DNA of 64,000 nucleotides, from the NCBI RefSeq assembly GCF_033807715.1, contig NC_084601.1, forward strand, positions 20,602,129 through 20,666,128. Reading direction: 5' to 3'. Source of the stretch: Cololabis saira (lineage: Eukaryota > Chordata > Actinopteri > Beloniformes > Belonidae). Below, in pieces: positions 1 through 64,000 of this stretch. The position numbers and the translations under genes are program-made. Under the pieces are notes generated by a model. It made no database searches, was not told the origin of the DNA, and saw only the letters and a list, made by a program, of their open reading frames with translations. The first letter of the stretch is position 1. Each line of letters starts with the position of its first letter.

Positions 1-1862
1 CTTTTGGAGAACTATCAAATATGGACCAATCAGATGAAGGGGGCGCACTTTTTGGCGTCGAGTGTTGCCACGGTAACACTTTTGAATGAGAAAAGTAATG
101 CGCGTCGTCGCAGGAAGGAGACGCACATGTTGATGTAAAAAAAAAAACACACAAATTGCTGACAATAATCATTGCATTGAGCTGGAATCGATCCCACGAT
201 CTCCCACACGAAAGACGGTGAGATTACCGCTGAGCCACGAATCAGCTTGGCAGTTTTCTGACTGACTGACTTAGGAGATACCAACATAGCGATATAATCT
301 GAGTCCCGAATTGTTTTTTCGTAATTTTAAAATATTTGTAAGATATAAATATTAGTAAAACCCCACTATTTGTTCTTTTGTGAATAGCATGTTCCAGTCT
401 TTACTTCCTAGACACACACACTGCATGGAAGGGAGCGTTTGATTTATTGTTCACGTAACATTACTTTTATTTTTTCACAACCAAACCACGCACTTTATTT
501 ATGTCATTTGCACTGGGCAAGGACAAAAAATAAATGATTCCACCAAAATTCCAGAGATTTTTGTGGTTGGCTGACACATTAGGCTACCAGCATATTTCAA
601 ATATGTCAAACCATTCAAAAGTTATAGTCAGAAAATATGGACAACCAATCAGAAGAAGGGGCGGGGCTAATTCAGGCCAACGAAGCTTAAGAACTCATTA
701 CAGAGTCCCATGACACCACCCACGACTTCCTATGTCAAACCATTAAAAAGTTATAGCAGAAAAAAGGGACAACCAATCAGAAGAAGGGGCGGGGCTAATT
801 CAGGCCAATGAAGGTCAAGGACTCCATAAAGAATCTGATGACACCACCCACGACTTCCTATGTCAAACCATTCAAAAGTTATGGCAGAGAAAAGTTTTCT
901 AGGGGGCGCTGTTGAGCCGTTAGGCCACGCCCTTTAATGCAAACCATGAAATATCAAATTTATCGCCAAGTCTGGCTTGCATGCAAAATTTGGTGACTTT
1001 TGGGAAACTATCAAATATGGACCAATCAGATGAAGGGGGGGCGCGCTTTTTGGCGTCTAGCGTCGCCACGGTAACACTTTTGAAAGAGAAAAGTAATGCG
1101 CATAGTCGCAGGATGGAGACGCACATTTTGATGTATAACACATCTGGGTTCACGATACGGTTCGGGCCGTATTAATTCTCAAAGGAATGGCATATATTGC
1201 TCCAAAATTACGTGATTAATTAAGAATGTTCAAAATGGCCGACTTCCTGTTCGGTTTAGGCCATGGCGCCAAGAGACTTTTCTTTAAGTAGCGACATGAT
1301 AAAGATGTGTACCGATTTTCGTTCATGTACGTCAAACCGTATTCTGGGGCTTGAGGCGCAAAGTTTTTTCTGTCTGAACCAATCAGATGATGGGTGGGCG
1401 CGCTTTTTGGCGTCTAGCGTCGCCACGGTAACGCTTTTGAGAGAGAAAAGTAATGCGTGGTGTCGGAGGATGGAGACGCACATTTTGATGTATAACACAC
1501 ATGGGGGCTCGTTACGGTTCGGGCCGTATTAACTGCCGAAGGAATGGCATAAATTTCGCCAAAATGACACGATTAATTCAAAATGGCCGACATCCTGTTC
1601 GGTTTCGGGCATGACTCCAAGAGACTTTTCTTTAAGTTGTGCAATGATACAGGTGTGTACTGATTTTCGTGCATGTAGGTCAAACCGTATCGTGGGGCTT
1701 GAGGCACAAAGTTTTCCGGGGGGCGCTGTTGAGCCATTTTGCCACGCCCATTAATGCAAACCATAAAATATCAAATTTTTCGCCAGGCCTGGTTTGCGTG
1801 CAAAATTTGGTGACTTTTTGGGCACGTTTAGGGGGGCAAAAAGGCCCTCCTTTCGTCAGAAA
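1..1862 (+). repeat. X-box repeat family, block A (5' end outside window)
   Basis: Interspersed repeat built from recurring modules: an X-box module (GTYGCC-AC-GGTAAC at 64-77, 1062-1075 and 1419-1432), CCAAT/GC modules of about 127 bp around 600-890, a module with GGGGGCGCTG (899-911 and near 1716), and a module with AAATGGCCGACTTCCTG near 1234-1249. It ends in the family's 3' segment (a pyrimidine/G-rich stretch then CTTTCGTCAGAAA), directly followed by (TAA)n. Short ORFs on both strands are stop-bounded, differ between copies and share no conserved protein, so I treat the block as non-coding. Transposon class is not known to me. Confidence 0.8.
181..246 (-). repeat. tRNA-derived segment (SINE-like), copy 1
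   Basis: Read on the minus strand this has a box A-like GTGGCTCAGCGGTAATC and a box B-like GGGATCGATTCC at tRNA-like spacing, with a poly-T/A stretch beyond. The DNA before it (minus-strand upstream, about 247-345) is similar to that beside the second copy at 2881-2949, so both belong to one retroposed unit embedded in the repeat family. Lack of a clean acceptor stem argues against a functional tRNA gene. Confidence 0.55.
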
Positions 1863-1880
1863 AATAATAATAATAATAAT
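1863..1880 (+). repeat. (TAA)n joining blocks A and B
   Basis: Six TAA units lie exactly between the 3' end of block A and the 5' terminus of block B (AAAGCTGCAAGCAGCGATGA). Similar tracts sit at 5080-5099, 7761-7772 and 9377-9398, always at the family's unit boundaries. Confidence 0.85.
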
Positions 1881-2880
1881 TAAAGCTGCAAGCAGCGATG
1901 AACGGGCCCTCGCACTCACGGCCGCCGCCCCCCATAAGCATATCAGAAATGACACCACCCACGACTTCCTATGTCAAACCATTCAAAAGTTATAGCAGAA
2001 AAAAGGGACAACCAATCACAAGAAGGGGCGGGGCTAATTCAGGCCAATGAAGGTCAAGGACTCCATACAGAGTCTGATGACACCACCCACGACTCTCCAT
2101 GTCAAACCATTCAAAAGTTATAGCAGGAAATAGGGACAACCAATCAAAAGAAGGGGCGGGGCTAATTTTCACCAATTATGGTCAAGGACTCAATACCGAG
2201 TCCCATGACACCACCCATGACTCTTTATGTCAAACCATTCAAAAGTTATGGCAGAGAAAAGTTTTCCGGGGGGTGCTGTTGAGCCATTTTGCCACGCCCA
2301 TTAATGCAAACCATGAAATATCAAATTTATCACCAGGCCTGGCTTGCATGCAAAATTTGGTGACTTTTGGAGAACTATCAAATATGGACCAATCAGATTA
2401 AGGGGGCACGCTTTTTGGCGTCTAGCATCGCCACGGTAACACTTTTGAAAGAGAAAAGTAATGCGCGTAGTCGCAAGATGGAGACGCACATTTTGAGGTA
2501 TAAGTCACCTGGATGCACGTTACGGTTCGGGCCGTATTAATTGCCGAAGGAATGGCATTAATTGCGCCAAAATTACAGAATTAATTCAAAATGGCCGACT
2601 TCCTGTTCAATTTCGGCCATGGCGCCAAGAGACTTTTCTTTAAGTTGCGACATGATACAGGTGTGTACCGATTTTCGTTCATGTACGTCAAACCGTATTA
2701 TGGGGCTTGAGGCTCAAAGTTTTTCCCTCTGAACCAATCAGATGAAGGGTGGGCGCACTTTTTGGTGTCTAGCGTTGCCGCGGTAACGCTTTTAAATGAG
2801 AAAAGTAATGTGCGTCGTTGCAGGACAGGGACGCACATATTGATGTAGAAAAAAAAAAATTGCTGACAAAAAAGTCAGAA

Positions 2881-2949
2881 TACTGCGGGAATCGAACTCT
2901 GATCTCTGACTCCAAAGACGGGAACGCTCTGGCTGAGCTAAGACTCAGC
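2881..2949 (-). repeat. tRNA-derived segment (SINE-like), copy 2
   Basis: Minus strand shows box A-like TTAGCTCAGCCAGAGCG and box B-like GAGTTCGATTCCCGC about 35 bp apart, as in a tRNA gene. Flanking sequence on the minus-strand upstream side (about 2950-3060) resembles the flank of copy 1. The equivalent in block C (6112-6139) keeps only the box B half, ending at a deletion. The anticodon stem does not pair well, so this is a retroposed relic. Confidence 0.6.
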
Positions 2950-3146
2950 TTCTCATTTCTATTTGACCTACTGACTTAGCAGAGACCAACATATCGATAT
3001 TTAGTAATGTAAATCTGGAGCTGTTTTTTCTAATTTTTTTAAATATTTGTAAGTTATAAATATTAGTAAAACCCTACTATTTTAATTATTACTTTTTCTG
3101 TAACCATTCTGCCAAGGTTGTAACCGGGCTGAGCTGGGAATATTTC

Positions 3147-3395
3147 TGACGTCACCACATTACAGGGAGCTGATTGGTCGGGGGGCGGGGCCGTTATCAC
3201 CCTACTCGCCACTGATTGGTCGGGGGGCGGGGCCGTCATCACCCTACTCGCCACCGATTGGTCGGGGGGCGGGGCCGTCATCACCCTCCGCGCCACTGAT
3301 TGGTCGGGGGGCGGGGCCGGCAGACGTTTGAATCAGGAAGCGGGAGTCAGCGCGAGAGCGACTGGCGGCTCGTGGCGATTTTATTATAAAAAAGG
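3147..3395 (+). promoter_or_regulatory. Promoter-like cluster: CRE, CCAAT/GC minisatellite, TATA-like box
   Basis: A perfect CRE palindrome TGACGTCA (3147-3154) precedes four 42-bp units, each with an inverted CCAAT box (GATTGG) abutting a GC box (GGGGCGGGGC). About 60 bp further on lies a TATA-like TATTATAAA (3382-3390). The spacing fits a promoter firing rightward into the repeat, but no downstream gene is visible. Motifs are seen directly; promoter activity is inferred. Confidence 0.45.
3171..3318 (+). repeat. 42-bp minisatellite, 4 units (last partial)
   Basis: Units start at 3171, 3213, 3255 and 3297, the last cut after 22 bp. Each begins TGATTGGTCG, continues with a GGGGCGGGGCC box and ends with CACCCTACTCGCCAC or a close variant. 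Because 42 is a multiple of three it gives a spurious 14-residue periodic ORF on the minus strand. Confidence 0.9.
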
Positions 3396-5079
3396 GACAA
3401 CCAATCAGAAGAAGGGGCGGGGCTAATTAAGGCCAACGAAGCTTAAGGACTCATTACAGAGTCCCATGACACCACCCACGACTTCCTATGTCAAACCATT
3501 CAAAAGTTATAGCAGAAAAAAGGGACAACCAATCAGAAGAAGGGGCGGGGCTAATTCAGGCCAACGAAGCTTGAGGACTCATTACAGAGTCCCATGACAC
3601 CACCCACGACTTCCTATGTCAAACCATTCAAAAGTTATGGCAGAGAAAAGTATTCTAGGGGGCGCTGTTGAGCCGTTAGGCCACGCCCATTAATGCAAAC
3701 CATGAAATATCAAATGTATCGCCAAGTCTGGCTTGCATGCAAAGTTTGGTGACTTTTGGAGAACTATCAAATATGGACCAATCACATGAAGGGGGGGCGC
3801 GCCTTTTGGCGTCTAGCGTCGCCACGGTAACACTTTTGAAAGAGAAAAGTAATGCGTGGTGTCGCAGGATGTAGACGCACATTTTGATGTATAACACACC
3901 TGGGTGCAGGTTACGGTTCGGGCTGAATTAACTGCCGAAGGAATGGCATAAATTTAGCCAAAATGACACAATGTATTCAAAATGGCCGACTTCCTGTTCG
4001 GTTTCGGCCATGGCTCCGAGAGACTTTTCTTTAAGTTGTGCCATGATACAGGTGTGTAGCGATTTTCGTGCATGTACGTCAAACCGTATTGTGGGGCTTG
4101 AGGCACAAAGTTTTCCGGGGGGCGCTGTTGAGCCATTTTGCCACGCCCATTAATGCAAACCATGAAATATCAAATTTATCGCCAGGCCTGGCTTGCATGC
4201 CAAATTTGGTGCCTTTTGGGGAACTATCAAATATGGACCAATCAGATGAAGGGGGGGTGCGCTTGTTGGCGTCTAGCGTCGCCACGGTAACACTTTCGAA
4301 AGAGAAAAGTAATGCGTGTAGTCGCAGGATGGAGACGCACATTTTGATGTATAACACATCTGGGTTCACGATACGGTTCGGGCTGAATTAACTCTCGAAG
4401 GAATGGCATATATTGCTCCAAAATTACGCAATTAATTCAGAATGTTCAAAATGGCCGACTTCCTTTTCGGTTTCGGCCATGGCGCCAAGAGACTTTTCTT
4501 TTAGTTGCGACATGATACAGGTGTGTACCGATTTTCGTTCATGTACGTCAAACCGTATTATGGGGCTTGAGGCGCAAAGTTTTTTCTGTCTGAACCAATC
4601 AGATGAAGGGTGGGCACGCTTTTTGGCGTCTAGCGTCGCCACGGTAACGCTTTCGAAAGAGAAAAGTAATGCGTGGGGTCGGATGATGGAGACGCACATT
4701 TTGATGTATAACACACTTGGGGGAACATTACGGTTCGGGCTGAATTAACTTTCGAAGGAATGGCATAAATTTCGCCAAAATGACACGACTAATTCAAAAT
4801 GGCTGACATCCTGTTCGGTTTCGGGCATGACCCCAAGAGACTTTTGTTTAAGTTGTCCCATGATACAGGTGTGTACCGATTTTCGTCCATGTACGTCTAA
4901 CAGTATCGTGGGGCTTGAGGCACAAAGTTTTCAAGGGGGCGCTGTTGAGCCATTTTGCCACGCCCATTAATGCAAACCTTTAAATATCAAATTTTTCGCC
5001 AGGCCTGACTAGGGTGCAAAATTTGGTGACTTTTTGGGCATGTTAAGGGGGGCAAAAAGGCCTTCACTTTGTCAGGAAA

Positions 5080-5099
5080 ATAATAATAATAATAATAAT
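5080..5099 (+). repeat. (TAA)n joining blocks B and C
   Basis: Short TAA microsatellite between the 3' segment of block B and the 5' terminus of block C. Confidence 0.85.
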
Positions 5100-6243
5100 T
5101 AAAGCTGCAAGCAGCGATGAACGGGCCCTCGCACTCACGGCCGCCGCCCCCCATAAGCATATCAGAAATGACACCACCCACGACTTCCTATGTCAAACCA
5201 TTCAAAAGTTATAGCAGAAAAAAGGGACAACCAATCACAAGAAGGGGCGGGGCTAATTCAGGCCAATGAAGGTCAAGGACTCCATACAGAGTCTGATGAC
5301 ACCACCCACGACTCTCCATGTCAAACCATTCAAAAGTTATAGCAGGAAATAGGGACAACCAATCAAAAGAAGGGGCGGGGCTAATTTTCACCAATTATGG
5401 TCAAGGACTCAATACCGAGTCCCATGACACCACCCATGACTCTTTATGTCAAACCATTCAAAAGTTATGGCAGAGAAAAGTTTTCGGGGGGGTGCTGTTG
5501 AGCCATTTTGCCACGCCCATTAATGCAAACCATGAAATATCAAATTTATCACCAGGCCTGGCTTGCATGCAAAATTTGGTGACTTTTGGAGAACTATCAA
5601 ATATGGACCAATCAGATTAAGGGGGCACGCTTTTTGGCGTCTAGCATCGCCACGGTAACACTTTTGAAAGAGAAAAGTAATGCGCGTAGTCGCAAGATGG
5701 AGACGCACATTTTGAGGTATAAGTCACCTGGATGCACGTTACGGTTCGGGCCGTATTAATTGCCGAAGGAATGGCATTAATTGCGCCAAAATTACACAAT
5801 TAATTCAAAATGGCCGACTTCCTGTTCAATTTCGGCCATGGCGCCAAGAGACTTTTCTTTAAGTTGCGACATGATACAGGTGTGTACCGATTTTCGTTCA
5901 CGTACGTCAAACCGTATTATGGGGCTTGAGGCTCAAAGTGTTTTCCCTCTGAACCAATCAGATGAAGGGTGGGCGCACTTTTTGGTGTCTAGCGTTGCCG
6001 CGGTAACGCTTTTAAATGAGAAAAGTAATGTGCGTCGTTGCAGGACAGGGACGCACATATTGATGTAGAAAAAAAAAAAATTGCTGACAAAAAAGTCTGG
6101 ATACTGCGGGAATCGAACTCTGATCTCTGACTCCAAAGAATATTTGTAAGTTATAAATATTAGTAAAACCCTACTATTTTAATTATTACTTTTTCTGTAA
6201 CCATTCTGCCAAGGTTGTAACCGGGCTGAGCTGGGAATATTTC

Positions 6244-6529
6244 TGACGTCACCACATTACAGGGAACTGATTGGTCGGGGGGCGGGGCCGTCATCACCCT
6301 ACTCGCCACTGATTGGTCGGGGGGCGGGGCCGTCATCACCCTACTCGCCACCGATTGGTCGGGGGGCGGGGCCGTCATCACCCTCCGCGCCACTGATTGG
6401 TCGGGAGGCGGGGCCGTCATCACCCTACTCGCCACCGATTGGTCGGGGGGCGGGGCCGGCAGACGTTTGAATCAGGAAGCGGGAGTCAGCGCGAGAGCGA
6501 CTGGCGGCTCGTGGCGATTTTATTATAAA
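6244..6529 (+). promoter_or_regulatory. Second promoter-like cluster (CRE, minisatellite, TATA-like)
   Basis: Same arrangement as at 3147-3395: CRE TGACGTCA at 6244-6251, five CCAAT/GC units and a TATTATAAA near 6521-6529. It is a duplicate, not an independent occurrence, except for its extra minisatellite unit. Confidence 0.45.
6268..6457 (+). repeat. 42-bp minisatellite, 5 units (last partial)
   Basis: Units start at 6268, 6310, 6352, 6394 and 6436. One more unit than in block B, so the array has changed length since the duplication. The fourth unit has GGGAGGC instead of GGGGGGC. Confidence 0.9.
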
Positions 6530-7772
6530 AAAGGGACAACCAATCAGAAGAAGGGGTGGGGCTAATTCAGGCCAAAGAAGCTCAAGGACTCATTGCAGAG
6601 TCCCTTGACACCACCTACGACTTCCTATGTCAAACCATTCAAAGTTTATAGCAGAAAAAAGGGACAACCAATCAGAAGAAGGGGCGGGGCTAATTCAGGC
6701 CAATGAAGGTCAAGGACTCCATACAGAATCTGATGACACCACCCACGACTCTCTATGTCAAACCATTCAAAAGTTATGGCAGAGAAAAGTATTCAAGGTG
6801 GCGCTGTTGAGCCGTTAGGCCACGCCCATTAATGCAAACCATGAAATATAAAATTTATCACCAGGCCTGGCTTGCATGCCAAATTTGGTGCCTTTTGGGG
6901 AACTATCAAATATGGACCAATCAGATGAAGGGGGGGTGCGCTTGTTGGCGTCTAGCGTCGCCACGGTAACACTTTCGAAAGAGAAAAGTAATGCGTGTAG
7001 TCGCAGGATGGAGACGCACATTTTGATGTATAACACATCTGGGTTCACGATACGGTTCGGGCTGAATTAACTCTCGAAGAATGGCATATATTGCTCCAAA
7101 ATTACGCAATTAATTCAGAATGTTCAAAATGGCCGACTTCCTGTTCGGTTTCGGCCATGGCGCCAAGAGACTTTTCTTTTAGTTGCGACATGATACAGGA
7201 GTGTACCAATTTTCGTTCATGTACGTCAAACCGTATTATGGGGCTTGAGGCGCAAAGTTTTTTCTGTCTGAACCAACCAGATGAAGGGTGGGCGCGCTTT
7301 TTGGCGTCTAGCGTCGCCACGGTAACGCTTTTGAAAGAGAAAAGTAATGCGTGTGGTCGCAGGAGGGAGACGCACATTTTGATGTATAATACACCTGGGT
7401 GCACGTTACGGTTCGGGCTGAATTAACTGCCGAAGGAATGGCATAAATTGCGCCAAAATGACACGATTAATTCAAAATGGCCGACTTCCTGTTTGGTTTC
7501 GGGCATGACGGCAAGAGACTTTTCTTTAAGTTGTCCCATGATACAGGTGTGTACCGATTTTCGTGCATGTACGTCAAACCGTATCGTGGGGCTTGAGGCA
7601 CAAAGTTTTCAAGGGGGCGCTGTTGAGCCATTTTGCCACGCCCATTAATGCAAACCATTAAATATCAAATTTTTCGCCAGGCCTGACTTGGGTGCAAAAT
7701 TTGGTGACTTTTTGGGCATGTTAAGGGGGGCAAAAAGGCCATCACTTTGTCAGAAGAAAAATAATAATAATA

Positions 7773-9376
7773 ACTAGAAAATTTCATGAAATTTTGATAT
7801 GGGCATGCCCTACGGCCCATTCGACCCCTCTCGCTGCTTTGGTTTAGGGCTGTAGTGGTTGTGTTCGGGGTGGTTCTATGTCAGTTTGAGGTGTTTAGAG
7901 TTGTATTGCATTCATTCCTGTGCTCCCAATAGTTATTAATGGGGCGCGCTTTTTGGCATCTAGCGTCGCCACGGTAACGCTTTTGACTGAGAATAGTAAT
8001 GCCCATCGAGGCAAGATGGAGACGCATCCAACGATGTATGCCGTGCATGGGTACACGTTCCGGTTCAGACTATGTTAAAGGATAGGTTTTTTTTTTCACC
8101 GTGGTACAAAACCCCATCCGAATGAATGGGGCCATTTGGCCTGGATTTTGACATAAAATTTCCTTAAATCCCAGCTTCATGAAATTTGAGTATGTTGAAG
8201 TCCACAGCGTGCCGAGTCAGGGAACATTTGTACGATGTCTCTACGGTAACCTGTTGCCTAGCAACAAGCCTCCAAATTCAAACAGAAATTTAAAAAAAAA
8301 ATGAAAGGTCAATATCGCAAAAACTGTAATAATTAGCATAATGAGGTTGTAGCCTCCGTTAGTGCCAATCGGGCCTAGTGTTTGAAAGTTTCAACGATGT
8401 CTCTACGATAAAGTTCGGCCGAGCAATAAGCGTCCAAATTTTTGCCTTTTTTTTTTGCTTTTTGGCAACTAGCGTTGCCACGGTAACCCCTATTACGGAG
8501 AAAAGTAATGCCCATCGAGGCACAATGGAGACGCATCTAACGATGTATGCCATGTATGGGTGCATGTTCCGGTTCAGGCTATGTTAACGGATAGGTTTTT
8601 TTTTCACCATGGTGAAAAACTCCATCCGAATGAATGGGGCCATTTGGCCTGGATTTTGACATAACATTTCCTTAAATCCCAGCTTCATGAAATTTGAGTA
8701 TGTTGAAGTCCACAGCGTGCCGAGTCGGGAAACATTTGTACGATGTCTCTACGATAATCTGTTGCCTAGCAACAAGCGTCCAAAGTCAAACGGAAAAAAA
8801 AAAAAAATGAAAGGTCAATATCACAAAAACTGTAATACTTGGCATAATAAGGTTGTACGGTCGGTTAGGGACAATCGGGCTGAGTGTTTGAAAGTTTGAA
8901 CGATGTCTCTACGATAAAGTTTGGCCGAGCAATAAGCGCGGGAATTTTCGCCTTTTTTTTTGCTTTTTGGCAACTAGCGTTGCCACGGTAACCCCTATTA
9001 CGGAGAAAAGTAATGCCCATCGAGGCATGATGGAGACGCATCCAACGATGTATGCCATGCATGGGTGCACGTTCCGGTTCGGGCCGCATTAACGGACGAA
9101 AAAAAGTGCGGAATAAGAATAATAATAAAAAGAAAAGGGAAACCTTTTCTAGATACTAATATATCGCCTTCATTTTCATGTTTTTCCTCGTTTTTCCGGC
9201 CGTGTTTTAGTTTTTGGGGATTTTTTTTTTCCACATCCGAGCGTGGTCATGCTGTACACCCGCTGGTGCGCAGTGGGACTTTTGCGACTTTAGCTTGTTA
9301 GCAAAATGCTAGCAACATTGCCCTTTGGGCCATTCTGGACGATTGCAATATGGTCATGCCATTACTTGGCATGCCC
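7773..9376 (+). repeat. Diverged X-box repeat subfamily, block D, with ~508-bp tandem units
   Basis: Contains two copies of a unit of about 508 bp: the stretch starting GGATAGGTTTTTTTT recurs at about 8081 and 8589, GTTGCCTAGCAAC at 8253-8265 and 8761-8773, and GTTGCCACGGTAAC at 8474-8487 and 8979-8992. A GTCGCC-type X-box at 7964-7977 and the words GAGAAAAGTAATGC and GGAGACGCA tie it to the main family, while the rest is distinct. No coding capacity seen. Confidence 0.75.
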
Positions 9377-9637
9377 ATAATAATAATAATAATAATAAAA
9401 ATTCCTGCAAATACAATAGGGCCTTCGCACTGCAAGTGCTCGGGCCCTAATAATAATAATAAAAATTCCTGCAAATACAATAGGGCCTTCGCACTGAAGG
9501 TGCTCGGGCCCTAATAATAATAACGCGAAGAATTCCTACAGATACAATAGGGCCTTCGCACTGAAGGTGCTCGGGCCCTAATAATAAAAATTCCTGCAAA
9601 TACAATAGGGCCTTCGCACTGAAGGTGCTCGGGCCCT
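9377..9637 (+). repeat. Four tandem copies of the family's 3' terminus with (TAA)n
   Basis: A terminal unit of about 50-65 bp (AAAATTCCTRCAR, then ATACAATAGGGCCTTCGCAC, ending GTGCTCGGGCCCTAA) repeats four times, ending at about 9446, 9511, 9578 and 9636. Each carries a hairpin in which GGGCC and GCAC pair with GTGC and GGCCC. Units are separated by TAA repeats. Confidence 0.85.
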
Positions 9638-11511
9638 AATTAAAGCTGCAAGCAGCGATGATCGGGCCCTCGCACTCATGGCCACCGCCCCCATAAGCAT
9701 ATCAGAAATGACACCACCCACGACTTCCTATGTCAAACCATTCAAAAGTTATAGCAGAAAAAAGGGACAACCAATCAGAAGAAGGGGCGGGGCTAATTCA
9801 GGCCAATGAAGGTGAAGGACTCCATACAGAATCTGATGACACCACCCACGACTCTCTATGTAAAACCATTCAAAAGTTATAGCAGAAAAAAGGGACAACC
9901 AATCAGAAGAAGGGGCGGGGCTAATTAAGGCCAACGAAGCTTAAGAACTCATTACAGAGTCCCATGACACCACCCACGACTTCCTATGTCAAACCATTAA
10001 AAAGTTATAGCAGAAAAAAGGGACAACCAATCAGAAGAAGGGGCGGGGCTAATTCAGGCCAATGAAGGTCAAGGACTCCATAAAGAATCTGACGACACCA
10101 CCCAGGACTCTCTATGTCAAACCATTCCAAAGTTATATCAGAAAATCGGGACAACCAATCAGAAGAAGGGGCGGGGCTAATTAAGGCCAACGAAGCTTAA
10201 GGACTCATTACAGAGTCCCATGACACCACCCACAACTCTCTATGTCAAACCATTCAAAAGTTATGGCAGAGAAAAGTATTCTAGGGGGCGCTGTTGAGCC
10301 GTTAGGCCACGCCCATTAATGCAAACCATGAAATATCAAATTTATCGCCAGGCCTGGCTTGCATGCAAAATTTGGTGACTTTTGGAGAACTATCAAATAT
10401 GGACCAATCAGATTTCAAAATGGCCGACTTCCTGTTCGGTTTGGGCCATGGCTCCAAGAGACTTTTCTTTAGGTTGTGCCATCATACAGGTGTGTAGCGA
10501 TTTTCGTGCATGTACGTCAAACAGTATTGTGGGGCTTGAGGTACAAAGTTTTCCGGGGGGCGCTGTTGAGCCATTTTGCCACGCCCATTAATGCAAACCA
10601 TGAAATATCAAATTTATCGCCAGGCCTGGCTTGCGTGCCAAATTTGGTGCCTTTTGGGGAACTGTCAAATATGGACCAATCAGATGAAGGGGGGGTGCTC
10701 TTGTTGGCGTCTAGCGTCGCCACGGTAACACTTTTGAAAGAGAAAAGTAATGCGGGTAGTCGCAGGATGGAGACGCACATTTTGATGTATAACACATCTG
10801 GGTGCACGTTACGGTTCGGGCCGTATTAATTCTCGAAGGAATGGCATATATTGCTCCAAAATTACGCGATTAATTCAGAATGTTCAAAATGGCCGACTTC
10901 CAGTTCGGTTTCGGCCATGGCGCCAAGAGACTTTTCTTTAAGTTGCGACATGATACAGGTGTGTACCGATTTTCGTTCATGTACGTCACACCGTATTCTG
11001 GGGCTTGAGGCGCAAAGTTTTTTCGGTCTGAACCAACCAGATGAAGGGTGGGCGCGCTTTTTGGCGTCTAGCGTCGCCACGGTAACGCTTTAGAAAGAGA
11101 AAAGTAATGCGTGTTGTCGCAGGATGGAGACGCACATTTTAATGTATAACACACCTCGGTGCACGTTACGGTTCGGGCCGTATTAACTGCCGAAGGAATG
11201 GCATAAATTGCGCCAAAGTGACACGATTAATTCAAAATGGCTGACTTCCTGTTTGGTTTCGGCCATGTCGCCAAGAGACTTTTCTTTAAGTTGTGTACTG
11301 ATACAGGCGTGTAGCGATTTTCGTGCATGTACGTCAAACCGTATTGTGGGGCTTGAGTCACAAAGTTTTCCGGGGGCGCTGTTGAGCCATTTTGCCACGC
11401 CCATTAATGTAAACCATTAAATATAAAAATTTTCGCCAGGCCTGACTTGCATGCAAAATTTGGTGACTTTTTGGGCACGTTTAGGGGGGCAAAAAGGCCC
11501 TCCTTTCGTCA

Positions 11512-11518
<7 letters not shown>
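9638..11518 (+). repeat. X-box repeat family, block E
   Basis: Begins with the 5' terminus AAAGCTGCAAGCAGCGATGA, then at least four CCAAT/GC modules (about 9710-10260), a CTCF-core-like CTAGGGGGCGCTG at 10281-10293, X-boxes at 10716-10729 and 11083-11096, and YY1/ETS-like AAAATGGCCGACTTCC at about 10416 and 10886. Ends in the 3' segment with the CTTTCGTCAGAAGAAA boundary. Confidence 0.8.
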
Positions 11519-11544
<26 letters not shown>

Positions 11545-11697
11545 TTCCTACAGATACAATAGGGCCTTCGCACTGAAGGTGCTCGGGCCCTAAAAATTCC
11601 TACAGATACAATAGGGCCTTCGCACTGAAGGTGCTCGGGCCCTAATAATTCCTACAGATACAATAGGGCCTTCGCACTGAAGGTGCTCGGGCCCTAA
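11519..11697 (+). repeat. Purine tract and three tandem 3' termini
   Basis: GAAAAA repeats are followed by three copies of the family's 3' hairpin unit ending GGGCCCTAA at about 11590, 11642 and 11694. It closes the main cluster. Confidence 0.85.
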
Positions 11698-14600
11698 TTA
11701 CATTAAGGCAGGTGGAGTATGCCCACCATCGTTGCTTTATTAAGACATGTAAACTCCTTAATTGAAATATGACATCTGCTGGAGTTTTCACAGCATTTTG
11801 CATCTGTGAAGTTCATGAAGACAACTGTTTCCCACCAGTCTTAACTTCTTATCCTCATCCAGTACTACAAAGATCTTTGCAGCGGTGTAGAAAAGTTGCA
11901 GAATGACAGTGCTGCCACCTGATACTGTAAAAGCTGGCATCTATTACCAAGTAGAACATTGACCACAAGGAGCTGTAGGTGACTTGAAGTTTTTAAACAT
12001 ACTCTAAAGCAAAACACTCAGGTATAAGGTATTATTACACCGGTAAACTCATTTTTTTCTATTTAGCTTTCTGGAGGGAATGGCAAACATGGTGTAGTGA
12101 CCAGGGTTGCCAGATCTCAAGAAAAATAACAAGGTTCATTTGCTTTATTTTTGCAACTGCTAATGAACGATGGCAAGCAACACGAAGGCCTTCAACTCGA
12201 ATAGACTATTCACAACACAAAACTGAATTCAACTCATTGGCCATTAAGTTAGGGAATTCATTTCTAAAATTGAAAGCTGAAAGTCTCTATGGAATAGCTC
12301 AGGGCGTCAGATCAGGGAGGAGAGAGCGAGTGTGTTTGTGTGTTTGTGCACATGTGCTCTGGCAGGAGAGAGCCAAAAGAATATTTTGCACACAGCAGAG
12401 ATAGTATTCAATGTCACATTTCATTCAAAAGCAGGATTTGTGGTGTGTACAGTGTGGGTACAGTGAATGAAGTACAAAGGAGAGAGAGATTCAAACGCTG
12501 CTGCGTAATGAGCCTCCGTGCCCTGTTTGTATGTGCTTCCCGTTTACTGGCCACATTTCAAGCGCGGTCATGGACTTAGATAATAGCTGGGGGGAAAGAT
12601 ATGATCAAACCTAAAACAAGCTACAGCAATAACCTGCAACCCACGACTTCTGATATTTTAAAGCGACTTCACAAAATAACAAGTCTATGTAAGATGCCTT
12701 TGGACGTTTCACCTGTTCCTCTCAAATGACAATCCTAACTCCCACCAGCTTCCACCTGCAGGCTCCAATTAGAAGGGGGGAAGGGGCGTTAGTTTGACAA
12801 GCCTGTATTTCCATGTAAGACTGATAAACCGAGTTGAAAGGAGTCTGGACACCAAAGCCAGGTATGTTTTACAATTAAAGTGTTTTGAAATAATAATGAA
12901 GTGAACATTTTTCAGGCAAATTTTGTAAATGCTTCAATCAGATTATTTTCTTTATTGGATTAAGTTCAATAATCAGATTGATGTTGTCCATGTAGTAAAA
13001 CTGTAACTACACCAAATGTTTTTCTAAGTTAGCAGCAGTAGGCCTACCTACTTTGTTTTTTTTTTTTTGTTTGTTGGTTTTTTTTTTATTTGTCTAATAT
13101 AACGAAGAAGAACTAGCTGACCTGGTTACTTATCATTTTCTGTGACATAGACCAAACATATTCAGCATGTTAACAAGAGGGATATTTATATATCGCTGTA
13201 CTTTCACACACTGAGCTTCCTGCCATCAAAACAAGCTTTATAGCCTCTTTAATCTGTTCAGATGAAGCAGAAACATTCACTATTTACCTTCTCTGCTCCT
13301 CATATATTTCCTTAAGAATCACAAGGACAAGGTGGTGCATTTTCATTATCTGGTGTGGAATAAATAAACTAGTTTCTGTGGTGTCTTCGGGTGGTGGTTT
13401 AGGCTGCACAATGCATTAACTAGATCATTTGTGTGAGAAAATCAGCAGTGTTTAACTGTATTAGGTTATTTTCTCTTTTCTTAATTTTTTTTAAGGTCAA
13501 CAACTATTCTTCAGACATTTATATAGAAAAACTATTATTTGACACTTCTCTACTGCACACAACATGATTTTACTTGACAGGAGCTTGAAAATGACGTTTT
13601 TTTCCCTCCAGCGGGACTAATTGGATCTTTCTTTGTTTTATAACCAAGAAATGGTTCTCTCCTGCCATAATGTCAGAGTCATCAGTCTCTCCGAAAGAGT
13701 AGCCGGATTCTAATGTCTGGAAACAGGCAAATAAATGTCAAGTTGATACATCCCATCAGGAAATCAGGGCTTTTTAAAGTTGGGGCCTTCTTTTCTTTTT
13801 TTCTTTTTTTTTTCATAGATGCCACAAGCAGAGTGTCTGTTTGGAGTTAGTGGTTTCTGTCTTCGAACCCCAGTGGGACAGCTGATTACAACGCGGGAAA
13901 TGGAGCCAATCCACACTGAATGCCACAACTGGATATCCAGGATGCACAATGCTTATCTTGTAGCCACGTGGACCTGTTCAGAAGCAGGCAAGTCTGACAG
14001 AGATGAAAAGAAAAAAGGGATATAAAGAAGCTTGATGGAAGGACAGAAAAGATAAGTGAGTGAGTCACTGTGCATGCATGCACATGTCTGTATTGTCTGA
14101 GAGTGTGTGAGTGCGTCCTGCCTGCTTCCATCTCCCAGATCTCTGCGCACCTCTAATTCATAGTGACCTCTCCACTGTTGGGGCGCAGATGAGCTGGCTC
14201 CGGCGGCTCACTGATTGAATGGAGTCCGCAGACGCTGCCTCCCTGTTTTCTGCACAATTCCCTGGCTGTCTCCCCTCATCCTCATCCCAGTGTATTGTTA
14301 CAGCAGAGGTGCCCTGGTGCCTCACATGCTTCTGCGTGCACACACAATCACACTCCAAGCCCAGGGCAAAGAGAGAGGGGTCTTTCTTTATTGCTCTGAT
14401 CAAAACATTCATCCACTCTATCCATCCTCTCTCATTCCCTCTGTTACACTCCCCTTATTAAATCATTCCCGGTGTATTTCAGCTGGATTTACCCTCAAGT
14501 ATTACGTTGTCCCCAATCAATGTATGAAGCACGTCTGAACCAACGGATTCTCAATTTCATGAAAATGTACCTTTATATAAATGACATTTTTCCACCTATA

Positions 14601-15857
14601 TTTCCACCAATCATTTGGAAAAAAACGGTCATCCTTTTGTATCAACAAACTGACCTTGGGTCAGTTGAGACAGTCATATCTGGGCTCTCTACATACAGAA
14701 GGCTAGTTTGGGATGATGCAATGAAAAAGAAAGGTTGAAAGCAGGGCTCAATGAAATATTTTGCTTTATTTTTACTTAAATGGGGCAACAACAACAACAA
14801 AAAAGACCAAACTAGAATTATACTCCGACAGAAACGCTGCTCCAACTCCTCGTCAGCACTTCTGGATCTTTTTTTTTTTTTTTTTTTTGCAAAATGAAAG
14901 AATCTCAATTGTTAATGTCTCGGGGAAGAAAAAAAAGAAAACCAAGGGTGCAGAAGCGAGGTTGCTGAGAAGACATAAAACGGCTCTCTGGGTTTGAGCC
15001 TTTGCCTTTGAGGAAAACAGTAATCCAATTACCCAGTAGAGAACACATGCTACTTTAGGGTACTTCCTGCGTGTATGTCTGTGAACACGGGCACAAACAA
15101 ACACACATGAAGCGCAGCACTTCAAAGACACTTTACGTGAGATAATGATACTTGCTGCCTGTGCTGTTTTTATATGCATTCATTATCAGTGCTCAGACAT
15201 AGAAATACAGAAGTCAAATGTTTGATCCTTGATCCTCATGGTTGATGTTAAATCAGCCAATGAGTTATTTTATCGAGGGTCATTCTTCTTTCTCAAGAAG
15301 CTAAAAAAACCAACATCTTTTCAAAGACTGGAACAAAGAAAATCATTCACTTATTGCAATATTTCTTGTTGAAGAATCCAAGTATAAAAACTATATATTT
15401 TTTTCCTTTTTTTTAAGAATTTAAACTTTAAAAGAGGCATCATAATTTGATGGACGGAGACTGAGTGAACGAGAGGACAAGACCCCACAAGGGATGTGGA
15501 TCTCACACTGGTGATGGCAAATTTGAGAAGATTGCGTTTGAAACCTCTATTTTTCTGGTGATGGCAAAGTTGATTGAGATGTCTGAGACTTCCGGGCTTC
15601 TCAGCCATCTCATCCAGATAAGGAGAACCTAGATAAGGAGGAGGCGAGGAGAAAAAGGGATAGAAGACTGTCTGAAAAGTAGAGTGAGAGTTATTTGACT
15701 TAGGGGTTGATGAGCTCAAAAAAGGGCGAAAAGATTGTTGGATGAGAGCACTGATGTAGAAATTGAGTAAGGAAACATTTCAACAGCATGATGAGGAGAA
15801 CGGTGCAGCAGGAAGAGGTCAATATGCTTTTTCGTCAAACTGCTGATTTGGCCTCTC
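11698..15857. other. Gene-free stretch
   Basis: About 4.2 kb of mostly AT-rich sequence with poly-T runs (for example 14868-14888). No ORF resembles a known protein, and no RNA gene or recognisable repeat boundary was found. It could be intronic or intergenic. Confidence 0.6.
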
Positions 15858-15867
15858 TAAAGATAGA

Positions 15868-16166
15868 TCCATCCATCCATCCAAGGGTTCACCCTGGACA
15901 GGTCACCAGTCCATCACAGGGCCACATACAGACAAACAACCAGACACACTCACACATTGCTATGGGCAATTTAGAATCATCAATTAACCTACTGCGCATG
16001 TTTTTGGACTGTGGGAGGAAGCCGGAGTACCCGGAGGGAACCCACGCAAGCACGGGGAGAACATGCAAACTCCACACAGAAAGACCCTGCTGGGCCAGGG
16101 AGTCGATCCGGGGACCTTCTTGCTGTGAGGCAACAGTGCTAACCACTAAGCCACCGTGCTGCCCCG
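15868..16166 (-). mobile_element. tRNA-derived SINE (V-SINE/Mermaid-like)
   Basis: On the minus strand it starts with a tRNA-like head: box A TGGCTTAGTGGTTAGCACTG and box B GGATCGACTCC. The body word ACATGCGCAGTAGGTTAATT belongs to a very common fish SINE, and it ends in a (GGAT)n tail at 15868-15885. The 8-bp repeat TAAAGATA at 15858-15865 and 16167-16174 is a likely target duplication. About 300 bp, near full length. The exact subfamily name is uncertain. Confidence 0.85.
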
Positions 16167-16459
16167 TAAAGATAACAGTTACTCAAAATTTGAGAACTAC
16201 ATTTGATTTGATATCACCCAACCTTTTCAAAAGGATAATGACAGAAAGGAGAGATAAACATGTATCTTAAACAGCAGATGACTGTGTGATTTTCAAATAA
16301 TTTGGAAAATTAAAGGTGAATTTGTAATCTCAAAAATCCATAAAAATCCATCCAGTATTTTTGCTTTATTTACTCAGGTGAGCCTTTTTATTAATGATAT
16401 TATGCTTTGATTGTGATTACTTTATTTGGACTTCCAGCTCGCTTCACCGTACTGCCTCC

Positions 16460-17340
16460 TCCAGCCACGACTCTCTATATCAAATCATTCAAAGGTTATG
16501 GCAGAAAGTAGGAACTATCAGATATCGACCAATCAGATGAAGGGGCAGGGCTAATTTGCACCAATTATGTTCAAGAACTCAAAACCGAGTCAGATGACAC
16601 CACCCACGAGTCTTTATGTCAAACCATTCAAAAGTTATTGCAGAAAATTGGATCTATGAAATATCGACCAATCAGAAAAAGGGGCGGGGCTAATTCATGC
16701 CAATGAAGGTCAAGTACTCAAAACCGAGTCAGATGACACCACCCACGACTCTCTATATCAAACCATTCAAATGTTATAGCAGAAGGTAGGAACTATCAAA
16801 TATGGACCAAGTGGGGGCGCGCTTTTTGGCATCTAGCGTCGCCACGGTAACGCTTTTGCCTGAGAAAAGTAATGCCCATCGTCGCAGGATCGAGACACAC
16901 ATTTTGATGTATAACACACCTGGGTGCAGGTTACGGTTCGGGCGAAGAAACGGCCGAAAAAATGGCATAAATTGCGCCAAAATTACACGATTAATTCAAA
17001 ATGGTTGACTTCCTGTTCAGCCAAGAGACTTTTGCGACATGATATGATTGCGACATGATACGTGTACCGATTTTCGTGCATGTACGTCAAACCGTATTGT
17101 GGGGCTTGAGGCACGAAGTTTTCTAGGGGGCGCTGTTGAGCCATTAGGCCACATTAATGCTAACCATTAAATAACACATTTTTCACCAGGCCTGGCTTGC
17201 ATGCAAAATTTGGTGACTTTTGGGCACGTTTAGGGGGACAAAAAGGCCCTAATTTCGTCGGAAGAAGGAAAAAAAAAAAAAAAATGGGAAAAATTCCTAC
17301 AGATACAATAGGACCTTCACACTGTCAGTGCTCGGGCCCT
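16460..17340 (+). repeat. X-box repeat family, copy F (5' truncated)
   Basis: Has CCAAT/GC modules (about 16460-16790), an X-box GTCGCCACGGTAAC at 16838-16851, CTCF-core-like CTAGGGGGCGCTG at 17123-17135 and the 3' hairpin terminus ending CTCGGGCCCT at 17340. The family's 5' terminus is missing, so the left boundary is approximate. Confidence 0.8.
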
Positions 17341-20300
17341 AATAAATAGGAAATACTTAATTCCCTAGAGGTGCTCTTTGGTGTGGCTTACGCTAGGCGC
17401 TGACTCATGGATTTCCTGTGATATGGTAAAGTGGTAATGCTACATAGAGTGGATGTAGAGCGGATTGCTGTGTGATTCTCACCTGATCTTAAAATCATGT
17501 TAACCTTGTAATCTCATGAATCAAACCAAAGAGGCAGCACCCCGTTGGTACCAGAGGTCTCACTGAGCGGGGAGCGGGGGAGGGGGACCTGGCTACCAGA
17601 GTGATAGCACATATATTGAGCGTGTTTGGATTTTTTTGTTCTTTCATTTGCAAAGATTAATACCTTACAAAATGAAATAAATTTGATTAATAGTAATTAA
17701 CTACACTGACTCATAATCACTACATGTTTATAAAATATTATAAATTGCAATGATTTGACAGCACTATTCAATAATTCGATAATCCAGCCCAGATCAAATC
17801 CTGAAAAATGTATGTTGATTCAGTGGCCATCACAATAGTCTTTAAGCCCTCTATCAATCCTATAATCATTGCTACATGAGGAGTAATCATCTTTATTGAC
17901 TGTCAGTAATTTGAGGTCAACAGTATGTTGTGTAAGCGTGCTGCCAACTTGACCAGATGCTCTATAGGCTGGAGCACAGCTGCTCCCTGGGATTATCTCG
18001 CCGTCCACAAACACACTTCTTTATCAACGGTGGCTGCCACACATTCACACACACGCACGCACAGATCTAAAATAGGTGTCCATGGTGACTAATCTCATCA
18101 CATTGCACAGATATGTACATTGTAGACACAGCTGTCACACCTATATAAATTACTCACTTTCCCTGGGTCATAAGCATTTTGACTGCGATTCCCCCACATG
18201 CGGGAAAAAAGATTAATAAAAAGAAAGAAAAAACTAAACAAAATTAAAGATGGAGTTGACATGTCCTCCCCATGCTGGCATTCACCAGTTACTCTAGCCT
18301 TCAACGACAGTCAAACATGTACAGGAGTGAGTGAGTGTGTGGTTGCTTGTGTGGTGACCTGTCCAGGGTGTAACCCTGTCTCTAGTCTGAAGAGAGCTGG
18401 GATAGACTCCAGCAGAGACCCTGCACTGGATTAATTATGCATACATTTCCTAAGTGTGAGCCTGCTTTTCAGCTATATGTTTTTTTGTTTTTTTAAAGAC
18501 TAATAAACCCCACCATCTTACTAGATGTGACTAGATATAATAAAATATGATTTAAATCATGCCAGTTTCATAATATGATGCTTATTCTCCATTTATGAAT
18601 AGCTAGTTTGGTTAATTCAAGGGGTTTAAGAAATTGTTGGTAATAATGACAACTAAAACCAGAAAACATACAATACCTTTACAGGAATTGTGTTTTGCGT
18701 ATTTAAATTTTATTTTTACTATTGTGAATCAGCGATCCTGAAAGTCACCAAAATCCTACCATACCAACGTTGAAACGAGCAGTCAAATCATTTCCTGGTT
18801 ACTTTATCATTGTGACATATTGTAAAGTGGGACATGGTCCACGAAGTCGGGATTACAGCCGTCCTTATTGGGTATTAGACAATGAATGGGGTCATGGGAT
18901 CTGTCACAGATGGTGCAGCTAGGGGTATACAACACCTCCTCCTCCAGGCAAACCCTTGAACCCTGATCGTGCTCATCCTGTCCTGGCTCTAAACCCCCTG
19001 ATTTTGTTCTGAAATAAAATAATGGAAAGCCTAAAGGGATATTGATCCGAAGTCTCAATCACTTCATCATGCAGGAAACTAATAGAAACAATTGTTAGAA
19101 AGAGAGGTGCATGTCCTGAAAGGACATATTTGAGAGAGAAAAACACTTTTTTTTTGTATTATTCAACATTTGTCATTTGAGAGTGGTTTCCATCACAGTA
19201 TGTACCAATTTCAAGAAGCTTTCAAATTAAACATCCCTTTCTTGTAACAGTGGGTCTCAAGCTTTCAGCCCACAAAACCTCCAAAATAAATCTCCGCCTA
19301 CGTTTGCTTTAAACGTGTACTGTTTCAGGGGTTGTTATATGAAACTGTAAACTTTGATGCCAAATGACAAGTTTTATTTTCCCCTGACAGTCAGTTTCAC
19401 TTTTTAATTACAGGCAAAGGCCTAGAGGCAGCAAATATTCATTACTTGACAGCTAAAACTCTTATAACCATGATTAAAAACAGAGCAGTTTTGCACAATG
19501 GGGATATAGTTTTTCCTTGTTCAATAAATCATCTTGTGTTGGCAACGACAAAAATATAGCACTGTTTGCTCCTCTCCAGAAATGTTTTATTTGAAAGGAG
19601 TCACAAATCTAAACATGTTGGCAGCACAATGTAGATATCAACTTATAGTGCTCCTTTCCATTTAAATTAACTTGGCCGTTAATCATTCTGAAGACTGCTT
19701 CTGCAGTTTACAAGAGAAGCTCCAATGAATTCCTCACCGTCTTTAATCTCACAGAACACCTCGCTGTTTTGTCATGGAGACAAAAAACATTATAGCAGTC
19801 AGTCAGTGGCAAAACTTGACAAATTTAATATGCTCCACTTATAGCCAAATAATGGTAATGATGATAATTTCATGGAATACATCACACCTTTGTCAAGAGA
19901 CATGAAAAATTATTTGAACATTAAACTGTGGTGGCTTGAAACCTTTTCTGGATGTGCTGAGAGATTTAGCACCTTTTGTGACTGTTAAATACTGTAACTC
20001 TTCTCAAGTAACAACATCAGCACCTGGGATAACGCAATAAACACTGTTAACCTGGAAATTTCAACTGCAGTAATAATGACTCATGTGCTCTTTGCATTGA
20101 TGCTATTATTATATCATTAACTTAATCTCTTCTTGCAAATCACTTTGTGCTAAATTATGAATTGTATTGTTCTTATATTCATTAGCCTTGTGATGGATTG
20201 GCTAAATGGGATTATTATTTAAATATATTATAAGGGGTATAGCCTAGGTAATGGATGCATTGATTATTATCATTATTATCAGTTAGCAGTTCAATGTTGT

Positions 20301-21514
20301 TTTATATTTCCTCAAACAAACAAGAATAAGCTGCTTTGGCAATCTTTATGCTCATACTAACTGAAGTAATGGTTCCTCCTCCATGCAACAACAAATTAAA
20401 AAGATAAACAAAAATCAGTTTCAGTTTTCTTGTTTTTATTTTTGTTTTTCTCAGTGGGGTTGTATTAGGTTCTTTAGGGTCACCAGCTTATTACCTGCAG
20501 TAGTCAGCATTAAAATAACTCTTGATTTGGGAATCTGGAAGGAAGTTGAAGGAGCCAGGTTATCAGCTTCTAAAAATGGCTACCATAGGTGGGCAAATTT
20601 TCCAATAAACCCCTTAAATTTTAAAGTGGTTTGAGCAAGTTCTGGATTAAACACATTTACAACACATCAGCTCGGCAGTTACATGGACTGGGTTTGCTTA
20701 ACATGGTTCGCATGGCGCCTCGTCCATGTAACGTGGTTCGTATTGAAACACTGTCACAAAATGAACCCTGTTATGCGGAACCAGTACAACCAATAACTGT
20801 TTGGTGCAAAAATAAAAAAATCCAATACATAAAGTTCCTTTGAACTGCACTGACATTTATGAAATTTGAGAGGTTTTGTTTGGTGAACATTAGCTCCTCT
20901 TTGGCCCTCATACGAAGTAGATAGGAGTTCAAGCCTGATTCTCAAAACTGAGAGTGCAGTGACCACTGTATACATCTGCCCCACTTTAAAAATAAAAAGA
21001 GAGAACAATAACATTAACTATTCCTTTAAAGTCACTATATGTAGCAATATCGCTATTGACCAAATGAGGCCAGCCTACCACGAAGTTCACGTAAGTCTGA
21101 AATGCTAAAACTATTAAGTTTCCAGATGTATAAAACATGTTCATGGTACAAGCACACTCCTTAAAACATATTTTTTCCGACAAACAAAATGTATATAACA
21201 AACACAAAAACCACACACAGAGGATGGTGTGTGTGTGCTCATGGATAAACTTTCTCTTGATTCTGTTGAGATTTATTGGGTTTACAATTTTATTATTATT
21301 TTCGTCATTTCTTACTTTCTGTTTGCAATCAGTAAAATGTATCTTTCTCTCTTCAGATATAGGATATACAGCGTAATATATAGAATGCTGACCCGTGACA
21401 ACATATCACGATAATGAAATATAGCAATAATATAAGTTATTCACATAATAAAACCCCGAACCAACCTTGAGATCATCTCAGTGGTTCTAGTGTTAAGATG
21501 CAATGAAGCACATG
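17341..21514. other. Gene-free stretch with one SINE fragment
   Basis: No coding sequence or RNA gene recognised apart from the SINE 3' fragment at 18340-18436. AT-rich, with small CA-rich patches near 18045-18060. Confidence 0.6.
18340..18436 (+). mobile_element. 5'-truncated SINE 3' end
   Basis: GGTGACCTGTCCAGGGTG, AGCTGGGATAGACTCCAGC and GACCCTGCACTGGATTAA match, in order, the 3' half of the SINE family at 15868-16166 and 39357-39686, here in plus orientation and without the tRNA-like head. Confidence 0.7.
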
Positions 21515-21779
21515 GTTAATTCTAGGGATGCCCCGATACCATTTTTTTCACACCGAGTATGAGTACTTGTATTTTAATTTGTGTACTCGCCGATACCGAG
21601 TACCGATCCGATACTTCTACCACAAAACAACTACGCTAAAAATGCAATGAAAAATGCAATGAATTGGAAGACAGGTTTTATTTGGAAGAGAAATTCAATT
21701 TTAAACAAAACTCAGCCAGCTGGGCTTTCCTCCACGCTGTCTCGTCGCAGGTACATCAACTGCAACTGTGCGGTGCTTC

Positions 21780-22409
21780 TAGGGTTGCCACCTTTCAGAA
21801 ATAGAAATAAGGGACGCCCTGATTTCAGCAGCGCAGGAGCCAAAAAAAAATCAAATGTTTATTGATTTCATAAAATATTCTCTAATTTATTTTTTATTTG
21901 GGGTTTTTATAAACTGTGAGCCATAATCATCAAAATGATAACAAATAAAGGCTTGAAATATTTCACTTTGAATGTAGTGGGGAAATAATATATTTGTTTC
22001 ACCTTTAGTTAAATTTACTACGAATTACGTTTTGCAATATATTCAAATTTTCCGACCTTCACCTGTATATTATGACATCAATAAATAAGAGCATAATATA
22101 TGTCCGTATTGGTTCAATACGGAACACAAATTTTAATTCCCAATTCCCAACCCCTACCTGGAGGTGAAGCCCGAGTCCTCCCCGCTGTCTGGCACACACA
22201 TAGAAAGATCTGGGCACAGTTGTCCCGCCACAAATATTTTGCTGGCCTTAATGTTAAATTTAGTGTTGATGTGTGTGTGACAGACGTGTGTATGGGGCGT
22301 TAATGAAAATACGGGACAAATCGAGTCCCGTATTAGTTCAATAAGGGACGCAACATTTTTTCTCAAATAAAGGACAATTCCGTATTTTACGGGACGGGTG
22401 GCAACCCTA
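21780..22409. mobile_element. Nested hAT-like element, 630 bp
   Basis: Perfect 13-bp terminal inverted repeats TAGGGTTGCCACC and GGTGGCAACCCTA. An 8-bp target duplication with one mismatch (GGTGCTTC 21772-21779, AGTGCTTC 22410-22417). Inside the larger hAT, so it is the younger insertion. No transposase seen. Confidence 0.9.
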
Positions 22410-22452
22410 AGTGCTTCACTTGAAGCCGTCCGTGTGAAACAACATAAACAAT

Positions 22453-22572
22453 CAAATAGAATTTAAAAAACAGGCTAAATGAAATGAGGTTACACACTCG
22501 TACAGTAGGTGGCGGTATGCACCTTAAAGTTGGTTGCGATCCGCCAATAAAACAGAGAAGAAGAAGAAGAAG
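22453..22572 (+). mobile_element. Retroposed fragment with (AGA)n tail, nested in hAT
   Basis: Ends in TCCGCCAATAAAACAG plus (AAG)n, preceded by CAGTAGGTGGCGGTATGCAC, a common fish retroposon 3' end. A perfect 12-bp target duplication AACATAAACAAT lies at 22441-22452 and 22573-22584. About 120 bp, so 5' truncated or a short SINE. Confidence 0.8.
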
Positions 22573-22898
22573 AACATAAACAATACCTTTCTTACAGGCC
22601 GGTTAGCCGGCATGGTGCGTGGTGGTGGGAGGAGAGTGGTGCCTGTGAGTGAGACTGGCAGTGCTGTTTCAGGCAAAATAGTGACAATTAATGCAAGCAG
22701 TGTGGACATATTTCAAAATAACGGACGACGAGAGAAGCAAGACAGACTGCTGTCAGTGCGGCTAACGCAGCTAACGGGATTGTTTATGTTGTACTGTGAG
22801 TTACGTGGAGTGTTTAATAAAGTTCCCTGTGAGTAAGGTTTGTCCAGTTTGTATAATTAAGGAAGATAGAATTTATTGAAACATGGAACAGCTGGCTA

Positions 22899-22941
22899 CA
22901 GCCTGGCTGAGCAGCAGCTCTGTGGCTGCTCAGCCAGGCTG
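22899..22941. repeat. Perfect 17-bp inverted repeat (hairpin)
   Basis: Left arm CAGCCTGGCTGAGCAGC (22899-22915) is exactly complementary to 22925-22941 with a 9-nt loop. Lies inside the 21523-23090 hAT element. Confidence 0.85.
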
Positions 22942-23465
22942 CAAACTCACCCGGGGAGCCGCGGGGCAGCTCAACCTTTCCCACTAGCAGCTAACCAGTA
23001 ACTACAACAACAATGAGGTATCGGTGCGTGGTATCGGAGAATTTTTGTGAGTACGAGTACGAGTATATGAGAGCAGTATCGGCATCCCTAGTTAATACAC
23101 ACAACAATATTACAAATCGTGTCAGTGTTCCCGGTTATTCACCAAATATCTATAGTGGCTACACTTCAGTTCTTTATGTCCCATGTGGTCAGAAACTGTA
23201 CTGCTACATAGAGTATCTTTAACCAATAATGACCTCATATGACATATGATACAGTAGCCTATATGTATACATTTCCTAGTATTTCAAATTATAAACTTTA
23301 GGCCAAAGTCAGTAATTGATGACAAAACAAGCAAACATATAATGTATCAAATGTTTTTTTTCATGTTTGCTATCGCTTCAGAGACTGAGAAAACTTCTAG
23401 GATTAACAGTCTTTTTTTTTGGAAACCAGTCGAAATAGGCTGATACAGAAGCAAACAACTACTAT

Positions 23466-24212
23466 GGCACTTTTCCACTATCACCTACTCAGCTCTACTC
23501 ATCTCAGCTCGGCTCGACTCAACTTGGCCTGGTTTCTTTTCCATAACAATTCAGCACCTGGAACAGAAGTGGGCGGGTTGGAGCGAAGCTGCTGTGACGT
23601 ATTTGATTGTGTGATCTAAAGGAAGAAGACAACAACACTAAAGATGTAGAACATGGAGGAGATGATATATGTGCTGCTGGGTCTGTGACTTGTGTTTGAT
23701 ATCAAGTTAAAAAATTAGAGAAGCTTCAAGCAGCGATGCTTTTTACATTTTTTTAGTTTCTCTTGCCGCTGCTGAAAAGTACGTTGGTAGCCGCAAACAG
23801 CTATGAAGTGAGGGAGCTCCTGGTGGATCTTGTCGTTCCTTATCACTCTCTACATCCCTTTTTAATTCTCTCCTCAGCCACCAGGTTTATAAACATCTGC
23901 ACTTCAGAGTTGGATCACTAAACAGACTTTTGCGCTGCCGTTGCTGGTCGAATAAAATGAACAAGAAGCCGTCAGAGTCGCTCTTTCGCTGATGTCACAT
24001 CCTGACTCAGACGTCTGACTCCCAACCCCCCAACCAATCAGTGGCCTGTAGTGTGAGGACGTCAGATACAGCCGACTCAGACCGCTTAGAACCTCGGCAG
24101 AGTAGTTACAGAAAAAGTATCTACTCTGTACGGCTAGACCCCTAGTGGGAAAGCACCAAACTGAGTGGAGGCGAGCCGAGTCGGGCTGAGTAGGTACTAG
24201 TGGACAGGCGCC
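23466..24212. mobile_element. TIR DNA element of uncertain superfamily
   Basis: Imperfect inverted repeats, about 28 of 35 bp matching: GGCACTTTTCCACTATC at the left and, reversed, GGCGCCTGTCCACTAGTA at the right, both followed by CCTACTCAGC. No transposase and no clear target duplication, though ACTA occurs on both sides. Interior has no recognised protein. Confidence 0.75.
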
Positions 24213-26174
24213 ACTAGTAAATATATAAAACTGGAATGATAACCTTAGAACAGTGTACAGCCTGTCTCTCTTTCTGTGTGTTATAGATATCTTTATATAC
24301 ACTCACCTGATATGGTACCAACAAATTCAGAACAAACACCAAAATGCAGTTGTTGTTTTTTTAACCAGGCTGTAAATATGTTTGTTTTGTGAGATTTTTG
24401 TTCAGGGGGAGGGGGGCAGGTGTTAAGTTGGACATTTTAACACGAGTTGCTTTTGGAGCCAGCCCCTAGTGGTATGTCGAGGAACTAAATTTTTTGTTAC
24501 TTTTGGGTAGACATCAATACAGATGTTAGACACCAAAACACTGCTCAGGTTTAAATCAGAGAGGCTATTCTTCTTAACCATGCCTTCCAGGAAACAGTCA
24601 TTATCCGCATGAGCACTGACGTTCCACTATAAAATAAAAGTGGAGCACTACTTCGGAGCCTTTTTGTAACACATCTATAAAAGGACTCCATGAACCTGGG
24701 TATTCCAAACTGCTATTGGTATAAGTAAGTACGAACAATAGTTAGAATCTACTGCCCAATCCAAATGTGAAGGGAAGCCACCCTCTCGTCCACTGGGGAA
24801 AACCCCAACTCACAATGTGTTTAGTATTCAGTCCTCAACAAAGACAATGATTTTGACGATAAATCAATTTTCCAAAAATGATGTAATCTATCAAGCTGCA
24901 TCATGTCCTTCATGTCAGAGTCAGAAAGCTGATGAATTGTTCTGAATAAAAGATCAACAGTGATACATTGCTCCAAGACAAATTTCCACCTTCTTCTGTC
25001 CCCACCCACTCACCAATAATTTCCACCCAATTTTAGAGCTCTGCTGCCCCCTTTCATCATCTCCACCCACCATTTCATCACTCTCCCCTGTCTCATCTCT
25101 TGTATCCCCCCTTATCATTGTCACCACCATCCTCCACACATAACTCCCTCCCTCCTCTTACCCATTTCTATCGTCATTGGAAAATGTTGATCTGATTAAG
25201 GCATTTGATCCGTCCCAAACAAACAAGTACAGCAGGAGGCTGTCTACTTTTTTTCATCAAATAAAGTGCTATTCAGAAACAGAATGAATAACATTTGGAC
25301 ATTGTCTGTTTATTGTAAAGGATAAGAACCTTACCAGGAAACATAACCATGCTAACATTAAAACTCTCGAGACTTGATGATAAGTCTCTAATCCTCTGTT
25401 TAGGTATGTGGCTTCAATCATGGTAAGAGTGTGTTTTGTGTGTGTATGATAATAGTGTTGCATCTGCCAGAATCTGAGTCATGGTCATATTTACAGGAAA
25501 ACACACTCTCCCAGTACCAGAAACACAAGCAGGTGTCCTGTTTAAAACGTTTTATGTGCGTGCAAAAGCTGAAGTGTGGGGAAAAATAACAGGGAAAGCA
25601 AAATAAAGTCAAACAACAAGCGGCCAATGCTGATTCTGTCACAGTTTGGATTGGAGAGAGATTACCGGAATACTGGATAGGATTTACCAGGCAGGTTAAG
25701 CTTTTTCATCGTCAACTAAATATGGCTTAGGAGTGGCAGATGAGGTGATGTCACTTGGAATTAATTCAGTCATGATTTTATTATGATTTAGAAACTGTTT
25801 GGTAATCCACTCATGATTTCAAAATCCAGTAAACGGAGTATGGGTTAGGTTTGTCTGCTTGTTTTTGTAACTGACTGATGTCTGAGGATGTGTGGGTCTA
25901 AATCACTCTGCTTTGATAACATTTGGTTCACTTCATTAACTGGATATAAGGGAAGGATGTTTTCCTTTTTTTCAATGTGTATTATGTGCTTAGATCAAAT
26001 ACCAAAGAGACATTGTAGAAAAACGTCATTTTCAATCAGGTCCTTATAGCTTTTCTCAGCAGCTGGTTTTAGCGCAGCGAGTCAGCCATTCAATCTGACT
26101 TCATTCCTTTCTCCTGCAGGGCATGCATCCAAGGGGCAATATTTCATTTTGAAAGTTGTGCTAAATGCAGTGAC
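24213..26174. other. Gene-free stretch
   Basis: No ORF with a recognisable domain, no RNA gene and no clear repeat family seen. Confidence 0.55.
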
Positions 26175-27010
26175 ATGGAAAACTGCAGTTCATCAACACC
26201 AAGGCACAAACTTTGGACTGAAGTGGTCTGCCGTAGGAAGAAAGCCTCGAACCGTGAAGACCTAGTCCTGTCTAACCGCTTCGAGCCTTTGCAGTCGCTC
26301 ACATCGGTCGGGATCCATGCCCCTCCGACGGCCAGCTGTGAACCTGTAGCTGCTGGGACTGAAGGCTTGGCGTGGAGCAGTGCCCGACCGGTCACTGCTT
26401 TATCTCGCTCCAAGAGAAAGGCTAGACACTCCCCATCATCCTCAGCAAAGCGCGGCAGCTCCTCAGAGACGCAGTGAGTGGACACACCTGGACCCGTCGC
26501 CGTTCGGACCGGGAGCGTGGTCCTATGAGGGCTCAAGCCACGATATTTACACCTACAGTCTCGCCTCCTGTCGCTCCCGGACCGAGGACCCGACAGGCTC
26601 CACCAGCCGGGTCTGGATCCTGCGGACGTGGCCAAACACATTCATCATGGGAACATCCATGGTCAGAGATGTCCGCATAACCAGGTGCGCACTTTCTGTT
26701 ACCCAGGTGCGCTCTTCAATGACGTCACCAACTCCACCCATGAGCTTTCAAAAGACAACCCCTCTGTCACCACAATAGTAATCCAAACAGGCACAAAAAC
26801 TTGAAACTGAAGCAATCACAGATCCTCAAGCAAGACTTTCTCAACCTCATCCACAGTATTAAACAGTTAAAGAAACAATGCATCATATCCGGTCCACTTC
26901 CCTGCCCTCGGTTTGGGAATGTCAAATTCAGCCGCCTACAAGAGCTTCACAGACCTGAGTCAGATTTATGGTCGTCATCAGCTTGTCATCAAGGTCTGGA
27001 CAACTGTCTG
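26175..27010 (+). pseudogene. LINE ORF1 remnant with SGNH/esterase-like domain (CR1/L2 type)
   Basis: The first part (from ATG 26175) encodes TEVVCRRKK and VLSNRFEPLQS, as at the start of fish CR1/L2-like ORF1 proteins, and stops near 26477. Further on, a different frame gives DVTNSTHELSKDNPSVTTIV and then a degenerate IQTGT where functional ORF1 esterase domains have HVGTND. It continues with LKQDFLNLIHSIKQ and ISGPLP around 26820-26915. So the SGNH-like domain is present but split over frames and its catalytic block is altered. No RT follows; at 27060 the sequence becomes a TG microsatellite. A dead, 3'-truncated insertion; the clade is my inference from motif order. Confidence 0.7.
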
Positions 27011-27109
27011 TTGGTGACACAGCTATTTGTATAGCTGTGTTGTGTGCTGAAGAAGGGTAGCATCTAAAACATGCTGGATAGGGGCTCTCGAGGACTGGCC
27101 ACCCCTGAT

Positions 27110-27113
<4 letters not shown>

Positions 27114-27166
<53 letters not shown>
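27114..27166 (+). repeat. (GT)n microsatellite
   Basis: Uninterrupted GT dinucleotide run of about 53 bp. Confidence 0.95.
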
Positions 27167-27167
<1 letters not shown>

Positions 27168-27512
27168 ACGCGTGTTTGAGAAACAGGTTTATTTCAATGA
27201 TGTTACCAGCTTGCAGCGATCTATTTAGCTACTTAACATGTTTGGGGAATTTGACATCTGAGCCTCTGAATTAAGAGCTTAGATGGCCCATAATCAATCT
27301 TTGTTTGCTTGTTGTGTTTATTATTGTACTACAAGACCACCGTCATCTGATCTGGGTTAGCCGTGAGAGGTTCGGGTAGAAAACTGCTGAACAGCTTGCA
27401 GCTTCTGGTGGCAGTCAAATTGGCTTTGTGCCAGAGGCGAGTGCCAACAACAGGATGACCTGTGGCCCAGGCAGCGTTGGGCCGAGCCATCACCCCCACA
27501 CCATTTAAGACC

Positions 27513-27707
27513 AATCTACTACTACTACTACTACTATTTAGCAGATGCTTTTATCCAAAGCAACTTACATCTGAGACACACACACCATGGAGCAATTAGG
27601 GTTAAGGCCTTGCTCAAGGGCCCAAGGTGGTTCACCTTGATTGTCATTCCTTGAACCTGGGACCTCCAGACCCAAGCCCACCTCTGTAACCACTAGACTA
27701 TCACCCC
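27513..27707 (-). mobile_element. tRNA-derived SINE with L2-type 3' tail
   Basis: Minus strand: head with box A TAGTCTAGTGGTTACAG and box B GGTTCAAGG, body, then the 3' word GTAAGTTGCTTTGGATAAAA followed by GCATCTGCTAAATAG and (TAG)n. That 3' hairpin word is the one shared by fish L2-type LINEs and the SINEs that use their machinery. About 195 bp. No clear target duplication seen. Confidence 0.85.
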
Positions 27708-28660
27708 CCCTAGATTTGAATCTAGAGGGGCTGCAGTCTTACAGTTCTACTCTAATCTGGGTCTGTGATGTCACAGTACCCCTTCAAACCACTGATTGAA
27801 TTTCATATTTTCAGACATGGGCTTTTATTCATTAATTTCTTCTGGCTCTCTTTGTGAGTTCTTCTGGCCATACATATTGGGGTAAGTAGTTTTTTGGTTG
27901 TTTTCTTTTGGAACATGTAAGTAAACACTTCAGCGAACATTGTGGCACACAATGGCAGTGGCACAGTGCATGATGAAATATGTGAGATAGACTGTTCAGC
28001 TGCTTAGAAGTCGGAACAAAATCATGCCAAAAAGTAGGGGGAGACCTGCTGTATGCCAAATGTGCAAGTCATAAAGGAAAAAGCCAATTACAAAGTGCTA
28101 GCAAAAAAGCACACACTTCAAATATACAGCTGAAAAAATCACCTTAAATAAAGATGTGCAAAGGAGAGTGGGGTTAGATTCTATTAGCTCTATGAGACAG
28201 TTACTTCAGGTTGAAGGACGGCTATGGCTGGGGAGGAATGTTTGTTTGACAAAACAACTGAGGAGATTGTGTGCATTAATGGTACAGAAGTCAATGATTG
28301 GGATCAGTGATAATCCTAAAATAATAAAAGCCATGCTTAATTCAATGCATTAAATCATGTGATTCAGTGCTTTTGTTTTTGTTTTGAGTCAGCATGATTT
28401 CTCATTCAGAGGACTATACCAGAAGATGAGTTGATTTGAATGGACACTACCTATTTTTGGGGTCTGGGCCAACACCTGGTCCACACCTGAGTAAATTTAA
28501 TGTTTTCACACTAGACAACACGAATGGGACTAAAGCCTGCAAGTGTGAAATCACCCGTATATTTACAGTAAACGTGAATCCAAGTGTGGTTTTAAAACTA
28601 AGTGTAAATAAATAAATAAATAGTGTGTGTGAGTGTAAAAGTTTCAATACAAGAAAGTGT
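27708..28660. other. Gene-free stretch
   Basis: No gene, RNA or clear repeat recognised. Confidence 0.5.
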
Positions 28661-31410
28661 TCATCCATCCATTTTCCTCCACTTGTCCGAGGTCGGGCCT
28701 CAGGGGCAGTAACCTAAGGAGGGAAGCTCAGAATTCCCTCTCCCTGACCCCTTTGTCCAGCTCATCAGAGGGATCCCAAGGCATTCCCAGGCCAGCCCTG
28801 AGGCATAGTCCATCCAGCGTGTCTTGGGTCTTCCCCAGGGTCTCCTCCCAGTGGAACATGCCCAGAAGACCTCACCAGGGAGGCGCCCAGGATGCATCCT
28901 CACCAGATGCCCGAGCCATCTCATCTGGCTCATCTCGATGCAGGGGAGCTCTACTCTGAGCCCATCCCAGATGACTGAGCTTTTCATCCTATCTCTAGGG
29001 GAGAGCCTGCACAACCGGCACTTGTATACACAGTCTTGTTCTTATGGTCATTACCCACAGCCCATGACCATAGGTGAGGGTATGAACGTAGACTGACCTT
29101 CGGCTCAGCTCTTTCTTCACCATCACAGATTGTTGCAGAGTGCTCATCACTGAACGCCACACCAATCTGCCTCTCCATTCTTTCCTCATTCATGAACAAG
29201 ACCCTTAACAAGATACTTAAACTCCTCCACTTGGGGCAGTATTTGATTCCTGACCCAGAGAGGGCATTCCACCCTTGTGCGACTGACGACCATGGTCTTG
29301 GATTTGTAAGTGCTGATTCTCATACCAGCCACTTCACAATCAGCTGCAAACCGTTCCAGCAAGAGTTGAAAATCTTGGCTTGCTGAAGCCAACAGCCAGA
29401 TAATTTGCAAAAAGAAGACGCCCAATTCTGAACCCCTCTAACCAGACCCCCTCAGCTCTTCAGATGCGCTTAGAAACTCTGTCAATGAAAGTAATGAAGA
29501 TATTCTATGACACAGGGCAGCCTTGGCGGTGGCTAACCCCTACAGTAAATTATTCTGATCTCCAACTGGTTGGGCAAACTCTCATGTAAACTCCCATGCA
29601 CCCCCAAGGACCGCGCTGAGTTGTAGAGCTGTCGAGCTGGTGCACCCTTCCACAGCTAGAACAAAAACCTCACTGCTCCTCCTCAATCCGAGGTTCAATT
29701 ACCTGGTGGATCCTCCCCTCCAATAACCCTAAATAGACCTTACCAGGGATGACAGCCTTCTGCCACCCTTCTTAAAGAAGTCAGCCAATCCAAGGGCACT
29801 GTCCCCAATGTTCATGTGATGATGTGTGTCAAACAAGGCAACCCCACAAGATCCAGAGCCTTAAGCAACTCAGGGTGAATCTCATCCACCCCTGGTGCCT
29901 TGTCACCTCGGAATTTCTTAACCACCTTGGTGACCTCAGCCACAGTGATTGGATAGCCCACCTCCAAGTTCAAAGGCTCTGCTTCCTCGTAGGAAGGCAG
30001 TCAGTGGGAGTGATGAGGTGTTTTACATTAATCCTTCCATTTAGAGGGCTGCATTGGGATTGGGTCCCGCGGGACCCAACACAAATCTCGCGGGAGTGGG
30101 TGGTTTGAACTCTCCTGCGGGCGGGAGCGGGCGGCAAAAAAAAAACAATGCAGGATCGGGATGTAGTCTAGCGACAAGGTGGAAATCAATGATGTGGAAA
30201 ATAAACCTCAAACAAGGTCTTTACAAAACAAAAACAAAGCAAGGCAAGTCAGATATTTGGAGAAACTGCGTTTAGTGTCTGTGGCGCATCTTGGAAGAGA
30301 GACGCGTGGATTGGGACCGCAGTCGGTCAGCAGCATTCTCTTTCGGTCAGGTGCCTATGAACTGCCAATTATCCATCAAACTCCACAATTATCATGTTAA
30401 CATTAAATCAGATAGATTTCTCTTGCATCTCTATCATTGTGCGGGCATGAATTCTCAGAGTTTTGCGGGAGTGGGCGGGAGTGGATATAAACACTGCGGG
30501 CGCGGGCGGGAGTGGAACACAGACGTTGCGGGTGCAGGCGGTAATGGTCAGAAATGCAGCAGGAGCAGATGGGAGCGGGCGGGAGCGGGATGAAGAAAAC
30601 AGTCCCGCGCAGGGCTCTACTTCCACTGTCTCAGAACATCCTTAGTCGAGGTCAGCAGAGCACCATCCCTACTATACACCGTATCAGTGGTGCATCGCTT
30701 CCCCCTCCTGGGCCACTGAATGGTGGACCAAAATCTCTTTGAGGGCATTCAGAAGTCATTCTACATGGCCTCTCCAAACTCTTCCATGCCTGAGTTTTTG
30801 CCTCAGCCACCACCAAAGCCATGTTCCACTTAGCCTGCCAGTACCTATCCACTGTTTCTGGAGTGGGACTGCTTCTTCAGCTTGATGAAATCCCTAACCA
30901 CTGGTGTCCACCAGCAAGTTCAAGCATTACCACAACAACATCTGATGACACAATTACAAAGTTGATCAATGATCTGCAACCTAGGCTGTCCTGGTGCAAA
31001 CTGCACATGTGGACATCCTTATGCTTGATCATGGTGTTTGTAATGGACAATCCGTGACGGGCACAAAATCCAATAACACAGGTGTTGTATTCATGGGATG
31101 GGGGGCCTACGTGTGTATTTCCGGCTGTGTTATGCCAGGTCCCATCGGTGCAGCTGTGGCCACCAGGCACTCGCCATCAAGCCACACCCCCAGGCCTGGA
31201 GCCAGGCCTGGGGGTGGGCCTGGGGGTTCCCTTGCCTGGATAGAGGCAAAGGAAAACGGTGATCCTCCTTCTTAGTCTTCATATCAGGTCTTTTGAGCCA
31301 CGCTTTGTCTGGCTCCTTACTAAGAACCTGTTTGTCTTGGGTTACCCTACCAGGGGCATAAAGCCCTGGACAACTAGGCCTCTAGGATCATTAAAACACG
31401 TAAACCCCTC
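28661..31410 (-). pseudogene. LINE (ORF2: endonuclease and RT), decayed and interrupted
   Basis: Read right to left. A 5' leader-like region (about 31410-31180; GCCCCTGGTAGGGTAACCC). The end of an APE-type endonuclease (about 31110-30877; SITNTMIKHKDVHMC then HQDSLGCRSLINFVIVSSD). A linker (AEAKTQAWKSLE near 30790). A hAT insertion. The RT fingers/palm (GDKAPGVDEIHPELLKALD about 29935-29870). A deleted middle. The position of the catalytic FADD box, which reads FANY (near 29410). Then FAADCEVAGMRIS and VEEFKYL, and the C-terminal tail (MRWLGHLVRMHPGRLPGEVF; GRRPWGRPKTRWMDY). It ends in an ATGGATGG tail at 28661. Stops, frameshifts and the lost catalytic aspartates make it inactive. Clade not certain (Rex1/Babar- or RTE-like possible). 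Confidence 0.85.
30042..30619. mobile_element. hAT-like MITE inside the LINE, 578 bp
   Basis: Ends TAGAGGGCTGC at the left and, reversed, TAGAGCCCTGC at the right. An 8-bp target duplication with one mismatch (CTTCCATT 30034-30041, CTTCCACT 30620-30627). LINE ORF2 homology stops at one side and resumes at the other. The interior is rich in GCGGGAGCGGGCGG-type words. Confidence 0.85.
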
Positions 31411-32388
31411 CCCCATGAGGAATACAAGAAATTGTGAGTGCTACTAATGTGTCATGTGTGGGAATGATGTATGTAGAAGCAAAAGGACTTTGGTTGTGTG
31501 TGCGCTGTTTTTTTTTTCTACATTCACGTTTCTGTTGAAGCTGCGTAGGAACACCTTTCCCCTTCAAACAAAAACACCCTGGCTCTTACAACATACAAAA
31601 ACATGGGTACCAGAACCTCAGGATCTGAAAATATCGACCTAACCATTCTCCCTCCCTTTCAGATTCAAACCACTGATTTTACTGATTGTAGAACCTATCA
31701 CCTTTAACTATATGGAAAAAAACAGCTCTGAATATAATGTATAAGTGTGGATAAGTGAAGTTAGGACACAGGAGGTGGTTGGCACAATAGGGTTGTTTGT
31801 GACAACAATGACATTCCCATCTTCAAAACGAACCCAGTAGCATGCGCAGGAATGCCGGGAGACAATCAGTTCCATGATGCTCTCCTGAGGCATTTCTACT
31901 GGATCCTGCTCCCACATCCCACTGGCTTCAGCTTACACAGATGCACACCTCAGATGTGTACCATGATGAAAGTGAGTGAGAGCTGACCTAAAAATGTCAC
32001 CACTAGAAACGAAAGAGAAGTGCAAAGTTAAAGCGAGCTTGACAGCAACAAAGCACGCGAGTATTGAAGGAGATGGAAGGGGAACAATAAAGCCAAAAAT
32101 TGATGGCGTTCCTTTTTTTCCATGCAAATTGCCTTAATTGTGTGCACATGGGACACATATTCGGGGAGTAAATAACCCTTCTCTTGTGCACCGCCCTCAC
32201 ACGCTTACACATAAACGACACTTCTGCCGGAGCGACTTCTTTTGCTGACTTTGCATTTAAATGAGGAGAGGGGATTATCTCTAATGTCTGATGCCCAGGG
32301 CACAAGTGTGGTGCACACATCCCTCGCATGTGTAGAATAGGACAGGGTGATCATTTCGTTACCATGGTGACAGACAGGCCAATGCTAG
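31411..32388. other. Gene-free stretch before the ERV
   Basis: No recognised gene or repeat. Confidence 0.5.
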
Positions 32389-32392
32389 CACA

Positions 32393-32851
32393 TGATGAAG
32401 AATTTTGACAGCTTGGCCCCCTGCAGGGGGAGGTCGCCCCAGTCCTACCTCCTGCAGGGCTTTGAACTGGACTCAAGACCTTTTGAGGAAGCTACAACTT
32501 GCTACTCAACTTCCTACCCCCCGGGCAGATCCCGACACCTGGAAGTTGGTTCAAACAGACAGGAATCAAGAGAGCACCCCATGGGGTGATTTGGAGGTCT
32601 GTGTCAGTCATGCCAAATGTCTGATAATGACATTTGGCCCGATTCACATCCGACTGTAAATTACTTTTTGTCTCTCGTCCTGATTTGTGTATTCCTGAAA
32701 CTTCTTGTATAAAAATCTGATTACAACGTCACTCGAGGTCAGCATTTCTACCAGACCTCTGGCCTGTGTAGAAGTGCTCACCGCCGGCTCAATAAAACCT
32801 CATAAAAACCACAAAGCGGACTTCTGAACTGGTTTGATAAATTCCACAACA
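32393..32851 (+). repeat. ERV 5' LTR
   Basis: Starts TGATGAAG and ends CCACAACA. TATA box TATAAAAAT at 32708-32716 and polyadenylation signal AATAAA at 32791-32796, giving a plausible U3-R-U5 order. I read all 459 bases as the same as in the 3' LTR. Confidence 0.93.
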
Positions 32852-32854
32852 ATT

Positions 32855-32873
32855 TGGTGCCCGTGACCCGGAT
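32855..32873 (+). other. ERV primer-binding site (tRNA-His-like)
   Basis: TGGTGCCCGTGACCCGGAT begins 3 nt after the LTR. It resembles the complement of the tRNA-His 3' end, with one extra C and one substitution. Confidence 0.75.
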
Positions 32874-34538
32874 AACAATAGACTTTCGATGGGAACTCCT
32901 TTTTCCAGACCAACGACACAACCAGCGACTTCTATCTAAATTTAATCAGAGGTAAGGGGTCCATTTTTTCAAAATCCCAAATTATTGTTTCTGGGCTGTT
33001 GTCGAAAGTCTGTGAACTGGAGTGCCAGAGAAAGTTGACGTTATCTTGAAATTTAGGTAAGTCCGCTGTGTGGTTGTGAAGGTTATATTTTATTATTATT
33101 TTGTGTTATTGGGAAGGTTATTGTAGAGATGTTTTTTAGGAATGCTGGCAATTTCATAACACTTGAATTTGATTGTGTTGTGAGAATGTTCTGCTTCTCC
33201 TGCCTTAAGAATCTGACTCGCTCTTCTAAAAAAAGGTTTAATATCTCGGGTAACATTAAAGAGAGAAATGGCGCCATGGTTGGTCTGAGTACCAATAAAA
33301 AGATAGTCCAGGGGGACTATTCTTATGCATGCAGGACGTGGGGTCCGTAAGTGTTGGAACACTGATATATTTGTGAGAAATAGACATACTGTAGGTAGAG
33401 GAACTGTTTTATTTTATAAGTCGGGATGACACGCTCTCCCAAATGAGGTATATTTCATTTCTGCAAGAATCGACTTGCTCTTCTTGCACCAACAGGAATG
33501 ATTTGTATGCTCTGTCAAGTGAAGTTTTTCAGTTCTTTAAATACATGTATGGTAATCACGGTACCGATAGTTTTTATTTGTTAGTTTTGTTTGTTACTTA
33601 GTTAGTATTAAATTGTTAAAATAACTAAAAAGCACTTTAAACTCCCTCAGATTTTTGGAGGGATGAAAGTAGACGCCGTAATGCAGAATCCCAAATAGCT
33701 TCGCTTACTGATCTAAATAAAAAGCTGATGGCTCTACTACAAGGATTTAAAAACACAACGCAGACGAAAAATGAAATTAGAGAACCAGTTAAATGATAAA
33801 ATCAAAACCTTTATCCGGTGAAACTGATTAAAGAATCAAATGACGATGACACTTCTGATGACGACTGGATTTTACAAAAAATCCAAGATCTGTTGCCTAC
33901 AAAATTTGGAGCCAAATAATGGTAAGAGATTTTAAATTAATAAACAAAATGGCTAGAGGAAACAGCGGTTAAACTAACTTTGCCACATGATTTGAAAAGT
34001 AAAGTACTTGATGCGCAAAGTACTTGATGCTTGTAGAATTCCCTTTTAATCCCACAGCTGTTGCCAAAATCACACCAGAGCAAGCTCAGACCTTTTTTTT
34101 CACAGTATTTATTGCCTTAACAGTTCAAAGGGAAAATTGATAATCCCAGGGAACTTTATGCTAAAACAATTTTGACAGCAAAAGAGAATTGTGGTCTGTC
34201 ACGAGATCAGATTGATGGATTCCCTCCAGGGTACATGCAAAATATATATTTGCTAATTGCCCTCCACAAAGGGTAGGCCTGGATAACGCAAAAAAAGAAT
34301 CTGAAATGTATGAAAATACTAATGTCTTTTTCAAAAGTGATTCCTACACAGGTTGAGCGCTGAGAGGAGGCGCAGAGGAAACAGCCAATGATCGGCTCCC
34401 ATTGGGGTGAGCCAAATCAGAGCATCCCAATTTACATAATCTTATCCTGCCTATGGTAAAATTCATCATGTAAGTGCATGGAAATCTGTCTGTGGCCTAC
34501 TATAACGTCTCTCAATGCATGTATAACTAATCTCTAAC
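32874..34538 (+). pseudogene. ERV leader and gag-position remnant
   Basis: A likely splice donor AG/GTAAGG lies near 32950. From about 33640 to 34330 a stop-ridden sequence lies where gag would be. I recognise no major-homology or zinc-knuckle motif, so assignment to gag rests on position only. A short direct repeat (AAAGTACTTGATGC at about 34001-34030) is also present. No reading frame is intact. Confidence 0.5.
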
Positions 34539-35132
34539 TAGAGGTGTCAAGTAACGAAGTACAAATACCTCATTACCTTACTTAAGTAGAACTTTTGGTT
34601 GTGTATGCTTCACTGGAGTAATTATTTTTCAGACGGTTTTTACTTTTACTCCTTACATTTTCACGCAATTATCTTTACTTTTTACTCCTTACGTTTTAAA
34701 AACAGCCTTACTCTATTTCATTTCGGCTTTTTAAAAAAAAAAAAAACTATCCAGTTAAATTGTGCCATCCGGATAGAGTGGATTTGGTTGTGGTTGGATG
34801 AGAAGTATAAACACATTTGGTTTGTACGTGTCTGGTCTCTGAAACACATGTTAATGCTCAATAATGCACATATATGGTTCTTTAATATATTTGCATTATA
34901 CTAAGATGCATTCATTTTCAATGGCTTTTAGCCTTAATGGTTTTTCCCCGCTTATATTACTTTTACTTTTATACTTTAAGTACTTTTGAAACCAGTACTT
35001 TATACTTTTACTTGAGAAAAATAAAAATAAATAAATTTTGAGTTGATACTTCAACTTCTACAGGAGTATTTTTGAACTCTAATATCTATACTTCTACCTG
35101 AGTAATGAATGAGAATACTTTTGACACCTCTG
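34539..35132. mobile_element. hAT-like MITE inside the ERV, 594 bp
   Basis: Inverted ends TAGAGGTGTCAA and, reversed, CAGAGGTGTCAA. An 8-bp target duplication with one mismatch (TCTCTAAC 34531-34538, TCTTTAAC 35133-35140). Inner words such as AGTACTTTATACTTTTACTT and the GAATACTTTTGACACCTC end match a common fish hAT MITE family. Confidence 0.9.
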
Positions 35133-35154
35133 TCTTTAACACTCGTCCTGACTT

Positions 35155-35652
35155 TTCCTGTTTTCCTCACTGACGGCTCTGCTTATAAAAATGGAATACC
35201 ATACGCAGGTTATACAATTTGTGATAATTCTTAATTGTTGAAAGCGCCCCCCTCTCCAGCTCCACCCAAGTAGATGAAACTATATACTGATCAAAAGGTA
35301 AAACTGTTACAATCTATACAGATTCCAGAGATGCTTTTGGTTGTGTATATTGTATCTTATAGATTTTATATATTGTGGGCGAACCGAGCATTTATCGCAT
35401 CCTCGGAGATAAATGTGGTTAATTGATTGGTGAACTGTTACAAGCCTGTCAACTACCTTCATCTATTGCTTTGTTAAATGTGAAGCCCACACCCAGTCCA
35501 ACCCTGTTTTCACTAGGCAATGCTTCAGCTGACCATGCAGCAAAAGAAACTGCCAAATTTGGCTTACCTGTCTATGTAAAACTTTGCCCTTCTATACCCG
35601 CTAACGACCTGGTTTCTCCTAATGATGTAGCTCTCCTACAAGAAGACTACTG
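35155..35652 (+). pseudogene. ERV RNase H remnant
   Basis: Three RNase H landmarks occur in order but in broken frames: LTDGSA near 35165-35182, TDSRDAFG near 35317-35340 and GNASADHAAKE at about 35517-35549, each containing a residue of the usual D-E-D-D active-site pattern. Stops between them show that the domain is dead. Connection to an RT domain is missing upstream. Confidence 0.75.
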
Positions 35653-36234
35653 AGGTGAAGGAAAAACGGATTGTAGCATTCCCATGGTTGTAAAAATGTA
35701 AATAATTTGTGGGTCAGCAACGACGGCCGCGTTGTTGCACCAACATCCTTGTACACGTGAATAGTTGATCACAGTTGGCAATCACAGATGAGAAAAAGGG
35801 GGAATGTGTCAGATAGTGTTGAAAGACTGATAAGCTCCAAGATTTGCATCCTATAAAAATATTGCAAACATTATCAACACTTCCCCCCACCGTGATTTTT
35901 TTTGAAGCTCTGCAAATAGACATTATGTGAGGGATATGAAATTATTCTTGTATGAAAATGTTCATGTATGAAAATGTTTTTGTATGTGCAGAGAATTTTA
36001 AACTGGACTTAAATGGACAATGTTGACACCTGTTAACACCCATTAGGAAGCACAAAACTCACGCTTCATGAAAGGATTATGGGTAGACCTATGACCATAC
36101 CAAGCAATTCAGTTCTGTATATATGAAGAAGATGGACTTCCATGCCATGGATGAATCCATGATATCATTCTGTTGTACTCTAAACTTTTGCTGTCCAGTC
36201 AATCCACAGACAAGTAAAAGCTGTCCAGTCTCCT
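35653..36234 (+). other. ERV interior, unassigned
   Basis: Lies where the integrase N-terminal and core domains should be. It is too short and stop-ridden, and I recognise no HHCC or DDE motif. Confidence 0.5.
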
Positions 36235-36560
36235 CCTAGTCACAAACCGTGCCATAACCTCCAACCCGGCAACTGGGTCTGTGTCAGGGAGTTCCGACGG
36301 AAAAACGCCCTGAAACCTCGCTGGTCTAAACCTCAACACGTCCTGCTCACCACCAACACCGCCGTCAAGTGTGAGGGGCGTCTAACCTGGTTCCACGCAT
36401 CCCACTGCAAGAACACAACTCCTCGACCATGCAGCGGAAACCAGCCGATTCCTTCTTCTTCCTGCCCGGAAGTAGCTGAGCTCCAGCACCTGGGACCTCT
36501 GCAGAGGAGCAGGGGAGCAGGGGAGCAGGGGAGCAAAGGAGCAGCACAGGCCAAACTGTG
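36235..36560 (+). pseudogene. ERV integrase C-terminal domain remnant
   Basis: One open frame without a local ATG carries motifs of the gammaretroviral integrase C-terminus: LQPGNWVCVREF, a PRW motif, VLLTTNTAVK and WFHASHCK. This segment is noticeably better preserved than the rest of pol. The frame closes soon after, in a stretch of AGGGGAGC repeats at about 36505-36540. Confidence 0.8.
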
Positions 36561-36644
36561 ACTCCACATGCTCTCCTTCTGAAGAACCGCTTGTTAAGCC
36601 TAAAACCAGCCAAAATCCACTATTATAGCTACCTTGCTACAATG

Positions 36645-37060
36645 GTTAATCGCTGTTCCATACCTCTACCAAAGGATGTTTACTGGATTTGTGGCGTGAA
36701 GGCTTGTGAATATCTTCCAAACGGTTGGTCTGGAATATGTGGTCTGGGCCATGCGGTACCAGCCATGAGAATCGTTCACATTGTTAGAAGAGAATTGTAC
36801 ACACACACACAAACACCATGGACAAGATTTTTTGGTGCCCTCGTTCCAAATTACGGAGTCATGGCAGCTTTGGAACAGATAAGATATTTATCCCATGCAG
36901 TTGAAGATTAGCCAACACCACTGCAAAAGACATGCCTATGCTCTCACAAGAAATGACTGCTTTAGGGATGATGGATTTATTAGCTTCTCAAGGGGGAACT
37001 TGTGCTGTCATTAAAACTGAATGTTGTACATTTATACCCGCAATGCCACAGTCCAAGAAA
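36645..37060 (+). pseudogene. ERV env transmembrane remnant
   Basis: A frame from ATG 36558 runs to a stop at 36909. Beyond that, in a separate piece, a heptad-like segment leads into the CX6CC motif (coding 37001-37027), which in gamma-type envelopes carries the cysteine bonded to the surface subunit. The piece is broken by stops and lacks a signal peptide, a recognisable surface subunit and an intact membrane anchor, so no functional envelope is encoded. Confidence 0.7.
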
Positions 37061-37282
37061 TAACGCATCACTTGAAAGACATTGCTAAAACGTTACATAC
37101 AACTGTCGCAACTAGTTTTTTGATTGCTTTAAAGAACAGTTAGGACACGTTGGTTACTTGATATTTGAATTTGTTTTGTTGGCTTGTTGTTATTTGACTT
37201 CTGATCACATGTTTAAGGTTCACTTGCAAAATACTCCACTGTAATTCAACAAAAAGAAAAAAAAAAAAAAAAAATTGTGAAT

Positions 37283-37741
37283 TGATGAAGAATTTTGACA
37301 GCTTGGCCCCCTGCAGGGGGAGGTCGCCCCAGTCCTACCTCCTGCAGGGCTTTGAACTGGACTCAAGACCTTTTGAGGAAGCTACAACTTGCTACTCAAC
37401 TTCCTACCCCCCGGGCAGATCCCGACACCTGGAAGTTGGTTCAAACAGACAGGAATCAAGAGAGCACCCCATGGGGTGATTTGGAGGTCTGTGTCAGTCA
37501 TGCCAAATGTCTGATAATGACATTTGGCCCGATTCACATCCGACTGTAAATTACTTTTTGTCTCTCGTCCTGATTTGTGTATTCCTGAAACTTCTTGTAT
37601 AAAAATCTGATTACAACGTCACTCGAGGTCAGCATTTCTACCAGACCTCTGGCCTGTGTAGAAGTGCTCACCGCCGGCTCAATAAAACCTCATAAAAACC
37701 ACAAAGCGGACTTCTGAACTGGTTTGATAAATTCCACAACA
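37283..37741 (+). repeat. ERV 3' LTR
   Basis: Same length as the 5' LTR and, by line-by-line reading, the same sequence. TATA box near 37598 and AATAAA at 37681-37686. The A-rich tract at 37253-37274 is a possible degenerate polypurine tract but is separated from the LTR by TTGTGAAT, which is unusual. Confidence 0.93.
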
Positions 37742-37745
37742 CACA

Positions 37746-39347
37746 GCAGGATAAATCTCAAGTCAAAACATTTGGTGTATGCCAAGCAAGGTAAAAAGGC
37801 AAACAGTTTTTTTTTTTGCTTTTTGCTTTACTTTTGGGGGATTGCTAGTTCATCAGTGTGAGTGGTGTTCATGTACACACACAGATGTCTTATATTCACC
37901 CTAGTTCCTCTTTTCCATCCATTGCTCTTTCTATTTCTTTCTCCTCCTCTCCCATGAAGAAGGATGAAGGAGAAAGTGGCATGTAATTACATCCTAATCT
38001 TCTGCTGGTATCTGCTCTGCTACAGAGGCTGTTAGGACCGCAAGCTGTCAGGGATGCACTAGCACACACACTCACACACAAAAATACACATCTTTACGGA
38101 TTTTGTTCAGATGTCTAGATGTTAAATCTGTGGTTGCAAGGCTGTCTGTCTGTGTGAATTCACTGTTTGACTGACAAGTGGAAAATGCTCAAAGAGACAG
38201 ATGGATGGATAATTTTACTTCAGCATACATGTGCCTTCGGTTATATAATTGTACTGTTGACTTGGACCAGGTTGCTGTAACTTGGAATCTAAGCATAAAT
38301 CTGAACATTTAAGATGTGTGTTTGCAGGTTTTTATAACTCTCCAAGTAGATCTCTTCTTCTTATTTTCCCCAAAAGTTTTATTTCAAGAGATTTCTGAGC
38401 CAAAAGAGGTCACACAGCAAGGCTACATATCTTCAACACAGAGAAGCAAATGTAACCAGTCACTTGACACACAAACAGACAGCGGGGCCAGCAACTAAAG
38501 ATATTTAGTCAACCCTTAAACTTGACAATATATGGATCTACAGCTGAGGAGTCCTGCATTATAAATACTAAGTTAATTTGATGTGCTCACATATGCAGAA
38601 AGCTGTCAGCCACAGAAGCAAAAACACATGCAAACATGCACTTGACTCCATTTAAATTGCACTGAAGTTGTTAAAAGTAGGCCAGGGCTTGCTGAGGCCG
38701 GAGAGCGTAAACAAGTCCTGATCAGTCTGGTTCCATTCCAGTGGAAGGACTTTAAATTAAACATAACATACACTAGATCTGTTTATGCAGAGGCCAGGCT
38801 CAGACCTGGGGCTATGTTCAATCAATCTGGCTGCGGATTAAATCAAAGGATCGCTATGCATAAATAGCACTGCTGCTTATACTGCCAGGTAAATTACCAT
38901 GGGGGTATCTTATCTGGAAATACAGTGAGATGTCAACATGTGCACATGTGTAATTAGCATTCTCATCTGGCACTGACTTTATCGTGAACATACTGCAAGG
39001 CTGAGGCAGAGCCTGCCACAAAAACACATTATTTGATATTTGAGTTAAAGAGCTATGAGCTTACGTTCTTCTGTTGTTTTGCAACTTCTTCTCAGTTTGC
39101 AGCTTGAAGTGATTCATCAACATGCTCCCCTCAGGAGTTTTGAAAGTGCAATTACGGTGGGTCACAGCTTATCAGTTGAATGACAGGTACAGTTTCCATC
39201 TGTGACTGTTATGATTACAACCTATAAATGTGGAAAAAAAACGTTTAGCTAAATTATTTTAAGCAAGGTTCAATTCTAGAGCTGAAAGTGTTAGTATCAA
39301 AAATGTGGGATGAACGTCCCTCTATGTGTTGGAAAAAGAAATAATTT
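37746..39347. other. Gene-free stretch
   Basis: No gene, RNA or clear repeat recognised. Confidence 0.55.
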
Positions 39348-39356
39348 GGAGGAACA

Positions 39357-39686
39357 ACCATCCATCCATTTTCTATACCTCCTTTATCCTTTGCAGGGTC
39401 ACGGGGGTCCCCTGGAGCCTATCCCAGCTAATTTCAGGCGAGAGACAGTTGTTCACCCTGGATAGGTTGCCAGTTCATGACACATATGGAGACAAACAAC
39501 AAGGTACACTCAGGGCAATTTAGAATCATAAATTAACCTAGCGTGTAGCCGGAGTACCCAGAGGGAAGCAACGCAAGCACGGGGAGAACATGCAAACTCC
39601 ACACACACCGCCAGGCCAGGGAGTCAAACCGGGAACCTTCTCACTGTGAGGAAACAGTGCTAACCACCAAGCAACCGTGCTGCCCC
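39357..39686 (-). mobile_element. tRNA-derived SINE (same family as 15868-16166)
   Basis: Minus strand: tRNA-like head with TGGTTAGCACTG, body word AGTTTGCATGTTCTCCCCGT, 3' part AGCTGGGATAGGCTCCAG and an AAAATGGATGGATGG tail. The 9-bp target duplication GGAGGAACA at 39348-39356 and 39687-39695 is perfect. About 330 bp. Confidence 0.9.
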
Positions 39687-39986
39687 GGAGGAACAGCAAC
39701 CCACCCCAACAAAGACTCTGTTCCTACCTGGCATTAAAATGCATTCTAGCTTTCAAGAAAATCCAACTTGTAGGCTACATACATGCTCTTCGTCGTTTAG
39801 ACTAAAGCATAATGAGACAGATTCAGGGACCTCCTAAAAGTATCATCAGGTTAAATTATGTCTTCTGATGTCTACACTCTATCATTGTCATTTCCATATA
39901 TTTTCATACACCCTCATCTGTATTGTTCATATCATTTCCTACATAAAGTATGAAAAAAAATGTTTGACACATCTTCATCTTATTTA

Positions 39987-41048
39987 GGCCCGAGCACTTA
40001 CAGTGCGAAGGCCCTATTGTGTCTGTAGGAATTTTTATTATTATTCTTCTGACGAAAGGAGGACCTTTTTGCCCCCCTAAACGTGCCCCAAAAGTCACCA
40101 AATTTTGCACGCAAGCCAGGCCTGGCGAAAAATTTTATATTTAATGGATTGCATTAATGGGCGTGGCAAACTGGCTCAACAGCGCCCCCTAGAAAACTTT
40201 GTGCCTCAAGCCCCACAATACGGTTTGACGTATATGCACGAAAATCCGTACACACCTGTATCATGTTGCAACTTAGAGAAAAGTCTCTTGGCACCATGGC
40301 CAAAACCGAACAGGAAGTTGGCCATTTTGAATTAATCATGTCATTTTGGCGAAATTTATGCCATTTCTTCAGCCGCTTCAGAGCCCGAACCGTAACGTGC
40401 ACCCAGGTGTGTTATACATCAAAATGTGCGTCTGTATCCTGCGACAACGCGCATTACTTTTCTCAGTCAAAAGCGTTACCGTGGCGACGCTAGACGCCAA
40501 AAAGCGCGCCCACCCTTCATCTGATTGGTCCATATTTGATAGTTCCCCAAAAGTCATCAAATTTTGCACGAAAGCCAGGCCTGGTGATACATTTGATATT
40601 TCATGGTTTGCATTAATGGGCGTGGCAAGATGGCTCAACAGCGCCCCCTAGAAAACCTTTCTCTGCCATAACTTTTGAATGGTTTGACAAAGAGTCGTGG
40701 GTGGTGTCATCGGACTCAGTATTGAGTCCTTGACCTTCATTGGCATGAATTAGCCCCGCCCCTTATTCTGATTGGTCGATATGTGATAATTCCGATTTTC
40801 TGCAATAACTTTTGAATGGGGTGACATAAAGAGTTGTGGGTGGTGTCATCGGACATGGTTTTGAGTCCTTGAACATAATTGGTGCAAATTAGCCCCGCCC
40901 CTTCTTCTGATTGGTCGATATTTCATAGTTCCTATTTTCTGCCATAACTTTTGAATGGTTTGACATAGAAAGTCATGGGTGGTGTTATTTCTGATATGCT
41001 TATGGGGGGCGGTGGCCATGAGTGCAAGGGCCCGTTCATCGCTGCTTT
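39987..41048 (-). repeat. X-box repeat family, full-length solitary copy G
   Basis: Contains, in minus-strand order, the 5' terminus (AAAGCAGCGATGAACGGGCC), three CCAAT/GC modules, CTAGGGGGCGCTG (40639-40651), a CCAAT box and X-box (40475-40488), a YY1/ETS-like module, a second CTAGGGGGCGCTG (40180-40192) and the 3' hairpin terminus with (TAA)n just before it. At 1062 bp it is the best reference for the family. No coding capacity and no clear target duplication; TAA-rich flanks obscure any. Confidence 0.85.
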
Positions 41049-41115
41049 ACTTCAAGATGCTGCTTTTAGCGATTAAAAAAATCAGTACTTGGAGTTATCA
41101 AGTGAAAATGTCCTA

Positions 41116-41521
41116 CCGTAAAACTTTAAATAATGGGCAAGTCCAAATTTGCCACCAGTCCCAATTATCTACCGGGTGTAGCAAAATATTTTTTATATTA
41201 AACACCGGGTCAAACATTGTTTTTCTGGTGGCAAAAAAAATATGCTACTGTATGCAAATACAGCCGTCGTAAACACAAACATTGAACCCTAAACAAATTG
41301 AAAAGTGTGTGACCAAGTATTTAATTTTAATTTAATAAAAAAGGAGGGGGAAAGAGGTGAGCAAAGAGCTAGAGGCTAGCTCTCACCTCTTTTTCCAAAG
41401 ATTGTCAATAATGGGGTTGAATGGAGACATACAATTCATCAACCCAGGTCCCAAATAAATGCCTGTTGATTTGAGTGATTTAAGCAAATAAAGGCCCGGG
41501 CCTTTATTTGGTGTTTTACGG
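41116..41521. mobile_element. MITE with CCGTAAAAC inverted ends
   Basis: Perfect 9-bp inverted ends CCGTAAAAC/GTTTTACGG continue as similar AAATAA(A/T)GG words; TA flanks both sides (41114-41115, 41522-41523). Inside, 41350-41393 has an 11-bp hairpin AAAGAGGTGAG/CTCACCTCTTT and the right end has the palindrome GGCCCGGGCC. TA duplication suggests a mariner-like class, but this is tentative. Confidence 0.65.
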
Positions 41522-42237
41522 TATATGTATCTGCATGTAGAGCAGGAGGGTCAGAGCCGATCACTCAAGACGCTTTCTGTTGCATATTTTAACTCTGTGG
41601 ACAGCCGTTAAAGGCATTTTTACCTGACGTCTGACCCCAGCATGGTCGGTTATTTTTTTGCCAGCATATAATATTGCCAGGTTAAATGGAGCCTAACTTT
41701 TAACAGAAACAAAATATCATTTTACAAATTACTGATTGCCTGGAAATTATCAGCATCCCATCCTGCTTCATACAGGCCCCTTTTAAATCAGAGCAGAGCT
41801 GCTCTTGTAGGACTTCTCAACCAGGTCAAAATCTTAGCTGGCGCTAGCGCTGGTTTAAGACCGATGCCAGTGCCAGCTAAATCATCAAAGCAGAAGCAGG
41901 AAAGCCTTAAAGTGAAACTCTTCAGAACAACAACAATTAAAAAAAAGAATTTTGGTAAGTGCAAACGATGCTCATGGCCCTAAAAATCTTGCTTGGAGTT
42001 CGAAATCGACTTCATGCAATTTTCCACCATCAGAATTATAAAGTTCACTTTGGTCGAACATATGAAAATTAGCCCTCTGATTCATGGGTGTTTATATTTA
42101 ATCCCAGCAGCAACCGAGGGAAAGACTCATACTTAGGCCAGGAAAACAGTCCCTTAACCCTTGTCCCATCCTCAAGTAACACATTCTCACGTTGCCAAAC
42201 TGATCATCTGGATTAGTAGTTTCCCCCTAAAACAGGG

Positions 42238-42513
42238 TGTGGCAGAGTGGAGGAGCTGCAGCCACTCAGGCTGACGGGACACAGGTGTGGCCCATCAACC
42301 TCTCCACCCTGCCAGCCTTATAAGAGGAGAAGCTGCTGCTGAGACGGGTGGTCTGCTGATGTCGGAGGAGCTGCTGGTGGATGCTGTGGGAGAAGGTGCT
42401 TCTGCACGTGTGTGGCGGTGATCTGGGTGATTTGCGTGAATAAAAGGGTCTGCACAAAGCTCCGTGTCCTCTCCATCCTGTCGGTCGGGCCCCGTGGCAC
42501 TCACACTGCTACA
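42238..42513 (+). repeat. LTR1 of the composite
   Basis: TGTGGCAGAG to CACTGCTACA, 276 bp, with TTATAAG near 42318 and AATAAA at 42439-42444. Confidence 0.88.
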
Positions 42514-42514
42514 C

Positions 42515-42532
42515 TGGCGCCCAACGTGGGGC
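42515..42532 (+). other. Primer-binding site (tRNA-Lys type)
   Basis: TGGCGCCCAACGTGGGGC, one base after LTR1, is the exact primer-site word complementary to tRNA-Lys1,2 used by many LTR elements. Confidence 0.88.
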
Positions 42533-42540
42533 CTGACGGG

Positions 42541-42875
42541 ATGGACAAGGGAGGCACGGAGCGGGCCCTGGCCAATGGGGACTTGAACGCCCTGCTCCGG
42601 GACCAGGGCGAGCATCAGCTCGCTGTGCTGGCGGCGCTGATGCCCGCGGAGCGACCCACCCCTGCGCCACGCTTGAGGTTCGCCGCAGCAGCGCGGGAGG
42701 AGCTGGCGGCGCCGCAGCTGATAGGCTGGGAGGCAGAAGCTGCGGGCCGCCAAGTGACGGAGAGAGCGGCTTCCTCGGCCGTTAGGCCGACGCCGGGGAC
42801 AATCCCCCCGACCAGGAAGGCCCGGGGGGTTCCGAGCTTCCTCTCCCGCTCCGAGGGGGCGGGGGGGGGGGGGGG
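42541..42875 (+). pseudogene. Short gag-start remnant and polypurine tract
   Basis: An ATG at 42541 opens MDKGGTERALANG and stays open to about 42897, into LTR2, giving a stub of about 118 residues with no recognised domain. A second copy of its start (MEKGGTEWALEA) lies inverted at about 43174-43120. GAGGGGGCGGGG-type purine run at 42853-42875 directly precedes LTR2 and serves as the polypurine tract. Confidence 0.65.
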
Positions 42876-43122
42876 TGTGGCAGGGTGGAGAGGTTGAGAG
42901 GTCCTGGACGCCCTGCTCTGGCCGCTGGTCCGGCCCCGTCTCCGCGGGGGGAGGTTGGAGAGGCTGAGTGGCTGCCGCTCTCCACCCTGCCTGCCTTATA
43001 AGGCAGAGCTGGACAGCAGCAAGTCATCGGAGGAGCGGGTTGGCATGCTGATCGTGAGGTGTTGCTGGCGTGAGGTGCTTGTGCACTGTGTCCTGGGTGA
43101 TTTGCGGTAATAAAAGGGTCTG
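42876..43122 (+). repeat. LTR2 of the composite (U3-R only, divergent)
   Basis: Begins TGTGGCAGGGTGG and contains TTATAAGGC (42996-43004) and AATAAAAGGGTCTGC (43109-43123). It stops matching LTR1 just after the poly(A) signal; from there the sequence is the inverted gag-start segment. Upstream half differs strongly from LTR1, suggesting another subfamily. Confidence 0.75.
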
Positions 43123-43179
43123 CCATCGCCTGGGCGAGCGCCTCCAGGGCCCACTCCGTGCCTCCCTTCTCCATCCCAG

Positions 43180-43437
43180 TGTAGCAAGGCGAGTGCTATG
43201 GGGCCCGACCGACAGGATAGAGGACACAGAGTTTTGTGCAGAACCCTTTATTCGTCAAACACTTCCCAAACACCGCCACACGTGGACAAGCACAGCTCCA
43301 GCAGCTCCTCCAACATCAGCAGACCACCCGTCTCAGCAGCAGCTTCTCCTCTTATAAGGCTGGCAGGGTGGAGAGGTTGACGGGCCACACCTGTGTCCCG
43401 TCAGCCTGAGTGGCTGCAGCTCCTCCACTCTGCCACA
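43180..43437 (-). repeat. LTR3 of the composite (inverted)
   Basis: On the minus strand runs TGTGGCAGAG to CTTGCTACA, 258 bp, with its own TATA-like TTATAAG and AATAAA (complement of 43247-43252). It is much closer to LTR1 than LTR2 is. The primer site that should follow it is absent: the gag ATG lies only 6 nt beyond. Confidence 0.85.
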
Positions 43438-43442
43438 CAGGG

Positions 43443-44577
43443 CCATCATTTGAAAAATGAAATGTCATTACCTTAAACAACTGCAGTGGTTTCAAATATT
43501 CTTCGGTGCAGTAACTGGTACATTGCTCTTGCAGTATACTGTACATTGTTTTAAAAATGTTATGACAAAAAACAAACAAACAAATATTTAAGTGAAGCAA
43601 TTGACCCAGAAGAGACTGAGGAAAACCAAGAGTCCATTAAGATAAACCAGCTTGCACCAAAGACTGTGCATGAGATGCACTCACCAACTGACAGAGAGCT
43701 GGCTCCATTACGTGATGCTGAAAGTGTTCCACAACGACGGCGTTCAAGGCTGCACGCTGTCTTTTCTCTGGTATAATGAGAGAAAGACAGCTGTGGCTTT
43801 GCTTCGGTCGTGGATACTCAGAGACAATTTACAGAGTTTGGCTTTTTTATACTGAAATGAGAATTTGCCAGTAGTTTTGATTTGCTACAATCACAAACTG
43901 TCTTAGGGTGTCAGTTCAAAGCCAAATACATTGGAAATCAAAACCCAAAATCCAAGAACCAAAACCCAGAATCTATTGCCAAGAAATCAAAATCTCTAAC
44001 TGAGAGTGCAATCATCTTTCTTGGTTACACTTTTCTTTTCTTGGCATCAGTTCTAAAACCATCTCCATTTTTGAACGTCTTTATCAGCTTTTGTGGTTGT
44101 AGTTCTGAAAGCCGCCTGTGTTTTATGCTGACTTTTAAAATCTTGACCAAAATATACTGTTTTCCATCTTATGATGATCTTAAAAACAAACTGAAATCTT
44201 AAGTCATTTCTAAATTAAATCAGAAACCAGTGGAGAGACTGAAGAACAGATGTGATGTGCTAGGGTCTGGGGACATTTGTTTATGAATGAGCACCAGCAT
44301 TGAGATATCTGAGTAAATTTATCCATCTATCGTCACAGGTGTTCATTGTAAAGATACTCCTCTTGTGCTGTAAAATGTACAACTGTTATTGTTATTTACA
44401 ACCCGGTTTTCAGACTGTTTTGGCATTATTTTATCTGCTAATGTTATGTCACAAAACTGGCGTAGTCCGTATAAAGATAGTACCAGGGCCTTCATACAGA
44501 CAATTCTTAAGAAAAATAAGATGTGTGTTATCTAAAGTTATCTAAAGAAGTTGCTTGCTTAATTATATTCACAGGCC

Positions 44578-44583
<6 letters not shown>
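43443..44583. other. Gene-free stretch
   Basis: ORFs present lack recognisable domains; no RNA gene seen. Confidence 0.5.

Positions 44584-44652
<69 letters not shown>
44584..44652 (+). repeat. (TA)n microsatellite
   Basis: About 69 bp of uninterrupted TA dinucleotide. Confidence 0.95.
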
Positions 44653-44655
<3 letters not shown>

Positions 44656-44945
44656 CAACACACTGCACACTGCACACGCACTACACACGTCACACACCAA
44701 ATGTATTAAATAATAAATGGAATACACCCCCCCCCCTCTTCCATTTTTTTCTCTATCCTTTCCTGCTTTATAAAGTCTCTTTTTTTTCTTTTTTTATAAA
44801 TTTATTTTGCAGGAAAAAAAACAAACAGTGGATACAGACAGGTAGGTTACAATCACGTTACATTTTCCAGCGTGTCGTTTTTGTTTTTTTTAACTCTTTT
44901 ACAATATGTCCCCCTACCGTGTCTTCCTAGAATTCCCAAAGCAAA

Positions 44946-44980
44946 CCTGTGTTCGCCCCCACAAGGGGAGCGAACACAGG
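44946..44980. repeat. Hairpin of 15 bp with one bulge
   Basis: CCTGTGTTCGC-CCCC pairs with GGGG-A-GCGAACACAGG around a 4-nt loop. It lies just downstream (minus strand) of the Tx1-like LINE remnant and may be part of that element's 3' region. Confidence 0.7.
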
Positions 44981-45935
44981 AACAGTGGAGCGGGATCTGT
45001 GTACAGATAAATAAATCAAACAAACTCAAAAAACAAGAACAGTGCAATGTGTAAAAACAATGGCAAGTGTATATGGATAGCACAAAACTAAGTAAACACA
45101 TATACTTATGAATAAATAATATTTTTTTTAAAAGCAATGGGGAAGGGTGATAGAAATCAGTCGGGGGGCAAGGTTTGGAGCAAATAGAAATAATCTATGG
45201 ACTGCCATTTTTAACAAATTTAACTGAAGCGCCCATCACCGGGCGTACTATCTTCTGATTTAGGAAAGAACATGACATCCTTAAGCCACAGAGAAATGGA
45301 TGGGGGTTCGGGGGATTTCCATGAGGGAAAGATATGACATCTTGCCAAGAAAGATGTAAACGCCAGTGGCGTCTTTGCATTAGGGGCCGGTGGGGCACGG
45401 CCCCACCAGAGTGCGCAGCTGCGCAGGGGAAGATTATGTGTCATTAAACATAAGTTCATAATAAATTTGTCTCCAATGAAATGTCCGCAGTTTTCATTTG
45501 ATGCAACTTAATTTGATCTGCTGACACTTTTTGTAGTGTAACTGTGTGTAAATAGTTCGCCCTGCCTGATCCAGCCTCCTCTGTTTCCGCTCGGTGGGGC
45601 TCAGCGGAGCTGGCCCCTCTGCCTGTAATGTTGTTACTGGTGAACTGCTGCGCGCGCGTGCGCGTGTACAGCGCACACACTAGCTTGGACAGTGGGGCCG
45701 CGAGCTCAGGGCCCCAGAGCGCCTCTCATTGGCTGCTCTGAATTGAAGCAGACGGCGGTCAAACAGCTCACTCTGTGATTGGCTGTTCCCAGAATTTCCC
45801 AGAATGCTTTTCGCCGTCATTTGCGGACTGAATAAAAAAAAAACTATTTCTAGCGAGAAATATATATTTTACTTTCATAATATTCACTCAGTGAATGTAC
45901 ATAATCACTCGCTTGTCTTTTTCAAACCGCGCCAG

Positions 45936-46040
45936 AATAAAGGCTGATTTATGGTTCTGCGTTACACCAACGCAGAGCCTACGCCGAGGGTTACGTAACC
46001 TACGCCGTAGGTTACGCGGCGACGCGCGACTTACGCCGGC
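45936..46040 (+). mobile_element. MITE fragment (AAAGGCTGATTTATGG family)
   Basis: TAAAGGCTGATTTATGGTTC followed by CGTTACACCAACGCAGAGCC matches the left end of the complete small MITE at 61934-62024. The right inverted end is not found here. Confidence 0.7.
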
Positions 46041-46059
46041 TACGTACTTTGATTGATAG

Positions 46060-46299
46060 GTGACGTTTCATTCTTTCTATTTGAATGAAGTTGATTATTT
46101 GGTGAGTGTGCGATTTAGCACTTTATCAATTGAGCAGAAGTTGGAAATAAAACGTTTGGGACCACATCGACCGGATGATTTAACCATTTGTCAAGCCGGA
46201 AAAGACAAAACCAGGACATTTAATAAGGAATGGTTCAAAGGAAACTCTGGTTAACCGGGAGCTCGTCAAAAAAGGCGCTCTACTGCTTTCCTTGTGAGT
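46060..46299 (+). pseudogene. hAT transposase first exon (TTF-type zinc finger), frameshifted
   Basis: Encodes LGPHRPDD and RTFNKEWF, then, after a frame change near 46246, WLTGSSSKKALYCFPC, the hallmarks of the TTF zinc finger at the N-terminus of one hAT transposase group. A GTGAGT splice-donor-like site follows at 46294-46299. The break and absence of later exons indicate a dead copy. Confidence 0.75.
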
Positions 46300-47400
46300 T
46301 CCGGTGAGTCTAACAGATTTTTATAGTGGAACTGACCATGTACTTATATTCTTTGAATTATAGTGGACTTTGTGTAATGCGCAACTGGCGATACATGAGT
46401 GGGTGTGGGTGTGGGGGGGACACAACCTCACGTGGGCTCCCCGACGCTGATGGAGCTGTTTACCTGTCTGTGGTGCTGAAATGGTTGTTTGGCTGTGGTA
46501 TACTCTGTGTGGTGGCTTTATTAATTGCTGTGTATTGCATGTGCGCCGTACACGCCATGCTCGTGCACGGTCGTGCTTGTGCATTGTGTTTTTATTGTTG
46601 TCACGTTGCTGTTTCGATCTTGAGTATTTGATATGAGCTCTTGAACAGTGCCCATTTGGTAGCGCTATTGATATGATAATATATGTCGTTAGATTGGCAC
46701 TGTTTGTGTGATGATGGCATTATTCAGCTTCAATTTTGTGGTCAAAGGTGCTGTGGTCCCTTCTCTCACTTGATACTGATTGCATAAGATTTTCCAGCAT
46801 GGCCCCACCAAAATTTACAGACCAAAATCGCCACTGGTAAACGCTAGGACATCCGTCTATGTGGGGTTGATAAAAGAGCCCATAACAATGTTTTTACCCA
46901 CAACCCTCGGCATGATCATAGAGTACTGATCCCAAAATTTCTGAAACTCGGGACAGGAGAAAAACATATGGCTTAGATTACACAGAGAACCTTGGCATCT
47001 ATCACATAAATCGGGAACATTTTGGTAGATTTTAGATAACCGTGACTTTGAGAAGTGGGCCCTATGTAGCACTTTGAGTTGGATAATCGCTAGTCTAGTG
47101 CAGGGTGCGCTAGATCGGATGGTGCAAACATCTTCATCCCACAGCTCATCAGTCAAGTCCATACCCAACTCCTGCGACCAACTGATTCGAGCTTTAACCA
47201 CTGAATCTTTATCACATTTCATCAAGTGCGCATATATCTTAGATATAAGAGATTTCTGACCTAGTTTCAGAGTCAGGATATCATCCCATGGTTGGTCGGC
47301 CGGTAGGGAAGGGAAGTTAGAGAACAAAGTGGAGGCAAAATGTCAGAGTTCGAAATAAGACTCTGTCCTTATAAAGGTCCCTGAAGCGCTTAATACCGTG

Positions 47401-47804
47401 ATCTCTCTTTTCAAACACATTATACATTTATTCACGCACTCCAACACATCACACACTCACCAAACTGTACCCATCACTGTCTTGTCTTTTCTTTCCTACT
47501 TTTTCATGTTCCACTTTCTGTTATTTCATGTTCCACTTTCTGTGATTTGGCAGAATTTACTTATTTTTTTATTAATTCTTTTTCACTTTCTTTTCTCATT
47601 TACTTGAGGGAAGAATAAAACATAGTAGACTGCCAAGAGGGCTTGTGAAGGCAACACACTCACACCCATGCACATGTACACACACTATATATGCTTTAGG
47701 TTTTACCAAACTTGGTATTAACCATTAATATATATGCAGACAAGGGGAAAAAAATAAAGAAGTGCCATACATAATCTGTGCATTGCACTCAACTGTCATG
47801 CCTT
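47401..47804. other. Gene-free stretch
   Basis: AT-rich; no gene or clear repeat recognised. Confidence 0.5.
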
Positions 47805-48338
47805 TTAAAGGTGACATATTATGGCATTTAATGTATATTTTAAACAGGCCTTAAATGTCTTAAAAACAAGCTTTTGATTGTTTTCTCTACAGAAATTAGA
47901 AATTCAGCCTCTGGGCCATGTCTTTATTTTTACCATTTCTAACCTCCTTCTCTATGAGGAATTCTGAGGGGTGGGGAGGCTATGATAATGAGGCTCTGTG
48001 CTGATTGGCTGCCTGAATGACGTGTAGCAGGGGAGGGCACAAAGCCTCTCAGGCCAGAAGAGCAGCAGCTCCGTACACAAAGCGTGTCCCATGTGAGCGA
48101 GCTTCTGCGACAAAATCAATTCCATTGCTTTATTATCTGCTCCTGTCGTTACGTAACGACAGGAGCAGAATCTGAACGGCTCGTAAAAGTCACATGACAC
48201 TGGAAGGATCCTCCGCGCGGGGTGTACAGACACTGCAGAATTTGGTTGCTTTACTCCTTCTCTGAGTTGGCATGGTGAGGGGAGACCACTTTATATATGT
48301 TAAAGCAAGAAAAAATGTGTTTTTCATAATCCCTTTAA
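47805..48338. mobile_element. TTAA-flanked element, short version (534 bp)
   Basis: Flanked by TTAA at both ends; left end AGGTGACATATTATGG, right end reversed AGGGATTATGAAAAACAC. Shares both ends and subterminal sequence with the longer copy at 60986-62500 in opposite orientation. TTAA target choice suggests a piggyBac-like family. Non-coding. Confidence 0.75.
48136..48169. repeat. Perfect 34-bp palindrome
   Basis: Symmetric about the centre TTAC/GTAA; left arm TCTGCTCCTGTCGTTAC, right arm its exact complement. The corresponding site in the longer copy (61156-61190) is only partly palindromic. Confidence 0.9.
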
Positions 48339-49374
48339 ATAATTTAAAAAAATGTGCTTATGATATTGGCTTAAGAAGTAGCAATACAATCAGAAAATGT
48401 CAGCAAGGGGGACAATTTCCACTCACAAGACTTCCACTGTCCTAGGGGGCACTTGTAAGGTAGTCCAAGATGAATGCCAGTGTAAATGTCACCATTTTGA
48501 TAAAGTTTTCATTGTGTTTTCACTCTGGAGATTTAAAATAAATAATACGGTTAAGGGTTGAGATTTTAAAAGACTACTGATGGAATAAAATATTCTAAAA
48601 TGTACATGTCAGTACATGTTGAGAGTTATTTTACAGCATGGCGTAAACATGCTCGAATAAGAGCCTGCTCCTGTGTATGATTTGATCTGATAGAATTAAC
48701 TGTGGCTCACAGGATTTATTATCCTCCAGGAAATCTATTTGATCTCTAAGTATCATCAAGGTCACATTTTCATTCTAGATTTCACCGAACATTAAAATTG
48801 TAGTTGCTAAAGCTAAAATAAAAATCATCACTATTTTGCCCATAACCACATCTTAATGGTTATTTTAATCGTTTTGGCCCATTTTCTCTTGCTCTTCACT
48901 TTTTTATCTTGTAAGTCAACTCCCACTTCCAATTCTTTTTTATAGCTCAAGCTATCATTTTAGCACAGAAAGTTGATTTCACATGTAATAATTGCACCTC
49001 ATATCTGCTTATTCTCATTCTCTGGATTCCTTATTTGTGCCCACACAATTTTATTTCAATTCATGCCACCAATGTTAACACGTGGCAGATATAAGCCTCC
49101 CTCAGTCACTCTCATCCCCAATCTTCATGACGTTCAAAGTGGAAGCTATTATTCCAGTGCTGTATCCCATTTGCTTCTCACCAGGCCTGTGGGTCTAAAT
49201 CAGTAATGCTGAAGTCAAAAGTGGCATTTTGACCTCAAGAAAATACTTGCAATAGTACATCATTTTACTTTCAACCCTGTGTCCAAGGGCAAGTTTACTC
49301 TCCCTGAGAAAATGCAGAAGGAAAATCTCTCAGACATACATAAACATGAGCTTAAAGGAACTACAAGTTGTACT

Positions 49375-49449
<75 letters not shown>

Positions 49450-50236
49450 CTGAAGGCTATGAAACTCTCAGGTCAGTATGAGGTCACCTGGGCTAGGTCA
49501 TAGACCTCTTGACGAGTGGGTATCCTGAGCAAACCTTGGCTCCATCCCCATGTGCTCCGTCTCTCTTTGCTCAATACTGCCCTAAGCATCGTTTTATCTG
49601 TTTTTAATGGCAATGAGCCCAGCTATTTCTGAGAATTTTTCTGTAACTGCAGGCAGACCTACAGACCCTTGCTCTTTTCCTCATTTGTGTCCGGACATTA
49701 TACTGTGAGCCTCAGAGCCTCAGACACCTCACATGGCATGAAAGAGCCTTTATCTGCTGTAAAAGGACTGAGGAAGTCTGAGTTTTAAAACTTGATTAGT
49801 GTGAAAGGAGGAAGAGAGAATAGCTAAATCTGGTTTTGCATCACAGGCAGCAAAGCAACTGGGCCAAGTGTTGACTAAAAACACTTGAAATACAAACTGT
49901 ATAAAATAGAGAACAGATAAGAAGCTTATATCCACAACGACCCAGACACTGTGCATCCTTTACACAAGGAGTGTGGTAAAGTAGACAATACCTTCCTCTA
50001 CAGGTCTAATAACGCTTTCATGCCAGTGAATTACCAATTCTATTTCACTCTATGGGCCACACGATGTCCTTGTCAAGCCAGTGAAGACAAATCCAAATGT
50101 AGCAAGGCTGAGTATTCACAACCAAATTTATCTTCTTGAAATACTGCCCTCATGTGCAGCAATACTTTGATTGAAAAACTTCTATCCAAAGAGCCACTTG
50201 ACAGCAGAGACAAGAATGCACAGACAAAGAAATCAA
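48339..50236. other. Gene-free stretch with (CA)n at 49377-49445
   Basis: The only notable item is the CA microsatellite of about 69 bp at 49377-49445. Confidence 0.6.
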
Positions 50237-50769
50237 TGGAGTGCCTTTTAGAATTATTCATATTTATTGACAGTCCTACAATTTTGTTTCATTACAACCA
50301 GGAATTTAAATGGACTTTTATGTGGATTCTGTGTAATAACTTACACAAAAAGCCCAAGTTGGTAAAGTGAAATGTAACATAAAATTGCTTTGAATGCCTA
50401 AAGCAAATACATTTTAGGAAAAAGCCTAAGTGTTCTGTACATATGAATTCCTCCTTTGCTATGAAACCCCTAAATAAATTGTAGTCCTACCAAGCACAGT
50501 ATCAGTTAATTAAGACTGCACACAGGTGGACTTTAGCGTCTCAGTATATACCAAAGAGTGTACAACATCACGAAGCAGAAGGCACCACTGATCAAGCAGC
50601 TCCATGAAGACCAATGCACCCTTCAAACAGGCTGGGGACAAAGTTCTATCGGTACAAATCAGTGGGGTGGTTAAAATCCAACACTATGGAAATCCTGTAG
50701 AATGACATTAAATCTACTATCACAAAATGGAAAGATTTTTTTATCGAAACAAACCTGCAAGGGGAGGGC

Positions 50770-51240
50770 TGTTGTCAAAAGGCTTCTTTTCTCGCCCTAA
50801 CTCTCTGGTCCTCTTGTCTGTATATGTCATAACTATTGCAGTTAACATTATTTGCTATTGTGTCTTGTAAACAGATATCCCTGGACTAATTTGGTTGTGT
50901 TTGTTGGTCTCTCTTTCCTGTCATTTCAGACCACCAACCAGTTGAAGCAAACAGCTGCTCTCCATAAATATGGTTGTGCTGGAGGTTGTTTAGCCCTGTT
51001 GGGTATTTTTTTTTTCCTCTGCTGGATTCCATAGCTAGGCAGTTTTTAATGAATTGGCACTTTAGAAATTTTGACATTCTATTGGAATAAATTGCACTAA
51101 GTGACTAAAAATGAAAGGGATTGAACTAGTCATTGAATTGAATTGGATCGCCTTTGATCTGACAATTTTCAACTTGTCTTTAGTGTAAAGTGCCTTGTGA
51201 TTTCTTTTGTTGGGAATTGGCGCTATACAAATAAAGGTAA
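50770..51240 (+). mobile_element. Retroposon-like insertion in Tc1
   Basis: Tc1 similarity stops at about 50770 and resumes at about 51250. The inserted part ends with GTAAAGTGCCTTGTGATTTC and GGCGCTATACAAATAAAGG, a 3' end common to a fish non-LTR family. Start boundary and class uncertain. Confidence 0.5.
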
Positions 51241-51594
51241 AGGCAAAGGTTCAAGGTGATGTGGGGATGGTTTTCATCAGCAGTGACTGGGATGCTAAAT
51301 TCTGGTGAGCAAAACCAGATTTATTCTTTCAAAGATTTGACACTGGGATGTAAAAAGTTGTAACCGTACATTCACGCAACAGCATCACATTAACACTCGA
51401 CAGGTGATGCTTTGATACAGTATACTTTTCATCATACCAAAAATCTAATTTCTTCTTCCTCGCTACACAAATAAGCCACATATTTTGAAACTGTCTCACC
51501 ACCACATGCAATTTTCATTAGCTGCAACTAGTTGTGTAGCCACAATTTGATTGGCTGATACTTACATTGAAGCTTTAAAAGTGAGAGGGACCTG

Positions 51595-51778
51595 GCTGCA
51601 GATCGTCTATGAAGCAGAGCTCACCTGACCTCTACTCTGGACTGGAACCATGTGACTTCCATCCAATGGAATGCCTTTCTCTGACATCTAACCCTACACC
51701 TAACCACTCAGGAGGTCACATGGTTCCAGTCTAGAGTGGCAGTCAGTTGAGCTCCACTTCATACACAGCTTGCAGCTA
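51595..51778. repeat. Foldback element with ~62-bp inverted arms
   Basis: 51595-51656 and 51715-51778 are imperfect inverted copies; clear blocks are ATGAAG(C/T)(A/G)GAGCTCA and GACTGGAACCATGTGAC against GTCACATGGTTCCAGTC. The loop is about 58 bp. Lies in the second foreign segment inside the Tc1 element. Confidence 0.75.
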
Positions 51779-52160
51779 TGTGCTCTTGTCAAAAGATAAA
51801 AAATGTGATACTTTTAACAGAAGCAATACTCATACACATAAGGTATATGCACTGCTACAGCAACACTTATCTAAAAGGAAAGATTTAAATGTTTTGTCAT
51901 GGCAGAGTAAAAGCCCAAACTCAGTCCAGTTGAGCATCTGTGGTCTGAGTCGAAGATTAGTGAACACCAGCAGAACCCATCCAACTTGAAGGAGCTTCAC
52001 AATAAGATACAGTATATCATAATACGATATTTCATATGATCAAAGTTGTAGGCGTGTTTTGTAAATCAAATGATAGAAAAAATCTACATACATTTAATGT
52101 TGTAATGTACAAAAAAATTGGAAAAATGCAGGGGAGGAAGAATAATTTGCAAGGTACAGT

Positions 52161-53552
52161 GTAATAAAACAGGCTGAGTGGTGCCCAAGGGATCATTGCA
52201 TATTAGCCTTTACAACTTTCCATAGAATTAGTTTGCAATTTTCTACTTTTCCTCGAAACAATCCCATCATCATCTGACCCATACATACATATTATGTGAG
52301 GACACTTACAACAATGTCTGCTTGTGTTGTGTTGGCAGATTCTCTTTGCCTCTCTTCTACTCTCTTAGCATAAGCCATGTGAGAGCATCAGCAATGACGC
52401 CTTAAGCCGCATTCCTAGAAATGGCAGTGCATTCTTCACCAGTCGCCCAGGGTCAGTGTACTCCACGCTTCTCTCAAGGCCCTGTGGGGGATGAGATTTA
52501 AGCTTGGCTCAGTTCGTTTATTTACTGTGTAAGACAGTTTAGCTTGTCGCTTGAGAATTAAAGTGACAGCAGAAGCTGCAGTGCAACGATTGGGATGACA
52601 CAGGGTGATGGGAGTCGTGCGTGATGTGCAGGATGGCATCAAAGCATCTCATGTGGAAGGTAATGAAGTCAGACAGTTGTATAAGCAAATAACTTCTGGT
52701 GGGACTGGCGAGGTGTTTTCTACATAGAAAGCACTCAGACACAGCAGTGAGGTTTAGGTAATCTGTGTTCAGAGGCTGTCATGGTTATATGTGTGCAACC
52801 CAGAGAGATGGATGTAAAAATATGCTTTAGGTCATATCTGTGGGTGTATAGTGTGAGCAAAGTGCAAGTTGATATGTAGCCTTCGTAGACAGATGGATTG
52901 ATTGAAACAGTGCAGACACAGCTTTAGAGAAGTTTGAAAGGTCATTTTTGACTTGGAAATGGTTGGTTTCAGTATTTAGATTCCAACAGAGAGAAAGTGA
53001 ATCAATAAATGTTGTTGAACAGCATTTATCGGACCGAGGCATCATTTTAAAAAAAAAAGAGCGCTCACAGTCAGAAAGACTCCTATTTAACCACTATACC
53101 AACCAGACATTTATTCATTGACCTGCAAAAAATTATTCAGTAATCTGTTCTTCTTAAGATTCATTCATGCGACAAACAAATATAACCTTGTTGGTCACAG
53201 GATGCGAAATGATGTGCATCATCTGCTTCACTTGATTTTATATTTTTACAGAAAGTGTATTTAAAAAAGAAGAAAAATTTAACAAAATAACAATTAAACC
53301 AATTTCCTAAGTGCAAGTCTTAACATTTAAAAGGAATCACAATTTGTCAGAGGGATTTAAGTCAAGTAAGAAAGGGCACCAGTTCATGATTACAATATAT
53401 CTTGTTTGTGGCTTTTGCTGTCAAACAGTGAATTACATAGATGCAGGTGATGGAGCTTTTTAATTTATTAAGGACAAAGCCTCTGTGAATACTATGACTT
53501 TTTAACCTAAATTTAGGGCATTTGTTTTACACTTAAAAATGTCTAATTACCT
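52161..53552. other. Gene-free stretch
   Basis: No gene, RNA or clear repeat recognised. Confidence 0.5.
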
Positions 53553-54322
53553 GGGGCGTCATTTATAAAAGAGTGTGTAGGATTGATACTAAAAGTGCAT
53601 GTAAACCCAAAAGCCGAAAATGGCAGGCGCAAAAAAACAAGATATATTGTCGCCTCATATCCCGCCCTCCACACGCCCACTTCATACCATAAACGGCAAT
53701 GCATGACTGTATTTGCATATGAATGAGCCTGCTGAGCATGCGCAGCGGCTTCCTGCAGCCTGTTTCTGCTGCGCGTCAGGATGAATGAGACATGTTGAGC
53801 CAGGCAACCGTGCCACTAAATTTCACGCAGACTGAGATCGAGATGTTGTGGATGAGGTGGAGGCCAGGAAAACGACATTATTTGGTGGTCACAGTAAAAG
53901 TAGAAAAAGTATATAAATAGTATAAAATAAAGCAAGTGAGTGGCAGTACGTCGTTGCTGCACTAAACGTCGTGAGTGCCGGCACGTCCTGCACCGCGGCT
54001 GCAGCAGCAGCAGCACCAGAGTCCTGACTGAGGCTGTGCTTCAAACACAGACGGAGACGATCAGCGCTATTATATTATAAGTCTGATATGTGATGACATT
54101 AACAGTATGACATGAATCTGGCTTCATTTCACCACCTCACCGCCTGCGTCGCCAGTTCCCCATATCTTCAGACTGTTTGTGTGCGAGGGTCAGGGTTGGC
54201 GTAGAGATACACATATTTTTCGTGAGTTTTTTCTTTTTAAATCCCAACCTTTGCGTAGAAGGTGGCTTGCGCATCTTTCAAGCCCTGTTTTGTGCACAAG
54301 CGAGCTTTATAAATGAGGCTCC
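53553..54322 (+). mobile_element. PIF/Harbinger-like element with Myb-like exon remnant
   Basis: Inverted ends GGGGCGTCATTTATAAA and, reversed, GGAGCCTCATTTATAAA. Inside, 53819-53848 encodes NFTQTEIEML, the start of the Myb/SANT-like protein carried by these elements, and soon shifts frame. No DDE transposase remains and I could not define a 3-bp target duplication. Confidence 0.65.
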
Positions 54323-57265
<2,943 letters not shown>

Positions 57266-57515
57266 AGGGCCCTACGGGCAGAGAGAGGAGCTGTGTAGCG
57301 CCAAAGCTGCCCTCACCATCTGGCCTTGGTAAAATGAACACAGTCTTCCTGTTTCTCTCTCTCTCTCTGTCACTGTTTTTCTGTCTGACGCTACAGCGAT
57401 CATGTGCTTAGGGATTTAGTACTCATCCACCCAGAGATTAAGTGTTTCCATACTTTAGTCATATTCTCAACATTGTTTTGCTTTCTAAAAATGGTGCTTG
57501 CATGTCAGCACGTTT

Positions 57516-57693
57516 GATGGATGGATGGATGGATGGATGGATGGATGGATGGATGGATGGATGGATGGATGGATGGATGGATGGATGGATGGATGAATGG
57601 ATGGATGGATGGATGGATGGATGGATGGATGGATGGATGGATGGATGGATGGATGGATGGATGGATGGATGGATGGATGGATGGATGGATGGA
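57516..57693 (+). repeat. (ATGG)n microsatellite
   Basis: About 178 bp of GATG tetranucleotide with a single interruption (GATGAATGG near 57592). Confidence 0.95.
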
Positions 57694-58076
57694 AATAAAG
57701 CAGCAAAATGTCAGGACCTAATGGTAAAATAAGTTCAAAGGTGTGTAAATATAGTGAGCACACACATTCTCGCCCTGTGGGACAACATTGTGCCTTGATG
57801 TGGATGTTTTGAGCCCCAGGGTCTGATGTCATGCTTCAAGTTCACAAGTTCAGTGAAATAAATGTAAAATAAACACTGCGGAATAAATGTGAACACACTC
57901 ATGAAGCTGGCATACACTTATTTGTGATTCTGTAGCCCGCAAACAGTAAACCAAATATGTCACTCCAAAAGCAAGTCACCACCCTCTAAAAAAACATTTT
58001 TTCGTATCACTGTTTCCACATTAAACGATTCTGTTTCAAATTGTGTATCCTTTGAGGGCATTTAAAAGAAAGCACA

Positions 58077-58078
<2 letters not shown>

Positions 58079-58121
<43 letters not shown>

Positions 58122-58168
58122 ACGCACACGCACACGCACACGCACACGCACACGCACACACACACACC
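58079..58168 (+). repeat. (CA)n with a (CACACG)n core
   Basis: CA run whose middle (about 58111-58155) is a regular CACACG hexamer array, so one variant has expanded within the tract. Confidence 0.93.
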
Positions 58169-58435
58169 ACACCACAAATCACTTGACAGGAGTGTAAATC
58201 CATGGAGCTTTAAGAGGCTTTACCAGAAACATCACCACATCACCCACCCCACCACATCTGTTTTTTTCCACCTTAACTTATTTATTCTTTTTGTGAAATT
58301 CACTGAATTTGGGAACATCTCTAAATGCTGACTGGGCCGAGCCTTCGCTCATAGACTCCCTGATGTGCTAAATAATGCAGAGAGGACAACAAGCCTCTGC
58401 CCATCTCAGGTCTTAACCTCCTGCTGTTCTTCATT

Positions 58436-58549
<114 letters not shown>

Positions 58550-59229
58550 GTTCATGCTCTCAACCAAATCCATCCAAGGACATGTACCCTATTTAATATT
58601 CTGATGTGTGGAAGCGTGCGTTTTCCTTTATTCGAAAGAAAGAAAGTGTGATGATGATGAAAAGCAGATTGGGAGGCAAAAGGGAGAAGACATAATTACA
58701 TCAAAGGGCTCTGATTCAGAATTCCGGGGTAACAAGTAAACAAAAACAATAAATTCAACACACATTGCAGCGTTCGCTTCGACACCCTTTAAAGCAGCTT
58801 ACTTGACATAAATCCTGAATGTCCATGAAGTAATTTTCTGTTTTCTGTCACGATACATCTGTAACATCATCACCCTCCATACAGTGAATACCTTGTAAAA
58901 ATTCAGTTTACTTGATGTTTTTGAATTAGAAAAATAACATCATTAGTTTCTGTTAATTTTCATTATTAGATCCGATCCACCTCACATGGCCTGGTGTTCT
59001 TGAACAGTAAATGAAGTTAGGAATATTGTGTATAGTGTGATGCCAGCCTCAATGGTAGAGTAGATCTGGCGCCTGGTAGCTGCCAATAGTTGGGAATCTG
59101 AAACATCAAGTTATCAAATTACCACTCAAACAAAAGGTTTTTTTCTTTTTGTATGCACCACAAATGAAAATATGAATGAAAATCCAGTATGAAGTAATTC
59201 ACCTAATTTATGCTTTGATGTCAAATCAA

Positions 59230-60110
59230 AGATGTATGTACACTTTAGCCGTGTCCAGAGTGGACTCAGACCTGAATTTTAACAGCCACGTTAAGACAGT
59301 AGTGAAGTCAGCCTGTTATCACCTAAAGGAGATATCGAGCTTTAAAGGACCGACGTCTCTGCAGGACTTACTAAAAGTTGTCCATGCTTTTATCTTCAGT
59401 AGACTGGACTACTGTTCTCACGGGTCTCCCTAGAACAGGGGTCGGCAACCCAAAATGTTGAAAGAGCCGTATTGGACCAAAAACAAAAAAAAACAAATAT
59501 GTCTGGAGCCGCAAAAAATTCTTGTATAAGCCTTAGAATGAAGGCAACACATGCTGCATGTATCTATACTAGTTAGAACTGGGGGGAGAATTTTTTTTTT
59601 CATTATGCACTTTGAGAAAAAAGTTGAAATGTTGAGAAAAAAAAAGTCAAGGACAAAGAAAAAAAGAGAAAAAAAGGAAAAAAAGAAGAAAAAAAGAAAA
59701 AAAAGAAAAAAGAGGAAAAAAGAGGAAACACGAAAAAAAAAGAAAAAAGAAAAAAAAGGAAAAAAAGAAAAAAAAAAAAGGATTTTTTTTTTTAAGCTCC
59801 AGGAGCCACTAGGGCGGCGCTAAAGAGCCGCATGCGGCTCTAGAGCTGCAGGTTGCAGACCCCTGCCCTAGAACATCCATCAACCAGTTAGTCCAGAACG
59901 CTGCTGCCAGAGTCCTCACTCAGACGAAGAGAGTGGACCACATAACTCCAGTCCTTAGATCTTTACACTGGCTTCCTGTCTGTCAGAGAATAGATGTTAA
60001 AATCCTCCTGTTAGTTTATAAATCTCTGAATGGTCTCGGAACAAAATACATCTCTGATCTCACTGTCCATTATGAACCAACCAGAACCCTCAGTTTGTGT
60101 TGTGTTTCCT
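59230..60110 (+). pseudogene. L2-like LINE ORF2 C-terminus, split by a hAT
   Basis: The first part encodes RVDSDLNFNSHVKTVVKSA, FKGPTSLQDLLKVVHAF and FSRLDYCSH. After the hAT it resumes with LVQNAAARVLT, DHITPVLRSLHWLPVCQRI and LLLVYKSLNG, the post-RT region of fish L2-type LINEs. The RT catalytic region is not present. A TCTA microsatellite follows. Confidence 0.85.
59436..59865. mobile_element. hAT MITE inside the L2 LINE, 430 bp
   Basis: Ends CAGGGGTCGGCAACCC and, reversed, CAGGGGTCTGCAACC. A perfect 8-bp target duplication CCCTAGAA at 59428-59435 and 59866-59873. Contains GAGCCGCATGCGGCTC and a long GAAAAA-type purine tract (about 59625-59780). Confidence 0.92.
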
Positions 60111-60167
60111 TCTGCACATCTCTCGCTACTTCATCTTTGTCATTTTTCCTCAGTATTTTAGTATTCC

Positions 60168-60298
<131 letters not shown>

Positions 60299-60985
60299 AT
60301 TTTCAAGCCTGACAGATGGGTTACTTTAATGTCATGAGAAGTTACTGTTGCTCAACATTGATAAAGTCCAAATCTCAAATGTCACTTCAGTTAGTTTGCT
60401 CACAAACCTAAGGGCCTAAGACACTTGGAAAACTCACAGCTGAGTGCATGAAAGTCCCTCAAAATCCCGCAATCAACCCTGGAATAAGATCTTGAACTTG
60501 GTCTGCTTTCTGTACACAGGTGGCTGGTCCAAGTAATATCTTGTAGCTCTGCTCGTCTCTCATTCACTCAGGCTCATACAAACACACACAAGTTTACTCT
60601 CAATATCACAGCCCACAGCAGATGACCAACTCTTTGGCTGGCTCTTGTTGGCCAGCCGGTCGTTCAAAGATCTCAACCAGGCCTCCAGACATCTCAGTGA
60701 CTCATGACTCACTGCAGTAACTGTGTATGCAAACACACAAAGAAGTCACACAGCATTCAGTCCGTGTTGATTGGAGAGAGCGGAAGAATCATTTCGGACA
60801 CGAAAATGATTCAAAAAGGAAAATAGCACGTAAAAGAGTTTTTTTATCATTATTATAGCTCATCGATATCATTCTTTTTATTATCATTTGTGTTATTCAG
60901 TCCCTGTTTCTCAACTGTCTATTCATGTAACGATCAGAGTAAACGCTGTTCTTTATATTAAATTCCTATAACCGCTTTTAGTTTT
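60299..60985. other. Gene-free stretch
   Basis: Nothing recognised. Confidence 0.5.
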
Positions 60986-62500
60986 TTAAAGGGGACCTAT
61001 TATGAAAAACACGTTTTTTCTTGCTTTAACATATATAAAGTGGTCTCCCCTCAGTCTGCCAACTCAGAGAGGACTAAAGCAACCAAATTCTGCAGTGTCT
61101 GTACAGCCGCCCGGATGAGACATCCAGTGTCATGTGACTTCTACGAGCCGTTCAGATTCTGCTCCTGTCGTTACGTAACGATGGGAGCGATTTCCATAGG
61201 TCGTCCTCCGCTGCTGAAACCACGCCCACAACTAACTCCACCGGCCGGAGCTTCCGCCATTGTTTCGAAGCGGTGCATCGTGTGGCTGTTTCAACAACGA
61301 GGGACAGTAAAAATTAGGTTTTGCATCGACACTTACCCTCATAAAAGGATCAGTACCAACAGTACGGACCCGGCAACTGCACACGAGTCAGCGGTAAGTG
61401 ACGTTAATTTTATACGTTATTTATATTTGTCTACGGGTAACACCGGAGCTCCGGTGAGCAACTCCGGTGGCTCCAGTTTTACCTAACGGAGCCACTCACT
61501 CGTTAGGTAACACCGAAACTCTATTAGTAATACATTTTTTTCTGTCAATGGTTTCAGATCTTCCAACAATGCACCTGAAGCTGTTCAACGACACCTTCAG
61601 AAGAAATGCACGGTCCTTCCTTGAGCCAGCAATAGTGCATAAATGTTATTTATATACAACTTGGTGTATATAAACAGTGTATGGTGTATATAAGTGGTGT
61701 ATATAATGTGTACAAATGTTATTTAATTTTTTTTAACAATAAAGTTGCCATTTGTGAACATTCAGTGTTGTGATTTCTTTACAGTTAACATGATTCATTT
61801 GTCTTGTAACATAATAAATTAAATGATGAGGAATTGGAGTAAATAACTGTGGTGTCCCTGTTTAGAATTCTATTAAATCTTCCTGTGTGAATCAGTGTGA
61901 AGACGAGGTGACCCGGTTCCCTCTTCAGGGAACTAAAGGCTGATTTTTGGTTGTGTTACACCAACGCAGAGCCTACGGCGTAGGGTACGCGTCGATTTAA
62001 CGCAGAACCGTAATTCAGGCTTTAAGATCCCAGGGAGTCGTTTACACCGTGTCATGACTGCATGCGAGTGTCCGACTATCGCGTCGAGCTGCGTGACATC
62101 GGACGCTCTCTGTCCACACTGAAACCGTTAAACTCACAACCAGTTAGGACAGTCCAATACAAAAAAAATAAAGCAATGGAATTGATTTTGTTGCTGGCGC
62201 TCGCTCGCATGGGACACGGTTTAATAGTGTCCCATGTTGCTCTTCTAACCCAAAGCGAGGCTTTGTGTCCTCCCCTGCTACACGTCATTCAGGCAGCCAA
62301 TCAGCACAGAGCCTCATTATCATAGCCTTCCCTCCCCTCAGAATCCCTCATAGAGAAGGAGGTTAGAAATGGTAAAAATAAAGACATGGCCCAGAGGCTG
62401 AATTTCTCATTTCTGTAGAAAAAACGATCAAAAGCTTGTTTTTAAGACATTCAAGGCCTGTTTAGAATATACATTAAATGCCATAATATGTCGCCTTTAA
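60986..62500. mobile_element. TTAA-flanked element, long version (1515 bp)
   Basis: TTAA at 60986-60989 and 62497-62500; ends AGGGGACCTATTATGAAAAA and, reversed, AGGCGACATATTATGGC. About 220 bp at the left and 340 bp at the right match the short version (47805-48338) inverted; the middle is extra. The middle includes a perfect 16-bp palindrome CACCGGAGCTCCGGTG (61441-61456), GT-AG-like splice signals and short ORFs (for example 61040-61486) without a domain I can name, so it may be a relic of a longer autonomous element. Confidence 0.75.
61934..62024. mobile_element. Small MITE nested in the long TTAA element
   Basis: TAAAGGCTGATTTTTGGTTG at the left and, reversed, TAAAGCCTGAATTACGGTTC at the right form imperfect inverted ends of about 25 bp; total about 91 bp. 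Same family as the fragment at 45936-46040. Confidence 0.75.
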
Positions 62501-63266
62501 TGATTATATTTCATCTTTAAGATATAATTTGTCTTTCACAACGGAAAAAAAACCTCCATTGTTACTGCATACTACTGTGTGTGGTTGTCCTTTAGCTGGA
62601 AGGTTCATGGGTTCAACAGCTATAGTTAAATGTTGAAAGCAAAAATGCGCCTTTCATATTCACTCCATTCTTTGTCAGTGAGTTGCTTTGGATTTTTTTT
62701 TTAAAGGAAAAAGGAAAAAACGTATGAAAGTAATATCATTCAGATTCAGTCGTTCCCTTGTGCAAGTTATATCTCTATGCCTAGACAAAGAGATGTTGAG
62801 TTTTGATTTTAGACGTTATAAAAGCCCAATGGGGTATTGTTGGAAGTTACCATGACATAAACCTGAAACTCACTGACTGTGGGTGTTATGATACAGCTCT
62901 TACAGAAAACAAGGCCGCAACACCACCAAGCAACTAACAGAAACAAAGTTCTGGACTGAAGCACCATTCAATCACTACTTGAGGATACTTGAGGATAAAA
63001 AGACTTCAAGGAACCTTGATGGCGGTTCATCATTCAGAATAACAGTAACCCTTTGCACTCTGCACATGCAAAACTTTCAAGTGATTTAACAGGAGACATT
63101 TAAGTACCTTTGGATGCTCTTGTTAACTTTAAATCTAGGGTGAGCAATGGGCAAAACTGGTGAATTCCAACAACCTTGATGCTGCCACTGTTGCGAAAGA
63201 GGGTCTAGATGATGGTGGAAGTTGAACATCAATGAACGATCAGGTCTTTTTTTTCTTTGTGATGAG
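62501..63266. other. Gene-free stretch
   Basis: Nothing recognised. Confidence 0.5.
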
Positions 63267-63452
63267 TGTTATGTTGTGGAAAATGATAACGTGACACTTA
63301 ACTCAGATCGGAGCTGACGTGACTCCATTTATTTGCAAACCCAAACATGAATGAAAAAACCACTGACTGCCGTCAACCGGAACGGGCAGTGTCGTAAACC
63401 GAAAACAGTTCTTAAGGTGACAGTGTATGTCTGTGAACTACCAGACATAACA
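63267..63452 (-). repeat. 3' LTR of Ty3/gypsy element (186 bp)
   Basis: Minus strand: TGTTATGTCTGG (from 63452) to ACAACATAACA (63267), so the ends share the 7-bp inverted word TGTTATG/CATAACA. Poly(A) signal AATAAA on the minus strand near 63325-63331. Preceded by a polypurine tract GAAGGGGGGGGAAA (63453-63466). Confidence 0.75.
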
Positions 63453-63473
63453 TTTCCCCCCCCTTCACACAAC

Positions 63474-64000
63474 CTAGGTGTGATACTCAGTCTCAAAGTC
63501 CCCCAGGTGTCTAGGCCTGGTGCGAGCCCGAGCTGGGCGACCCTCGGGTGCAGCAGCAATGTCCGGTGGCCGCTCTTCGCCTGCGGCCTGTGCTTGGACA
63601 GCTGGGGTGGCTGCCACATCGAACTGTGCAGCCGGCAGGGCTGTAACGGCCGGCACACCCAGTCCAGACCCGGGTGGGGCCTGCACCTTACGCAGGCGGT
63701 TAGCATGCCAGCGAGTGCCGTCGGCTAACCTGAAGGAAGCTGGGCCAAGCCGTTTGGTAACCTGGACGGGGTCTGACCAGAACGACTGGAGCTTGTCGCC
63801 ACGATGAGGTCGTCGGATCCTGACCCAATCCGAGACAGCGATGGCAGGTGGCCTAACCCGTCGGGTCCTGTCGAAGCGGTCCTTCATCTGGCGTTGACGG
63901 GCAGTGACTGCGGCTTGAACCGGGTGGACTGGGACCTGAGCCAGTGTGGGGCGGAGCCTATCCAGAGGCAGCTGGAGCTCCCGTCCCAGCATGAGGGAGG
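63474..64000 (-). CDS. Ty3/gypsy pol, integrase C-terminus (partial, runs off window)
   Basis: The frame is open from the window edge to a TAG at 63474-63476; an internal methionine at 63992 is not the true start because the frame continues upstream off the window. It encodes SLMLGRELQLPLDRLRP, then RQRQMKDRFDRTRR, DWVRIRRPHRGDKL, FWSDPVQVTKRLGPASFRLA and DGTRWHANRLRKV. This is the integrase C-terminal region with the GPY/F-type module of Ty3/gypsy elements, which helps cDNA integration in the nucleus. A low-complexity Ala/Pro/Arg-rich tail of about 70 residues follows. There is no stop or frameshift in about 175 codons, unlike every other retroelement here. The polypurine tract and LTR follow at once, which supports the assignment. 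No chromodomain is visible. Confidence 0.85.
   Translation of the reverse strand, partial: SLMLGRELQLPLDRLRPTLAQVPVHPVQAAVTARQRQMKDRFDRTRRVRPPAIAVSDWVRIRRPHRGDKLQSFWSDPVQVTKRLGPASFRLADGTRWHANRLRKVQAPPGSGLGVPAVTALPAAQFDVAATPAVQAQAAGEERPPDIAAAPEGRPARARTRPRHLGDFETEYHT

What the first reader, a model, noticed from the sequence alone, without database searches (positions are those of the whole stretch)
42238..43437. LTR composite with two U3 outer ends and a 5-bp target duplication
Seen: LTR1 (+) at the left and LTR3 (-) at the right put TGTGGCAG/CTGCCACA, both U3 termini, at the outer ends, with CAGGG directly repeated outside. Inside, the divergent LTR2 (+) stops just past its AATAAA and is joined to an inverted gag-start segment that leads into LTR3. 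Known: retroviral-type integrases normally join one U3 and one U5 end and leave 4-6 bp duplications. Inference: an aberrant reverse-transcription product (template switching between two copies of different subfamilies, switching near the poly(A) site) gave a U3-U3 cDNA, and integrase accepted it.
Basis: partly seen in the sequence, partly recalled or inferred. Interest (0 to 1): 0.8.

Follow-up and report, generated by a model that had tools for sequence, protein, structure and literature searches.

The report
Head-to-head retrotransposon with two U3 ends
A short retrotransposon was inserted in this animal genome with the same (U3) end on both sides instead of one U3 and one U5 end, and other copies of the family did the same, so the integration machinery can accept a wrongly built, head-to-head DNA.

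Summary
Window 42238-43437 has U3 termini at both outer ends, flanked by a perfect 5-bp repeat, CAGGG; the inner pair LTR2-LTR3 has none. The window's own genome is held, so I fetched other copies. The family is a short element (0.7-1.7 kb with two LTRs), and its ordinary U3...U5 copies carry 5-bp duplications. Of 84 loci examined, six hold a U3-U3 composite with an exact 5-bp duplication (6 of 8 U3-U3 terminus pairs; 0.01-0.03 expected), one matches at 4 bp, and two more lack an intact end. No exact U5-U5 case was seen (one pair testable). The fully mapped junctions differ. Here, 7 nt of microhomology (GGTCTGC) lie between R, just past AATAAA, and the inverted gag start. In L009 and L030 one arm ends at the U5 end of unintegrated cDNA (LTR+CT); the right arm here breaks there within 2 nt. 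In the window and L033 the arms share U3 but differ in R-U5. Best reading: two plus-sense reverse-transcription intermediates were joined 3'-to-3' by template switching, and integrase used two U3 ends. End joining of partial cDNAs is not excluded. New variant of a known kind, but recurrent.

The parts
42233..42237 (.). left copy of the 5-bp target-site duplication, CAGGG
42238..42513 (+). LTR1 (U3-R-U5), TGTGGCAG...CTGCTACA; left outer U3 end
   Evidence: motif census
42515..42532 (+). primer-binding site TGGCGCCCAACGTGGGGC (Lys type; label recalled)
   Evidence: exact, the only match in the window
42533..42860 (+). gag-like internal segment, internally deleted near 42760 relative to ordinary copies (gag2 positions 160/162)
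   Evidence: no Pfam family at cut-off, no protein homologue at E<=1
42861..42875 (+). G run directly before U3 of LTR2, read as polypurine tract
   Evidence: function inferred from position
42876..43123 (+). LTR2, U3 and R only, ending just past AATAAA; U3 is of the type inverted relative to LTR1
42902..42948 (-). piece inside LTR2 U3 that matches the internal region of ordinary copies in inverse orientation
   Evidence: L2_U3a 27-73, for example in L012
43117..43123 (.). junction J2: 7-nt microhomology GGTCTGC shared by R and the inverted gag start
43124..43177 (-). inverted gag-start segment, joined to LTR3 without a PBS
43178..43179 (-). dinucleotide (CT on the LTR3 sense strand) next to the U5 end; break point of the lost PBS, uncertain by 2 nt (GG is shared by both sides)
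   Evidence: LTR+CT end also in L009 and L030
43180..43437 (-). LTR3 (inverted); right outer U3 end CTGCCACA
43438..43442 (.). right copy of the target-site duplication, CAGGG

Best explanation
This is one integrase-mediated insertion of a chimeric cDNA with a U3 end at each side. Shown: exact U3 outer ends, one 5-bp duplication, two plus-sense arms joined 3'-to-3' at a microhomology, arms with the same U3 but different R-U5, and the same plan at other sites. Inferred: within one particle, plus-sense DNA of one copy (U3-R-U5, jumped without its PBS into gag) had its 3' end, ...GCAGACC, mispaired with GGGTCTGC in R just past the poly(A) signal of a plus-sense strand of a second copy. It was extended back through that copy to its 5' end, taking on a U3 from the shared U3 source. 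Reciprocal synthesis made a duplex whose two ends are both the U3 terminus set by polypurine-tract priming, and integrase inserted both ends in concert.
For: U3 at both ends with CAGGG. Six exact U3-U3 insertions in 84 loci, out of 8 U3-U3 pairs tested: TTACT (L009), ATCTT (L010), CCGTG (L030), TACTT (L033), TCGAC (L070), CAGGG (window); L049 matches at 4 bp. The junctions of these differ, so they are not copies of one object. The L030 empty site is seen in a dispersed host repeat, window 16154-16036, with a single CCGTG. J2 has 7-nt microhomology, and L069 has an R/gag join at the same place in a different LTR. One arm ends at LTR+CT in L009 and L030, and window LTR3 breaks there within 2 nt: the dinucleotide of unprocessed cDNA is kept. 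U3 is shared (2 and 0 differences) while R-U5 differs in window and L033; L029 and L070 show a weaker form. In vitro, RSV integrase does concerted integration with U3 oligonucleotide ends (PMC10209032, passages).
Against: The duplex-forming step is not seen in the genome. L030 and L033 have 0-1 nt of microhomology, which end joining explains as well. L029 and L069 lack an intact end and a duplication, so some composites entered or decayed otherwise. L030 and L009 arms do not show the U3/R-U5 split: they are alike throughout. L029 arms also differ in the first 70 nt of U3. The left arm's own 3' LTR (LTR2) has a U3 unlike its 5' U3, which needs an extra transfer. The U3/R border is only estimated from the TATA box.
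Confidence: 0.62

Rival explanations
1. Two incomplete double-stranded cDNAs were joined by host end joining, and the joined molecule, with a U3 at each free end, was then integrated.
For: Junctions differ widely, and two have 0-1 nt of microhomology (L030, L033). Arms ending at the U5 end LTR+CT (L009, L030; within 2 nt window LTR3) are what end joining of blunt cDNA would use.
Against: No U5-U5 product among 54 exact terminus pairs against six U3-U3, although random end joining would free U5 ends as often; the sample is small and only one U5-U5 pair was testable. Joins in R/gag at 7 nt (window) and 5 nt (L069, my reading), and in U3 hairpins (L010, L049), look like polymerase mispriming. It does not explain the shared U3 with different R-U5.
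Confidence: 0.27
2. The composite was transcribed and copied from an older U3-U3 composite, so the joint J2 is inherited rather than made at this insertion.
For: L069 (C16) has an R-to-inverted-gag joint at the same place, 88% identical over 95 nt.
Against: L069 has a different U3 and R, keeps the PBS and has a 5-nt rather than 7-nt overlap (my reading). It was the only other crossing match among 40 scored (of 603 first-look candidates). The other composites share no junction.
Confidence: 0.08
3. Separate or nested insertions, or an inversion after an ordinary insertion, made the arrangement.
For: LTRs in both orientations with parts of different subfamilies.
Against: The duplication fits only the outermost pair; LTR2-LTR3 has GGGGG/CAGGG. 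Five other loci show the same plan with their own duplications. An inversion would have to end exactly at the LTR border each time.
Confidence: 0.01
4. Autointegration of a cDNA end into another cDNA made the inversion.
For: Autointegration is known to produce inversions (recalled).
Against: Strand transfer removes the terminal dinucleotide (recalled; also stated in PMC10209032, passages), but L009, L030 and window LTR3 keep CT. J2 and the joints of L010, L049 and L070 hold no U5 end.
Confidence: 0.01

Closest known systems
Ordinary short non-autonomous LTR retrotransposon of the same family in this genome (L016, L018-L024 and others)
   Same: LTR type, Lys-type PBS region, gag-like internal region, 5-bp target duplication
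   Different: Ordinary copies have U3 at one end and U5 at the other, both LTRs in the same orientation
HIV-1 proviruses with asymmetric LTRs (PMC9278108; passages read)
   Same: Attributed there to plus-strand strong-stop DNA of one genome copy switching to the other copy; products still integrate
   Different: The asymmetry reported is a deletion in one LTR; head-to-head LTRs were not what the passages describe
RSV integrase concerted integration with U3 oligonucleotides in vitro (PMC10209032; passages read)
   Same: Integrase joins U3-type ends to target DNA in concert
   Different: Designed ends in vitro; here germline insertions whose ends arose by reverse transcription
Retroviral defective DNAs made by aberrant plus-strand transfer (Olsen and Swanstrom 1985; recalled, not read)
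   Same: Defective DNA attributed to misplaced strand transfer (recalled)
   Different: I could not check the structures; the paper was not among those listed

Membership tests
LTR retrotransposon insertion made by a retroviral-type integrase | TG...CA termini and a short target duplication of fixed length | tested here: met
   TG/CA ends and CAGGG; ordinary copies also have 5 bp (48 exact U3-U5 pairs of 157 pairings)
LTR retrotransposon insertion made by a retroviral-type integrase | One U3 and one U5 outer terminus | tested here: not met
   Both outer termini are U3
Short non-autonomous (TRIM-like) LTR element | PBS and polypurine tract, short length, no coding capacity | tested here: met
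   PBS exact, G run before U3 of LTR2, 1.2 kb, no Pfam family at cut-off, no protein homologue at E<=1
Short non-autonomous (TRIM-like) LTR element | Moved by an autonomous partner with the same LTR ends | not tested
   No partner was looked for; the fetched stretches (2.2-6.3 kb) could have cut a longer element
Solo LTR or nested insertion | Each unit has its own target duplication | tested here: not met
   LTR2-LTR3 flanks GGGGG/CAGGG; LTR1-LTR3 flanks CAGGG/CAGGG
Autointegration product | Processed CA end joined inside the element, terminal dinucleotide lost | tested here: not met
   CT kept in L009, L030 and window LTR3
Assembly artefact (palindromic read) | Arms identical, no target duplication | tested here: not met
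   Window arms 84.6% identical over 280 aligned positions and CAGGG present; reads not available

The most novel reading that the evidence does not exclude
U3-U3 insertion is a standing side pathway of this family: plus-strand DNAs dimerise 3'-to-3', often at natural palindromes in U3 or at the unprocessed U5 end, integrase pairs two U3 ends as readily as U3 and U5, and about one in ten sampled target-duplicated insertions arise this way. The same palindromes would also explain how a subfamily arose whose U3 is the inverted form of the other's, so a reverse-transcription accident becomes a source of new LTR promoters.
Probability: 0.3. Interest if true: 0.75.

Novelty: new variant of a known kind. 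Interest (0 to 1): 0.6.

Why it matters
Integration is taught as needing one U3 and one U5 end of the same cDNA. A germline family in which 6 of 54 sampled terminus pairs with exact duplications are U3-U3 (5 of 53 without the window) gives natural products from which the accident can be read. The U3 terminus set by polypurine priming seems enough at both sides, and the junctions record where the joining happened (poly(A) region, unprocessed U5 end, U3 hairpin, inside gag). Programs that look for direct repeats would probably file such insertions as broken solo LTRs or nested debris (not tested). The question becomes testable by counting U3-U3 against U5-U5 ends in other families and genomes.

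Tried and rejected
A nested or second insertion, autointegration and an assembly artefact were considered and rejected (see rivals and membership test). Looking for relatives elsewhere led nowhere: viral contigs gave no match to the U5-PBS stretch, the protein search no homologue of the gag-like frame, Pfam no family at cut-off, and Rfam nothing in the window. A whole-genome count of U3 ends could not be made: the genome search answered only, so copy numbers are lower bounds and the sample is what three queries ranked highest. Of the places those calls listed I hold all, all but two (C7:23512804 and C3:51139270; one more, C20:4291275, is cut by the end of L012), and 27 of 40. L002-L008 were dropped before the counts because they duplicate later loci. 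Ten paper searches (listings only, plus passages of PMC9278108 and PMC10209032) gave no description of U3-U3 germline insertions; most subscription papers are not held.

An alternative reading of the shared U3, gene conversion between the arms, is not excluded, but it would have to end at about the same place in the window (nt 137-141 from the U3 start) and L033 (nt 136).

Full report
Observation. The window segment 42238-43437 was read directly and searched for repeats. Its outer 141 nt are inverted repeats, 99% complementary (42237-42377 and 43298-43438), beginning with TGTGGCAG and ending with CTGCCACA. CAGGG stands immediately outside on both sides. LTR1 (42238-42513) is followed by one spacer base and an exact 18-nt primer-binding site at 42515-42532, the only match in the window with up to 3 mismatches (the Lys label is recalled). 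A gag-like stretch follows, then a G run (42861-42875) placed where a polypurine tract should be, then LTR2, which stops just past AATAAA. From there the sequence is an inverted gag start and the inverted LTR3.

More than chance. Own left and right flanks match in 6 of 7 U3-U3 composites, in 0 of 42 cross-pairings, and in 5 of 1400 slid positions. The inner pair LTR2-LTR3 has GGGGG and CAGGG, so it is not an insertion with its own duplication.

The family. The window lies in a held genome of 1.146 Gb in 730 contigs. From its long contigs and its repeats I take it to be a bony fish; this is my own judgement and no call names it. Three answered genome searches gave places that I fetched with flanks. 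Ordinary two-LTR copies with an exact duplication measure 739-1703 bp, and the LTRs compared mostly 237-284 bp. The gag-like frame has no Pfam family at cut-off and no protein homologue at E<=1. First-look candidates numbered 2961, 1338 and 603 for the three queries, with 40 scored each, so the family is large and my counts are lower bounds.

Recurrence. A motif census of 84 loci (L001 and L009-L091) tested every pair of outward-facing termini 150-2600 bp or 150-2700 bp apart. Exact 5-bp duplications: U3-U5 23 of 76 pairs, U5-U3 25 of 81, U3-U3 6 of 8, U5-U5 0 of 1. Many ordinary pairs fail because each element gives several pairings. L064 alone gives three of the 25. The six U3-U3 cases are the window (CAGGG), L009 on C1 (TTACT, 465 bp), L010 on C5 (ATCTT, 585 bp), L030 on C3 (CCGTG, 980 bp), L033 on C5 (TACTT, 987 bp) and L070 on C15 (TCGAC, 729 bp). 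The other two tested U3-U3 pairs are LTR2-LTR3 of the window, which fails, and L049 on C4, which matches at 4 bp (AATTA/ATTAT). L029 and L069 have the same head-to-head plan without an intact second end and, by my reading of the flanks, without a duplication. L069 was found because the query held the window's junction; the other loci were listed for LTR or gag similarity. The window itself was given, so without it the count is 5 U3-U3 among 53 exact pairs.

Empty site. For L030 the joined host flanks match a dispersed host repeat in the window itself (16154-16036, 87% over 119 nt, and 39670-39563, 79% over 114). It runs through the insertion point with one CCGTG. For L033 the joined flanks match tandem-repeat DNA on both sides of the element. 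For the window composite, L009, L010 and L049 no paralogous empty site was found in the sequences held; L070 was not tested.

Junctions. In the window, R of LTR2 and the inverted gag share GGTCTGC, 43117-43123. Ordinary gag copies match from 43117 on, ordinary R from the other side to 43123. Nine of 91 held loci, one of them the window's own, carry the gag form GATGGCAGACC or its complement. L069 has the same kind of joint with a different LTR; by my reading the overlap there is 5 nt. In L009 and L030 one arm ends at ...GCTACACT or ...GCTACGCT, that is LTR plus CT. This is the end that unintegrated cDNA would have after the primer tRNA is removed with one ribonucleotide left (established for retroviruses; recalled). 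In L009 a 12-nt imperfect overlap makes the point less sharp. LTR3 in the window breaks at the same place before gag, uncertain by the two bases GG that both sides share; the missing PBS then reads as a strand transfer made without a PBS copy (inference). L010 and L049 are joined inside a U3 hairpin. L033 and L030 show 0-1 nt overlap.

Arms. Window arms differ at two CpG-type positions up to about nt 137-141 and then diverge (84.6% over 280 aligned positions). L033 arms are identical for 136 nt and then diverge. L029 arms agree from about nt 70 to 132 and then diverge, but differ at several places before that. L070 arms have three substitutions before the TATA box, small differences after it, and then diverge. 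L009 arms are identical over 179 nt and L030 arms differ at 5 of 252 with no such split. The TATA box lies near nt 85, so the break is near, or somewhat past, the expected U3/R border. The simplest reading for the window and L033 is that both arms took U3 from one source while R-U5 came from different RNAs. Among 20 ordinary two-LTR elements compared, six with lower R-U5 identity or length differences were aligned. L024 and L036 show identical U3 (at least 108 nt) and different R-U5; the other four do not show this pattern clearly. L042 and L043 carry LTRs of two U3 types in one duplicated insertion. Transfers between copies therefore occur in this family outside the composites too.

Mechanism. 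Shown: exact U3 ends, fixed-length duplication, differing junctions, shared U3 in two composites, unprocessed U5 ends at joints. Inferred: a plus-sense DNA that lost its template primed on another plus-sense strand and was copied back to that strand's U3 end, reciprocal synthesis made the duplex, and integrase paired two U3 ends. U3-type oligonucleotides serve RSV integrase in concerted integration in vitro (PMC10209032, passages). Host end joining of partial cDNAs before integration is the main rival. The absence of U5-U5 products speaks against it but the sample is small.

Odds. On checking, the number of composites with a clean shared-U3 pattern fell from three to two, and the break at LTR3 became uncertain by 2 nt. 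I lowered the template-switch reading from 0.65 to 0.62 and raised end joining from 0.25 to 0.27. That the insertion itself has two U3 ends I hold at about 0.97.

Novelty. Asymmetric LTRs through inter-copy plus-strand transfer are described for HIV-1 (PMC9278108, passages). I found no description of recurrent germline U3-U3 insertions in ten searches of the held library (listings only), which lacks most subscription papers. I therefore call it a new variant of a known kind.

Noticed in passing
L011-L016, L031 (LTRs); window 42876-42991: A second LTR subfamily has a U3 that resembles the first subfamily's U3 inverted between short inverted repeats (GGCAGGGTGGAG...CTCCACCCTGCC), upstream of the same TATA and R.
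   Followed up: partly
L042, L043: Elements in ordinary orientation with an exact 5-bp duplication carry one LTR of each U3 type.
   Followed up: partly
L024, L036: The two LTRs of one element have identical U3 but clearly different R-U5, as in the window composite.
   Followed up: partly
L029 950-1432; L069: Head-to-head composites whose second arm stops inside U3 or R, without a target duplication.
   Followed up: partly
L064 1939-2206 and 4105-4372: Two solo LTRs 2.2 kb apart with the same duplication GTGTA, probably a tandem duplication of the locus.
   Followed up: no
L017: Three LTRs with two internal regions in a row, a tandem element.
   Followed up: no
window 46857-47342 (-): Remnant of what looks like a LINE reverse transcriptase C-terminus; weak zf-RVT match below cut-off.
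   Followed up: no
window 602-10276, 16461-16810, 40662-40985: Similar tandem arrays of a 128- to 139-bp unit recur along the window.
   Followed up: no
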